A stretch of DNA of 50,644 nt from a virus. Within the stretch, counting starts at the first letter, position 1, and each line of letters opens with the position of its first letter. The position numbers were made by a program, and so were the translations under genes. The stretch is from IMG/VR virus record IMGVR_UViG_3300030107_004028, positions 1-50,644 of that record. The stretch is one strand, 5' to 3'. The notes beneath the pieces were generated by a model. The model had not been told where the DNA came from. It searched no databases and saw only the letters and a program-made list of their open reading frames with translations. This document shows positions 1 to 50,644 of the stretch, piece after piece.

Positions 1-1
1 A

Positions 2-1321
2 GTTGCTTATCTCGTAGGACATCTTGATATGGGCGATAATGATATAGTCAAACTTGGTGATGGTGATGATTTACAATTTCATCATAATGGCTCTCACAAC
101 TACATAGATATAAATAATGGTAATCTTTATTTTAGAGATGATGCAGATAATAATATCTTTACTATTTATAGAGAGGGTGGTGGAGTTCAATTAAACGAGG
201 GCGATGTAAAAATACCTGCAACTTCTAAAATTTATTTAGATGGTGGTGGCGATACTTACCTACACGAGGTTGCTGCTAATTCAATAGCATTCAATACTGG
301 TGGTGCAGAAAGAATGAGATTAAATACTGATGGATTAGGTATAATGACTGCTGACCCTGGTGCTTACAATAATGATGGAGATGACTTTGTAATATATGGC
401 ACAGGTGATACTGGTATGTCAATAGCAAGTGGAACATCATCAGATGGTTCTTTAATATTTGCTGATGGAACAACTGGAACATCAGGATATAGAGGCAAAC
501 TTGTCTACGAACACGATAACGATGCTATGGTTATTTATACTGCTGCAGGAGAAAGAGTAAGAACAGACTCATCAGGTAGATTAGTAGTAGGTGCGACTGC
601 AGCAATCGCAAATGTTGCAGGAACAGGACATTTTCAAGTATTAGGAACTGGTGGTGGAGATTCTACATTAACCATAGGAAGATTTAGCAATAATAGTAGT
701 CCACCTACATTGGCTTTTTCTAAATCAAGAAATGGAACAATAGGTTCAAACACTATTGTTCAAGATGGAGATAATTTAGGACAAATAGTTTTTACTGCAT
801 CAGATGGTTCAGATATGATATGCAATGCTGCGAAAATAGAAGCAGAGGTAGATGGAACTCCTGGAAGCAATGATATGCCTGGAAGATTAGGATTTTATAC
901 TGCTGCAGATGGTGCAACAGGTGCTACAGAAGCATTAAGGATTGATTGCACACAAGATGCACACTTTGACCAAGATGTAATTGCATTTTCAAGCACTCCA
1001 TCAGACATAAGATTAAAAGAAAATTTTACAAAGATTGAAAATGGATTAGATGTAGTAAGCAAATTAGAAGGACATACATTTAATTGGAAAAAGGGTGGAG
1101 AAAGATTAAGTGCAGGATTTAAAGCACAAGAAGTAGAAAAGATTTTACCGCATTTGGTTGATGAGAAGAAACTTCCATTGAAAGCAGATGATGATAAAGA
1201 ATATAAGATTTTACGATATGAGGAAATGATACCTTATTTAGTAGAGGCAATAAAAGAACAACAAGAAGAAATAGAGTTGCTAAAAGCAAATCTATCTGAC
1301 TTAAAATACAATAGGAGATAA
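2..1321 (+). CDS. Tail fibre C-terminal part with S74 intramolecular chaperone (5' truncated)
   Basis: The reading frame is open to the left edge, so the gene starts outside the window; the first ATG, at 29, is internal. The visible part has marine-phage fibre repeats (LGDGDDLQFHHNGSHNYID near the start, then beta-rich Gly/Ser/Thr sequence). It ends in a peptidase S74 / endosialidase-type chaperone: SDIRLKENFTKIENGLDVV around residue 335 of the ATG-numbered ORF, then GFKAQEVEKILP and a C-terminal coiled coil. In this family the Ser of the SD-x-R-L-K motif performs self-cleavage after trimerisation. The protein is probably the receptor-binding fibre tip. A small gene follows after 2 bases, as after the other fibre (45310-49551). 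The S74 call is firm; the receptor is unknown. Confidence 0.9.
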   Translation, partial: VAYLVGHLDMGDNDIVKLGDGDDLQFHHNGSHNYIDINNGNLYFRDDADNNIFTIYREGGGVQLNEGDVKIPATSKIYLDGGGDTYLHEVAANSIAFNTGGAERMRLNTDGLGIMTADPGAYNNDGDDFVIYGTGDTGMSIASGTSSDGSLIFADGTTGTSGYRGKLVYEHDNDAMVIYTAAGERVRTDSSGRLVVGATAAIANVAGTGHFQVLGTGGGDSTLTIGRFSNNSSPPTLAFSKSRNGTIGSNTIVQDGDNLGQIVFTASDGSDMICNAAKIEAEVDGTPGSNDMPGRLGFYTAADGATGATEALRIDCTQDAHFDQDVIAFSSTPSDIRLKENFTKIENGLDVVSKLEGHTFNWKKGGERLSAGFKAQEVEKILPHLVDEKKLPLKADDDKEYKILRYEEMIPYLVEAIKEQQEEIELLKANLSDLKYNRR

Positions 1322-1323
1322 CG

Positions 1324-1557
1324 ATGGCTAAAAAAATAGCAGAAAAAGCAAGTGATGCTTCAGTTAAAAAAGTTGAAATTCAACACCTTAAAGCAGGAAA
1401 AGACGATAAAGGTAATGATGTAAACTTTGTTGATAGAACTGAAGTTTTATTAGTAGATGTTGCGATTGAAGATGCAGAAGCACAATTAGTAAATGCAGAA
1501 GCAAGAGTAACTGAACTTAAAGCAGATATTGCTGAATATAAAAAGATTAAGGGTTAA
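1324..1557 (+). CDS. Small fibre-associated protein, paralogue of the 49565 gene
   Basis: A 77-residue protein starting MAKKIAEKA. Its C-terminal half is a predicted helix or coiled coil (QLVNAEARVTELKADIAEYK). It is a clear paralogue of the 79-residue product at 49565-49804; N and C termini are nearly identical and the middle has diverged. Both copies sit directly downstream of a tail fibre with an SD (ggag) before the ATG, so the gene travels with the fibre. It could be a fibre assembly chaperone or an accessory structural protein; the sequence does not decide. No known family recognised. Confidence 0.8.
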   Translation: MAKKIAEKASDASVKKVEIQHLKAGKDDKGNDVNFVDRTEVLLVDVAIEDAEAQLVNAEARVTELKADIAEYKKIKG

Positions 1558-1559
1558 TT

Positions 1560-1853
1560 ATGGCTTTACCTAAAGTCCCAACAACGAATGTAGGAATATA
1601 TAACCATTTGAGAGTATCAACTGATTGCAATGAAACAACCAATTTAAGCTTGGGAAGTTTGTGCAATGGTGGAGATATTGGTGGAATTGACCATACATTT
1701 GGTGGTGAAGGTGGTCCAGCAAAAGACTTTGATGTGATTGGTGGAACAAACAATCCAATAACCACAACAGTAGATTCAACAAATTTATATGACGATACTA
1801 TAGGAGTTGCACCATATAATCTTGCTAATTGTATTGGTGGACAATATACATAA
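1560..1853 (+). CDS. Hypothetical Gly/Asn/Thr-rich small protein
   Basis: A 97-residue protein with no recognised domain. Composition is rich in Gly, Asn, Thr and Asp (GGDIGGIDHTFGGEGG), like beta-structured phage surface or fibre-tip proteins. Three cysteines are present. It lies 2 bases after the preceding small gene, in the fibre operon and before the late promoter at 1906. A structural or fibre-tip role is inferred from position and composition only. Confidence 0.6.
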   Translation: MALPKVPTTNVGIYNHLRVSTDCNETTNLSLGSLCNGGDIGGIDHTFGGEGGPAKDFDVIGGTNNPITTTVDSTNLYDDTIGVAPYNLANCIGGQYT

Positions 1854-1905
1854 GGATAGTGGTGGAATCAAGTGATTTGTAGAGATAAAAAAAATAAAAA
1901 AAAGG

Positions 1906-1934
1906 TTGACAAAGATAAGAATAATTTAGTATTT
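1906..1934 (+). promoter_or_regulatory. Putative late promoter upstream of the transglycosylase
   Basis: TTGACA at 1906-1911 is followed 17 bases later by GTATTT (1929-1934); TAGTAT at 1927-1932 is the 15-bp alternative. The block around it (GTTGACAAA, TAAGAA, TAATT, TATTTTA) closely resembles the sequence at 32706-32740 before the portal gene, so the two probably form a late-promoter class. It lies in a 145-bp gap after the fibre genes and 65 bp before the gene at 1999. Confidence 0.65.
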
Positions 1935-1998
1935 TATATTGGTGAAGTACATAAGGACATTCTTAATACTTTTTACCCTTTTCTTAAGAGGAGAAACT

Positions 1999-2487
1999 AT
2001 GGGCGTAAACGATAATCAAATAAAAGAATTAATTAAAGATGTTTGCGTGCAGTTAGGAGAGAAATATGCGAAACCTAAAGCACTGGACATTGTATATGCA
2101 ACTGGTCTTGTGGAAAGCAAGTATCAATACATTCAGCAAATTGGAGAAGGTCCAGCAAAAAGCTTCTGGCAGGTGGAACCAGAAACTGCTGTGGACAACT
2201 GTAAAAACTTTATATCAGCACGTCCTGAACTTCTTCAGAAGTCTGCAGATATTCTTGGTATCGACCCTTATTATTTTATTGACCCTGACATCGATGATTG
2301 GGACTGGATTCTTCGCACTAATATTGCTGCTGGTATATTGCATTGTAGAATTAAGTATTGGCGCATACCAGAGCCTATTGAAGATGGGCCTCAAGGATTG
2401 GCTAAATATTGGAAACAGCACTATAACACAGAACAAGGAGCGGGAAGCGTAGAGCATTTTCTGCACTTAACAGAAGGAAAATTATAA
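1999..2487 (+). CDS. Lysozyme-like / lytic transglycosylase-type protein
   Basis: A 162-residue protein. I chose ATG 1999 because AGGAGAAACT precedes it with good spacing; an in-frame start at 1939 has no SD. Residues ATGLVESKYQYIQQIGEG then AKSFWQVEPET match the lysozyme-fold transglycosylase pattern: catalytic Glu in xxVESxY, then a conserved G/S-FWQ segment. No signal peptide or TM segment. It opens the ejected-protein block and overlaps the next gene by one base (taATGg), so it may be a virion-associated peptidoglycan hydrolase used at entry. It is also the only endolysin candidate I find in the window. Exact family uncertain. Confidence 0.7.
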   Translation: MGVNDNQIKELIKDVCVQLGEKYAKPKALDIVYATGLVESKYQYIQQIGEGPAKSFWQVEPETAVDNCKNFISARPELLQKSADILGIDPYYFIDPDIDDWDWILRTNIAAGILHCRIKYWRIPEPIEDGPQGLAKYWKQHYNTEQGAGSVEHFLHLTEGKL

Positions 2488-3197
2488 TGGCAACATCATT
2501 TTATGATATATTGGGAGATTTACAAACTGGGATAGGTTACGGAAAAACACAAGGTCTTGTTAATTTAGGCTTTGATGTTCAAGACGAAAAAGACCATTTA
2601 GAAGGTCTTATAAGAGAGTATGAAAAAAATATTACAGATGCTGGGTATGACGTAGAAGATTATAAAGCAGGACAAACGAAGAGAGGAGCTCTTCCTCAGG
2701 CAGCAGCAGTTGCAGGAAAAATGCTTGGAAAAGGAAAATGGGCAACAGCAATTGCAGGAATGCACCCTATTGGACAGTTAGCTTTATTGGCTGGAATAGG
2801 ATTTGGCTCAAGAAGATTATTTGGAAAAAAGAAACCTAAAGTAGAACAAGTTGATTTTACACAAGGTCCAGAAGGAAGACAAGGTAGATTTTTATCTGAA
2901 TCAAGAAAAGATGCTACAATGGACCAAGAAACTTCAACAAGATTTATTAGTGAAGCATTAAAAGGTAGCAAAACAGCAGACCTTCTTGGTTCTGTAAGCA
3001 CAGCAGCAACGCTTCTTTCTCTAACAGGAGGAAAAGATTTTTGGAATATGGACGCTTCAACTCCTATAATTGATGATAAAATTAGACCTTGGTTTCAAAA
3101 CCTGTTTTCAGGAAAAGGAGGCGATGATACATCATTAATGAATAAGTCATTGCAATACTATCAACATCACTTACCAGGAAGACAAATAACAGGTTAA
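2487..3197 (+). CDS. Probable internal virion protein (236 aa)
   Basis: The start overlaps the previous stop (taATG) with SD GAAGGAAAA. The N-terminal part is helical; residues about 70-115 are Ala/Gly-rich and partly hydrophobic (AVAGKMLGKGKWATAIAGMH, then QLALLAGIGFGSRRLFG), followed by basic and polar sequence. This resembles small T7-type ejection proteins that contact membranes. No catalytic motif seen. Function inferred from composition and position before the two large internal proteins. Confidence 0.6.
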   Translation: MATSFYDILGDLQTGIGYGKTQGLVNLGFDVQDEKDHLEGLIREYEKNITDAGYDVEDYKAGQTKRGALPQAAAVAGKMLGKGKWATAIAGMHPIGQLALLAGIGFGSRRLFGKKKPKVEQVDFTQGPEGRQGRFLSESRKDATMDQETSTRFISEALKGSKTADLLGSVSTAATLLSLTGGKDFWNMDASTPIIDDKIRPWFQNLFSGKGGDDTSLMNKSLQYYQHHLPGRQITG

Positions 3198-3220
3198 AAT
3201 AACAAAAAAAGGAAAGTTAT

Positions 3221-3940
3221 ATGGCATTTTATGATGAAAGTTTTTTAGATACAAGTTTAGAAGATATATTTGAAAAGTATAGACCAAGTAGATATACTGG
3301 AGGATGGCAACAGGGATTTTTAGACCCAGGTTCTATGTACGGATATGGGGCAATGGGTCCTTATGGTGAATATTTTGACCAATTAAATCTTGACCCGTCA
3401 GAATGGATGCAAGGGAGAACTGCTTTAAAAGAAAGAGCTGGGAAAATGCACGGAAATATTGAAGCTCAATACGGTCAAGGATTAAGAGGATTGGGAGAAA
3501 AATCTCTTTTAGGAATAGAAAACATAAGAGGGTCTCAAGCAAAATCTGGTATGGTTGGAGGAGCTTCTGGAAGAATGCTTGAACAACTTCGTCGTTCTGG
3601 AGCAGAAGGAGTAGGAGATTTATCTCAGAGAAGAGGTTCTCAGCATATGACAGTCAGTGACCAAATATCAAAAGAATGGTCAGCTTATAAAGGACTAATA
3701 CCTTCATTCCTTTCTCAGGCAGCAAATATTGCTATGGGAATCAGAGAATCAAGCCCTACAGACCAAGAAATTAGATATGCAAATACTGATGATATTTATA
3801 ATCTTTCTAGACAATTATCTGGAGAAGCACAAACAGGATTTGTAGATAGAGCAAATCAATTAATAGGTGGAGGAAACTTTACTTACCAATCTCTTATAGA
3901 TTTATTAGCAGACTATCAAGGAGGAGGAACTTATGGCTAG
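3221..3940 (+). CDS. Probable virion or ejection protein, Gly/Ser-rich
   Basis: A 239-residue protein with SD AGGAAAG ahead of its ATG. The N terminus is aromatic and glycine-rich (MYGYGAMGPYGEYFDQ); the middle is an Arg/Gly/Ser helix-breaking segment; the rest is helical. No enzyme motif, TM helix or signal peptide. It overlaps the next gene by 8 bases inside the ejected-protein operon. I assign it to the virion only by context. Confidence 0.55.
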   Translation: MAFYDESFLDTSLEDIFEKYRPSRYTGGWQQGFLDPGSMYGYGAMGPYGEYFDQLNLDPSEWMQGRTALKERAGKMHGNIEAQYGQGLRGLGEKSLLGIENIRGSQAKSGMVGGASGRMLEQLRRSGAEGVGDLSQRRGSQHMTVSDQISKEWSAYKGLIPSFLSQAANIAMGIRESSPTDQEIRYANTDDIYNLSRQLSGEAQTGFVDRANQLIGGGNFTYQSLIDLLADYQGGGTYG

Positions 3941-5852
3941 AAATCCAGTTATACCAACAAGTATAGGAAAACAGGCTGTAGCTGACTTTCAACAAACTTT
4001 AGAAAGAATTATGTCTCTAAAATACCAGTCTGAACAAAATTCTATTAACCAAGCAAATAGAGAAGAAGATATAAAACGTAGGGCAGGTGAGAGAGAAGAA
4101 GAGATTGCGTATAGAAATAAAAGAGACAACATAACTGACACTAGAAATTATGAGAAGACCTTCTTAAGTCTGGTAGATACAGCAAATGAGTATCTAAATC
4201 TAGAAACGGGAAATTTTGAAACTGCATATCAAAGAGACCAGTATAAACTTGTGATGAAACAAGCTCTTGATTTCGCAGAGAATAAAGGTCTTACAGCCCA
4301 GCACAATGCTTATTCTCCTCGAATAAGTGATGATTGGTTAAGCTCAAAAAGTGCAGGACTTAACAAATTTATTGAGTTCAAAGATAACATTACTAATATA
4401 AACCCTGCAGTAAGAGAGTCAGGTGAAAATTTAATTTTTGATATAAATAATTCTTTAGCAAATAGCGAAATAACTCCAAGTCAATTTACAAAATTACAGC
4501 AACTTACAACTTCAAAGATAGCTAGTCAAGGTCCTTATGTTTGGGGTGACTTTGCACCAACATCAGGGGCATTAAAACAAGCTATGACAGCAGTAGGTAC
4601 TGCTGCAGCTTCCTACACATCTAATACGTGGGATGGATTATCGGAAGCAAGTAAAAATAGTGCTTTGAGTAATTATTCGGGCACTGTGGGAGACCCAGTG
4701 ATAGGAACGCAGAATAAAATGTCAGTTAGAAATGATGTATTTCAACAGTTTGGAGGTGATTTAATAAAGAAAGACTTAACTTCAGACAAGACGATTTCAA
4801 TTCAAAGTAGCAAATACTATGATAAAATGTCGCTAATAACAGGAAAGCCAGCTCATAGACTGTATTGGGAAGACCAAAATAGTTCTCTTGAAATAACAAG
4901 TGCTAAAGCATTTCAAGACACTTGGCTTTCTAATTTTTCAGGGTTTGACAAACCTGGAGCTCAAAAGTGGGCAATGGGAGAACTTCCAAAAAACGTACTA
5001 GAGAATGTTTACATACCTAAACTTATTCAATCTCTTAAAATCACTAATCCTGAATGGCATAATCCTGAGAATGGTGCGATTAGCGAAGATATGATAAATC
5101 ATATGGTTGAAGTATATGAAGTCCCTATGGCAAGTTTGAAAGAAATGACATCTGAATCTCCTGCAGGCGGTCCAAGTGGAAAAAGCGGTACTGGAGAAAA
5201 GAAAATTTTAGACCAGACATTAATCGACAACAAAACTGAATCTCTACACAAAGAGATAGTTTCTGATTCTAATAAAATATATGGAAAAAAATTAACAGAA
5301 TCAGAAGAAGTATCTTTTAGTAAAAAAATTAGAGATGTACAGTCACTTAATCCAGACCATCCATTCTTTTCAGCTATAAAATTCACAGAAAAAGATGAAC
5401 CTTATATTTCGGGAGAAGGATTTGTTTGGGCTCAAAAATTATATGACTTGCCTAATTCAACAGTGTGGAAAGGAAGAGCTTCTGTCATAAGAGGAAGATT
5501 GGCTGATTTAAAACGTTGGCCTGGAATTAATGAACCTGTTAAAGCAACTGATTCTTACAACCTCACGATTAAAAAAAATCAATACAGAAGATTGAATGAA
5601 AGAATTCTTAAACCTGTTCACACAGGTAGTATGGCGGGAGTATGGCAGACTAATCCAGAGATTAGAGATATAGTATTGAGTGGTCAAGACCCTTCAAAGG
5701 CATACAAACCAACTACTTCTGAAGGACACCAGAGCTTAAGACGATTTTATGATACAAAATTATATCTTACACCAGAGCTATTAAATCATATCAGTAGGAA
5801 AGAGCTAGAAGGTTCTCCTGAGATAGAGAGAGTTTTAACAGATGCCAGATGA
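3933..5852 (+). CDS. Large internal virion protein (639 aa)
   Basis: SD AAGGAGGAGGAA precedes ATG 3933. The first 130 residues are strongly helical and charged (RREEDIKRRAGEREEEIAY), consistent with a coiled coil. The rest is polar mixed structure without a recognisable catalytic motif. Size, position and charge pattern fit the middle ejection protein of podoviruses (compare T7 gp15 by architecture, not by alignment). It overlaps the 1589-aa gene by 11 bases, so the two are probably translationally coupled. Confidence 0.6.
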   Translation: MARNPVIPTSIGKQAVADFQQTLERIMSLKYQSEQNSINQANREEDIKRRAGEREEEIAYRNKRDNITDTRNYEKTFLSLVDTANEYLNLETGNFETAYQRDQYKLVMKQALDFAENKGLTAQHNAYSPRISDDWLSSKSAGLNKFIEFKDNITNINPAVRESGENLIFDINNSLANSEITPSQFTKLQQLTTSKIASQGPYVWGDFAPTSGALKQAMTAVGTAAASYTSNTWDGLSEASKNSALSNYSGTVGDPVIGTQNKMSVRNDVFQQFGGDLIKKDLTSDKTISIQSSKYYDKMSLITGKPAHRLYWEDQNSSLEITSAKAFQDTWLSNFSGFDKPGAQKWAMGELPKNVLENVYIPKLIQSLKITNPEWHNPENGAISEDMINHMVEVYEVPMASLKEMTSESPAGGPSGKSGTGEKKILDQTLIDNKTESLHKEIVSDSNKIYGKKLTESEEVSFSKKIRDVQSLNPDHPFFSAIKFTEKDEPYISGEGFVWAQKLYDLPNSTVWKGRASVIRGRLADLKRWPGINEPVKATDSYNLTIKKNQYRRLNERILKPVHTGSMAGVWQTNPEIRDIVLSGQDPSKAYKPTTSEGHQSLRRFYDTKLYLTPELLNHISRKELEGSPEIERVLTDAR

Positions 5853-8800
5853 TAAAAAATGGTATCACATAGGAGGAGTATCTGATACTAATATTACTCC
5901 TACTGGACTTCCTTCTTTTGTAAAGTTAGAAGACAAAGAAGAGAAGGAGACTAAGTGGTACAACTTTGGTAGCAAAGACGATATAAAATCACTACCAACT
6001 ATAGATGCAAGATTTAGAGATTATCCCATAACAGAAGAAGAGCAAAGAAGTAGTTTTTGGGATTCTATGCCTACGTGGTATAAACAAGCATACAATAATT
6101 CAATAGGCGGATTAATGCACCAAATATCTACTGGAGAAACCTATTATGATATAAGTTCTGCTCCAGATAGCTTAACTCGAGATTTGGTATCTGGATTTCT
6201 TTCTTTCTTTGCATCTAAAGAAGATTGGGCCGCTTTATTAGCTGGAGGTGGGATAGGAGGAGCTGCTGTTAAACAAGTTGCAAAAGCTGGAATAACTGGA
6301 GCTGTAAAAAGAAGAACAGCTACCGTTCTTACAAGAAAAATGGCTCAGGAAAAAGGCTTGGATAAAGCAGCTAGAACTCAGGCATATCAAAGAGCGATGG
6401 GAAAGATTGATGACGTTATACAAAAAGGAGGTCCTCAAGCTTTTATTCTTGGTACTCACCAAGGTCTTTTTGAGGCCGCATCTCACGCAAGAGACGATTT
6501 GGTATCTGGAGGATTTAATACTGACGAATATAAAGATTTAAATCCATTGGAACAATGGGGTAAAGCTTTTGGAACAGTTATGTCTCACGCAAATCCTATG
6601 GATTTTTTAAAGATGGGTACATTAGGTTTTGTTGGAGGCTCTGCACAAGCATTGAGATGGTCAGGCAAATTGCCAGTAAGACTACAAGGAGATGCTACAT
6701 TAGGTTTAATATCTGAAGGTTTAGCATTTGGAGGAGCTGCTCCAGTTATTATGGAAGGAAGAGCTCCTACCTTTCAAGACTTTGTCATTGGCGCAGGTAT
6801 AGTTGGTGCAATAAAAACTCCTGGTGCTATAGCTGGAAGACTAAAGAAACGTAGAGCTCGTAAGTACGTTGATGAGATGGAAGGGAAAGAAACAAACATT
6901 CCAGCGGCGGCAGAAGAAAAATATCAAAAAGCTGTACGAGATTTTGATAACAAGAAGATAAGTAGAGCAGAATTTGAAGCAGCTAAAGAAGAATATCGTT
7001 CTGCAAAAAAGACTTTCTTAAGAGAGGCTGCTGAAGAAGCTGAATACGGACCTATACAAAAAGAAGTATATGAAGCTCAAGGAATGGACGGTAAAGCTGT
7101 TCTTGATTTAGGGCATTATGAACACAAAAGAATTAAGGGAGTTTCTCATATTGTTGACCCTGTAACTGGACAGACAGTTGTTTCTCTGTCTAACAAACAA
7201 TTCAGGAAAGCAATATCAAAGAAGGAATTTTCAGATTCCAGCAACAGATATTTAGAGATAGATATAATGGGAACATTTGAGAGGAAAAGACCTGGACAAC
7301 CAATAACTTATCAGGGAAGACAATTAGGAAGGTCTGAAGTAATTAAATATCAAAAGATGAAAAGTGGAACTGTAGAACCTGTTCCTTTTCTTGACGCAAA
7401 GCTTGTAAGTGGCTCTTTTTCAGCTTCAAAGGGTAAAACAATATCAATACAGATTCCTGGTTTAGGAAGATGGCATTTAAATGAAATGAATACAAATTTA
7501 TTTTTTAAATTCTGGAGAGGGAATGGAGAAAGGTTGAAATCATTTGAAAAAGGACTTCCTAGTTCTGAAAAAAGCTCTATAATGACAAGACAAAGAAGAA
7601 ATCAAATTCAAGATATTAAAAAGAAAATGGATAACAGCGAAGATGGATTTATTCCAGAAGACTACGCAAATGCTGTAAGAGATGTTGCGTCTAGATATGG
7701 TTTAAAATCTTGGGAAAAAAGCATAATTAAGGGAACACTTCCTGATGTAAATAAAATGACAGATTCTCAACTATATTACCTTTCAAGACATATGGAAGCT
7801 CAAAGAAATATAAGACATTGGATGAAAGTTCACAAAAGGGATTTTAACTCATATCTTACAGATGAAATAGCTGGAGCGAACAATCAGTCTTTATTCTCAA
7901 AAATGATGGGAGCTGCTAAGCCTTTTTACCATCAACTACAAAGCCCTGCTTCTAGAAAATCTTTGAGACTTTTACAGGTAGTTAATGAAAGAACAATGTT
8001 TAGAGCTTCTGAAAGATTAGGGCAACTAGGAGTATTAACAAGAGAGGGAGATAAGAGTCCATTTTGGTCTGGATATGTAAGAGGCTCCAAAAAAGATTTA
8101 CAAAAATATGGAATAACAGCTCATCAAGAATTTATACAAATGTCAAAGTTTATAGCCAAAAAGAGAAAAGAAAAACCAGGTTTAGATAAAGGCTCTTATG
8201 AACAAATGTATATTGACGATATTATTAGAAGGAAGAATAAGGCTAAAGAAGGAAACGTTACTAAAGAAGGAGAGACCTTTGAACATCTTCAAAAAAGAGA
8301 GATATTCTTAAAAGCTGTAAGACCTTTTCTAGATGAAATCTATAGAGATGCAAGAAAAGCTGGAGTCCCAGTGGAGAGATATCTTGAGGGGTATTTTCCT
8401 AGAATGTTTAAAAAAGATGTTTTAGATATTATGTTTAATACTATGAAAAGCTGGGATGAAAAATTATCTCAAATAGTTGGAGATTATGGCTTAACATTAG
8501 ATTCAACAAATTACAATGCAAACCAGTTGAATGCATTAAATAATAGAGTTAAAGAATTGCTTCGAGGATTTAAAGATGAAAAAGGTAATTGGAAGAATGC
8601 AACAGAAGAACAAAGAATAATGAAAGCAGTATGGCAGGCTGCAGAGGGAGAATTAGAAACAAAGATTGCAGCAGGTGGAGGCCCTGGACCTAGAGCTTTT
8701 GACGTTTGGGCTTTAATACAGATGAATAATTATACCAATACTTTTAAAAGATTTGCTCCTTTAGAAAAACAAAGAAAACTTGGTAGAACTGAGGTAGGCT

Positions 8801-10611
8801 CTCAAGATTTAATGAAAGCTATAGATAGGGCAGACAATACTCTTATGGAAACAAACGTAAGGGAATTATTAGGAGAGTATGTAAATGGGGCAACTAAAAG
8901 AATAGAGATGACAAAAGCTTTTGGACATAGAAATCAATATTTTGATAAATTATTAAAAGCCATACCAGAAGACGCTAAAATGCAAGGATTTAAACTCCCT
9001 GGAATTTTTGGAGGACAAGATTTGCCTTTAGGAGCAAGAACAGAAAGGGAAGCTCTTAGGCTTGTTATGGATACACTAACTGGGAATATAAATTTTGGAC
9101 GTATGCCTTTAAGTAAAACTTTGCAAACTGTTTCTAATTTAGAAATGTTAACAAAGATATCTTGGGGTTATGCTGTTGTTCCTAATTTATCACAAACTTT
9201 AATATCTACATCTTTGGCATACGGTAATGGTCTTGCATTTAAATCTATGTGGAAACTTTATGGAGCAAAAGGAGCTAAAGAAAAACAAAAATTTGTTAAG
9301 TCTACAGGAGCAACATTCTTGACAGCTTGGGACGAATTTCTTGTACAAGACCAATTTTTACAAATAGGAAAAGAGAAAATGTTAAAATCTCAAGCACCTA
9401 TTAAAGAAGTTGTATGGAATATGATGAAAACAGACAAAGGGTATAGAGATGGATTAACTGGAATAACAAGGTTTTTCTCAAAACCATTTAGTGCTGTCAA
9501 TGAGGTGAATCAGATGATTGCAGCTGCAACTACAGAAGAATTTGTAATTAAAGCCGCTGGTATATTAACAGGTAAAAAAGGGTATCTTCAAAATATGCCT
9601 CTCATAGGAAAGAAAAGAATTTCATATATCGAAAACAGACTAAAGAGATTGGGTATAGATGGTAAAGACGTTGTTAAGCACGCAGATGCTATAATGAATG
9701 GTAACTACAACACTAAAGCTGAAAAATTAATGAGAGTTAAAGTAAAAAGAGGAATGCAAAAATTTGCCCTAGATAGTCAGCTTCAAAGAAACTTTATGTT
9801 AGACCCATACTTGTTTAATGACCCTTTTATGAAACCTCTTCTTCTGTTTAAAAGATTTGGATACAGGCAAGCAATGTTTGCTGGAGATACAATTGAAAGA
9901 GAATTTTCAAGAGGAAATCCTATGACTATACTTACATTAGCTGTTAACGGTTATTTTGGTGGACAGTTCGTTATGTGGGCAAAGGAAAAATTAGATAAAA
10001 TTATTACTGGAGAAGAAAATTATTACGGAAGAAGAAATAGGCAGAAAATTTTTAAAGAAGACACTACATACCAAGATTTAATAAACTCAGCTAGAGCTAT
10101 TGGTTCTTTCGGAGCTCTTTCTGACATAATGGTAGACGATGACCACGCATCAGCTTTTAAATTCTTTTTAAAACCTGTAATTATTGATGACTTTCAAAGA
10201 CTCATTAGAGCTTATGACACTTTTTCTAAAAGTGGACAAACTCACTACCCAGAACAATGGGATGTTCCAATTAGAAAGGGACTTACAGTGGCAGCTCCAG
10301 TTTTAGGTGGCCCAGTTTCTAAAATGTTAACTAGAGGAGCTTTTGGAATTGCTCCAGGATTAGAAACTGAAGGAATGGAAAAAGATAGAGTAAGAGCTAG
10401 AAAAAGAGAAACATTAGAATTTGTTAGAGAAAGAATAATTTCTAACGATATTAAAGGAGCTGAAAGACATTGGGTAAACTTTAACTCTTTATATGGACAA
10501 AGATATCCAAGTCTTATGATATCTGGAAATGATATAAGTTGGGCTGAGATACAGAAAAAATTCTGGAGAAGACAAAAACAACAATATGAGGAAAAAACAT
10601 ATATACCTTAA
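5842..10611 (+). CDS. Giant internal virion / DNA ejection protein (1589 aa)
   Basis: The largest protein of the window. The start is inside the 3' end of the previous gene and has only a weak SD. Residues about 130-160 and 235-340 contain hydrophobic, Gly/Ala-rich segments (LAGGGIGGAAVKQVAKAG and others) that could cross or disturb membranes. The remainder is a long helical, Lys/Glu-rich protein with further hydrophobic stretches (SWGYAVVPNLSQTLI). By size and place it corresponds to the gp16-type ejected protein of short-tailed phages that extends the tail across the envelope. I see no lysozyme or polymerase motif. The two following small genes may encode partners. Confidence 0.65.
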   Translation: MPDDKKWYHIGGVSDTNITPTGLPSFVKLEDKEEKETKWYNFGSKDDIKSLPTIDARFRDYPITEEEQRSSFWDSMPTWYKQAYNNSIGGLMHQISTGETYYDISSAPDSLTRDLVSGFLSFFASKEDWAALLAGGGIGGAAVKQVAKAGITGAVKRRTATVLTRKMAQEKGLDKAARTQAYQRAMGKIDDVIQKGGPQAFILGTHQGLFEAASHARDDLVSGGFNTDEYKDLNPLEQWGKAFGTVMSHANPMDFLKMGTLGFVGGSAQALRWSGKLPVRLQGDATLGLISEGLAFGGAAPVIMEGRAPTFQDFVIGAGIVGAIKTPGAIAGRLKKRRARKYVDEMEGKETNIPAAAEEKYQKAVRDFDNKKISRAEFEAAKEEYRSAKKTFLREAAEEAEYGPIQKEVYEAQGMDGKAVLDLGHYEHKRIKGVSHIVDPVTGQTVVSLSNKQFRKAISKKEFSDSSNRYLEIDIMGTFERKRPGQPITYQGRQLGRSEVIKYQKMKSGTVEPVPFLDAKLVSGSFSASKGKTISIQIPGLGRWHLNEMNTNLFFKFWRGNGERLKSFEKGLPSSEKSSIMTRQRRNQIQDIKKKMDNSEDGFIPEDYANAVRDVASRYGLKSWEKSIIKGTLPDVNKMTDSQLYYLSRHMEAQRNIRHWMKVHKRDFNSYLTDEIAGANNQSLFSKMMGAAKPFYHQLQSPASRKSLRLLQVVNERTMFRASERLGQLGVLTREGDKSPFWSGYVRGSKKDLQKYGITAHQEFIQMSKFIAKKRKEKPGLDKGSYEQMYIDDIIRRKNKAKEGNVTKEGETFEHLQKREIFLKAVRPFLDEIYRDARKAGVPVERYLEGYFPRMFKKDVLDIMFNTMKSWDEKLSQIVGDYGLTLDSTNYNANQLNALNNRVKELLRGFKDEKGNWKNATEEQRIMKAVWQAAEGELETKIAAGGGPGPRAFDVWALIQMNNYTNTFKRFAPLEKQRKLGRTEVGSQDLMKAIDRADNTLMETNVRELLGEYVNGATKRIEMTKAFGHRNQYFDKLLKAIPEDAKMQGFKLPGIFGGQDLPLGARTEREALRLVMDTLTGNINFGRMPLSKTLQTVSNLEMLTKISWGYAVVPNLSQTLISTSLAYGNGLAFKSMWKLYGAKGAKEKQKFVKSTGATFLTAWDEFLVQDQFLQIGKEKMLKSQAPIKEVVWNMMKTDKGYRDGLTGITRFFSKPFSAVNEVNQMIAAATTEEFVIKAAGILTGKKGYLQNMPLIGKKRISYIENRLKRLGIDGKDVVKHADAIMNGNYNTKAEKLMRVKVKRGMQKFALDSQLQRNFMLDPYLFNDPFMKPLLLFKRFGYRQAMFAGDTIEREFSRGNPMTILTLAVNGYFGGQFVMWAKEKLDKIITGEENYYGRRNRQKIFKEDTTYQDLINSARAIGSFGALSDIMVDDDHASAFKFFLKPVIIDDFQRLIRAYDTFSKSGQTHYPEQWDVPIRKGLTVAAPVLGGPVSKMLTRGAFGIAPGLETEGMEKDRVRARKRETLEFVRERIISNDIKGAERHWVNFNSLYGQRYPSLMISGNDISWAEIQKKFWRRQKQQYEEKTYIP

Positions 10612-10620
10612 GGATAAAAA

Positions 10621-11073
10621 ATGGACATAATAGAAAAAATAAAAAATGCAATTTCAAAATATCAAAACAGTAATGTAGAGACATCCCAACCTTCCCTTGA
10701 AGAGATTCTAGGTAGGAATCGAAGACAACCAACAGAAGATGAACTTCTTTACGGAAGTATGAGACAAGGTTATACTGATGAACAAATGATGGAAGCTATT
10801 CTAAGTGTTTATGACCCTTCAGGAATTGCAGGTAGAATAAAAAATATTAGCAAAATTATCAAAGCTAATAGAAGGTCTGGGCCAAAACAAACATTAGACC
10901 CAGCCACAGACACTGGAAGAACTTTAAGAGAAATAAACAAAGTAGATAAAACATTAAAGACAGATAAGATATCTGGTCAACAACTTAGACAGGATATATT
11001 TGATGCAGCTGAAGAGCTTTCAGATGAAAATGCAGCAAAAGTAATAGAATTATTAAAAAATAAGAATTATTAA
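10621..11073 (+). CDS. Hypothetical protein in the ejection operon (150 aa)
   Basis: Begins after an AGGATAAAAA SD, 9 bases after the 1589-aa gene. Predicted mostly helical and charged; a Gly/Ile/Arg segment in the middle (IAGRIKNISKIIKANRRSG) is basic. No recognised domain. Co-transcribed with the virion genes, so a minor virion component is the simplest idea. Confidence 0.5.
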   Translation: MDIIEKIKNAISKYQNSNVETSQPSLEEILGRNRRQPTEDELLYGSMRQGYTDEQMMEAILSVYDPSGIAGRIKNISKIIKANRRSGPKQTLDPATDTGRTLREINKVDKTLKTDKISGQQLRQDIFDAAEELSDENAAKVIELLKNKNY

Positions 11074-11099
11074 AAAATATACAATAGAAAGGAAATAGA

Positions 11100-11507
11100 A
11101 TGGCAAATTTAACATTAATGGATTTATTGCAACAATTACAAGGTGATACGACAAACAAAGCTACAGATATTGGCAAACAAACCTTGAATGAGATATTTGG
11201 AAATAAATCTGCAGAAGCTGATTCTCTTCAACAAGACGCTATTAGACGTCTTCGAGAAGGAGGTCTGATTGGAAAACAAGGAAGAGCTCTTGTAGAAAGA
11301 TTAACCTTTGACCCTTCAGATACAGGACCTATGTTTGGAGAAAATCCTACAACTGAATTAGACTCTTTACAGAGAGATGCTGTTGACCGTCTTAGAAGTG
11401 GTGGAATGTTTGGCAAACAAGGTAGAAGCTTAGGAGAGTGGTTTAAATCACAAGACTGGAGAGAAATTTTTAAAACACTTGGAACTAATTTAGGCAATCT
11501 TGACTAA
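11100..11507 (+). CDS. Hypothetical protein with an internal duplicated motif (135 aa)
   Basis: Two copies of a roughly 26-residue motif are visible: DSLQQDAIRRLREGGLIGKQ around residue 40 and DSLQRDAVDRLRSGGMFGKQ around residue 90, each followed by GR-x-L. The repeats are amphipathic helices ending in a GKQGR turn. The SD is AAAGGAAAT; the stop overlaps the next start. Function unknown; a virion protein or packing peptide by context. Confidence 0.55.
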   Translation: MANLTLMDLLQQLQGDTTNKATDIGKQTLNEIFGNKSAEADSLQQDAIRRLREGGLIGKQGRALVERLTFDPSDTGPMFGENPTTELDSLQRDAVDRLRSGGMFGKQGRSLGEWFKSQDWREIFKTLGTNLGNLD

Positions 11508-12454
11508 TGGCAAAAATAGATAATAGAGGATTATTTAATAGACTTTTTAAAGCAAAGAAAGCTATTACAAATCCTTTGAAAGATATTCCAGAGGCAGCTA
11601 TAAAATATGGAATAGCAAAACCTCTTGAAATGACAACAGGGCTTTTAGCAAACATTATAAAAGATTACGCGGAACGTCCTGTTCAAAATATTTCACTTGA
11701 TGTTGCTACTGGAGGAAGTGCGAAATTCGCCCCTCTTCTTGGTGGTTTAGTTAAAGGAGGAAAAGAATATCTTAGACTTTTTAGAGGGTTAAAAGATACA
11801 AGACCAGATGAAGTTTTAAGTCATTTAGATTCTTCCTATAAGAATATTGTCGGTAAGAGCCGTGGAGGAGCAGGACAGACTTTAACATACACTTCTCCAT
11901 ACAAAAAAGTTTCTGAGGGATATACTATTCCAGGCGGTAGTATTGAAGAACTAAAAACCTTAAAAGAGAAATCATCTACATTGCTTCGATTCGATGTTCC
12001 TTTGGATTGGGTAGATGAAGCCAATGCCGAAGCTATTTCTATTTTAAGAAAGCTTAAAATGTCTGATGATGTTGTTGATTTTGGAAAAGGTTATAGCCAA
12101 GGACAAATAGAAGACATATATAAGCTTAAAGATTTAACTAAAGTTTCAACAGTTCTTAGTAACTCAATTAAGAATAGAAGGATAGGTAGCCGTGTAGGAG
12201 GAAAAGAATATCTTTCTAGACATATTCCTAGCAGTATTAAATTGCCAGTTGATAGAAAAACATTACAAGATATAATTAAAAACGTTGAAGGCGCCGATAA
12301 TAGTATGTGGAATGCATACCATACAATTTTTACTGAAGGAGTTCCAGCAAGATTTTTAACTGGATTAGATGAATTATATGTTCCTGCACATAAAATGCCA
12401 ATGCGTAAAAAAGACATTAATTTTATTTTAGAAATGTTACAGGACCTTAAATGA
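11507..12454 (+). CDS. Virion-operon protein with possible ADP-ribosyltransferase-like region (315 aa)
   Basis: Last gene of the rightward ejection block. The N terminus is helical and partly hydrophobic. From about residue 85 the order of motifs recalls the R-S-E class of ADP-ribosyltransferase folds: LFRGLKDTRPD (Arg strand), GAGQTLTYTSPYKKVSEGY (an S/T-S-x-x-x-A/S-x-x-Y type strand-helix), then LLRFDVPLDWVDE (an edge strand often seen as 'v-E-V-x-V-P'). This is a weak eye-level match; I cannot identify the catalytic Glu with certainty. The gene ends 8 bases before the convergent helicase gene. Alternative: an ordinary minor virion protein. Confidence 0.5.
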   Translation: MAKIDNRGLFNRLFKAKKAITNPLKDIPEAAIKYGIAKPLEMTTGLLANIIKDYAERPVQNISLDVATGGSAKFAPLLGGLVKGGKEYLRLFRGLKDTRPDEVLSHLDSSYKNIVGKSRGGAGQTLTYTSPYKKVSEGYTIPGGSIEELKTLKEKSSTLLRFDVPLDWVDEANAEAISILRKLKMSDDVVDFGKGYSQGQIEDIYKLKDLTKVSTVLSNSIKNRRIGSRVGGKEYLSRHIPSSIKLPVDRKTLQDIIKNVEGADNSMWNAYHTIFTEGVPARFLTGLDELYVPAHKMPMRKKDINFILEMLQDLK

Positions 12455-12462
12455 TTAAGAAA

Positions 12463-13788
12463 TTAAAAAGGAACATCATCCATAGGTTTAGCATCGGAAA
12501 CTTCCGCTTCTTCTACAGTATCATATAAAGTGCACGTATCGGGAGAAAACCCGACAGTAGCTTTTCCTGTAGAGCCGTATCTATTTTTAGCCACTACAAT
12601 ATCCAATCCATATCTACCATTTTTAGCATTCTCAAAGTCTATTGTCCAAGGGTAGTGAGTAAATGCTACAATCTCTGCATCTTGTTCTAAGTTTCCAGAC
12701 TCAGCAAGGTCACTCAATTTAGGAATACGTTCTGTTCTGTATTCTATATTACGATTAAGTTGTGAAACAAGAATAACTGAAATATTCTCTGACTTACACA
12801 ACCACTTATATCTTCTTGATGTATCACCTATTTTCAATCTTAAATCTCTTGTGTCATTATTTGGATATTCTATTAAACCGATATGGTCGTCTATAACGAT
12901 ATCAGGGTTTATACGTCTAATTTCCCTAAAAGTTCCCTCTAAATTACGAATGTTGTCATACATAAATAGTTTGTCAGTATACTTTTCTTTAATATTTTTT
13001 AAACTTTTTTCAATTAATTCCTTATTAGTGACTGCATTATGTCTTAACATATGATATGTAATACCTTCAGATTCCATAGCAATAAACTTTTTCATCATTT
13101 CTGTATTTGGCATTTCCCTGTTAAACATAACTACTTTCTTTCCTTGTAATACAAGATTTCTTGCTATGTTTGCAACTGTAGTCGTCTTAGCATTACCTGG
13201 ACGTCCAGCAAATATAGTAATTTCTCCTTTAGTCATTCCAGACACAATTTCATCAAGAGCCTTTAATCCAGTAGTTGTCAGATTCTTTTTAGTGAACAAT
13301 GAATCTTGAGTATCTTTAAGTAATTGGTCCAAGTCAAACTTTTGTCCTGGCTCAAGATTAATTAAAGAGCTTGCAGTGTCGTGAACATCTACCAAAAGAC
13401 TTGTTATATCATTAGTATGGTCAGAGGCTCTTCTTGCAATAGTTTCTGACTGAATAACTAACTTTCTTCTTAGCCAGTCTTGATTTAGCTGTCGAGCATA
13501 TGACAAAACATTAGCTGTAGTAGGTATAGAATCCATTAAGCCTGTAAGATAGTAGGTTAATCCGTCTGTTTTTGCTGACACATTAACTAAATCTACTGGA
13601 ATGTTTTCGCTTTTTAAAGATAATATTACTTCCCATATTTCTTGATGTTTTAATTTATAGAATACTTCTTTCTCAGGTATCCAGTCTTTTATTAAATCAA
13701 AACATTTCTCATCTACTAATAAAGAACCAAGAACAGCTTGTTCAGACTCTTCACTATGTATACCTAATGCTCTTTCAATTTGAGTCAT
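12463..13788 (-). CDS. dnaB: DnaB-type replicative helicase
   Basis: A 441-residue RecA-fold helicase that would unwind DNA at the phage fork. An N-terminal DnaB domain (EESEQAVLGSLLVDEKCFD) precedes Walker A GRPGNAKTTT near residue 195, DIVIDDHIGLIE as Walker B, an SQLNRNIEYR motif and AKNRYG near the C terminus. The Walker A deviates from the common GRPSMGKT but keeps GKT-like K-T-T. It is shorter than bacterial DnaB (about 470). Unusually, it ends in an acidic tip, MDDVPF, which looks like the C-terminal peptide of SSB proteins. The start overlaps the upstream gene by 14 bases. No polymerase is encoded, so it presumably recruits the host replisome. Confidence 0.93.
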   Translation of the reverse strand: MTQIERALGIHSEESEQAVLGSLLVDEKCFDLIKDWIPEKEVFYKLKHQEIWEVILSLKSENIPVDLVNVSAKTDGLTYYLTGLMDSIPTTANVLSYARQLNQDWLRRKLVIQSETIARRASDHTNDITSLLVDVHDTASSLINLEPGQKFDLDQLLKDTQDSLFTKKNLTTTGLKALDEIVSGMTKGEITIFAGRPGNAKTTTVANIARNLVLQGKKVVMFNREMPNTEMMKKFIAMESEGITYHMLRHNAVTNKELIEKSLKNIKEKYTDKLFMYDNIRNLEGTFREIRRINPDIVIDDHIGLIEYPNNDTRDLRLKIGDTSRRYKWLCKSENISVILVSQLNRNIEYRTERIPKLSDLAESGNLEQDAEIVAFTHYPWTIDFENAKNGRYGLDIVVAKNRYGSTGKATVGFSPDTCTLYDTVEEAEVSDAKPMDDVPF

Positions 13789-14134
13789 TATCTCTCTCCT
13801 TGCATTCGTGACACAATCCTTTTACTAAAGGAATGTTATTATAAACTTCAGGGTCTAAGAAATTTGGTTCAAACTTATTTCTAACTCCTATTTCTATTGC
13901 CCAAGCTCTTCTACATTCAGGACACCTTGTAGGAATTCTTGTTGTAGATATTCTACTTTTATTTTTATTTTTTAGTAGTGCGTTATAGTATGGATTTTGT
14001 TTACTATGCACATATTTATCGACTGCTTCTTTATCAAACCATTCTTCGTCATCAAAATAGTAATACAAAGACATAAAATATGATTTTTCTATCTCCCAGT
14101 CTTCTTTAGACTTGTAATCGTAATTAACTCTCAA
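13775..14134 (-). CDS. Hypothetical protein with zinc-ribbon cysteines (119 aa)
   Basis: The acidic, aromatic N-terminal half (SYFMSLYYYFDDEEWFDK) is followed by CPEC and CHEC pairs about 43 residues apart, consistent with a zinc ribbon. Its 3' end overlaps the helicase start by 14 bases, suggesting coupled translation. It could be a helicase loader or accessory factor by position, but no family match is recognised. Confidence 0.6.
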   Translation of the reverse strand: MRVNYDYKSKEDWEIEKSYFMSLYYYFDDEEWFDKEAVDKYVHSKQNPYYNALLKNKNKSRISTTRIPTRCPECRRAWAIEIGVRNKFEPNFLDPEVYNNIPLVKGLCHECKERDNDSN

Positions 14135-14148
14135 AATAACTCCCTATG

Positions 14149-14490
14149 TTACTTATTTAATTGAAATGTAAGTTGGATTAACTCCAACAAATCTTTATAC
14201 CTTATTGTAGCGTATATCTCTCCTCTATCTTCTTTTAGTAATGTAATATCGCAATCGTCTGGTGGTAATAAGTATTGAGCAATGTTTTTTCTAACCTTAC
14301 ACTGCACTTTCATTGTCCTTGACATCTCTTCGTTTAGTAAATATTCTATAACGATATCAACCTCAGGAGAAAGTCCAAGACTTCTTCCGTCGCTACCCCA
14401 AGCTCTCTTTGAGCTAAATCCGTGCTGTTGTGCTACTTCAACACATTCTTTCTCAAACCTGTTCCCTTTTGCTTTTTGCTTGTTTGCCAT
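14149..14490 (-). CDS. Hjc-like / PD-(D/E)XK Holliday-junction resolvase-like nuclease
   Basis: A 113-residue protein with the order seen in Hjc-type and related PD-(D/E)XK nucleases: GNRFEKECVEVAQQHGF (conserved early Glu), RAWGSDGRSLG, EVDIVIEYL (catalytic Asp) and MKVQCKVRKN in the E-x-K position, with Gln replacing the usual Glu (VQCK). Such nucleases cut branched DNA; a phage would need one before packaging. It lies between the zinc protein and another PDDEXK-like gene in the replication operon. SD AAGGAGATTAATTAATC is somewhat distant. Confidence 0.72.
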   Translation of the reverse strand: MANKQKAKGNRFEKECVEVAQQHGFSSKRAWGSDGRSLGLSPEVDIVIEYLLNEEMSRTMKVQCKVRKNIAQYLLPPDDCDITLLKEDRGEIYATIRYKDLLELIQLTFQLNK

Positions 14491-14568
14491 ATTGATTAAT
14501 TAATCTCCTTCTTACTTTGGATTTTTCTTTTCCAAATTTTCTTCTGTTTCTTCCCATAATTTAATAGA

Positions 14569-14985
14569 TTATTCTCCCTTCTGTCCACATATTTTTTTGC
14601 CTGTCCACAAATCTAAATATCCTACTAATTTATTTATCTTATATTTTTTATCAAATTCAGTCTGTTTTGGCATTTCTCTCATTTCCCACTTATAATTATA
14701 ACGAGACTTATTAAGATTGGTAATATTAAATACATATATATCGTTAGGAGTTCCAACAATATATAAGAATTTTTTATTGAATAAATCTGAATACATAATG
14801 TTGTAAGCATACTTATCAAACTCAATAATATAATTTTCATACTCTTTGTTCCTATATTTAATTTCAATTATGTAATTATTGTTATATGCGTCAAACCTGT
14901 GATACTCATCTTTGCATAAAATAGGCTTATCTTCCTTGAAATGCTCATTTAAGTGCTTTAATACCAATAATTCATTTTTTTTCAT
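14569..14985 (-). CDS. Putative PD-(D/E)XK-like nuclease or nuclease-fold protein
   Basis: A 138-residue Lys/Tyr/Asn-rich protein. RFDAYNNNYIIEIKYRN gives the D...E-x-K core of the PD-(D/E)XK fold, followed by a helix (EFDKYAYNIMYSDLF) and a strand (KFLYIVGTPNDIYVFN). SD GGAGATTT stands before ATG 14985. It is AT-richer than its neighbours. Role in DNA processing inferred from motif and operon. Confidence 0.6.
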   Translation of the reverse strand: MKKNELLVLKHLNEHFKEDKPILCKDEYHRFDAYNNNYIIEIKYRNKEYENYIIEFDKYAYNIMYSDLFNKKFLYIVGTPNDIYVFNITNLNKSRYNYKWEMREMPKQTEFDKKYKINKLVGYLDLWTGKKICGQKGE

Positions 14986-15101
14986 AAATCTCCAAAATTT
15001 TTATCTCGAGAATGCCCCTATAAGCGTGTTTAATTATTTTCCCGATATAACTATCGACTAAAATATGTTTCGTCCATATAGAGGCTATCTCGTTCTTTAT
15101 T

Positions 15102-15380
15102 TTAAAAATTCTCACTTTTTATAGCTTTTATACCTGAATATACATTTCCGTGATGATATGCTTTATATAAATCATCTAAATCTATATAATGATATTCAAG
15201 TTCTAATCCTAATATCTCTTCGTTTTTCAAACCAACATAAAAACCTTCCGAATTTAAGCTTTCGCATATTTTAGAAAGCTCTTTAGGAAATATGCCATAA
15301 TACCTTATTGCAGAAAATTGTCCAATTATTCCAAATTTTTTAAGGTGAGCGAGAATCCTTTTTTTGTTTCTCAATCTCAT
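15102..15380 (-). CDS. Small possible winged-helix protein (92 aa)
   Basis: The N-terminal stretch KKRILAHLKKFGIIGQFSAI, then YYGIFPKELSKICESLNSEG, fits helix-turn-helix/wing spacing (helix, turn, recognition helix, then LNSEGFYV). This resembles small phage HTH proteins. Its start overlaps the preceding reading frame by about 40 bases. Could act as a DNA-binding regulator or in recombination; evidence is pattern only. Confidence 0.5.
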   Translation of the reverse strand: MRLRNKKRILAHLKKFGIIGQFSAIRYYGIFPKELSKICESLNSEGFYVGLKNEEILGLELEYHYIDLDDLYKAYHHGNVYSGIKAIKSENF

Positions 15381-15564
15381 TTATCTCCCTATATCTTTTG
15401 CGAAGAATATGGACGAGATATTTTTCTTCCCGTCCAGAAATTTCTTCTATACCTTTTTTACCAAAGGCTAACCTTTTAGTTACGATTACTTCTGTAATTC
15501 CTTTACTCCAACCCATTAAGTCTTGGAATGAATTCATAATATTATTCCATTTAGAAATTTTCAT
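15340..15564 (-). CDS. Small basic hypothetical protein (74 aa)
   Basis: I chose the ATG at 15564; an AAGGGAG SD lies 13 bases upstream, which is long, so the true start could be upstream at a non-ATG codon (the frame stays open to a TTG at 15615). The C-terminal half is a charged helix (ILRKRYREINEIEKQKKD). It overlaps the next gene. No family recognised. Confidence 0.42.
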   Translation of the reverse strand: MKISKWNNIMNSFQDLMGWSKGITEVIVTKRLAFGKKGIEEISGREEKYLVHILRKRYREINEIEKQKKDSRSP

Positions 15565-15707
15565 AATATATTTTATACTCCCTTCTCTATTAATAAAATT
15601 TTTAGCGCCAACCAAAAATCGTATTTGTTTATACGTTTAGTAATAGTATAACAGGATTGGATACCTGCCCGCTTCCTTCTAAAGCGTATTGTGAGAAGGG
15701 AATATAA

Positions 15708-15941
15708 TTAATCGCAACTGTCACAATGATTTGGACCAAATGCGGCTTTAGAATTTTCAATGACGTCTTGTTCAGTCATAGAGTCATTTTCTTTTTCTTC
15801 TGTATATTGAGACTGATATTGATTTTTTATAGACGTTCTAAGATTTACACACAATTCATTCTCTCCTTCACATCTATGTTCTTCTATCATTTCAATTAAA
15901 GCCTTTATTTGCTCTTTATCTAATGTAATATTATAGCTCAT
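15708..15941 (-). CDS. Small acidic protein with C-terminal Cys/His (77 aa)
   Basis: Begins MSYNITLDKEQIKALIEMIE, a helical, acidic sequence, and ends PNHCDSCD. It starts 3 bases after the SSB-like gene stop, so it is part of the recombination operon. No known domain; it may be an accessory to the SSB-like protein. Confidence 0.5.
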   Translation of the reverse strand: MSYNITLDKEQIKALIEMIEEHRCEGENELCVNLRTSIKNQYQSQYTEEKENDSMTEQDVIENSKAAFGPNHCDSCD

Positions 15942-15944
15942 ATG

Positions 15945-16505
15945 TTAAAAAGGTAAGTCGTCTTCCTTCAAAGGTTTACTTACTTCCCTATTTGATTTGA
16001 AAACATTGACTGCAAGAGGAGTTACTCTTTCCTCTCCGTCACTTCCAGTCCACTTGTCGTGAACAACTTTGATATTAACAGGATTACCTGAAATATCAGA
16101 CTCCATTATGTAAGGTAGAAGATATCTTCCTTGCTTGTCTTTATCTATTTCATACCCACAAGCCTCGACAAAAATCATATACCCTTTGTTATTTCCTTGA
16201 TTGTCTTCAAGGTTTGGATATTTTTCTTTGTCAGGAGCTTTAAATCTAAAATAACCTTTAGATTTAACTTCTCTTCCTTTCAATTCAGGATATCTCTCGT
16301 CATCAATAGAATATGTTGCTTCGAATATATCACTAAGATAACTATTCTTCACAACTATGTCTTTCTTGATAATAAGTTTGCTAACAATAGCCTCATATGT
16401 TCCTTCTTCGATTTTATACGATTTATTCCCAGTCGTATCTTCTGAAGGATTATAATAAGCAACATTGCTATCAATGTCATTTAGTAAGTCATTAACATTA
16501 CTCAT
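15945..16505 (-). CDS. ssb: Single-strand DNA-binding-like protein
   Basis: A 186-residue protein with an OB-fold-like beta pattern (GTYEAIVSKLIIKKD, SDIFEATYSI, GYFRFKAPDKE, NPVNIKVVHDKW) and a disordered acidic tail ending KEDDLPF. Such a tail is diagnostic of bacterial and phage SSBs and binds partner proteins. The gene overlaps the annealing-protein gene by 8 bases, and an exonuclease lies one gene further upstream. This is the standard exonuclease / annealing protein / SSB recombination cassette. The exact phage SSB family is not identified. Confidence 0.75.
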   Translation of the reverse strand: MSNVNDLLNDIDSNVAYYNPSEDTTGNKSYKIEEGTYEAIVSKLIIKKDIVVKNSYLSDIFEATYSIDDERYPELKGREVKSKGYFRFKAPDKEKYPNLEDNQGNNKGYMIFVEACGYEIDKDKQGRYLLPYIMESDISGNPVNIKVVHDKWTGSDGEERVTPLAVNVFKSNREVSKPLKEDDLPF

Positions 16506-17079
16506 TTTCGTTCTCCTTAGTCACTTTTAGTTTAGACAATACTTTATCGTAATTGCCTTTATTTATTTTTCCAGACTTTAAAGCATAGTCCATTTTATCT
16601 GCGTCTTCTGTGCTCATTTGAGATATTTTAGTAACCAATATATTATATTGCTCTTCCGAAAGAGTGTTGTCAACATATTGTTTTCTATATACATCGTCCG
16701 CAACATTACACAATCTATTTACCGCAACTTTAAAGGCGTCTGAATTTGCTGCTTTTAAGTCATTACCTAAATCGACGTATCCACCACCACTTCTCGATAC
16801 AGCTATTCTGTGAGCAGCGACGGAATCAAAACTTCGAGGAATTCCCTCGTCCATAATTTTTAGACGTCCGTGCACTACTATTGCCTTATCTCCTAATGTT
16901 TCATACTTAATTACCTCCCAAGACCAAATTGGATAGTGTTGGTTTAGACGCCAACGCATATATCCTTCGTCTACATAGTCAAAACCATTTCTACTTTTAA
17001 CTACATCTTGAGGTGTAGATTGCTCTGAAACTTGTTGATGTTTAGATACAATCGTATCTACTTTTACTAACTCATTCAT
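16498..17079 (-). CDS. Rad52-like single-strand annealing protein
   Basis: A 193-residue protein. The N-terminal half carries YVDEGYMRWRLNQHYPIWSW, then VHGRLKIMDEGIPRSFDSVAA and DLGNDLKAANSDAFKVAVNR, the features of Rad52/Rad22-type annealing proteins: beta strands, then the 'K-A-A-x-S-D-A-x-K-x-A-x-x-x-x-G/C' helix. It would pair complementary ssDNA during replication or repair. It overlaps both neighbours by 8 bases, with the nuclease upstream and the SSB-like gene downstream. Confidence 0.82.
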   Translation of the reverse strand: MNELVKVDTIVSKHQQVSEQSTPQDVVKSRNGFDYVDEGYMRWRLNQHYPIWSWEVIKYETLGDKAIVVHGRLKIMDEGIPRSFDSVAAHRIAVSRSGGGYVDLGNDLKAANSDAFKVAVNRLCNVADDVYRKQYVDNTLSEEQYNILVTKISQMSTEDADKMDYALKSGKINKGNYDKVLSKLKVTKENENE

Positions 17080-17953
17080 TTATACTCCCATTATTGTATG
17101 GACACAAGTGTCTGACTTCACAAAAAGCCTCGCATTTTCGTCCGTTCCAAGTTTGTTCTGTCGTGCATTTTTCAGGTAAATTGTCGCATTCTAATGCTTC
17201 AACAAGTTTATCTCTTGCACTTAAAAATTTATATTCCAATACTTCATCGTCATATCTTGGTATTTCTATAAGATATATATTCCTATCAAGCCCTCTATCT
17301 CTCGCAACAACAATTCCTCCGTCTCTCAAAGTAACTTGTATATACATTTTATCTACCTCTTGCCCTTTTCTCTCTAATAAATATCTATACCAGTTTAGCT
17401 GCCAACCCCAATCACCGTAGTCTGCTAATCCTTCGTCTCTATACCAATCCTTAACCATTTTAGGACTACCTTTTTTACCCCACTTACCAGACGATTTATA
17501 TTTAGCTCCCGACGGACAAGGTATTTTATTGTAAGTCATACCTAATAATTGAGAACATTTATAAGAGCCTGTATTCTTATAATCTATCAACATCTTTGTT
17601 TCCTTGTCATACAAGTCTACTATTCCCGTTATATCAAATCCTTCTAATTGTTCTTCAAGTAAATGTCTATCGTCTGAATGTTGCTCTAATCGAGCGTGGT
17701 GCATAGTTCCTGCTAATGAGAACGCCCTTTCCTGAGGATTTATATAATATTCTTCTCTCCTCTTTAAGTAAGCCTCACACGTCCCGATTAGCAATTCAGT
17801 CGTCGAAGGTTTTCTATTTACGTCTCTCTCTTTGGACATCTCCATAAGAGTAGGTAAAGTCATACCCATTTTTTCTATGTCTACTTTACCTTTCTTAACG
17901 TCTTCAAAACTTACTTTATCTCCACTTGGGTAGATGAAACCAACTGCTGCCAT
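17072..17953 (-). CDS. Cas4/RecB-like exonuclease with cysteine cluster
   Basis: A 293-residue PD-(D/E)XK exonuclease. GTMHHARLE is the early His-containing helix; DITGIVDLYDKETKMLIDYK supplies D...(D)xK; WQLNWYRYLL is the RecB-family Q-x-x-x-Y motif. C-terminal cysteines (KC-x3-C-x5-C) with C59 upstream are placed like the Fe-S cluster of Cas4/AddB nucleases. The role would be end resection feeding the annealing protein. No cas genes or CRISPR are nearby, so this is the phage recombination type. SD GGAGAATAAAA precedes ATG 17953. Confidence 0.8.
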   Translation of the reverse strand: MAAVGFIYPSGDKVSFEDVKKGKVDIEKMGMTLPTLMEMSKERDVNRKPSTTELLIGTCEAYLKRREEYYINPQERAFSLAGTMHHARLEQHSDDRHLLEEQLEGFDITGIVDLYDKETKMLIDYKNTGSYKCSQLLGMTYNKIPCPSGAKYKSSGKWGKKGSPKMVKDWYRDEGLADYGDWGWQLNWYRYLLERKGQEVDKMYIQVTLRDGGIVVARDRGLDRNIYLIEIPRYDDEVLEYKFLSARDKLVEALECDNLPEKCTTEQTWNGRKCEAFCEVRHLCPYNNGSINE

Positions 17954-18098
17954 TTTTATTCTCCTTACTATTAACGTAATCTAATATTAATCTATTCAGC
18001 GTTTCTTTCATAGAAACGCCCTCTCTTGCAGTTTTTGTTTTAAACTTTATCCATAATTCTCTATCGAGAACAAAAGATGTTTGAAATTTGTTTTTCAT
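17916..18098 (-). CDS. Ribbon-helix-helix (Arc/CopG-like) regulator
   Basis: A 60-residue protein read from ATG 18098; the longer frame (18122) adds a hydrophobic leader without an SD. KNKFQTSFVLDRELWIKFKT then GVSMKETLNRLILDYVN is a beta-strand plus two-helix RHH pattern that binds DNA as a dimer. A promoter-like element lies immediately upstream (18105-18133). The gene overlaps the nuclease gene by 38 bases and heads the recombination/helicase operon, so autoregulation is plausible. Confidence 0.65.
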   Translation of the reverse strand: MKNKFQTSFVLDRELWIKFKTKTAREGVSMKETLNRLILDYVNSKENKNGSSWFHLPKWR

Positions 18099-18104
18099 AC
18101 CTGA

Positions 18105-18133
18105 ATTTAGCAACAAATACATACCTTTGTCAA
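18105..18133 (-). promoter_or_regulatory. Possible leftward promoter before the RHH gene
   Basis: On the minus strand, TTGACA (18133-18128) is followed after 17 bases by CTAAAT (18110-18105), a weak -10. Transcription would begin next to ATG 18098, giving a leaderless or nearly leaderless message. The perfect -35 and spacing support it; the poor -10 weakens it. Confidence 0.4.
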
Positions 18134-18149
18134 CAAAAACTTTAAAACT

Positions 18150-18299
18150 TTATTTTATAGTTTCTTTCTCTATTGTTATTAAATCAATAGCATACCATAT
18201 AATATTCCTATAATACTTAAACTCTTTTTGAGATAGTTCAACATTGTCTAATATGTCTCCCAATTTCATTAATCCTTTTACAATTTCAGATATTTTCAT
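18150..18299 (-). CDS. Tiny hypothetical protein (49 aa)
   Basis: Runs from MKISEIVKGLMKLGDILDNV to a stop at 18150. Predicted two-helix protein. SD GGAGAG stands 6 bases before the ATG. Its start overlaps the upstream tiny gene by 14 bases. No family recognised. Confidence 0.5.
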   Translation of the reverse strand: MKISEIVKGLMKLGDILDNVELSQKEFKYYRNIIWYAIDLITIEKETIK

Positions 18300-18432
18300 T
18301 TTTTCTCTCCATTAGTTTGTCATTTACTTTTTTCATTTTTTTATAAAGCTCAATGTAGCTTTTGTCTTTAAATATAATATTATTTTTATTTAAATGTCCT
18401 TCGTGTTTTATACTCCAAGTTTTGTCTCTCAT
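18286..18432 (-). CDS. Tiny basic hypothetical protein (48 aa)
   Basis: Starts MRDKTWSIKHEGHLNKNN and ends in a Lys-rich helix. SD GAGGAAAA precedes ATG 18432, and it overlaps the neighbours on both sides (ATGA-type and 14 bases), which supports a real translated gene. Function unknown. Confidence 0.5.
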   Translation of the reverse strand: MRDKTWSIKHEGHLNKNNIIFKDKSYIELYKKMKKVNDKLMERKNENI

Positions 18433-18545
18433 TTTTCCTCCACTTTTACATTATAGCCTAATTGTCTAAATAGTTTTAATACCTCTGACTTAAAAGATTT
18501 ATAGTCATTCTTTTTTACTTTAATTGTTATATAGTCTTTACTCAT
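18429..18545 (-). CDS. Tiny basic hypothetical protein (38 aa)
   Basis: MSKDYITIKVKKNDYKSFKS followed by an amphipathic helix and a short acidic end. SD GGGAGGAAAA is strong. Both ends overlap neighbours by four bases (ATGA), the signature of a tightly coupled operon. Function unknown. Confidence 0.52.
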   Translation of the reverse strand: MSKDYITIKVKKNDYKSFKSEVLKLFRQLGYNVKVEEK

Positions 18546-18727
18546 TTTTCCTCCCATCCGTCATCAGACGGAGCTTCAAATGTGTCTGATTTTCTAATTT
18601 CAGACGCTATTCCATTATGAGTTAGTTTAAAGTCATAACCCAAGTCTTCTCTTAAAAACTTAACTAACGTCATAATATATCCTTGTATGTCTCTTGCTAA
18701 TTTATCTCTATCCTTTTTTAAGTTCAT
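18542..18727 (-). CDS. Small hypothetical protein (61 aa)
   Basis: I chose the second ATG (18727) because AAGGAG lies 7 bases before it, whereas the first ATG is only one base from that SD. Mostly helical with a C-terminal acidic tail (SDDGWEEK). Coupled to the next gene by ATGA overlap. No family recognised. Confidence 0.5.
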   Translation of the reverse strand: MNLKKDRDKLARDIQGYIMTLVKFLREDLGYDFKLTHNGIASEIRKSDTFEAPSDDGWEEK

Positions 18728-18905
18728 CGTCATACTCCTTTAATACGTAGCTTTTTAAATCCCATTTCTTTTGTAGTCTCTTCGCCCAGTCGTCCATTTC
18801 TTCGAGCGACATAGTTTGACTTAAATAAAAGTCTAAAAAGTTTGCAAAATCGTTCTTAACATTTTTCATTTCATAGTTTTTTTTGATATATTTAACTTGT
18901 TTCAT
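18708..18905 (-). CDS. Small hypothetical protein (65 aa)
   Basis: SD AAGGAG lies 7 bases before ATG 18905. Contains two helices, NFLDFYLSQTMSLEEMDDW and LKSYVLKEYDDELKKG, with mixed charge. Overlaps both neighbours by 14-20 bases. Function unknown. Confidence 0.5.
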   Translation of the reverse strand: MKQVKYIKKNYEMKNVKNDFANFLDFYLSQTMSLEEMDDWAKRLQKKWDLKSYVLKEYDDELKKG

Positions 18906-19140
18906 TTTCAGTCTCCTTGAAGTGTTCTTCTATCATTTTTAATATTATATAAGCCTCGTCTCTACCACCTTCCAATTTAGCAACTTCTTCACTTGCCTCG
19001 TCGTAATATCTTCCGTCATTGTCGCTATTTTCCCAAACATAATCTATATCTTTTTGATTATATTTTATTGTAAGTTTACAAGTGTCTTTTATTTTATTTA
19101 ATAATCTCCTATCTCTATTCATAGTTTTATTTTCGTCCAT
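18892..19140 (-). CDS. Small acidic hypothetical protein (82 aa)
   Basis: Acidic, helical protein (EASEEVAKLEGGRDEAYII, then EEHFKETENETS). Starts 2 bases after the upstream stop, without a clear SD, so it probably relies on coupling. No family recognised. Confidence 0.5.
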   Translation of the reverse strand: MDENKTMNRDRRLLNKIKDTCKLTIKYNQKDIDYVWENSDNDGRYYDEASEEVAKLEGGRDEAYIILKMIEEHFKETENETS

Positions 19141-19142
19141 TG

Positions 19143-19424
19143 TTAATTTTCTTCGTCATATACTAAATCATTCGTCATATTGTCCATAGCGTAATCTAAA
19201 TTCTTCTCTCTAATAGCGTCCTCTATTCCTTCGTTAAATTTAGCAACCTCTGTCTGAATTATTCTAATTTCTTCTTCAAATTCCTTTAACATTTCTTCGT
19301 CGTCTAATATAATTTTATCAGTATTTTCGTCTATTCTGAAATATACAGAAGAAGGTTTTATCCATTTAATATCTCTATGGTTTAAAATTTCTCTTAACTC
19401 AATTATAAATTCTTGTTCAGTCAT
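19143..19424 (-). CDS. Small acidic hypothetical protein (93 aa)
   Basis: Starts MTEQEFIIELREILNHRDIK after SD AAAGGAGAAAT. A central acidic coiled-coil-like region (DEEMLKEFEEEIRIIQTEV) is followed by another acidic segment. High Asp/Glu content is common to this operon and typical of phage host-takeover or DNA-mimic proteins, but nothing specific shows that. Confidence 0.5.
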   Translation of the reverse strand: MTEQEFIIELREILNHRDIKWIKPSSVYFRIDENTDKIILDDEEMLKEFEEEIRIIQTEVAKFNEGIEDAIREKNLDYAMDNMTNDLVYDEEN

Positions 19425-19447
19425 TTATTTCTCCTTTGCAATTATTT

Positions 19448-19470
19448 GGCGACGCCAATTTGACGTCGCC
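19448..19470. repeat. 7-bp inverted repeat between tiny genes
   Basis: GGCGACG (19448-19454) and CGTCGCC (19464-19470) form a perfect stem with a 9-base loop in the 71-bp gap between two minus-strand genes. No T-run follows on either strand, so it is more likely an mRNA processing or stabilising hairpin, or a protein site, than an intrinsic terminator. The arms contain the CGTCG/CGACG pentamer enriched in this region. Confidence 0.6.
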
Positions 19471-19495
19471 TATTAACACAATATATCCTAACTAT

Positions 19496-19699
19496 TTAAT
19501 CGTTGAGTTCATATTTATTGCAAATTTCGTCGAAATTATTTAACAAATATTTATACTCTCTTTTGTCAAGTCCTATCATTTTTCTTACGACGGGATTATA
19601 CATATTGTATTCTCCACTATCTCTTATTTCTATAAATTCAAGAACGTCTGACTTGTTTATGTTTATATTGTCATTTTCTATACTATTTTGTAGTATCAT
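19496..19699 (-). CDS. Small acidic hypothetical protein (67 aa)
   Basis: Starts MILQNSIENDNININKSDVL, with SD GGAGACGATAA. Contains DKREYKYLLNNFDEICNKYE, a helical end. No family recognised. Flanked on its 3' side by the 19448 hairpin. Confidence 0.5.
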   Translation of the reverse strand: MILQNSIENDNININKSDVLEFIEIRDSGEYNMYNPVVRKMIGLDKREYKYLLNNFDEICNKYELND

Positions 19700-19741
19700 T
19701 TATCGTCTCCTATCTGTTTATACATTTACTAAATTTCTGAT

Positions 19742-20527
19742 TTAATTATCTTCTTCTTCACATACTAAATCAATTGACAGATGTTGTCTAAATTCTTCTT
19801 GCATTCTCTCTCGAACGTGGACATTATTTCTATCAAATTCATATCTATAAAATTGCTCTACTCTATCGTTTACTGGATTAGATTCATCTGCGTCTAAAAT
19901 TCTTCTCTCAATTTGAGTTTCGTCGCAAAATCCTTCAACTCCATTATTTTTATTTTGATTATCCGACGATAATTCGAGTTTTTTACTGATTACATTATTT
20001 AAAACCAATAAGGCATTATGTAATATATCTTTATTTATACTTACTTTCCTATCTTTATATATATTTTGTCCAAATGAATTATTCACAACATAAATACATA
20101 ATAACTTATTTATAAAAAGAATAAAACCTAACTTTACATTTTCTTCAATTCCCGTCGTTTTCGTTAAAACATCTCTAATAAAATTTGGTATTCTACTTAA
20201 AAACCTTTCAAAATATTTATCGTAATAGTCGTTATCTGTCCAATGCTCATAAAAACTCGACGGGATTTCCTCTTCGTTATATTCTTCGATTAAAGAGTCG
20301 TAAAAATGACTTAAAAAATCATTAATATTTTCTTCGATATTATACGTTCCTTCTGACAAATATAAATCTGCAAAGTCTTCACTTTTTCTTCTATCTTCTA
20401 ATCCTAAATTATAAAAAATATTTAATATTTCTCTATTTGTATTTACGGAATTATCTTCACTCAACTTAATTTCATTTTTTAAAGACGTTATAACGTCCAA
20501 TAGCTTGTAATCTTCTTTTTTAATCAT
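19742..20527 (-). CDS. Hypothetical protein downstream of the amidoligase (261 aa)
   Basis: An acidic, Asn/Asp-rich, helical protein with no recognised motif, one Cys in the C-terminal region (GFCDETQIERRILDAD) and an acidic end. It begins 11 bases after the amidoligase stop with SD AAAAGGACAAC and so is the third gene of the amidotransferase-amidoligase unit. It may be a substrate, scaffold or regulator of that pair; this is inference from position. Confidence 0.5.
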   Translation of the reverse strand: MIKKEDYKLLDVITSLKNEIKLSEDNSVNTNREILNIFYNLGLEDRRKSEDFADLYLSEGTYNIEENINDFLSHFYDSLIEEYNEEEIPSSFYEHWTDNDYYDKYFERFLSRIPNFIRDVLTKTTGIEENVKLGFILFINKLLCIYVVNNSFGQNIYKDRKVSINKDILHNALLVLNNVISKKLELSSDNQNKNNGVEGFCDETQIERRILDADESNPVNDRVEQFYRYEFDRNNVHVRERMQEEFRQHLSIDLVCEEEDN

Positions 20528-20538
20528 CTGTTGTCCTT

Positions 20539-22401
20539 TTAATATGTAATGTAATTATTAATATATTCTAAATCTACTGGCTTAATTCTTCTCGACTGAT
20601 TATTTACGTTTGTGAAATCTGAAAGTCTTAATAGTCTATGGTTTAAATAGTCTATTGTCTCAAATCTGTTTTTGTTTTCGTCGAATTTTACTACTCTGTT
20701 GATTCTATTGTAACAATCGTATAAATGATTATTTTCTGTCATTTCACTATTGTTTATTTCGTCGAATCTATCTTCAAAATATTGTATGGTGTCAGTAGGT
20801 AATTCAATCATTTTATACATACTATTTTTAGTTATTAGAGGATGATTATCTCTCGACGACGTTCTTTTAAGTCCTAAATTAAGAACGGCTTGTGGAACGG
20901 CGATTAAATCATCTCTATCGTCCTCTGAAAATTCGAGTAAGTCCATTATACCATTCGAAACGTCCTTATACTCTTTTATTGATACGCTACTCCCATTTTC
21001 ATATCCGTTTATTGCTTTTTCATCAGCTTGATAATTATAGTGTTCGTCGTGTAAAAAGATTGCTCTCTCTGATAAATCTTCACTTGGTGAAATACCTTCT
21101 CTAATAGAATTTATATATTTGTTGTATCCTAAAATCGTTTTTGATACATCAAAATCATTTTCTTTTAAAATATTGTCTCCTATTCGTCGTGCCGTGTCAA
21201 ACATCTGTGTCCAAAATATATTCCAATGCAACATCTTTTTTGGATTTAACGTTCCACTATGGTATCTAATCTCGACGCCTCCATTCGCTTGGAATTTAGG
21301 GTGAAAATTTAGTCCGTGGTATCTTTTGTCGTTATACTTGTCGTTTGTATAATTTCCGTTGTCATACCAAAATTGTATAAACTCGTCTCTACTCGTCGCA
21401 TATTTAAACGAGTTCCAACCCTGACTTACGGGATAACTCCAACGTCCTTGTAATCTCGAAGACGGCAAACTTGCAAAAATATGGGGCTCTGATAACTTAA
21501 CAAGCGACGTTAATACTGAACAATGTATCCAATCAAAGTCTCTTGTGTCTATATGTATATGGTAACCACAACGAGAAGAAATAAATCCGTCGATATTGCT
21601 GTTCTTTAAAGTCGAAGTTATTGTCTTCATATCGTCGTAAAAAATATCTCCCCGACGGGGTTGTAACACTAACTCGTGTCCGTATGGACAATCTTCCGAC
21701 GTTATACTTCCGTCGTGTTCAATATGTCCAGTTCCTCTATCTAAACTTTCGTCGTGTAATCTATTTTTGGACGCTAAATTTTTATGTAATAATTTATCAA
21801 TAACGTCTGACGGCACTCCATTATGGTTAAATTCTATTTCGCTACCAACATAACGTTTCGATTTTATCTTTTTAAAGCTGTCTTTTAATTCGTTGTTTGT
21901 ATTATCTATAAAATCTTTTAAAGCGTCTTTATTTAAATTCATATTCTCTAAATTGCCTTGTTCGTCAAAATTATATAATTGTTTCGACGGGTGTATAAAA
22001 TCTCTGTTATTCTCTACAAATTCTTTTTCAAATACCTCCCATTCTGGATAATCGTCGCTATTTTCCATATAACAATATTCGCAAACTGGCTCGTCTCTAT
22101 GGTTAAAATGAATTTCGTCTCTATGAACCTCTGCGTCGCATTCTGCACAACTAGAAAAAGTATCTTCGTAACAATCGTCGCAATAATTTTCTCCGTGCAT
22201 TTCTGAATAACGGCTTGAATCGTTATGTATTTCATCCTGACAACCATAACAAGTAGTAAATTCTTCGTCATAACAATTCTGACAGACGTCTTCGCCGTTT
22301 GATACTCTTATCAAATCTTCTTCCAATACATTCACGTCGTCGCTACAACAATCGCAATTTACTATTCTTACTTGTGTCTCGTCGTTATTTCTTATTGGCA
22401 T
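20539..22401 (-). CDS. Amidoligase (COOH-NH2 ligase family) with N-terminal zinc fingers
   Basis: A 620-residue protein. Residues 1-115 hold repeated Cys pairs (CDCC, CQNC, CYGC, CDDC, CAEC, CEYC) arranged like treble-clef or LIM-type zinc modules. The catalytic core follows: YVGSEIEFNHNG (G-x-E-x-E), HIEHDGSI, YGHELVLQP, SRCGYHIHIDTRDF, RYHGLNFHPK and VEIRYHSGTLNPKKMLHW, which are hallmark motifs of the glutamine-synthetase-like amidoligase superfamily (Pfam Amidoligase_2). These enzymes are thought to join a carboxylate to an amine with ATP. The gene follows a class II amidotransferase by 21 bases. The substrate is unknown; protein tagging, peptide synthesis or DNA-linked chemistry are all open. 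Confidence 0.88.
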   Translation of the reverse strand: MPIRNNDETQVRIVNCDCCSDDVNVLEEDLIRVSNGEDVCQNCYDEEFTTCYGCQDEIHNDSSRYSEMHGENYCDDCYEDTFSSCAECDAEVHRDEIHFNHRDEPVCEYCYMENSDDYPEWEVFEKEFVENNRDFIHPSKQLYNFDEQGNLENMNLNKDALKDFIDNTNNELKDSFKKIKSKRYVGSEIEFNHNGVPSDVIDKLLHKNLASKNRLHDESLDRGTGHIEHDGSITSEDCPYGHELVLQPRRGDIFYDDMKTITSTLKNSNIDGFISSRCGYHIHIDTRDFDWIHCSVLTSLVKLSEPHIFASLPSSRLQGRWSYPVSQGWNSFKYATSRDEFIQFWYDNGNYTNDKYNDKRYHGLNFHPKFQANGGVEIRYHSGTLNPKKMLHWNIFWTQMFDTARRIGDNILKENDFDVSKTILGYNKYINSIREGISPSEDLSERAIFLHDEHYNYQADEKAINGYENGSSVSIKEYKDVSNGIMDLLEFSEDDRDDLIAVPQAVLNLGLKRTSSRDNHPLITKNSMYKMIELPTDTIQYFEDRFDEINNSEMTENNHLYDCYNRINRVVKFDENKNRFETIDYLNHRLLRLSDFTNVNNQSRRIKPVDLEYINNYITY

Positions 22402-22422
22402 AAATTACTCCTACTATTTAAT

Positions 22423-23628
22423 TTAATATGGAATTTCTGTTTGCTCTTCGTCGATATAACAACCACAATGGTTTTTTATTATATCTTCGTCGCAATACAT
22501 ACACGTATCGTCGTATTCTTGCATATCTCCAAACGTTAAATCTTCTTCTTTTACTAAATCTCCGTTCTTTTTGACGTAATACCAACGTTCTTCTTGCTTG
22601 TCTTCAAACCAATTATCGTCGTTTTTTCTATAAGATACTCCATAGTATTGAGAACATTTTTGAAGTTTCCAATTGTTTTCTTCTTCTTTATATCCCTTCA
22701 CAAAATCGTCGTATTGATTTTGAACAACTTTGGAATAATCAAAATCTGACATATCTAATAATTCATTTTTTAAATTACCATTTTCGTCGTAATAATCGTA
22801 ATTATCGTCTCTATATGTCCACTTATCGTAGTCCGTTCCATTCCAAATTGATGAGTAAGAATTTAACTTACTATAATTCACTATCGATACAAACCTACTC
22901 TCATATTCAAATTCCGTCTTAACTCTATTCGTTCCGTTCTTATCGAATTTTGTAACGTCGTAACTATATAATGTATTAGTCTCTAATGGAAACGTATCTA
23001 TATCTAATTCCAATTCCATAAAAGCGTCCTCTAAAAAATCTTCTTCTGACGCATAAAATAATATTTGTCTATCTTCCCAATAACCTATATACAACGGACG
23101 ATTTTCTTCTCTACATAAATGTAATACGTTTATATCGTCTTTAACAAATGCTAATGCAAAGTCGCTATCAAAATGTTTAACGGCATTCTGAATATCTGAA
23201 TTAACGTCGATTGATTTAAATATTAATTGACTATCTACTGGACAATTCTTGCCTAATTTCTTTTGCATTTCGTCGATATTATAAACACAGCCGTTGTGCG
23301 TTCCTATTGTATTACCTACTTGGAACGGGTGTGCGTTGGCTACACTAATTGCTCCTTCCGTCGCAAAACGTGTATGTCCTAATAATATATTATTGTCTTT
23401 TAATTCTTTTAATGCTTGTCGAAAGTGTTTAGATTTCACGAATTTACTGCTTTCGTCTAACGTCTTATAAATCATTGAGTTCGTCCCAATAGTAGCAACT
23501 CCCGACGACTGATTACCTCTAATCTCACTATCTATTGCAATTAATTTAATTGCTTTTTTTAACTTGTTAAAGTCCTTATCTGATAAATCAGACGTCGGCG
23601 ATTTTGCTATTCCATAAATTCCACACAT
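22423..23628 (-). CDS. Class II glutamine amidotransferase (Ntn hydrolase) with C-terminal Cys cluster
   Basis: A 401-residue protein. MCGIYGIAK exposes the Cys2 nucleophile after Met removal. RGNQSSGVAT, LGHTRFATEG, NAHPF and GTHNGCVYN are the class II (PurF/GlmS/AsnB-type) glutaminase motifs, and DSQLIFKSID follows. No sugar isomerase, synthetase or phosphoribosyl domain is attached; after about residue 230 the sequence is acidic, aromatic and unrecognised, ending in CMYCDEDIIKNHCGC, a likely metal site. Alone it would release ammonia from glutamine, so a partner must use it: the amidoligase 21 bases downstream is the obvious candidate. It has its own promoter (23771-23799) and a structured leader. 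SD GGGAG. Confidence 0.88.
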   Translation of the reverse strand: MCGIYGIAKSPTSDLSDKDFNKLKKAIKLIAIDSEIRGNQSSGVATIGTNSMIYKTLDESSKFVKSKHFRQALKELKDNNILLGHTRFATEGAISVANAHPFQVGNTIGTHNGCVYNIDEMQKKLGKNCPVDSQLIFKSIDVNSDIQNAVKHFDSDFALAFVKDDINVLHLCREENRPLYIGYWEDRQILFYASEEDFLEDAFMELELDIDTFPLETNTLYSYDVTKFDKNGTNRVKTEFEYESRFVSIVNYSKLNSYSSIWNGTDYDKWTYRDDNYDYYDENGNLKNELLDMSDFDYSKVVQNQYDDFVKGYKEEENNWKLQKCSQYYGVSYRKNDDNWFEDKQEERWYYVKKNGDLVKEEDLTFGDMQEYDDTCMYCDEDIIKNHCGCYIDEEQTEIPY

Positions 23629-23764
23629 AATTTTATATCTCCCTATTTAATTTTTTTGACGTCGCAGGAAAAAGAGGAAAGTCAAAAAGAGGTAAAAAAC
23701 CTACGACGCCAATTAATATTGTTTCGACGTTTAAAGTCGACATAATGTATTTTCTCTCTCCCAC
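23629..23764 (-). promoter_or_regulatory. Structured 5' leader of the amidotransferase operon
   Basis: The promoter at 23771-23799 would start transcription near 23764, leaving about 135 nt of leader. It contains CGTCGCAGG (23660-23668) and CCTACGACG (23700-23708), a near-perfect 9-bp inverted repeat, and two copies of AAAAAGAGG between the arms. Such a leader could carry an RNA element or a protein-binding site. No known riboswitch consensus is recognised. The region also lacks any ORF. Confidence 0.45.
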
Positions 23765-23770
23765 GCACAT

Positions 23771-23799
23771 AATATAATAATAAAATATGACAATGTCAA
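23771..23799 (-). promoter_or_regulatory. Leftward sigma70 promoter (amidotransferase operon)
   Basis: On the minus strand TTGACA (23799-23794), exactly 17 bases, then TATATT (23776-23771). Identical -35, spacing and -10 occur at 24461-24489 and 25017-25045. It lies 143 bp upstream of the amidotransferase ATG. Confidence 0.85.
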
Positions 23800-23828
23800 G
23801 GAAAAAATACAAAAAGATTTTATCCGTC

Positions 23829-24008
23829 TTAAAGGTATAAATCTTCGTCTTTTTTATCGAAACTCTCGACTAAATCTAACATATCATTATTACGTAATAT
23901 GTCTTTTATTTCGTCGCTCGATATAGCTTTAATAAGCATATCTAAAACCAATTCAGCGTCTAATAATCCACTATCTATTAGACGTAATAAAAGTTTTTTA
24001 TAGTCCAT
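23829..24008 (-). CDS. Tiny acidic hypothetical protein (59 aa)
   Basis: MDYKKLLLRLIDSGLLDAEL, then a helical acidic sequence ending DLYL. SD GGAGATAGTT precedes ATG 24008. Located just upstream of the promoter for the amidotransferase operon. Function unknown. Confidence 0.5.
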   Translation of the reverse strand: MDYKKLLLRLIDSGLLDAELVLDMLIKAISSDEIKDILRNNDMLDLVESFDKKDEDLYL

Positions 24009-24047
24009 AACTATCTCCTTCCTTCGTTTAATGTTAAAATTCGTTGC

Positions 24048-24272
24048 CTATAAATATACTTTGTCTTTTTTAATCTTCCAAAAAGTATCTTGTATTGACG
24101 GGATTAATTCCGTCTTCTTATAAATCCACTCCGTCTTTAAACAATACTTATAATCTCCTAATATAAAGTAATTAAAAGAGCTCGAAGAATCAACCTTATA
24201 CGACGATACGGGAAGACTATTTAATTTACTAAAAAATTCCTTTCTTGTAATAGTAATTTTATCTGTCGTCAT
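24048..24272 (-). CDS. Small hypothetical protein (74 aa)
   Basis: I chose ATG 24272 (MTTDKITITRKEFFSKLNSL), with GGAG 6 bases ahead, over the longer frame from 24284. Beta/alpha mixture with several aromatic residues (CLKTEWIYKKTELIP). Overlaps the upstream tiny gene by 14 bases. No family recognised. Confidence 0.5.
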   Translation of the reverse strand: MTTDKITITRKEFFSKLNSLPVSSYKVDSSSSFNYFILGDYKYCLKTEWIYKKTELIPSIQDTFWKIKKDKVYL

Positions 24273-24435
24273 AGCTATCTCCATAATCGTCTAAATACTT
24301 TTTAAATCTCGACGTTCTAAATCGTGGGTTAAAGTTACTAAACATAATACATAAGTCCTCGACTAATTCCGTCTTATTGTATAATTTATGCCTAATCAAC
24401 CAATTAGCAATTCCTATAAAATGTCGTTTCGTCAT
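24259..24435 (-). CDS. Tiny basic hypothetical protein (58 aa)
   Basis: MTKRHFIGIANWLIRHKLYN begins a basic helical protein with an acidic end (DDYGDSYDDR). SD AAGGAG is 6 bases before ATG 24435. It is the first gene after the promoter at 24461-24489. Confidence 0.55.
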   Translation of the reverse strand: MTKRHFIGIANWLIRHKLYNKTELVEDLCIMFSNFNPRFRTSRFKKYLDDYGDSYDDR

Positions 24436-24460
24436 CTCTTACTCCTTTATTGTTTTAATT

Positions 24461-24489
24461 AATATACGTCTTATTTTTAACATTGTCAA
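24461..24489 (-). promoter_or_regulatory. Leftward sigma70 promoter
   Basis: Minus-strand TTGACA (24489-24484), 17 bases, TATATT (24466-24461). Stands 26 bp before ATG 24435. Its -35 end lies 9 bp below the stop codon of the 24498-24962 gene, so it boosts expression after that gene. Confidence 0.85.
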
Positions 24490-24497
24490 GACGTTTA

Positions 24498-24962
24498 TTA
24501 TTTACTTTGTCTGTATAACTTATCGAACGTTGAATCGTTTAATAAATTAAATTTATTGTCCATAAACGTATTAATGTCGTCGCCAATATTTATATTAACG
24601 TCTCCATTTTGTCTGTTAATACGTCTGTGTCTTGTAATTGAATTATTATTAATTACGACTTGTAATAGTATATCTTCGTCGTTTTCTTCTAATAAATCGA
24701 CACATACATAACTAATCTGACGCTTTAAATAATCTTTAACGTCTTTTAAATTATACTTTGGTGACGCAGTTTCTACTGCCAGTCCTTCAATATAATACGT
24801 CGTTATAGTATCAAATGTCCCGTCGTCTCTTATTTGTATTTCAAAAGATAAATCAGGCGTTCCGTCTGTTAAGTCTTGTATGTCGTCTAATACTTTACCA
24901 GTTCCGTCACAACAAGAACAACAAACTAAATCCCTATCTTTTTTATAATCGTCGGCTTTCAT
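24498..24962 (-). CDS. Hypothetical early protein with CxxCC-type cluster (154 aa)
   Basis: First leftward gene of the divergent control region. The N terminus has VCCSCCDGTGKV, which resembles one repeat of a DnaJ-type Cys-rich CxxCxGxG zinc motif. The rest is acidic and beta-rich. SD GGGAGAG precedes ATG 24962. Its promoter (25017-25045) is consensus, so it is likely among the first and most abundant products; a host-takeover role is inferred from that alone. Confidence 0.6.
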   Translation of the reverse strand: MKADDYKKDRDLVCCSCCDGTGKVLDDIQDLTDGTPDLSFEIQIRDDGTFDTITTYYIEGLAVETASPKYNLKDVKDYLKRQISYVCVDLLEENDEDILLQVVINNNSITRHRRINRQNGDVNINIGDDINTFMDNKFNLLNDSTFDKLYRQSK

Positions 24963-25016
24963 ATTCTCTCCCGTCGGTTAATGTTCTAATTTTTAATGGT
25001 TTTTTGTCCATAAGTG

Positions 25017-25045
25017 AATATAGTAAATTCTACAATAAATGTCAA
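25017..25045 (-). promoter_or_regulatory. Leftward early sigma70 promoter
   Basis: Minus-strand TTGACA (25045-25040), 17 bases, TATATT (25022-25017). It is the first leftward promoter of the divergent region and reads into the gene at 24962. Confidence 0.85.
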
Positions 25046-25086
25046 TAAAAGAATATAAATAAATTTTATCCGTCGTTTGCGACATT

Positions 25087-25200
25087 GCTCTATCTGGCTA
25101 ATATAAAAAACAATCGTCGAACAATATAGCTCTATCTGGCTTAAATAAAAGCTAATCGTCGTTAAAAATTGCTATTCGTCGTAGAAAAAAAAAGATTATT
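25087..25200. repeat. Iteron-like direct repeats in the divergent control region
   Basis: GCTCTATCTGGCT occurs perfectly at 25087-25099 and 25129-25141 (42-bp period), each followed 14-17 bp later by AATCGTCG; a further ATTCGTCGTA follows near 25174. A diverged third copy, GCTCTATCTAGCA, lies at 26167-26179 next to the DnaA boxes. The arrangement suggests binding sites for a replication initiator or a regulator between the divergent promoters. No ORF covers 25046-25422. Confidence 0.7.
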
Positions 25201-25206
25201 TAATTG

Positions 25207-25235
25207 TTGACATTCTCAAAAAGTCTTCGTAAATT
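25207..25235 (+). promoter_or_regulatory. Rightward early promoter 1
   Basis: TTGACA (25207-25212), 17 bases, TAAATT (25230-25235). First of three tandem rightward promoters before the gene at 25423. Confidence 0.75.
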
Positions 25236-25266
25236 TCAAACTTTTTTAAAATAAATAAAAAAATAC

Positions 25267-25295
25267 TTGCTTTTGTAATTTTAAATCGTTAAATT
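25267..25295 (+). promoter_or_regulatory. Rightward early promoter 2
   Basis: TTGCTT (25267-25272), 17 bases, TAAATT (25290-25295), embedded in an ACTTGCTTTT block shared with promoters at 25359 and 26064. The initially transcribed region is G-rich, with GGG at 25299, 25309 and 25313. Confidence 0.7.
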
Positions 25296-25358
25296 GCAGG
25301 GTGGACGTGGGCGGGTATAGTAGCTCTAAACGTCGTATAAATAAATATTTAAAAACAC

Positions 25359-25387
25359 TTGCTTTTTAAAAATAACGTCAATATATT
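25359..25387 (+). promoter_or_regulatory. Rightward early promoter 3
   Basis: TTGCTT (25359-25364), 17 bases, TATATT (25382-25387), giving a leader of about 30 nt before ATG 25423. The surrounding CACTTGCTTTTTA block is repeated at 26062. Confidence 0.75.
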
Positions 25388-25422
25388 ATAGGGTTACTTT
25401 AATTAATAAAAAGGATATACAT

Positions 25423-25920
25423 ATGAGTTTAATAGAAAAAGGCGTAGAAATAGAGGTAAATAAAACCAAGCCAATGAACACTACACAATGGAAAGAACAC
25501 TTGTCAGGGTTTGAAAGGCGTTGGGATGAGCTTGCTGAAGATAAAGAAGAGCTTAATCTTCTGAAATCTATGGACAAGATGCCAAAAGAAACCATCTCTA
25601 AAAAAGAGAAGAGGATTCAAAGAATGGAAGAGCGTTTGTTGAATGAGCAAGAGCTACATTTTGCCACTTACCACGAAAAAGGTAAGAAGAGAAGAGCATC
25701 ATCTTCCAAGATTGAGGCGTCGATTCTTACTATGTTAGAAGGTAAAGATAAAGAGAAATTGACTGAAATGATTTCAAAGCATAGAAGTCAGGGAATTGCT
25801 ATTACTAAATTCTTACGTGAGAAGAATGTAGTAACAACAAAAACGAAGAACGGAGGAGACGAAGTTGAGGCTTATCCTACGTGCTCTACTAAATGGGACA
25901 ACGATAACGAAGTTTCTTAA
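25423..25920 (+). CDS. Strongly expressed early hypothetical protein (165 aa)
   Basis: Three tandem promoters precede it and a perfect intrinsic terminator follows 14 bases after its stop, so it is a monocistronic, probably very abundant, early product. Its codon choice also looks less AT-biased than its neighbours. The protein is highly charged and helical (KEKRIQRMEERLLNEQELHF, then EGKDKEKLTEMISKHRSQG) with a more polar C terminus. It could be a DNA-binding, nucleoid-like or takeover protein; no domain recognised. SD AAAAGGATATAC. Confidence 0.7.
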   Translation: MSLIEKGVEIEVNKTKPMNTTQWKEHLSGFERRWDELAEDKEELNLLKSMDKMPKETISKKEKRIQRMEERLLNEQELHFATYHEKGKKRRASSSKIEASILTMLEGKDKEKLTEMISKHRSQGIAITKFLREKNVVTTKTKNGGDEVEAYPTCSTKWDNDNEVS

Positions 25921-25933
25921 GTAGAGAGAAGAG

Positions 25934-25964
25934 GACGGGACATATTTTTGTCCCGTCTTTTTTT
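25934..25964 (+). terminator. Rho-independent terminator
   Basis: GACGGGAC (25934-25941) pairs perfectly with GTCCCGTC (25950-25957) across an 8-base loop and is followed by a run of T. It ends the transcript of the 25423 gene and insulates the DnaA-box region downstream. Confidence 0.93.
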
Positions 25965-26063
25965 GCCCTTTTTTTATTTTTTTATTGACTTTGTCATTTT
26001 TAAGTGGTAAATTTGAGTAGGGCATACCATATTTTAAGGCGTAAAAAATAATTAAAAAAACAC

Positions 26064-26092
26064 TTGCTTTTTATTTTTAAAACACGTAAATT
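26064..26092 (+). promoter_or_regulatory. Rightward promoter directed across the DnaA boxes
   Basis: TTGCTT (26064-26069), 17 bases, TAAATT (26087-26092). The nearest gene (26366) has its own promoter, so this one reads mainly through a G-quadruplex motif and the DnaA boxes. It may give a primer or an origin-activating transcript. Confidence 0.7.
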
Positions 26093-26096
26093 GGAA

Positions 26097-26117
26097 GGGA
26101 GGTGAGGGAGGGAAGGG
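26097..26117 (+). other. G-quadruplex motif at a transcription start
   Basis: Four GGG runs (26097-26099, 26106-26108, 26110-26112, 26115-26117) with loops of 6, 1 and 2 bases meet the usual G4 definition. They lie on the non-template strand directly downstream of the 26064-26092 promoter, a layout that favours R-loops. Confidence 0.7.
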
Positions 26118-26130
26118 ATAAAATAATAGA

Positions 26131-26150
26131 TGTGGATAACTTGTGGATAA
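26131..26150 (-). other. Pair of consensus DnaA boxes (probable replication origin)
   Basis: TGTGGATAA occurs at 26131-26139 and 26142-26150, i.e. TTATCCACA twice on the minus strand, spaced 11 bp, about one helical turn. The flanks are AT-rich, especially 26180-26200. The boxes lie in the 445-bp gene-free stretch 25921-26365, between a terminator and the next gene, in the only divergent region of the window. Host DnaA binding is inferred. I found no other exact box. Confidence 0.75.
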
Positions 26151-26197
26151 CTTTTCGCCGAGTTTTGCTCTATCTAGCATAATTAAAAAATAATTAT

Positions 26198-26223
26198 TAT
26201 AGCACCATCATCTATATAGCACC
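26198..26223. repeat. Short tandem repeat TATAGCACC
   Basis: TATAGCACC at 26198-26206 and 26215-26223, a 17-bp period, adjacent to the DnaA boxes and the diverged iteron at 26167-26179. Possibly further initiator or regulator sites. Confidence 0.5.
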
Positions 26224-26306
26224 GTCTTTAGCATTGATTAGGGGTATTTTGATTAAACTCTACATTTTATAGGGGTCGAGGATATAAATAAAAATTACAA
26301 ATAGTA

Positions 26307-26347
26307 TTGACAATAGATAAAAGTATTATTAACTTGTGTTAATTTAA
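26307..26347 (+). promoter_or_regulatory. Rightward promoter with overlapping palindromic operator
   Basis: TTGACA (26307-26312), 17 bases, TAACTT (26330-26335). The -10 lies inside a perfect inverted repeat, TTAACTTGTGTTAA (26329-26342; 5-bp arms, 4-bp spacer), within a 22-bp block that recurs exactly 300 bp downstream at 26626-26647. A dimeric repressor bound here would block RNA polymerase. Confidence 0.65.
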
Positions 26348-26365
26348 CAAATAAAAGGAATTGAT

Positions 26366-26632
26366 ATGAAAGCAAAAGAATTAAAAGAGATACTAAAAAA
26401 TATTCCAGACGATAATCCAATAGGATTTTATATTGTAGGGGTAGAATGGACTGATAAATACGATATTAATTTAGGAAATCCAGAAGTTATTTGTTCTAAT
26501 GGAATAAATGATGAGGGTTGGGTAGATTTTGGATTTCAAATACCAGATTCTATAAATTCAAGAACGATAAACAAAACAAAAATGATATCTGAATTGAATA
26601 AAATACTTGATATTGAAAAAAAGCCTTATTAA
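26366..26632 (+). CDS. Small hypothetical protein under palindromic operator (88 aa)
   Basis: MKAKELKEILKNIPDDNPIG begins a mixed alpha/beta protein with WTDKYDINLGNPEVI and a DFGFQIPDS strand. SD AAAAGGAATTG. It resembles small phage early proteins of unknown role; no family recognised. It is bracketed by two copies of the TTAACTTGTGTTAA operator. Confidence 0.55.
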   Translation: MKAKELKEILKNIPDDNPIGFYIVGVEWTDKYDINLGNPEVICSNGINDEGWVDFGFQIPDSINSRTINKTKMISELNKILDIEKKPY

Positions 26633-26642
26633 CTTGTGTTAA
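26629..26642. promoter_or_regulatory. Second copy of palindromic operator
   Basis: TTAACTTGTGTTAA, identical to 26329-26342, within a 22-bp repeat. It lies in the short gap before the 26670 gene and overlaps the stop codon of the 26366 gene. No clear -35 is seen here, so it may control read-through or an internal start. Confidence 0.6.
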
Positions 26643-26669
26643 TTTAATAAACTAAATTAGGAGTATGAT

Positions 26670-27257
26670 ATGATGTATGATAATGAAATTAATAGAGATG
26701 AACACTATGACGAAGGGAATAGAATGTCTACTATTGCGTGGCGTTGTGGCGACTTGTTGGAAGCTAACGGGTTTAAAGAGCTTAAAACGTCTATTCCGTC
26801 GTTTCGTCCTTACTTATTAAGTAAGTATAATGAAAAATTCTATAGCGACGAATATAAGGAATTTAAGTTAGATAATCCTTGTATAGATATATACTACAAT
26901 AAGCAATTAAAAGTATATGCTACGTTGAACGTAGATACTGAAGTAATATCCTTTGAATATAGAAGCGACAATAACGAGGCATATCTTGGATACTTTGATG
27001 TTGTTGAAAACATAGACGTTCATTGGTTGTTTGGAGATTGGAGGAAAAGAACAAACGATACGGATAGAGGTATAATGGAAGATGTATGTTGTGAACGTGA
27101 TGGTGACGGGTGTTATCACGATACTAATCTATATTGGGCAATAGATACAAATCTAATACGTAATGGACGTAACTTGTTGGTATGGGTTAAAGATAGTGGT
27201 GACTTTGAGAGAAGAATAGAGAAAATAGGAAGAAGTAAATATATGATAGTTAAATAA
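26670..27257 (+). CDS. Hypothetical early protein (195 aa)
   Basis: Starts MMYDNEINRDEHYDEGNRMS (the second ATG is equally possible) after SD AGGAGTATGAT. Acidic and aromatic with several Trp (DVHWLFGDWRKRTNDTDRG) and a CCERDGDGCYHD segment with three Cys. No recognised family. It shares the CGTCG-rich base composition of the leftward early genes. A structured terminator follows at 27279. Confidence 0.55.
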   Translation: MMYDNEINRDEHYDEGNRMSTIAWRCGDLLEANGFKELKTSIPSFRPYLLSKYNEKFYSDEYKEFKLDNPCIDIYYNKQLKVYATLNVDTEVISFEYRSDNNEAYLGYFDVVENIDVHWLFGDWRKRTNDTDRGIMEDVCCERDGDGCYHDTNLYWAIDTNLIRNGRNLLVWVKDSGDFERRIEKIGRSKYMIVK

Positions 27258-27278
27258 TAGTCATATCATACCACGCTG

Positions 27279-27329
27279 AACGCCTTGCTTCGTCCCTAAC
27301 GGCTACTATGGGACGTTGTAGGGCGTTTT
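27279..27329 (+). terminator. Two-tier hairpin / probable terminator or structured RNA
   Basis: AACGCC (27279-27284) pairs with GGCGTT (27322-27327), and CGTCCC (27291-27296) pairs with GGGACG (27310-27315), separated by symmetric 6-base internal loops. Four T follow. It stands 20 bases after the 26670 gene. It may terminate that transcript or be a stable RNA end; the large internal loop is unusual for a simple terminator. Confidence 0.6.
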
Positions 27330-27690
27330 GTGTCAAATCCATTTTCGATTTTCAACGTAATTCTCTATTTTGCAAAATCTAAAAGACCCGACGCCCTTGT
27401 GAAATACAAGAGGCACACACAAAATCTTGCATTTTTTTGAGAATGGGATGTTTTTTTCAACTTTTCTGTAAAATTTCGGGGAAATACTCTGAAATAATAT
27501 TTTTTTCTTGATTAAAATTATTTTTTTTTGGAAAATTTGTCGCGTTACTCTGAGTATTGAGTATTAAGGATAAATAAGATAGTAAAGATTTATTTTTTTA
27601 AGAGCACCGAGTATTAAAGGTAAACATTTTCTTTTCCTTTTGTCAACATCTTTTTGAAATTATTTATTTTAAACTATTTTCATTTAGTTG
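27330..27690. other. Gene-free AT-rich intergenic stretch
   Basis: I see no ORF. The stretch contains long T and A runs, a degenerate repeat of GAGTATTGAGTATTAAGG and GAGTATTAAAGG (near 27553 and 27609), and a short inverted repeat CCCTTGTGAAATACAAGAGG. It may hold regulatory sites or a small RNA; nothing specific is recognised. Confidence 0.4.
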
Positions 27691-27718
27691 TTGACTTGTG
27701 TATTAATATAAGTGTAAC
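27691..27718 (+). promoter_or_regulatory. Rightward promoter-like element before the 27730 gene
   Basis: TTGACT (27691-27696) then TGTAAC (27713-27718) after 16 bases; the -10 is weak. ATG 27730 lies within about 12 bases of the -10 and lacks an SD, so the first message could be leaderless. TTGACTTGTGT resembles half of the 26329 operator. Confidence 0.45.
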
Positions 27719-27729
27719 TTACGTACACA

Positions 27730-27957
27730 ATGGCTGAAAAACCATCAAAAGAACAACTAATTGAAGAAGCAGAAGCTATCATAGAAAAGCACTTCGAACA
27801 AGTACCTCATCTGGGAGAACCAAACGAAGAAGCACTGAATGGTCTTAGAAGAGAAGTTTTGAACGGAAAGCTCAAAAAAGAAAGAAAAAAATATGAAGAT
27901 GCAATCGAATGGATAAGAAGAAAAACAAAGAAACGCTTCGAGAAGGGAGAAAAATGA
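27730..27957 (+). CDS. Small charged helical protein (75 aa)
   Basis: MAEKPSKEQLIEEAEAIIEK, then a Lys/Arg-rich helix (KLKKERKKYEDAIEWIRRK). No SD is visible before ATG 27730. It overlaps the metallopeptidase gene by ATGA. Function unknown. Confidence 0.55.
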   Translation: MAEKPSKEQLIEEAEAIIEKHFEQVPHLGEPNEEALNGLRREVLNGKLKKERKKYEDAIEWIRRKTKKRFEKGEK

Positions 27958-28247
27958 AACTAAATATAGGTGGACACGAATATACTATAGAAGAAAGAAC
28001 ATTAAAAGCAAGTGACTCTACAAAAGAGCTATATGGCAGTCATTTAGTAAAAGATAATGTAATTTTTATTAATAAGGACATAGCACAATCAAGAAGGAGA
28101 GAAACCTTGATACACGAGGTCTTGCACGCCGTTTTTTACAACAGAGGCATAGAACACGATGAACCATTAATAGAAACCCTATCAAATGGGCTGCATCAAT
28201 TAGGAGTAGGAGACTATTTATGGAAAAAAGCACGAAAAAAATCATAG
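27954..28247 (+). CDS. Small zinc metallopeptidase-like protein (HExxH)
   Basis: A 97-residue protein from ATG 27954 (SD AAGGGAGAAA); a longer frame from 27909 overlaps the upstream gene and is not needed. ETLIHEVLHAVFYNRGIEHD contains the HExxH zinc motif, followed by PLIETLSNGL, where a third-ligand Glu is expected. Strands before it (VIFINKDIAQ) match the minimal IrrE/ImmA- or SprT-like phage peptidases. It could degrade a host regulator; the substrate is unknown. The family-level assignment is by motif only. Confidence 0.75.
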   Translation: MKLNIGGHEYTIEERTLKASDSTKELYGSHLVKDNVIFINKDIAQSRRRETLIHEVLHAVFYNRGIEHDEPLIETLSNGLHQLGVGDYLWKKARKKS

Positions 28248-28390
28248 AAGCTAAAAAATCAGGGAATAAAGAGCTTGTACAGAAATTACAGCAAGAATAC
28301 GATAAAGAGTTAAAAATAATAAGAAGTTTAGAAGATGTTAAGGATAAGGAGGATTTTCCGAAAGATGACACAAAAAACAACAACAGCTGA
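28220..28390 (+). CDS. Small charged coiled-coil protein (56 aa)
   Basis: MEKSTKKIIEAKKSGNKELV, then QKLQQEYDKELKIIRSLEDV: one long amphipathic helix ending in an acidic tail. It overlaps the metallopeptidase end by 28 bases and the next gene by 26 bases. SD AGGAGACT. Function unknown. Confidence 0.5.
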   Translation: MEKSTKKIIEAKKSGNKELVQKLQQEYDKELKIIRSLEDVKDKEDFPKDDTKNNNS

Positions 28391-28724
28391 AGATGTAGTA
28401 GCATATATTAAAGAAAATTACCCCGAAACAGAAGGAATGTTTCAAAAAGAGCTAAATAATATGTATATGACTTTTTGCAAGAAACAGTACGATTATGGCC
28501 CAAATAACATAGCAATGGGTACATTGTTGAAAAACGATAAAGAAATCAGCACATCTCTATTAGGTATAATAGTAAGGATGAATGATAAGATAAACAGACT
28601 ACTTAACCTATCAACCAAACACGACCTCAAAGCTCAGAATGAGCCAATTGAGGATGCGTTTTTAGATATAGCAATATATTGCATAATGGCGTTAATAGTC
28701 AAATCAAGGAAATGGAGCAAATAA
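28365..28724 (+). CDS. Nmad1/DUF1599-like nucleotide-modification-associated protein
   Basis: A 119-residue protein from ATG 28365 (MTQKTTTAEDVV); AAGGAGG lies 12 bases upstream. The segment FCKKQYDYGPNNIAMGT, then LLGIIVRMNDKINRLLNL and IEDAFLDIAIYCIMA, matches the 'K..DYG..N...G.....R..DK..RL.NL....EP..D...D...Y' pattern of a phage family annotated as nucleotide modification associated domain 1. Family members are proposed to act on nucleotides in phages with modified DNA, but no activity is proven. The domain assignment is from memory of the pattern. Confidence 0.6.
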   Translation: MTQKTTTAEDVVAYIKENYPETEGMFQKELNNMYMTFCKKQYDYGPNNIAMGTLLKNDKEISTSLLGIIVRMNDKINRLLNLSTKHDLKAQNEPIEDAFLDIAIYCIMALIVKSRKWSK

Positions 28725-28828
28725 TGGCTAAAAAGAAAACAAAAAAGAAATCTGTTAAAAAGCTAAACTTTTGGCAAAGAGTAGCTAATGGGTGGAAAAA
28801 GTTCTTTTCATCTGCTTGGAGCAAATAA
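28724..28828 (+). CDS. Tiny Lys-rich amphipathic protein (34 aa)
   Basis: MAKKKTKKKSVKKLNFWQRV, then a Trp/Phe-rich C terminus (GWKKFFSSAWSK). Basic head and aromatic amphipathic tail resemble membrane-active peptides. The stop/start junctions on both sides read GGAGCAAATAATGGCT, a 16-base direct repeat at 28715 and 28819. Confidence 0.5.
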   Translation: MAKKKTKKKSVKKLNFWQRVANGWKKFFSSAWSK

Positions 28829-29553
28829 TGGCTGCAATTAAATGGACAGAGGACGAAGTAAGAATCTTAGACCAATATGAACGTACAGCTAAGTCAGCGT
28901 TCGTATTATATCAAGAAGTAAGAAAAGCTGGATATAATAGAACGTATAAGGCTGTTACACGTAAAATTGAAAGTCTAGGATTAAGAAAACCAAAAAGGTA
29001 CGTAACAGGGCACGAAAAAACTATTGGATACTTAGATATTGAATCTACTGGATTTAGTGCTAATATAGACTTGATGTTGTCTTGGTGTATAAAACCAAGA
29101 GGAGGTAAGGTAGTTGGTGCTGTGATTACTAGAGAAGAGCTAATGTCTGATAATCAAGACGCTAGAATCGTGGAACAGCTTGTTGAAGAAATGAACAAGT
29201 ATGACGTTATAATGACGTATTATGGAACAAGGTTCGACATTCCTTTCATTAGAACAAGGGCTTTATATCACGGCACTCACTTTCCTATGTATAGACAAAA
29301 GTCTCATAAAGACCTATACTATGTTGTGAGGTCTAAGTTGAAGTTACATAGGTCATCTCTAATGGCTGCTACTGAATTTTTTGGCATAGCAGGGAAAACT
29401 CGCGTTAGACCTGAGTATTGGCAGAAAGCACGTTGGGGTGATGCAAAATCACTGAAATACATTTATGACCACAATGTTGCAGATGTAGCTATATTAGAAA
29501 GACTGCATCGTAAGATAGAAGATTACGCTGCACCAACAGTTAACCCAATTTAG
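28828..29553 (+). CDS. DEDD-family 3'-5' exonuclease with N-terminal Myb/SANT-like helix domain
   Basis: A 241-residue protein. I use ATG 28828 (MAAIKWTEDEVRIL). The first 60 residues look like a SANT/Myb or GcrA-type DNA-binding unit (WTEDEVRILDQY, YKAVTRKIESLGLRKP). Then an RNase H-like exonuclease: GYLDIESTGF (D-x-E), YYGTRFDIPFIRTRA (Asp in F-D-x-P) and YDHNVADVAILERL (final Asp). This is the order of polymerase-B/YprB-type proofreading exonucleases without a polymerase. It may assist the host polymerase, repair or recombination. Confidence 0.8.
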   Translation: MAAIKWTEDEVRILDQYERTAKSAFVLYQEVRKAGYNRTYKAVTRKIESLGLRKPKRYVTGHEKTIGYLDIESTGFSANIDLMLSWCIKPRGGKVVGAVITREELMSDNQDARIVEQLVEEMNKYDVIMTYYGTRFDIPFIRTRALYHGTHFPMYRQKSHKDLYYVVRSKLKLHRSSLMAATEFFGIAGKTRVRPEYWQKARWGDAKSLKYIYDHNVADVAILERLHRKIEDYAAPTVNPI

Positions 29554-29561
29554 GAGAAACA

Positions 29562-29807
29562 ATGAAGAAAAACTCAAAACAAGAGCCTAACAAAATCTTT
29601 TTCAATGAAAAAGAGTATGAGTTCAACACTAGTGACTTAAGCGATGAAGGACAAACTCAATACGCTAGAGCAAACCAACTTGCAGTAGAATTAATGCAAA
29701 TGGAAAGAGCAGCGGCTGAGAAACGCTTTATTATCAACAATTACATCCAATTCGTAGTAGATGAAATCGAAAAAGAAAAAGATGTTGACGAAGATGATAA
29801 AAAATAA
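29562..29807 (+). CDS. Small conserved phage-type protein (81 aa)
   Basis: The segment EYEFNTSDLSDEGQTQYARA followed by QLAVELMQMERAAAEKRF is a pattern I associate with small proteins of marine phages of unknown function. Helical with an acidic end. SD AGGAGAAAC. Sits between the exonuclease and the terminase small subunit. Confidence 0.6.
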   Translation: MKKNSKQEPNKIFFNEKEYEFNTSDLSDEGQTQYARANQLAVELMQMERAAAEKRFIINNYIQFVVDEIEKEKDVDEDDKK

Positions 29808-29816
29808 GTATATTAA

Positions 29817-30578
29817 GTGAAGACTCGAACTGTTAGAGGAGTTGAACACCATTTGTATGAAAATGTCGCCGAGTTCAGAGAATACCATTCTAATATAGGT
29901 TTGGTTGAGAACTGGCGACATTCGAATAAAGGTAATTGGATTCTTACTGATGATGGACAGGTATGTCAAGTATTACATCTTGGAGTACTAAAAAAATCAG
30001 ACAGGAAAAAAGAAACTACTTTTATTAGAACTATTATTGGTTCTTTTGTATGTGGTGAGAATGTAAAGATGAAAGGACCTATGCGAACAAATATGCATAC
30101 GTTCTCATCTGAAGGAAAATCTCCTTCTGTTAGAAGAAGAGAGAGAAAGAATGCAACTAATTCAGAATTTTTGTTTGCAAAGTATGTAGCAAAAGGAGAA
30201 GACGTGGTGGAAGCCTATATGAAGTCTTTTCCTACAAAGAACGAAAAATATGCACAAGGGCAAGCAAAAATGCTGTTAAAAACAAGTAGGGTGAAAAATT
30301 TGATTAGAGAAGAAATAGATAAGTATTTAGAAGAAGCAGAAATTACTCCAAGGTATTTATTGGAGGAAATGAGAGCGTTAATTGACAAAACTGGTTCAAG
30401 CGATAGAGATAAGATTTCTGCTATAACAACATTAATGAAAATCTCTGGAATGATGGATACTGAGAAAAAATCAGAATCTATTACATTATTCCAAGGTTTT
30501 ACAAAGGAGCAATTAAATGCAATTCAAGGGACCGAAGTCAAAAAACTTCAAGAAGTTAAAAGAGATATCGAGGAATAA
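29817..30578 (+). CDS. terS: Terminase small subunit-like protein
   Basis: A 253-residue protein with a GTG start. The N-terminal 100 residues are mixed beta and unrecognised. From about residue 105: SEFLFAKYVAKGEDVVEAYM, KSFPTKNEKYAQGQAKMLLK, then a charged helix and LLEEMRALIDKTGSSDRDKI, typical of terminase small subunit DNA-recognition domains (Terminase_2-like HTH). It would recognise the pac or cos site for the large subunit two genes downstream. The N-terminal extension may be a fused accessory domain. Confidence 0.72.
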   Translation: MKTRTVRGVEHHLYENVAEFREYHSNIGLVENWRHSNKGNWILTDDGQVCQVLHLGVLKKSDRKKETTFIRTIIGSFVCGENVKMKGPMRTNMHTFSSEGKSPSVRRRERKNATNSEFLFAKYVAKGEDVVEAYMKSFPTKNEKYAQGQAKMLLKTSRVKNLIREEIDKYLEEAEITPRYLLEEMRALIDKTGSSDRDKISAITTLMKISGMMDTEKKSESITLFQGFTKEQLNAIQGTEVKKLQEVKRDIEE

Positions 30579-30744
30579 AAGATGTCACATATGCGATTCA
30601 AAGCTTAGAAATTCTGGTGTATTTGTTTGGTCGAGAAGAAAAGAAGATGCAGTAGCAATTAAATGTTGCCATTGCTTAACTACATATTCGACTGATTTTA
30701 ATATATTAGATTTAGGTATACCAAGAGAAGTAGGATATGCATAA
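30517..30744 (+). CDS. Small zinc-ribbon protein overlapping the terminase small subunit
   Basis: A 75-residue protein that begins inside the previous gene (SD AAAGGAGC) and overlaps it by 62 bases. CHIC and CCHC pairs 27 residues apart form a likely zinc ribbon in a basic context. It ends with ATG overlap to the next gene. May help packaging or bind nucleic acid. Confidence 0.58.
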   Translation: MQFKGPKSKNFKKLKEISRNKRCHICDSKLRNSGVFVWSRRKEDAVAIKCCHCLTTYSTDFNILDLGIPREVGYA

Positions 30745-31139
30745 TGAGATTAGCAGTATATGGAACTTTGAGAAGAAATCGTCCAGATATTGGAAAAGTA
30801 AAAGGTTTTAGCCTTGTATTCCCAGGAACACATTCATATCCAGCAATTATAAAAAACCCTCAAGGAAAGGGAGCTGTAGTTGAAATGGTTGATGTAGACA
30901 ATGAAGATTTAGAATACTACGACAGATATGAAAATGTAGATGGAGGACTTTATGTCAGAACTACAGTTGATGTTGAGTTTAAAAGAGGACAAACTGAAAA
31001 AGCTTGGATATATGTAGCTGGACCATTGCTTTGGGAAAAATCAAAAACTTTCACAGAGGTTCCTGATGCAGACTGGTTGTCTGAAAAAACATCAGAGTTA
31101 ATGGACAGAGTATATGAAAAAGAAATCTACCAAACCTGA
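30744..31139 (+). CDS. Gamma-glutamylcyclotransferase-like (AIG2 fold) protein
   Basis: A 131-residue protein. MRLAVYGTLRRNRPD is the N-terminal YGTL/YGSL loop; LEYYDRYENVDGGLYVRTTV holds the conserved E in the position of the catalytic Glu (E98 of human GGCT); KAWIYVAG is the terminal strand. Such enzymes cleave gamma-glutamyl-amine linkages with release of 5-oxoproline. It overlaps the terminase large subunit by 26 bases, in the late operon, but its chemistry links it to the amidoligase and amidotransferase genes at 20.5-23.6 kb. Substrate unknown. Confidence 0.78.
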   Translation: MRLAVYGTLRRNRPDIGKVKGFSLVFPGTHSYPAIIKNPQGKGAVVEMVDVDNEDLEYYDRYENVDGGLYVRTTVDVEFKRGQTEKAWIYVAGPLLWEKSKTFTEVPDADWLSEKTSELMDRVYEKEIYQT

Positions 31140-32700
31140 AAATTTTAATATAATACCTCCTGACTTATCTCAAAAAGAAAAAGCTCTTGAGTTAGCAAAA
31201 AAGGATATTATAACTTTTGGTCAAATGTTTTTACCAGAAGACTTTATGAAATCTAGTCCAGCTCCGTATCAATACGAGTTAAGCGACTTGTTGTTAGGTG
31301 ATGAGAAAAGGGCTTGTATTATACTTCCTCGCGGTCACGCAAAATCTACTTTAGCAAAAACTGCTTTATTGTATAAATTATATTTTAACCCACCTGAAAG
31401 AAGAGAATTTATTGCTTGGGTATCTGAAGAACAATCTCAAGCAGTAGACCATATCAAATATATACAAAACCATATTGATATCAATCCTGCTTTAAATTAT
31501 TATTTTGGAGATTTAAAAGGTAGTAAATGGACAGAAAAAGAATTTACTACAGCAAGAGGAGATAGGGTAATTGCAAAAGGAACCACTCAAAGATTGCGTG
31601 GTCGTTCTCAATTAGGGTTAAGATATACAAATATTATTCTTGATGACTTTGAATCAGAGCTAAATACAAAGACACCTGAAAGAAGAATGGAAATTAAAGA
31701 ATGGGTTATGTCAACAGTAGAACCTGCTTTGGAAAATTCAAAAGGACAAGAAGGTTCTGTGTGGTTAATTGGCACAATTGTTCACTATGATTCATTCTTA
31801 CAAAGTATATACGATGGATATTTATCAGCTAAAAAAGAAGAAAGAAAATACGCTTGGTCTGTTATGTATAAAAAAGCTATAGACAATGGAGTTCCTTTGT
31901 GGCCTAACTACTTTAGCAAAGAAAAGTTAGATGATATTAGAAGAAGATTCTCCGATATGGGACTTGTTCATAAGTTTGCTCAAGAGTATTTAAATGAAGC
32001 AAGAGATTTAGAATCTGCTAAATTTAGAATTAAAAGAATAAATTATTATAAAGGAAATTTAGAATCAAGAAATGGTTTTAATTATATGATGATAGATGAA
32101 TCTGCTATTCCAGTAAATGTATATTTAGGAGTTGATTTAGCATATGAGGCAAATGCAAGGAGCGACTATCAAGTTATTATGGTTATTGCTATAGACAAAG
32201 AAAGAAATATATATGTTATTGACTATTATAGAGAACACTCTCCTTTATATGATATGCCTCATAAAATATTTGAATACGCAAAAAGATTTAGTCCTGTTAG
32301 AAGGGTGAATGTAGAGAAAGTCGGTGCACAAGGTGTTATTAAAGATTATGTAAATAAGCTAATAGGTAAAGATAGAAAAATGGCACCAGGTTTAGCTCAA
32401 GGAGTTAGACCACCAGCTGGAATTAAAAAAGAAGACAGAATAGAGGCATTGTTGTGTCCTATTGTAAATTCTAGAAAATTATTTATCAAAAGAGAACACA
32501 GTGATTTGGTTGACGAAATGTTTGAGTTTCCTAAAGGTAGAAATGATGACTTATTAGACGGATTATGGTATTCTGTAACGACCGCTAAGCCACCTAAAAG
32601 TTCAGCTATTGAAATAGATAAATTCAACGATATTGGCTCAAGTGACGAAAAAACGATGGGTTCTCAGGTAATATCTTGGATTACAGGACAAAAAAATTAA
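31114..32700 (+). CDS. terL: Terminase large subunit
   Basis: A 528-residue DNA packaging motor. Walker A is LPRGHAKST near residue 72; Walker B is NIILDDFES around residue 175; the C motif is LIGTIVH. The nuclease half has YLGVDLAYEANARSDYQVIM (first Asp), then YVIDYYRE, and ends RNDDLLDGLWYS (final acidic pair). Length is normal for the family. It would cut and pump concatemeric DNA into the prohead through the portal encoded next. No SD before the ATG; translation is probably coupled to the overlapping GGCT-like gene. Confidence 0.95.
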   Translation: MKKKSTKPENFNIIPPDLSQKEKALELAKKDIITFGQMFLPEDFMKSSPAPYQYELSDLLLGDEKRACIILPRGHAKSTLAKTALLYKLYFNPPERREFIAWVSEEQSQAVDHIKYIQNHIDINPALNYYFGDLKGSKWTEKEFTTARGDRVIAKGTTQRLRGRSQLGLRYTNIILDDFESELNTKTPERRMEIKEWVMSTVEPALENSKGQEGSVWLIGTIVHYDSFLQSIYDGYLSAKKEERKYAWSVMYKKAIDNGVPLWPNYFSKEKLDDIRRRFSDMGLVHKFAQEYLNEARDLESAKFRIKRINYYKGNLESRNGFNYMMIDESAIPVNVYLGVDLAYEANARSDYQVIMVIAIDKERNIYVIDYYREHSPLYDMPHKIFEYAKRFSPVRRVNVEKVGAQGVIKDYVNKLIGKDRKMAPGLAQGVRPPAGIKKEDRIEALLCPIVNSRKLFIKREHSDLVDEMFEFPKGRNDDLLDGLWYSVTTAKPPKSSAIEIDKFNDIGSSDEKTMGSQVISWITGQKN

Positions 32701-32707
32701 ATAATTG

Positions 32708-32736
32708 TTGACAAAAGTAAGAAATAATTATTATTT
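32708..32736 (+). promoter_or_regulatory. Late promoter before the portal gene
   Basis: TTGACA (32708-32713), 17 bases, TTATTT (32731-32736). The surrounding block matches the promoter at 1906 (GTTGACAAA, TAAGAA, TAATT, ATTTTA). It separates the terminase from the portal/capsid operon. Confidence 0.65.
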
Positions 32737-32766
32737 TAATAGTAAAAATAAAATTGGGAGTAGACC

Positions 32767-34764
32767 ATCGAAAAATACGAAGAAAACAAAAACAAAGGAC
32801 AGATAAATAGAGAGTTGTTCCGCAGGTGGAGAGACGCTAGACAGTCCTGGGATACAGAAGCTAGAGACGCTGTAGACTTTGTTTTAGGTAATCACTACAC
32901 AGCAGATGAATCAAATGCTTTACAAGCAGTTGGTCAAGCTGATTTCGTTATAGATAGGGTTTATGCAGCAGTTGATAAATTAAAATCTTTATTAACAGCT
33001 CAACCTGCAAGATTTTCTGCAATAGGAAGAGAAGATTCTGATAATAAACTAGCAAACGTTTGGAAAACAATACTTGAATACATATGGGACATTTCAAAAG
33101 GAGATGTTGTTTTTAAACAAATTGTTCACGACTATGCTGTTGCTGGTCTTGGATATGCTTATGTTTATGTAGACCCAGAAGCTGATTACGGAAGAGGCGA
33201 AGTAAAGTATACAAATGTTGACCCATTTCGTGTTTATGTAGACCCTGCATCAAGAGATAGGTTTTTTCAAGATGCGTCTGGTATAGTTTTGTCAACATAT
33301 CTTACTGAACAACAATTATTAGATTTATACCCAGAATTAAAAGAGGTTATAGATAAATTAGAACCAGGAGATAATTCTCTATATGGAGAAGATTATCCTA
33401 CATCTAATTTAAAAAACTCACAAAATGTGTTTACTCCAGCAGAAGCAAAGAATTTAGATTACAACACTAATGAAAAATATCAAATTTTAGATAGATTTTA
33501 TAAAGTAAGAGTTCCATACTATAGAATGTTTAATACTTTAGATGGTTCAGAAAAAATTATAGACGCAGAAACTTATGCGGAAATTGTAGAGCAACAAGAA
33601 ACTATTGAAGCTTTTGAAAGAGGAGCTATAGAGATAGAAGAAATTATGCAAACTAGAATTGCTCAATGTTCTACGATAGGAAATATTTTATTATTTGAGC
33701 GTACCTTAAGTACTGATATCTATCCAATTGTTCCATTTTCGAACATTTGGACTAACACTCCCTATCCAAAGTCAGATGTGAACAAGGTTAAAGACTCTCA
33801 AAGGCTTTTAAATAAGCTATTCTCTTTAACCTTGTCACACGCTCAGTCTGCAGCAGGATTAAAATTATTAATTCCTGAAGGAAGTATAGATAGCACAAGT
33901 CAGTTAGAAAAGGATTGGGCAAACCCTAATGCGGTTATTGAATATAACCCAGAATTTGGTGAGCCTCACTACCCACAACCAGCTCCATTAACAAGTGAGT
34001 TTTATTATTTGATTGATAGGGTAGAGAAATATATAGATTTAAATTTTGGTATTCCTGAATTATTACAAGGGTATAAAGACCAAGCTCCTGAATCAGTAAG
34101 AGGAACAATGCTTTTATCTGAGATGGGAGAATCAAGAGGAAAATCAAAATTAAGAGATGTAGAAGCAAGCTTAGCACAAGTAGGACAAGTAGTGTATAAT
34201 CTTGCTAAGGGACATTATCAGTTCCAAAAGACTTTTAAAATTGTACAGGCCAATAACGACTTAACAGAATTCACTGTCAATATGAGATTGTACGATGATA
34301 AAACAAACGAACTAGTGCAAATAGAAAATGACCTAACAATAGGTCAACACGATGTTCGTATAATATCAGGCTCAACTTTACCGAGTAACAAGGTTGCAGA
34401 ATATAATATGTACCTAGAAGCTTACAAGATTGGTCTGGTAGATGATGTCGAGGTTTTAAAGAAAAGTGAAATCTACGACAAAGAAGGTGTTCTTCAGAGA
34501 AAAAGCCAAATGGCTCAAATGCAAAGCTATATTGCACAACTTGAAGACCAAGTAAAGAAACTTAGCGGAGACTTGCAAACCTCAGAACGTGAAACTGTAG
34601 GAGCTCGTAAGAGAGTTGAAACAGAAAAATTCAAGTCAGAGTTAAATGCAGTTCTTCAGAATGCTAAGTATAACGAAAAAGAAAAGGCAATGAATTTAGG
34701 AAATGTAGTTGACCGTATGGAAGATTCTTTACTGCAAGAACAGAAAACAAAAACAGAAAAGTAA
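32767..34764 (+). CDS. Portal protein, probably with AUC start
   Basis: About 665 residues. The frame has no ATG, GTG or CTG start before TTG 32815, yet the best SD (TTGGGAG, 32754-32760) lies 6 bases before an in-frame ATC at 32767 that opens IEKYEENKNKGQINREL; the TTG has no SD. The protein has the podovirus portal layout: an N-terminal charged helix (FRRWRDARQSWDTEARDAVD), beta-rich wing, FGIPELLQGYKDQAPESVRG and a long C-terminal coiled coil (QSYIAQLEDQVKKLSGDLQT). It forms the dodecameric ring for DNA passage. Scaffold and capsid genes follow. Confidence 0.85.
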   Translation: MEKYEENKNKGQINRELFRRWRDARQSWDTEARDAVDFVLGNHYTADESNALQAVGQADFVIDRVYAAVDKLKSLLTAQPARFSAIGREDSDNKLANVWKTILEYIWDISKGDVVFKQIVHDYAVAGLGYAYVYVDPEADYGRGEVKYTNVDPFRVYVDPASRDRFFQDASGIVLSTYLTEQQLLDLYPELKEVIDKLEPGDNSLYGEDYPTSNLKNSQNVFTPAEAKNLDYNTNEKYQILDRFYKVRVPYYRMFNTLDGSEKIIDAETYAEIVEQQETIEAFERGAIEIEEIMQTRIAQCSTIGNILLFERTLSTDIYPIVPFSNIWTNTPYPKSDVNKVKDSQRLLNKLFSLTLSHAQSAAGLKLLIPEGSIDSTSQLEKDWANPNAVIEYNPEFGEPHYPQPAPLTSEFYYLIDRVEKYIDLNFGIPELLQGYKDQAPESVRGTMLLSEMGESRGKSKLRDVEASLAQVGQVVYNLAKGHYQFQKTFKIVQANNDLTEFTVNMRLYDDKTNELVQIENDLTIGQHDVRIISGSTLPSNKVAEYNMYLEAYKIGLVDDVEVLKKSEIYDKEGVLQRKSQMAQMQSYIAQLEDQVKKLSGDLQTSERETVGARKRVETEKFKSELNAVLQNAKYNEKEKAMNLGNVVDRMEDSLLQEQKTKTEK

Positions 34765-34806
34765 CCTGGTTCGGCGCGTTAGAGCGAAATCAGGGAAGGA
34801 GAGGAA

Positions 34807-35571
34807 ATGGCAGAAAAACAAGAACAGGTTGAACAGCAAGACCCAATAGTGGAAGGCGTAGGAGAAGTTAATGAAACTATTTCTATAGAAGAACCACAAG
34901 AGCAAGTCGTTGAAGAAGAGATGGCTGAAGCTGTAGATTGGGAAGCAGAAGCTAAGAAGTTTCAGTCTATGTACGATAAAAAGACCGCAGACTATGAAAA
35001 TATGTCTAGGGACACTGCTCAATTATCAGAATTGAGAAACGTACTAGAATCGAATCCTAACTTAGTACAAGCAATGGAAAACGAACTTACTGGTCAATCA
35101 CAAGGAGTTGAACCTAAAGATTCAGATGTGTCACCAGACGCTTTTGACCCTTGGGACGCCTATTACAAGAAAGATTCACCATCTTACAAAATGAGGGTGG
35201 CGAATGAAGAAAAGCTTGTACACGACACTGTAGACCGTGAACTCGGAAAAATACAGCAGGCTATGGCAATTAATAATTTGAAAACTGAATTAGTATCCAA
35301 GTATAAACTTGGAGATGACGAAGCTTCAGATTTTATTGAATTTGCTACTACTCCACGAGGAAATCTTCCAGTAGAGACCTTAGTAAAGGTTTGGAAAGAA
35401 GAAAAAGGCGGGAAGAAAGTAAATGAAAATAAAGAGGCAGTCCAAAAAGCTAAAAGTATACCTAAACCAGCTGGAGTTCTTCAGGGTGGAGACATTCCAC
35501 AGAAGGATGAAGCAGACCAGGTTTGGGACTCAATTATGAGCGCTAGTGGCCAAAACAAATTAGCAAAATAA
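34807..35571 (+). CDS. Capsid scaffold protein
   Basis: A 254-residue acidic, Gln/Glu-rich protein (EEPQEQVVEEEMAEAVDWEA), helical in the middle, with a basic C-terminal third (VWKEEKGGKKVNENKEAVQK) that would bind the capsid protein. Its place between portal and major capsid genes is the usual one. SD AAGGAGAGGAA. No protease is encoded beside it. Confidence 0.8.
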   Translation: MAEKQEQVEQQDPIVEGVGEVNETISIEEPQEQVVEEEMAEAVDWEAEAKKFQSMYDKKTADYENMSRDTAQLSELRNVLESNPNLVQAMENELTGQSQGVEPKDSDVSPDAFDPWDAYYKKDSPSYKMRVANEEKLVHDTVDRELGKIQQAMAINNLKTELVSKYKLGDDEASDFIEFATTPRGNLPVETLVKVWKEEKGGKKVNENKEAVQKAKSIPKPAGVLQGGDIPQKDEADQVWDSIMSASGQNKLAK

Positions 35572-35598
35572 TATAACAATTAGCTTAGGAGAAACAAT

Positions 35599-36972
35599 AT
35601 GGCTTATAATCAGAATCAATTAAAACAATCTGATATCAGCGTTTCAACGACTAGCATTAGTGGATTTCAGAATCCAGACCAAAGAAAATTGTATGACTTT
35701 TCTGACCGAGTTGCAGAACTTATGCCAGAGGAGTCACCTTTTTTCGTCTACCTAAGTAAAGTTGCAAAGAATCCAGTGGATGACCCTGTGTTCCGTTTCT
35801 TAGAAAACAGAACAGTCACTAACTGGACTTCGCGTAACTTTAGCTTAGCGGCTAATGTTAATGGTGGAAGTGCTGTTACAGCTGGTAACTCATACGACTT
35901 TACTGTTGACGACGGTTCAAGTGGCGCAATTTCATTCCTTACAAAAGGAATGGTTGTTGCTGTTAATACTGTTGACTCAACAGCAGGGTGGTCTCAAGCT
36001 CTTGTAAGAGTTGAAAGTGCTCCATCAATCGGTTCATCTTCTACTGCCTTCACAGGAAGAATAGTAGATGTATCTAATGCTAATGTTTCAGGATATAATG
36101 TTCTATCTAATAATGATGCTTGCCAAATCGTTGGTACATCATTTGAAGAAGGAACAGGTTCACCTGATACATTTTCAGATACGCTAGATGACGATTATGG
36201 GTATACTCAAATCTTTAAAACAGCTTGTGAGCTTACCAACACAGCGATAGCAACACGTCATCGTGGTTATGCTAACGAATTTGACAGAATCTGGGCTCAA
36301 AAACTCCGTGAACACAAAGTAGACATCGAAAGAGCTATGCTCTTTGGACAACGCGCACGTGTTAATGGAATTCAATACACTGAAGGTCTTGTAGGACACA
36401 TCGTAAAAAATGTCAACCCAACAGCTGACGATTCAGCATTAAGTTACTCTTCTGGTAGTGCATACTACAGAAGCGTTGCTCAAGCTGAATTAACTTACGA
36501 TAGATTACTATCTGACTTAGAAGTTATTTTTGACCCAGCAAGAGGTGGAGCAAGTGAAAGACTTGTTCTAGCTTCTTTACCCGTAGTAACATTCTTTAAC
36601 AAATTAGGCGACGGTGCTTTCTTAGACGCATCTATTGGCTCAGCGAGCAATATGCCTTACAGAATGAATTTTGATAAAGCAGACGGAGCTTTCGGGCACC
36701 AATTGCTTAACATCAATACAATTCACGGTAGCTTATACCTTGTTAAAGAGCCTCTATTTAGAGGAATGGCAAGTGGAATGATGCTTATGGCTGATATGTC
36801 TAATGTGGCATACAGACCATTAGTTGGAAATGGTTTAAATCGTGATACTCAAATCCAAACAAATGTACAAAGTGCAGATGAGGATTTAAGAAAAGATATG
36901 ATTCTTACAGAAGCAGGTCTTGAAATCACATTACCAGAAGTACACGCGCTTTACAATGTGGAGGGTATATAA
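35599..36972 (+). CDS. Major capsid protein (SU10-like)
   Basis: A 457-residue protein after SD AGGAGAAACA. The segments GFQNPDQRKLYDFSDRVAEL, LMPEESPFFVYLSKV, and later EFDRIWAQKLREHKVDIERA, then MLFGQRARVNG, fit the SU10-type HK97-fold capsid proteins. The A-domain-like C-terminal half ends SADEDLRKDMILTEAGLEIT. It forms the shell. A decoration-like protein follows after 1 base. Confidence 0.85.
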   Translation: MAYNQNQLKQSDISVSTTSISGFQNPDQRKLYDFSDRVAELMPEESPFFVYLSKVAKNPVDDPVFRFLENRTVTNWTSRNFSLAANVNGGSAVTAGNSYDFTVDDGSSGAISFLTKGMVVAVNTVDSTAGWSQALVRVESAPSIGSSSTAFTGRIVDVSNANVSGYNVLSNNDACQIVGTSFEEGTGSPDTFSDTLDDDYGYTQIFKTACELTNTAIATRHRGYANEFDRIWAQKLREHKVDIERAMLFGQRARVNGIQYTEGLVGHIVKNVNPTADDSALSYSSGSAYYRSVAQAELTYDRLLSDLEVIFDPARGGASERLVLASLPVVTFFNKLGDGAFLDASIGSASNMPYRMNFDKADGAFGHQLLNINTIHGSLYLVKEPLFRGMASGMMLMADMSNVAYRPLVGNGLNRDTQIQTNVQSADEDLRKDMILTEAGLEITLPEVHALYNVEGI

Positions 36973-36973
36973 G

Positions 36974-37405
36974 ATGAGAAGTAGTTATTTAGAAGTTAAC
37001 AGTGGACAAGGCGACTACAGAAAACACGTAGAGCACTTAACATCAGCAATCACATTAACAAATGATGATAGCGGTAAAGTGTATATGTGTTCATCTGCAG
37101 ACGGCGCGTTCTCAATTACATTACCTACAGCCTCAACAGGCTTAGATGGAGTGCATTATAGATTCATCGTTTGGGAGGAAACTCCTACCGCTGATATCAC
37201 AATCGCTGCTGGTAGTGCAATTGTTAGCTTGGTTAACAAAGATGCTGGCGGAGACGCTGCTAACTCAACAGCTGGTACTCAAATTTCAAACGTTATTCTT
37301 GACACAACTGCTCAACGCGGTGATGTTGTAGATATAATGTTCTGGGGTGGCGAGTATGTAGCTACTGCGTTAAGTGGTATCAACAATGGTATTCAAACAT
37401 CGTAA
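36974..37405 (+). CDS. Probable capsid decoration or head protein (143 aa)
   Basis: I use ATG 36974 (MRSSYLEVNSGQGDYRKHVE), right after the capsid stop, rather than an upstream frame inside the capsid gene. The rest is beta-rich, Ala/Thr/Gly sequence (KVYMCSSADGAFSITLPTAS) resembling small phage head decoration or fibre-like jelly-roll proteins. Position supports a head role. Confidence 0.62.
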   Translation: MRSSYLEVNSGQGDYRKHVEHLTSAITLTNDDSGKVYMCSSADGAFSITLPTASTGLDGVHYRFIVWEETPTADITIAAGSAIVSLVNKDAGGDAANSTAGTQISNVILDTTAQRGDVVDIMFWGGEYVATALSGINNGIQTS

Positions 37406-37422
37406 TAATCTGTGAAGATTAG

Positions 37423-37466
37423 CAGTTTTTGGAACTGTGGGGTTGCTCGTATAAAGGTGTAACCCC
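37423..37466 (+). repeat. Two adjacent mRNA hairpins after head genes
   Basis: CAGTT/AACTG (37423-37437) and GGGGTT/AACCCC (37439-37466, 16-base loop) follow one another in the 82-bp gap. No T-run follows, so they may be mRNA stabilisers or attenuators that set high capsid output relative to downstream genes. Confidence 0.5.
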
Positions 37467-37487
37467 GAAATCCAAAAGGAAAAAGAT

Positions 37488-37703
37488 ATGTGGAAAATAT
37501 TTAAAGACGAAAACGAATATAATGAAAAAGCAATCATTGGATTTATTTCCTTTGCTATTATGGTTATGTTTGGAATAGTAGATTTAGTGACAGGATTGAT
37601 GGGACAAGATTTAGTTATCAATGACAATGTATATAATTCATTTGTTTGGGTAACATTAGGAAGTTTCGGCATAGCTGGAGCAGAAAAAGTTTATAAGAAA
37701 TAA
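37488..37703 (+). CDS. Small membrane protein with two TM segments (71 aa)
   Basis: Hydrophobic segments AIIGFISFAIMVMFGIVDLV and YNSFVWVTLGSFGIAGAEKV flank a short polar loop. SD AAAAGGAAAAAG. Resembles small phage holin-like proteins, but a 3-TM holin candidate is also present at 42447, so the role is unclear. Confidence 0.6.
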   Translation: MWKIFKDENEYNEKAIIGFISFAIMVMFGIVDLVTGLMGQDLVINDNVYNSFVWVTLGSFGIAGAEKVYKK

Positions 37704-37715
37704 TAGGAGAAAAAG

Positions 37716-37913
37716 ATGGCGAATTACAATACAACTACAAAAGTTATTATTAATGATATAAGCCCACAAGCAGATTCAGTTTCTGGCTCTTTGGCTAAAG
37801 AAATTAATGATTATATCCAAGGGCTTGATGATAGTTCTGGGGCTATAGTTGACATAAAAGCAGTCAAATTAGATAGAAGTAGATTAGCTTACATTATTGT
37901 TCATAAAGGATAA
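37716..37913 (+). CDS. Small hypothetical protein (65 aa)
   Basis: MANYNTTTKVIINDISPQAD begins a compact alpha/beta protein ending AYIIVHKG. SD AGGAGAAAAAG; it overlaps the next gene by one base. No domain recognised; position between head and connector genes. Confidence 0.6.
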   Translation: MANYNTTTKVIINDISPQADSVSGSLAKEINDYIQGLDDSSGAIVDIKAVKLDRSRLAYIIVHKG

Positions 37914-38197
37914 TGGCTAAGTGTCAACATTGTAATGAGCCCAACCCAGAGGGATTTTTTAATTGTCCCTCCTGTGGGCAGAGAGCTGCAAAGTCTAAGT
38001 GGAGCACGCAATTTGTTGTAAGGGAAAATAACCCTTGGGCAAGAGCTATAAGGCAAGATAAAGTTGATTTTAGTACAAAAGATATGAATCAACACGTAAA
38101 AGAATTGAAAAAAAAGAATTTAACTCCAAAGCTAGGCTCAGGAGACTTTGCTAAAGCTAAAGGAGTAAAACATAAAGATAGTGTTAAATTAAAATAA
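37913..38197 (+). CDS. Zinc-ribbon protein (94 aa)
   Basis: CQHC and CPSC pairs (residues about 4-20) form a classical short zinc ribbon (AKCQHCNEPNPEGFFNCPSC), followed by a basic tail. The N-terminal Met overlaps the previous stop (taATG). It probably binds nucleic acid or protein during head assembly; no specific function known. Confidence 0.65.
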   Translation: MAKCQHCNEPNPEGFFNCPSCGQRAAKSKWSTQFVVRENNPWARAIRQDKVDFSTKDMNQHVKELKKKNLTPKLGSGDFAKAKGVKHKDSVKLK

Positions 38198-38207
38198 GGA
38201 GATAGTT

Positions 38208-38273
38208 ATGCCTAAAGGAGTACCATACGGCAAAGGAACGCCTAAGAGAAAGAGCAAGAAAAAGAAGAAGTGA
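38208..38273 (+). CDS. Tiny Lys-rich protein (21 aa)
   Basis: MPKGVPYGKGTPKRKSKKKK, then one more Lys. SD AAGGAGATAG is strong and the stop overlaps the GTG start of the next gene. A very basic peptide in the head cluster; possibly packaged with DNA, like other short Lys-rich phage peptides. Confidence 0.5.
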   Translation: MPKGVPYGKGTPKRKSKKKKK

Positions 38274-38443
38274 GAAGAAGATTATTTAACAATGTTTCTT
38301 CAAGGAAGAAAACATTAAAGAAAACAAGACAAGGAGAAAGCAAACACACTAGATTTGGAAGTATTCCAGACACTAGTCATATGTTTGTTTCAAAGAAAAG
38401 TTTAAAAAGATATAAAAAAGCATATAGAGGACAAGGAAAATAA
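38270..38443 (+). CDS. Small basic protein, GTG start (57 aa)
   Basis: Starts at GTG overlapping the previous stop. Sequence is Arg/Lys-rich (RRRLFNNVSSRKKTLKKTRQ) with RFGSIPDTSHMFVS later. Together with the preceding gene it makes a basic pair before the connector genes. Could be virion- or DNA-associated. It ends in taATG overlap with the next gene. Confidence 0.5.
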   Translation: MRRRLFNNVSSRKKTLKKTRQGESKHTRFGSIPDTSHMFVSKKSLKRYKKAYRGQGK

Positions 38444-39066
38444 TGGCTGAAACATTTAAAAATCAAGTAGATGCACTAACAGGATTTGCTAGCACAGAAG
38501 ATGACGCATTATCTGACTGGCTAACTGCTGGGGCTAGGCTCGTATTGGATGTTATGAGTCCTACAAAGTTAATGAGAGTTGGAAGCAATACAAATTTTAC
38601 AGACTCAATAGATATTGAAGGTAAAAAAATAATTGCTGTGACTAGAAAAGACGCTAATAATAGCAATAGATATATGCCTTGTAGGCAATTATCTCCAAAT
38701 GAAATGGGAACAGTTCACGATTCATCTTATATGGAATATGCTACAACCAGTGACCCTGCTTATATAGTTCATAATGATGTATTAAACACATTCCCTCAAA
38801 GTGTTGCTTCTAATGATAGTCGTGTAACTTATATAGACACATCTATTACAGTAGCGCACGGAGACGGTGCAAGTGGAATATCAAATTTTCCTGACGAAGC
38901 AGAGAGAGGAGTTGTCCTTTATGCTGCAAGAAATGCTGTTGAAAGAAAGATATCAGATGCTAATGCAGACGAAGATGTAGAGTTAGTTTCAGGGTTGGCA
39001 GCTCAATACAAAATATTAGATGAGCAATATAAAGAACAAATACAAATATTACAAGGAAGTTTATAA
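38443..39066 (+). CDS. Head-tail connector-like protein (207 aa)
   Basis: N-terminal helix (DDALSDWLTAGARLVLDVMS), then beta-rich middle and a C-terminal helix (ERGVVLYAARNAVERKISDA). This helical-bundle-plus-beta layout, the size, and the place between head and tail genes fit an adaptor or head-completion protein of a short-tailed phage. Sequence family not identified. Confidence 0.6.
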   Translation: MAETFKNQVDALTGFASTEDDALSDWLTAGARLVLDVMSPTKLMRVGSNTNFTDSIDIEGKKIIAVTRKDANNSNRYMPCRQLSPNEMGTVHDSSYMEYATTSDPAYIVHNDVLNTFPQSVASNDSRVTYIDTSITVAHGDGASGISNFPDEAERGVVLYAARNAVERKISDANADEDVELVSGLAAQYKILDEQYKEQIQILQGSL

Positions 39067-39407
39067 TGGCAGCAATAGAATTTAGTGGAAAAGAAATATA
39101 CAGCAGAGTGAAACAAGCAGTTCCTGATGTGTCAGAGAACTATGTATTAAATTTAATTAATGAAGCATTAATTGATGTAGGAAGATATACAACTAAAATA
39201 GAAAATGCAAAAACAAATTTATATCACAATCAATTGTGGTATGCATTAGATGATGATGAATCTATAACGGTTAACAAGGTATTCAGATGTACAATATTAA
39301 ATTCAGATGGTGAATACATTAAGATTCCTAGATTGTCTAATGGAGAAATTAAACAATTCTACAACGAATCAAGTACAGCTTCAAATACTAATTGGACGGA
39401 GGTATAA
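39066..39407 (+). CDS. Head-tail connector or structural protein (113 aa)
   Basis: N-terminal helix (YSRVKQAVPDVSENYVLNLI) followed by NEALIDVGRYTTKIENAK and beta strands (NKVFRCTILNSDGEYIKIPR). Similar in layout to adaptor proteins with an N-terminal helix and a beta core. It overlaps neighbours on both sides by a single base. Confidence 0.55.
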   Translation: MAAIEFSGKEIYSRVKQAVPDVSENYVLNLINEALIDVGRYTTKIENAKTNLYHNQLWYALDDDESITVNKVFRCTILNSDGEYIKIPRLSNGEIKQFYNESSTASNTNWTEV

Positions 39408-39859
39408 TGGCATACGTAAGCAGTTCATATACAGACCCTAATGATACTTTTGTATGGTGGATAGAAGGCGATAGGATAGCTATAGCAACCACAGACGGAG
39501 ACGGAAGTACTACAGAAACAGATGAAGGCAAATATAAAGCGGTTCAGTTAGGTTCAAGCAATGACCAAATGATTGGCGGGCTTTTAATATCTTATTATGC
39601 AGAGCCAGATAAATTAAGTTCTATAACAGGAACAATAGATATAGATAATTCTTTACAACCTGCTTTGATTGACTATGTAAAAGCTCAAGCACTTATGGAT
39701 GCAGCTGCTAGGGCTGATGACCCAAATTTGGCAATAATAAAATCTAAAGCAGCTGACAAATGTATGGCAAAATACAAAGAGTGCATTAGAAGATATGGTA
39801 TGAAGAAAAACGATAAGGTAGGAGGTACTAGAGCAGTTCTTCCAGCAGATTTAAGATAA
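39407..39859 (+). CDS. Connector or tail-completion-like protein (150 aa)
   Basis: I choose ATG 39407 (SD GGAGG) over the frame from 39392. N-terminal beta segment (YVSSSYTDPNDTFVWWIEGD), then helices (PALIDYVKAQALMDAAARAD, and an AKYKECIRRYG end). Likely the third member of the connector set; sequence family unknown. Confidence 0.55.
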   Translation: MAYVSSSYTDPNDTFVWWIEGDRIAIATTDGDGSTTETDEGKYKAVQLGSSNDQMIGGLLISYYAEPDKLSSITGTIDIDNSLQPALIDYVKAQALMDAAARADDPNLAIIKSKAADKCMAKYKECIRRYGMKKNDKVGGTRAVLPADLR

Positions 39860-40002
39860 TGTTTAGTGGACCAAATGGAGCAGGAAAAGGAGATAAACCA
39901 AGAATGGGTATTTCTCCAAATGAATGGGCTAAGCGTTGGGATAAAATATTTGGTAATAAAAAAGTAAAGGAAGGAAAAAAAGGTGGCACAAGAAGTAAGT
40001 AA
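39859..40002 (+). CDS. Small Gly/Lys-rich protein (47 aa)
   Basis: MFSGPNGAGKGDKPRMGISP, then NEWAKRWDKIFGNKKVKEGK. The N-terminal segment is a short motif that I associate with small marine podovirus proteins near the connector/lysis junction. The gene overlaps its neighbours by one base upstream and 20 bases downstream. Function unknown. Confidence 0.6.
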   Translation: MFSGPNGAGKGDKPRMGISPNEWAKRWDKIFGNKKVKEGKKGGTRSK

Positions 40003-40276
40003 AGATAGCAAATTTACATTTAGTATAGAAACATTAGCTGGAATAGGTACAAGTATTTTTCTTATAGTGGGTATGTGGTTTACGCTTCAAGCAGATATTG
40101 AAGAAGCTAAAGAATTACCAGTACCAGAAGTAGGTCGAACAGAATATGATTTGAAAGACCAAATGATAAGAAATACAATCATCGAAACACAAAAAGATGT
40201 GGGAGAGATGAAAGAAGAACAAAAAGAAATGCGTAACGACGTTAAGAATATTGAACGTATGATGATGCAGAAGTGA
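39983..40276 (+). CDS. TM plus coiled-coil protein, copy 1 (lysis-cassette type)
   Basis: A 97-residue protein with GTG start after SD AAGGAAAAAA. One TM helix (IETLAGIGTSIFLIVGMWFT) is followed by a long acidic coiled coil ending ERMMMQK. Its C-terminal 60 residues are almost identical to the product of 50090. The geometry (N-in anchor, periplasmic coil) resembles i-spanins or pinholins, but no spanin lipoprotein partner is seen. Confidence 0.65.
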   Translation: MAQEVSKDSKFTFSIETLAGIGTSIFLIVGMWFTLQADIEEAKELPVPEVGRTEYDLKDQMIRNTIIETQKDVGEMKEEQKEMRNDVKNIERMMMQK

Positions 40277-40285
40277 GGTGGAAAG

Positions 40286-40687
40286 ATGAAATGGTTATAT
40301 GGTATGGTATATTTGCTTGGTATTTGTTTATCATTATCACCCTTATATGCGCAAGATAAATTAGAAAGTTTACAACAAGTACAATTCTTAAGTCAAAATA
40401 ATTGTGTTGTAATACAAGTAAATGCTGATTGGAATGCAAGAGCATCTCTTGATTTAGGAAAGATGAAAAATTGTGTTTGGTTTAATGCTAGCATAGATAA
40501 CCCAGAATATGGTGCTGTTATAGCAAGTGAATGGAAAATTGCTTCAGTTCCTACAATTATTATGTTTGAAAAGGGTAAAGAGATTAAAAGATGGGAAGCA
40601 GGATTATCATTCGCATTAAATGCAGATGATATTAAAAAAGAAATAAAGAATGAAATTGATGAAATTATGTTAAGGAGATTTCAGTAA
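40286..40687 (+). CDS. Secreted thioredoxin-fold protein lacking the CxxC motif, copy 1
   Basis: A 133-residue protein with a signal peptide (LGICLSLSPLYAQDKLES) and a thioredoxin fold: VIQVNADWNARASLDLGKMK (here WCxxC is replaced by WNARAS), VWFNASIDNPEYGAVIASEW and KIASVPTIIMFEKGKEI (cis-Pro loop SVPT). With the cysteines missing it cannot do disulfide redox chemistry; a binding or chaperone role in the periplasm is more likely. A paralogue begins at 50387. A putative OM protein lies two genes downstream. Confidence 0.72.
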   Translation: MKWLYGMVYLLGICLSLSPLYAQDKLESLQQVQFLSQNNCVVIQVNADWNARASLDLGKMKNCVWFNASIDNPEYGAVIASEWKIASVPTIIMFEKGKEIKRWEAGLSFALNADDIKKEIKNEIDEIMLRRFQ

Positions 40688-40962
40688 TGAAAGCAATATC
40701 CGATAGCAGTTCTATGAAAATTTCACTTGGAACTTTAATCCAAGCTGTAGTTGGAATAGCTAGTTTAGTATGGATATATGCAAGTTTAACATCTGCAATT
40801 ATTACTATACAAAATAGATTAGACTCTATTGAGGCTGATGTTAAAGCTAATTTTGAATGGAGAGAAAGCTGGGAGAGTGGAGGGATTCTTCCATTAGATG
40901 TTTCTCAAAATGAAAAGATTGCTTACCTAGAAAAAGAAGTTGAAAGATTAAGAAATAAATAG
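40687..40962 (+). CDS. TM plus coiled-coil protein (91 aa)
   Basis: Membrane helix LIQAVVGIASLVWIYASLTS then a polar and coiled-coil C terminus (NEKIAYLEKEVERLRNK). A second architecture of the same general type as the protein at 39983, but not a close paralogue. Probably membrane-anchored with the coil exposed; involvement in lysis is inferred from the cassette. Confidence 0.58.
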   Translation: MKAISDSSSMKISLGTLIQAVVGIASLVWIYASLTSAIITIQNRLDSIEADVKANFEWRESWESGGILPLDVSQNEKIAYLEKEVERLRNK

Positions 40963-40970
40963 GAGAAAAT

Positions 40971-42044
40971 ATGAAGAAATTACTATTAGGATTAATGTTA
41001 ATGTGCTCTTTAAGTGCTCAAGACTTTTTTAAGTTTAGCACTATTTATGGAGCATACAATTTAACAAGTCCTTTAACAAAAGACCAAACCTATCAAGTAA
41101 GCAACGGTGCTTTACAAGAAATACAAGAAGAGTTAGAAGACCACGGTTCTTTAACTTTAGGTATTAGAAAGTTAGCACGATTTGATTATGAGAATAAACC
41201 TGAAGTATGGTATACAGGAAAAGAAGCTCCTATCAATGAAAGTGTTATGATTGGTAATGGTATGGCACAAGGTTGGGAATATGTATTGGAATACTCTCAA
41301 CATCAACAATTCGGTGAAGAATTTGATAATCACGAATATATGCTACGATATTTAGCACCTAAGTTTATCTTTAAAGCTAACTACGATGCTAAAGGATTAG
41401 AAGATTTAGAGTTTGCAGCTGTTGATATGCGATTAAGGAAAAATGCAGGTAATTTAGATTTATCTATGGGTATAGCAGCTAGATTACATCCAGCATATTT
41501 AGATTTCCTACCTATTGATTTATGGTGGGATGAACAAGGGATAGATACAAGTGAGTATATTCCTTTTTGGTTATTTGCTTATGATAAAGGATATACAGAT
41601 GAATGGACACAACAGTATACTCAATATGGCTATGCATACTATGACTACCTATGGTGGGATGAAGAAGGAAATCTTGTAGCAACTACTGATGAAGAGTTTT
41701 ACACTTTAGTATATGGTGAATTAGTAGATGATTACAATGAAGATTATGCTCGTGATTTAGGTTATCAGTATGAATTATCTTTATCTTTAGGAATGGATTA
41801 CTATAAATATTTAGATGATAGTTGGATTCATATGTGGAGCACTATATATCCTTATAATAAAGGAATGTCAGATTATTCATTTAATTATGAAATAGCAGAC
41901 AATAAAATAGACTACGATATGGGAATAGTATTAGGATGGAAACTATCTCCTAAGTTCGGAGTATTTGTTCAAGGTCGTTACTTATCTATGTACGATGTAC
42001 AAAGTTATGAGGCAATGACAGGTATTAATTGGTTGATATATTAA
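40971..42044 (+). CDS. Putative outer-membrane protein (357 aa)
   Basis: Signal peptide MKKLLLGLMLMCSLSAQDFF with an A-x-A-like site. The mature part is Tyr/Trp/Asp-rich and shows alternating hydrophobic strands (EFAAVDMRLRKNAGNLDLSM, then GIAARLHPAYLDF; YELSLSLGMDYYKYL; IVLGWKLSPKFGVFVQGRYL). It ends GINWLIY, an aromatic C terminus as in OMPs assembled by Bam. OMPs are rare in phages. Possible roles are receptor masking, envelope remodelling or lysis. Cargo and barrel size cannot be read from sequence. SD AGGAGAAAAT. Confidence 0.6.
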   Translation: MKKLLLGLMLMCSLSAQDFFKFSTIYGAYNLTSPLTKDQTYQVSNGALQEIQEELEDHGSLTLGIRKLARFDYENKPEVWYTGKEAPINESVMIGNGMAQGWEYVLEYSQHQQFGEEFDNHEYMLRYLAPKFIFKANYDAKGLEDLEFAAVDMRLRKNAGNLDLSMGIAARLHPAYLDFLPIDLWWDEQGIDTSEYIPFWLFAYDKGYTDEWTQQYTQYGYAYYDYLWWDEEGNLVATTDEEFYTLVYGELVDDYNEDYARDLGYQYELSLSLGMDYYKYLDDSWIHMWSTIYPYNKGMSDYSFNYEIADNKIDYDMGIVLGWKLSPKFGVFVQGRYLSMYDVQSYEAMTGINWLIY

Positions 42045-42337
42045 TGACTTATATAATTACAGAACCTTGCGTAGGAACTTGCGATACAGCCTGTGTAGAA
42101 GTTTGTCCTGTTGATTGTATCCACGGACCAATAGATATTAAAGGAGCAGGGAAAGAAGTTAAAACATTAAAAACTCTTGATGGAATGCAATTATATATTG
42201 ACCCAGAAGAATGCATTGATTGTGGGGCGTGTGAACCAGAGTGTCCAGTAGACGCAATCTATGATGAGGATGAAGTTCCAAAAGAGTATAAAAAATTTTT
42301 AGAAATTAACGCAAACTTTTTTAAGGAGGTAGAATGA
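42044..42337 (+). CDS. 7Fe-type (3Fe-4S / 4Fe-4S) ferredoxin
   Basis: A 97-residue protein, ATG at 42044 overlapping the previous stop (taATG). Cysteines at C9, C13, C17, C21 and C25 (CVGTCDTACVEVCPVDC) and ECIDCGACEPECP match the ligand order of FdxA/Azotobacter FdI-type seven-iron ferredoxins, with the tail DEDEVPKEYKKFLEINAN also conserved. All ligands are present, so both clusters should form. A phage-encoded electron carrier could feed host or phage redox enzymes. No reductase or electron-accepting partner is visible in the window. Confidence 0.92.
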   Translation: MTYIITEPCVGTCDTACVEVCPVDCIHGPIDIKGAGKEVKTLKTLDGMQLYIDPEECIDCGACEPECPVDAIYDEDEVPKEYKKFLEINANFFKEVE

Positions 42338-42447
42338 AATTATTTTTAATAGGAATGTTATTTGGACTAGGATTACATTTTGCTATATGTAAATATGGTG
42401 GATGTGTAAATGGATGTAGTTGTGAAAACTGGAAAGGTTTAAAATAA
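42334..42447 (+). CDS. Tiny membrane-anchored Cys-containing protein (37 aa)
   Basis: MKLFLIGMLFGLGLHFAICK is a signal-anchor-like stretch, followed by YGGCVNGCSCENWKGLK with three more Cys. SD AAGGAGG is excellent. The start overlaps the ferredoxin stop by ATGA and the stop overlaps the holin start. The Cys-x3-Cys-x-Cys tail could bind metal or an Fe-S partner; whether it works with the ferredoxin is speculation. Confidence 0.6.
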   Translation: MKLFLIGMLFGLGLHFAICKYGGCVNGCSCENWKGLK

Positions 42448-42818
42448 TGCCAAAACTAAATGTAGTAGCTAACATTATAGATAAAGTAGCTGGTCACGTA
42501 GACAAGTTTACTTTAGATAAGCAAGAGAAAGCTGAGTTAATTGCAGAAATTAACAAAGCACAAATGGAAGTAAATAAAGTTGAAGCAGGACACACGTCTA
42601 TGTTTGTAGCGGGCTGGAGGCCATTTACGGGCTGGATTTGCGCTTCTGCATTAGCTTACCACTACATCTTACAACCTTTACTTACATTTGTTTTATACAG
42701 TTTTGGCAATGAAATAGTTTTACCAACATTTGATATGGGAACATTAACTACAGTACTTCTTGGGATGTTAGGTCTTGGAGGTATGCGTAGCTTTGAAAAG
42801 GTAAAGAGAAGTGCCTAA
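42447..42818 (+). CDS. 3-TM holin (GTA-holin-like)
   Basis: A 123-residue protein with an N-terminal helical domain (IDKVAGHVDKFTLDKQEKAE), then the hallmark segment GWRPFTGWICASALAYHYIL, a second hydrophobic stretch (QPLLTFVLYSFG) and a third (LTTVLLGMLGLGGMRSFEKV). This is the 'W-R-P-x-x-G' signature of 3-TM phage holins. It would permeabilise the inner membrane at the end of infection; the transglycosylase at 1999 may be the muralytic partner. Confidence 0.85.
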   Translation: MPKLNVVANIIDKVAGHVDKFTLDKQEKAELIAEINKAQMEVNKVEAGHTSMFVAGWRPFTGWICASALAYHYILQPLLTFVLYSFGNEIVLPTFDMGTLTTVLLGMLGLGGMRSFEKVKRSA

Positions 42819-45310
42819 TGCCAAGACAATCTTTACAATTAAATGATTTCAGTGGAGGTTTAAACACTAAATCTTCTCCGAGGGATATTGCGCCTAATGA
42901 ACTATCAAAGGCAGACAATGTTGTAATATCTAATCCAGGTTTAATAGAATCTGCTTCAGATTCATCAGCAAAACTTGGGACAGCAAATGCACCTAATACC
43001 CAAACAACTGCAGGGTATGGAGCGTTTATGTTTAATTCTCAGTACAATACAGATAGTAGCGGAACTATTGGAGATTCAGTTCAAGTGTTTGCATACCCAG
43101 AAGATAATGCATCCACAACTACTACAAAAATTTTAACATATGCAAGAGCTTTTGGTAATAGTGGAAACTTTACACTAACAGAAGCAAGTGGAGATGCAAT
43201 AGTAGATATGCAAGTTACTGGCGGAGTTCATCCAGTATATTATTATGTAGATGGTTCATTGTATATTTCAGATGCAAAAGTGGTAGATGGAGACAATAGT
43301 ACAGAACCAAGAAAATTGCAATATGTTTCTAGTACTAGACTAGGTTCTTCTACAACTGTTGTTGGATGGTATGATACTACAATGAAAGTAGAGATACCAG
43401 GAACTTCAAATTTTGAAAGTATAGATTCTACAACAGATGGAAATTTCTCAAGCAATCCTGATAATGTAGGTGGTTTTGATGTTATATTAAGTACAGACCC
43501 TAGCACTGTATCTACAAATTTCTCAAACAAACAACAAGATTCAAGCAATATAATAACAACTACAAATCCAGGAGAAACAGCTCCTAGCCCTAATGAAGAT
43601 ATAAATGCAACAGACAAGACAATATATCTAAAAACTGAAGCTGGAGATGACAATATGACTGGAGCTTTTAGCGATGGAGATGAATTTTTTATTAATGGAG
43701 AAGGATTTAAAGTTAGAGGAATAAACGTTTTAAGTCCCAATACAGTTGTTCAATTAGTAGTAGATAGAGATGTATATGGAACTGGAGCTTTAATGCATCC
43801 AGCCAGTTCTAATGTAACAACTCAAAGCAGTAGCACTACAAGTGTTACTGGTGGTGGTTGGGAAGCTGGAACTTATGAATTTACACACACTATTATAGAT
43901 TTACAGGATAATGAAACATTGCCTCAGGCAATACAGTCTAATGTATTTAACATTACAGAAGGAAGTTATTTTACAAGAGTAGGATTAAGCGTTAAGTTTG
44001 AAGATTGGTCCAGCAGAAAGAATGAAAAAGGAGTTAGAATTTACACTAGAAAGAAAGGTGGAAATGGAAGATGGATTTTATTCTTAGATGTTGACTGGAG
44101 AAGAGGAGTAAGAAGTAATTTATTTGAAAAATATAAAGATGAGACAAATGGTTTTGGAAGTGCAGTCTCTACCAATTTTAAACAAGTCAAAAATTTAGAT
44201 ATTGTTAACCCTTCATTAGACAACTACGAAAGTATTAATGGATATTCACAAGATGAAGAAAGTATAGATTTCGGAACAGATGGTGGATATAAAGCAGCAA
44301 CAGTATGTGCAAGAAGAGCTTGGGTTGCAAATGTTAGAAAAAATGATGTAGTATATGATGATAGAGTATATTATACTCCAGTAAATAGATTTGGAACATT
44401 TCCAGATAGTTATTATTTAGATATAGGTATTAGCGACGGTGATGCATTTACAGCTTTACATAGTCTTGGAAATAGATTGTTAGCATTTAAACAAAAGAAA
44501 TTATATGTTATCAATGTGTCTTCTACGTCGGATGCTGGATGGTATCTAGAAGCAGAGTATGAAGGTATGGGATGTATAAATCAAAGTTCTGTTTCAAAAA
44601 CTCCATTTGGAGTAGCTTGGGTAAATAGTCACGGAGTATATTTATTTGACGGACAATCTATGCCAAAAGAATTAACATTAAAACTAGATGACAATCTCTG
44701 GAACCTTGGACAAGAAGCAAGCAATGTATTATATAATCCTTCAATAGGATATGACAATAAGTATAAACAATTATTTGTTTTACAAGATAGTGCTATTACT
44801 TCAAATTCTAATGTAGATACTGAAGATAGAGTGTTTGTTTTTGATTTTCCAACACAGTCTTGGACTACAAGAGATTCTATAGGAACTGCAGATATATCTA
44901 ATTTTGTTGATTCTTATGATGGAATATATTTCTTTAAACACTCTGATGATAAGATACATAAAGTAAATGGAGACACTGGAACTAAAACAATAGAATTAAT
45001 TACTAAAGATATAGATTTTGGAAATCCAGGTTTAGTTAAAAAAGTTAAAAAAGTTTATGTTACTGCTAGGGATGCAGCAGCTAATTCTACATTAACATTG
45101 TCTTATGCGCTTGATGGAAGCACAAGTTTTACAGCAGCATCTGTTCCAGGAAGTGGGCAAGCAACTATTAATAATGCACAGTATGAAGTTAATGCTTACA
45201 CTATTAATCAAAATTGTGAATCTGTAGCTTTGAAACTTGTAAGTAGTGGCAAGATAGATATTAACGATATAAATATAGATTTTAGATTAACTAATAAGAG
45301 ACCTTCATAA
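42818..45310 (+). CDS. Large tail (tube/stabilisation) protein (830 aa)
   Basis: Begins MPRQSLQLNDFSGGLNTKSS, then PRDIAPNELSKADNVVISNP, an N-terminal motif common to large podovirus tail tube or stabilisation proteins. The remainder is beta-rich with propeller-like repeats (FGTFPDSYYLDIGISDGDAF, LHSLGNRLLAFKQKKLYVIN, GVAWVNSHGVYLFDGQSMPK). It should form the tail core to which the fibre product of the next gene attaches; their stop/start codons overlap by one base. Confidence 0.75.
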   Translation: MPRQSLQLNDFSGGLNTKSSPRDIAPNELSKADNVVISNPGLIESASDSSAKLGTANAPNTQTTAGYGAFMFNSQYNTDSSGTIGDSVQVFAYPEDNASTTTTKILTYARAFGNSGNFTLTEASGDAIVDMQVTGGVHPVYYYVDGSLYISDAKVVDGDNSTEPRKLQYVSSTRLGSSTTVVGWYDTTMKVEIPGTSNFESIDSTTDGNFSSNPDNVGGFDVILSTDPSTVSTNFSNKQQDSSNIITTTNPGETAPSPNEDINATDKTIYLKTEAGDDNMTGAFSDGDEFFINGEGFKVRGINVLSPNTVVQLVVDRDVYGTGALMHPASSNVTTQSSSTTSVTGGGWEAGTYEFTHTIIDLQDNETLPQAIQSNVFNITEGSYFTRVGLSVKFEDWSSRKNEKGVRIYTRKKGGNGRWILFLDVDWRRGVRSNLFEKYKDETNGFGSAVSTNFKQVKNLDIVNPSLDNYESINGYSQDEESIDFGTDGGYKAATVCARRAWVANVRKNDVVYDDRVYYTPVNRFGTFPDSYYLDIGISDGDAFTALHSLGNRLLAFKQKKLYVINVSSTSDAGWYLEAEYEGMGCINQSSVSKTPFGVAWVNSHGVYLFDGQSMPKELTLKLDDNLWNLGQEASNVLYNPSIGYDNKYKQLFVLQDSAITSNSNVDTEDRVFVFDFPTQSWTTRDSIGTADISNFVDSYDGIYFFKHSDDKIHKVNGDTGTKTIELITKDIDFGNPGLVKKVKKVYVTARDAAANSTLTLSYALDGSTSFTAASVPGSGQATINNAQYEVNAYTINQNCESVALKLVSSGKIDINDINIDFRLTNKRPS

Positions 45311-48300
45311 TGCCAAAATCAGGAGAACATAAAGTCAATGGAATTGACTCATTCTTCAGAGTAAGACCATCTAGTTCTAACGTAAGAGAGGGAGAAACAG
45401 TATCATTTCTTGAAGATGGAGTATTAGTAAAACAAGAAAAAAGAAATGGTGTTATATACGAAACAAGACTTCCAGAGCAAGGAAAAAAAGAAGAATTAAA
45501 AACTACAACTACAACCACTGGAGGTGGAACAGTATTCTTTGGAAGTGGAGATGTAGATTCTATTGTTGCTGGAACGGGATTATCTGGAGGTGGAAGCTCT
45601 GGAGATGTAACATTAACTGTTGGAGCAGCTCAAACAAGTATTACCTCTATTTATGCTACTGATTTAATCATAGGAGAGGATTCTCAAACTGCTATCGACT
45701 TTGGAACAGCAAATGAAATAGATTTTAAGATAAATAATTCTGCAGAACTAACTTTAGATGCGTCTGCACTTTATCCAGTAACTGATGCTGGACTTGATTT
45801 AGGTACATCAACATTAGAATTTAAAGATGCTTTCTTTGACGGAACAGTAACTTCAGATGCATTCGCAGGTCCTTTAACAGGAGATGTTACAGGAACATCT
45901 TCTAAGGTAACAGTAACTAACAGCACAGCAAACACAGCTTTTCCAGTAGTATTTAATGATGAATCTGATGCTTTATTAGATGATACAAGTACATTTACAT
46001 ATAACCCAAGTAGTGAAACTCTTGTTGTTCCTAATTTAACAGTATCTGGAACAACTACTACAGTAGATACAACAAATCTTCAAGTAAAAGATAAAAATAT
46101 AGTTTTAAATTATGCTAGTGGAGATTCGTCTTCTTCAGTAGATGGTGCTGGTATTACAATACAAGATGCTGTTGACGCATCTAATGATGCTACTATGTTA
46201 TGGAGTGCTTCAAATGATAACTTTGTATTTTCACACGAAGTGGTTTCTCCAAGTTTAGATATATCTGGTAATGTAGATGTTGACGGAACATTAGAAACAG
46301 ATGCTTTAACAATCGATGGAACTGCATTAGGCACAGTAATTGCAGGAACGACTGTAACAAATGCTACTAATGCTGCTCACGTTACTGTAGCAGACAATGA
46401 AAGCACAGATGAAAATGATTTAATACCATTTATTGAAAATACTTCAGCGACAGGAAATGTAGGATTAGAATCTGATGGAGATTTTCACTATAATCCTTCA
46501 ACAGGAAGATTAACTGCAACGCAGCTTTCAGGAACTTTACAAACTGCAGCACAAGGAAATGTTACAAGTCTTGGAACATTAACAGCACTTACTGTAGATA
46601 ATGTAAGTATTAATGGTTCTACAATAGGACATACAGGCGATACAGATTTAATGACTGTAGCAAGTGGAGTGTTGACAGTAGCTGGAGAAGTAGATGCTTC
46701 AAGTTTAGATATTAGTGGAGATGCAGACATTGATGGAACTTTAGAAGCTGATGCTTATACTGTTGATGGAACTGCTTTAGCTACATATATTAGAGATACT
46801 GTTGGTACAAATATGTTATCAAGCAATACTGAAACTGGTATTGCTGTTACTTATGACACTTCTAATGATAATATTGATTTTGTAATAGATTCAGCACAAA
46901 CAGCTATTGCTTCTATATACAATACTTCTTTAAGAATGGGTAGAGCAGCTGATAGTGAGTATATAGATTTTGGAACAGATAATGAAGTAAGAATTGCAGC
47001 TGGAAATGTAACCTTTATGAAGTTTATTGATGATACCCAAGATAAAATAATTGTTGGAGACGGTTCTTCTGATATAGACTTTATTGTAGATGATAATAGT
47101 GGTGATGCAGCCTTTACTGTTCAGTCAAGCGATGGTGCTGTAACTATACCAGGTGCTTTATCAGCAGGTTCAATAGGTGGTGTAACAAATTATATTGGTA
47201 CAAATGTTATTGCTAATACTTATAAATATAATAATAGTGGTAGTGCTGGAGCTACTGCATTTACGATTGGTGCTAGTGGTGGTGTAACATTTACTGCAGC
47301 AACTGCTTTTGCAAATTCTGTATTTGAATCTTCAAGTGGAGGTATTGTATCAATTAAAAATTCAAGCGATGATGTAGATACAGGAGCTACTTTAGGAAGA
47401 ATTGATTTCTCAGCATCAGAAGAAGATGCAGGTAGTGATTCTTTATTATTAGCAGCATCAATAGAGGCAAGAACTTCAGCAGACTTTACAGCAAGTTCTA
47501 ATCAAACAGATTTAGTATTTTATACAGCTACTTCAGAGGCTGCTACAGAAAAAGTAAGAATTAAAAATAATGGTAATGTCGGTATAGGAATTGCCTCACC
47601 AGAGGGTAAACTTCATATATATCAATCTGATGCAAGTGTAGCTCCTGATAGCGATGGAGATGATTTAGTTATTGAAAGTAATGCTGATACTGGTATTAGT
47701 ATTTTAGCAGGAGAGAGTGATGGAGAAACTGGCTCATTAATCTTTGGAAGTGATAATGATGCCTATGGAGCAGGACTTGCTTATCATTATTACGATAAAA
47801 CACTTTCTTTAAAAACTGCACACTCTGATGGAATATTAAGATTAGCAAGTGCAAATAATTCAGAAGCTATGAGAATATTGGCTAATGGTAATGTCGGTAT
47901 AGGAACTACATCACCTACAGATACTTTACAAGTAGAGGGTAGTATTGGAGTAGGTGTAGGCAGAGATGGACAATTAACTTCTGTTAATAATGGATTGGTA
48001 ATGAGAAGTCTTGTATCTGATGCAGATATGTTTTTTTATGTTAATGATGGTGGTGTAGATACATTAGCATTAAAATTAGATGGAAGTTCTGCTGGTTCTG
48101 CTATTTTTAATCACGATATTGTTTTAGCAGATGGTGGTAAAGTTACTTTTGGAGCAGGTTCAGATTTACAAATTTATGTAAGTAGTGATGATGCTTACAT
48201 TGACAATCAAACTCAAGACAAAGATGTATACATTAGAGTAAACGATGGTGGCTCTATGATTAATGCTATCTATATTAATGCAGATAGTGAGGGAGATGTT

Positions 48301-50644: not shown

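Follow-up and report, generated by a model that had tools for sequence, protein, structure and literature searches.

The closest described counterparts of the locus analysed here come from podoviruses, in which a "peptidoglycan modification cassette" of a glutamine amidotransferase (GATase), an amidoligase, an ATP-grasp ligase and a gamma-glutamyl cyclotransferase (GGCT) has been predicted (PMC5498523). This peptidoglycan-modification or superinfection-exclusion cassette is reported for phiEco32, PaP3, LUZ24, PA11 and others (PMC5498523; PMC10580990), and what one of these accounts says of its distribution and origin adds PSA-HP1 and RIO-1 and credits Hardies 2013 and Iyer (via PMC5498523). 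It has been proposed to alter peptidoglycan side chains and to exclude superinfection (PMC5498523), a function that the published accounts treat as hypothetical (PMC5498523; PMC10580990). In a 50,644-nucleotide stretch of viral DNA (IMG/VR record IMGVR_UViG_3300030107_004028; the window), a sequence-only reading had proposed a possible uncharacterised amide-modification system comprising a class II glutaminase, a zinc-finger amidoligase, an adjoining 261-aa gene (ORF3) and a distant GGCT-like enzyme. The glutamine-dependent, amide-forming pair itself is borne out by the catalytic residues, the gene pairing, the GGCT in the same genomes and the cysteine arrays; the membership of ORF3 is not, and neither is the novelty, because an equivalent enzyme set has been published as the predicted cassette described above (PMC5498523; PMC10580990).

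All four genes are present among the open reading frames of the window, with gaps of 21 bases between GATase and amidoligase and of 11 bases between amidoligase and ORF3; the first two are co-directional with the replication genes. The free-standing GATase (401 aa; 22423–23628, minus strand), preceded by the Shine-Dalgarno sequence AGGGAG (23639–23644, minus strand), matches Pfam GATase_6 (PF13522, 5e-14) with a GAT-II domain at approximately residues 1–215, followed by a tail without assignment. It carries the hallmarks of class II (GAT-II/Gn_AT_II) enzymes, namely a Cys nucleophile after the Met plus Arg, Asn-Gly and Asp, and these residues (C2, R87, N112-G113, D132) are the same throughout nine diverse phages and 24/24 clade members. 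The amidoligase (620 aa; 20539–22401, minus strand) combines an N-terminal zinc-finger array with an Amidoligase_2 (PF12224) COOH-NH2 ligase domain that scores far above the curated cut-off (1e-18; 68.5 bits vs 22). Its catalytic core (GxExE, HxH, DKYNDKRYHGLN, ExRYHSGT; 21259–21846, minus strand) keeps the acidic, His and Arg motifs of the family, with GSE(188)IE(190), H281-x-H283 and E377-x-R379 invariant in 25/25 homologues, and the protein is predicted to be an ATP-dependent amide ligase. A Foldseek search of the PDB with its AlphaFold model returned type III glutamine synthetase, YbdK and glutamine synthetase as best matches (E ~1e-4), a glutamine synthetase/GCS2-like fold that we regard as supportive only, because the pLDDT of the model is moderate (67.5) and the TM-scores to the glutamine synthetase matches are low.

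The zinc fingers noticed on the amidoligase proved to be genuine finger-type arrays: three LIM-like CxxC...CxxC units (residues 16–110; 22072–22356, minus strand), in which all 12 cysteines are invariant in 25/25 homologues. Such conserved arrays serve as metal ligands in LIM and zinc-ribbon domains, and the units presumably bind zinc; their profile matches the LIM domains of CRP2 weakly (E 0.002), and Pfam LIM stays below its cut-off. A search of GTDB cellular genomes for clues to host or function yielded just two distant matches to the core of the zinc-finger amidoligase. A known anti-phage system was rejected as an identity of the locus, as PADLOC returned no match for the enzymes.

The GGCT/GGACT-like gamma-glutamyl(amine) cyclotransferase (131 aa; 30744–31139, plus strand) was likewise upheld, by a match to Pfam GGACT (PF06094, 7e-15), by the YGTLR form of the YGTL motif typical of AIG2-like proteins and by the catalytic E63, which aligns with E82 of the GGACT structure (2kl2/1vkb); the expected catalytic residues, whose absence would have spoken against the system, are therefore kept in all three enzymes. 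The gene is present in 45/49 records and keeps its position across the clade, next to the terminase in the packaging operon and on the strand opposite to the pair, so that what ties it to the pair is their joint presence in unrelated phages rather than a shared operon. These gene types are linked independently in PaP3, Alcaligenes phage QDWS535, PA11 and Arthrobacter phage Waltz. ORF3 (261 aa; 19742–20527, minus strand) is a real reading frame without Pfam or PHROG match, but it was rejected as a member of the system since, besides the window, a single close relative (L002/L011) has it.

Had GATase and amidoligase never co-occurred in relatives, the proposed system would have lost its footing; instead, they are almost inseparable. 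GATase accompanied the zinc-finger amidoligase in 24/24 records of a first set, and a wider search located it within ~1.5 kb in 73/75 further loci, adjacent to the amidoligase as in the window; the two unpaired loci are both cut off at the locus edge. In a sample of 37 records selected by terminase, both domains occur together in 25, and the contig of the single GATase-only record ends within 0.8 kb of that gene. Three arrangements were observed: GATase directly upstream, GATase and amidoligase separated by a spacer, and amidoligase followed by GATase, the last on contigs with no or distant (25%) similarity to the window terminase. Overlaps of a few bases between the two genes are frequent. 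A mobile accessory gene was rejected as an explanation, as the pair is present in all but one clade record of at least 20 kb, the exception being a fragment whose beginning lies close to its terminase (G043). The GATase-amidoligase pair is core to an uncultivated phage clade.

Within this clade, the amidoligase is the most divergent of the broadly conserved genes (~34% identity vs ~82% for terminase and portal), with 50% identity in the core, 32% in the zinc-finger part and 19% in the C-terminal part. This divergence relative to terminase and portal looks new, and in an otherwise conserved lineage it points to a variable host target. Between the window and its relative L002, dN/dS amounts to 0.19–0.44 for GATase, amidoligase and ORF3 vs 0.04–0.05 for terminase and portal, and dS to 0.41–1.04 vs 0.20–0.30. 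With dN/dS below 1 and dS raised as well, positive selection was rejected; the difference between these two phages is explained by weaker constraint together with either recombination or an earlier split.

The promoter and leader ascribed to the operon were also recovered. A sigma70-like promoter (TTGACA-17-TATATT; 23771–23799, minus strand) matches 11/12 consensus bases and is identical in L002; it was assigned by consensus match, and the region 23.8–25.0 kb holds three such sites. The leader of ~140 nt folds into a hairpin (23656–23712, minus strand; MFE -19.5 kcal/mol, z = -5.9) with a 13-bp stem (arms 23712–23700 and 23668–23656) and a 31-nt pyrimidine-rich loop, in which the sole base differing in L002 turns a U-G into a U-A pair. 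The near-total conservation of the leader between the two was not used as proof of function, because the adjoining coding sequence is locally conserved too. A terminator was rejected, as no U-run follows the stem. In most relatives, GATase is preceded by a covarying RNA of ~95 nt, found nowhere else, that forms a three-way junction with a near-invariant UCCUUUC loop. Rfam covariance models gave no match (E<=1) at the GATase leaders of nine clade loci or in the window region, and this previously uncatalogued RNA looks new. The window leader was rejected as a full member, since a search of the whole window with the clade model found no match; scored alone it reached a weak 8.6 bits over 251 bases, and its hairpin may be a reduced form of the ~95-nt RNA. 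A structured leader probably tunes GATase translation. More tentatively, and with considerable doubt, the ~95-nt RNA could represent a new cis-regulatory class: on sensing a metabolite or a protein, for which glutamine and the amidated product are candidates, it would switch translation of GATase and amidoligase, its UCCUUUC loop acting on the Shine-Dalgarno sequence or the ribosome. In this scenario, the amidoligase would be locked in an arms race against a host target that varies. Were the leader regulatory, it would add a new element to the phage RNAs and hint at the signal to which the pathway responds.

We lean, with only a little more confidence than doubt, towards the amidation of a macromolecule, fed by glutamine and dependent on ATP, with host cell-wall peptides as the most likely target. 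Transcribed from its own promoter behind the structured leader and with the same orientation as the replication genes, the pair would work as follows: GATase, with an N-terminal Cys once Met is removed, would free ammonia from host glutamine; this would presumably pass to the amidoligase, which would activate an acceptor carboxylate with ATP and join the two. The acceptor would be held by the tandem LIM-like fingers and is for this reason probably macromolecular or else a precursor in bound form. Cell-wall peptides or their precursors are the most likely choice, and their amidation would alter the surface of the infected cell; the part of GGCT would be to trim gamma-glutamyl products or recycle them. 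Against this reading, nucleic acid could be what the zinc fingers bind, GGCT sits in the packaging operon, and two enzymes of the podovirus cassette, the ATP-grasp ligase and the second COOH-NH2 ligase, are missing here.

Resemblance of the array to LIM domains, which are protein-interaction modules, also fits recruitment of a host protein or peptide, e.g., a factor of transcription or translation; amidation of its Asp/Glu or C-terminal carboxylate would then serve host takeover rather than a change of the surface. The fingers were not found in the PaP3-type amidoligases examined, the amidoligase gene shares its orientation with the replication genes, and divergence is strongest in the zinc-finger and C-terminal parts, as it should be if these determine the target; yet in print the sister cassette is taken to act on the cell wall and fast divergence could equally mirror a changing surface, and we consider this fairly unlikely. 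A protect/deprotect route with gamma-glutamyl groups operates in butirosin synthesis, and the amidoligase might correspondingly form gamma-glutamyl or other isopeptide/amine bonds without ammonia, with GATase only as a local source of glutamate and ammonia and GGCT removing gamma-glutamyl groups. Blautia-type phages, which pair amidoligase with GGCT and in which GATase was not detected, and the near-universal GGCT agree with such a route. It is nevertheless unlikely, as GATase is never missing beside zinc-finger amidoligases where the contig extends far enough and the frequent gene overlap favours direct use of ammonia.

Auxiliary nitrogen metabolism, in which glutamine nitrogen is rerouted or glutamine depleted for the phage and no dedicated macromolecular target exists, has been suggested for phage ZRK32, a carrier of the same gene types (PMC10945688), but appears improbable here: a purely metabolic enzyme would be expected neither to be the most divergent of the broadly conserved genes (34% vs 82% for terminase) nor to keep three invariant Cys units. 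Hypermodification of phage DNA, with the pair amidating a carboxylated base, is very improbable. Amidoligases are known from DNA-modification loci, and the window encodes a DUF1599 protein (PF07659, "nucleotide modification associated domain 1"; 28335–28724, E 1e-5); its gene, however, belongs to another operon than the pair, and no base-modifying synthase, hydroxylase or kinase was found among the window proteins scanned.

Amidation by a pair of proteins has a cellular precedent in MurT-GatD of Gram-positive bacteria, which amidates the D-Glu of lipid II using glutamine. A report on this enzyme describes it as a two-protein, glutamine-dependent system (PMC3267633); being composed of a Mur ligase and a class I-type amidotransferase, it belongs to other families, and the likeness to the window pair is functional only. 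Glutamine synthetase and GCS2 (YbdK), the closest solved folds to the amidoligase, are metabolic enzymes with ~10% identity, no zinc fingers and no GATase partner. The nearest named-phage match to the amidoligase comes from the Blautia-type phages (PV036415, L035–L051), which share the conserved core motif YNDxRYHGLN, but in which the amidoligase is short and lacks zinc fingers; as they pair it with GGCT without a detected GATase, ammonia from a GATase is not obligatory for Amidoligase_2 enzymes, a point against the amidation reading favoured above. Arthrobacter phage Waltz (MG099950) has the same reduced three-enzyme set as the window, in the order GGCT-amidoligase-GATase, but differs by this order, by GGCT lying in the cluster, by lacking a zinc-finger array and by its distant sequences. 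With the podovirus cassette, the window phage shares GATase II, Amidoligase_2 and GGCT, the location among replication genes and the predicted chemistry; it differs by its zinc-finger array, its structured leader RNA and a GGCT outside the operon, and neither the ATP-grasp ligase nor the second (PF14395) COOH-NH2 ligase had a match in the window or the clade loci. The window system is a reduced variant of the podovirus cassette, the idea itself not being new, and with strict pairing, intact sites and an added recruitment domain this two-gene version represents the simplest form in which to find the acceptor.

The GATase and amidoligase genes are best read as encoding a single two-protein enzyme that would perform ATP-driven, glutamine-dependent amidation. 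All four proteins of the sequence-only reading are encoded where it had placed them in this one virus record of 50.6 kb: the 401-aa GATase (22423-23628, minus strand) matches the Pfam class II glutamine amidotransferase family PF13522 (5e-14), the 620-aa amidoligase (20539-22401, minus strand) Amidoligase_2 PF12224 (1e-18), and the 131-aa GGCT (30744-31139, plus strand) GGACT PF06094 (7e-15), and the 261-aa ORF3 (19742-20527, minus strand) has no Pfam or PHROG match. Other nameable genes are the usual phage set of DnaB helicase, RusA, exonuclease, terminase, portal, and major head protein. The catalytic residues, on which that reading had staked its proposal, are present on alignment in the GATase, amidoligase, and GGCT. 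GATase C2, R87, N112, G113, and D132 do not vary when the protein is aligned with eight other phage GATases, nor among 24/24 members of the clade of related uncultivated phages. Likewise, the amidoligase motifs GxExE (188/190), HxH (281/283), KYNDKRYHG, and ExR (377/379) are invariant across 25 full-length sequences, and none of the twelve cysteines in the N-terminal CxxC units varies either; the amidoligase-family profile furthermore matches the LIM domains of CRP2 (E 0.002). The GGCT retains YGTLR, and its E63 aligns to E82 of GGACT, the catalytic residue of that family. The best PDB matches of the amidoligase AlphaFold model (pLDDT 67.5) are type III glutamine synthetase, YbdK, and other glutamine synthetases, the type of fold expected for a COOH-NH2 ligase; since the TM-scores are low, this serves as supporting evidence only.

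The pairing of the two genes in relatives, likewise put forward as decisive by the sequence-only reading, held in both the first set and the wider loci. The GATase is present in 24/24 first-set records carrying the zinc-finger amidoligase. Among 37 records selected by terminase, 25 contain both genes and one has a GATase without amidoligase, the record ending less than 0.8 kb from the GATase; of those of at least 20 kb, all have both except a fragment starting near its terminase. In a wider search of 75 loci (many sharing a record), the GATase lies within about 1.5 kb of the amidoligase in 73, and the remaining two begin within the missing stretch, a whole-record search of one showing an adjoining GATase. 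Three gene orders occur: the GATase immediately precedes the amidoligase, precedes it across a spacer of about 300 bp, or follows it, the last in loci L241, L245, and L247 on contigs with no or only distant (25 %) similarity to the window terminase. As the order varies yet the pair persists, the pairing survives rearrangement and so counts for more than conserved gene order would. A different partner arrangement was seen in the phages L035-L051, whose records contain a short Amidoligase_2 and a GGCT and no GATase.

The other two proposed members fared less well. The GGCT, counted as a fourth protein, is carried by 45 of 49 records, but in the clade it adjoins the terminase on the opposite strand. 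ORF3 has a homologue in the nearest relative only and was dropped; it weakly matches the candidate defence protein PDC-M66B (E 4e-4 over 62 residues). Elsewhere in the window, 28335-28724 encodes 129 aa bearing the DUF1599 domain (PF07659, nucleotide modification associated domain 1) and is conserved at about 70 % in 20 relatives, and 27909-28247 encodes a small IrrE/M78-type metallopeptidase-like protein kept across the clade. Between GGCT and GATase, a short RNA-like element was noticed in L033 (5064-5167), L025 (4462-4656), L030, L070, L089, L135, L136, L145, L158, L162, L167, and L169. It comprises a CTGGCAACAGAA hairpin, after which comes a stretch resembling a Shine-Dalgarno sequence, and matches the end of alphaproteobacterial tmRNA RF01849 (E 8e-6, under the gathering score), which hints at an alphaproteobacterial host; it may be another gene's leader or an attachment-site remnant. 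The motif is not present in the window.

In most relatives, a larger element of about 95 nt occupies the leader position directly upstream of the GATase and in its sense (L024:6695-6790, with equivalents in about 35 other leaders), built from a 16-bp stem and a three-way junction together with a hairpin that carries a near-invariant UCCUUUC in its 9-nt loop. In a sequence-only alignment of 28 leaders, compared with 500 shuffles and slid versions, the structure was paired in 85 % of cells (72 % in shuffles), with 92 double-changed cells against 32 and a covariation score of 0.398 against 0.186 (reached in 0/500 shuffles; slid versions at most 0.114). A covariance model made from the aligned leaders gave matches above 40 bits once per phage, always on the GATase sense strand and 24-85 nt 5′ of its start. 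When 2.9 million viral contigs were scanned independently by pattern, 40 stretches were returned; those fitting the model all precede a GATase, and the others have no GATase. No Rfam family matched (E<=1) at the GATase leaders of nine clade loci or in the window region. Because versions lacking the second hairpin occur (L077, L109, and L117), what stays constant is the UCCUUUC hairpin. Its loop resembles an anti-Shine-Dalgarno sequence, and partnering with the gene's own Shine-Dalgarno is putative. A candidate second, tandem copy lies at L099:3536-3617 (minus strand; 17.7 bits, E 0.87).

The window's own leader, of about 140 nt, follows a sigma70-like promoter (23799-23771, minus strand) and contains a 13-bp hairpin (23656-23712, z -5.9), in which the sole base differing in the nearest relative preserves its pair; taken as a whole, the leader is no more stable than its shuffled versions (z -0.2). 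The clade model found no match in a whole-window search and gave 8.6 bits for the leader scored alone (251 bases), so that the hairpin may at best be a reduced relative of the clade RNA. The hexamer pair TTGACA-17-TATATT recurs unchanged in three promoter-like sites within 1.3 kb, all on the minus strand (25045-25017, 24489-24461, and 23799-23771).

Identity to clade members is about 82 % for terminase and portal, 65 % for GGCT, 46 % for the GATase, and 34 % for the amidoligase, the lowest among genes present in nearly all records (core 50 %, zinc part 32 %, C-terminus 19 %). Positive selection need not be invoked: in comparison with the closest relative, GATase, amidoligase, and ORF3 give dN/dS values of 0.19-0.44 where terminase and portal give 0.04-0.05, and as dS of the former group is likewise raised, weaker constraint together with recombination or older divergence suffices.

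In the predicted two-protein enzyme, the putative zinc fingers would retain a macromolecular acceptor. By analogy with the sister cassette, the predicted GATase/amidoligase/ATP-grasp/GGCT gene set of podoviruses, this would be the cell wall: PMC5498523, listing several podoviruses that have it, terms the set a peptidoglycan modification cassette thought to block superinfection, a suggestion repeated for OM43 phages in PMC10580990. Host proteins are the main alternative. A metabolic role is less likely; nitrogen metabolism is favoured for such genes in PMC10945688. DNA modification is also less likely.

Among annotated phages, the genes of this set are clustered in PA11 and Alcaligenes phage QDWS535, in PaP3 (COOH-NH2 ligase, unknown, amidoligase, GATase, ATP-grasp, GGCT), and in Arthrobacter phage Waltz (GGCT, amidoligase, GATase). 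Unlike the sister cassette, the window version is without ATP-grasp and PF14395 ligases and has added zinc fingers; the N-terminal 132 residues of its amidoligase had no match among 50,697 named phage records, and a GTDB genome scan with the protein gave just two distant matches, to the core only. The kind of system is already known as a predicted cassette, of which the window holds a variant, and the leader RNA is the part of the finding least to be expected.
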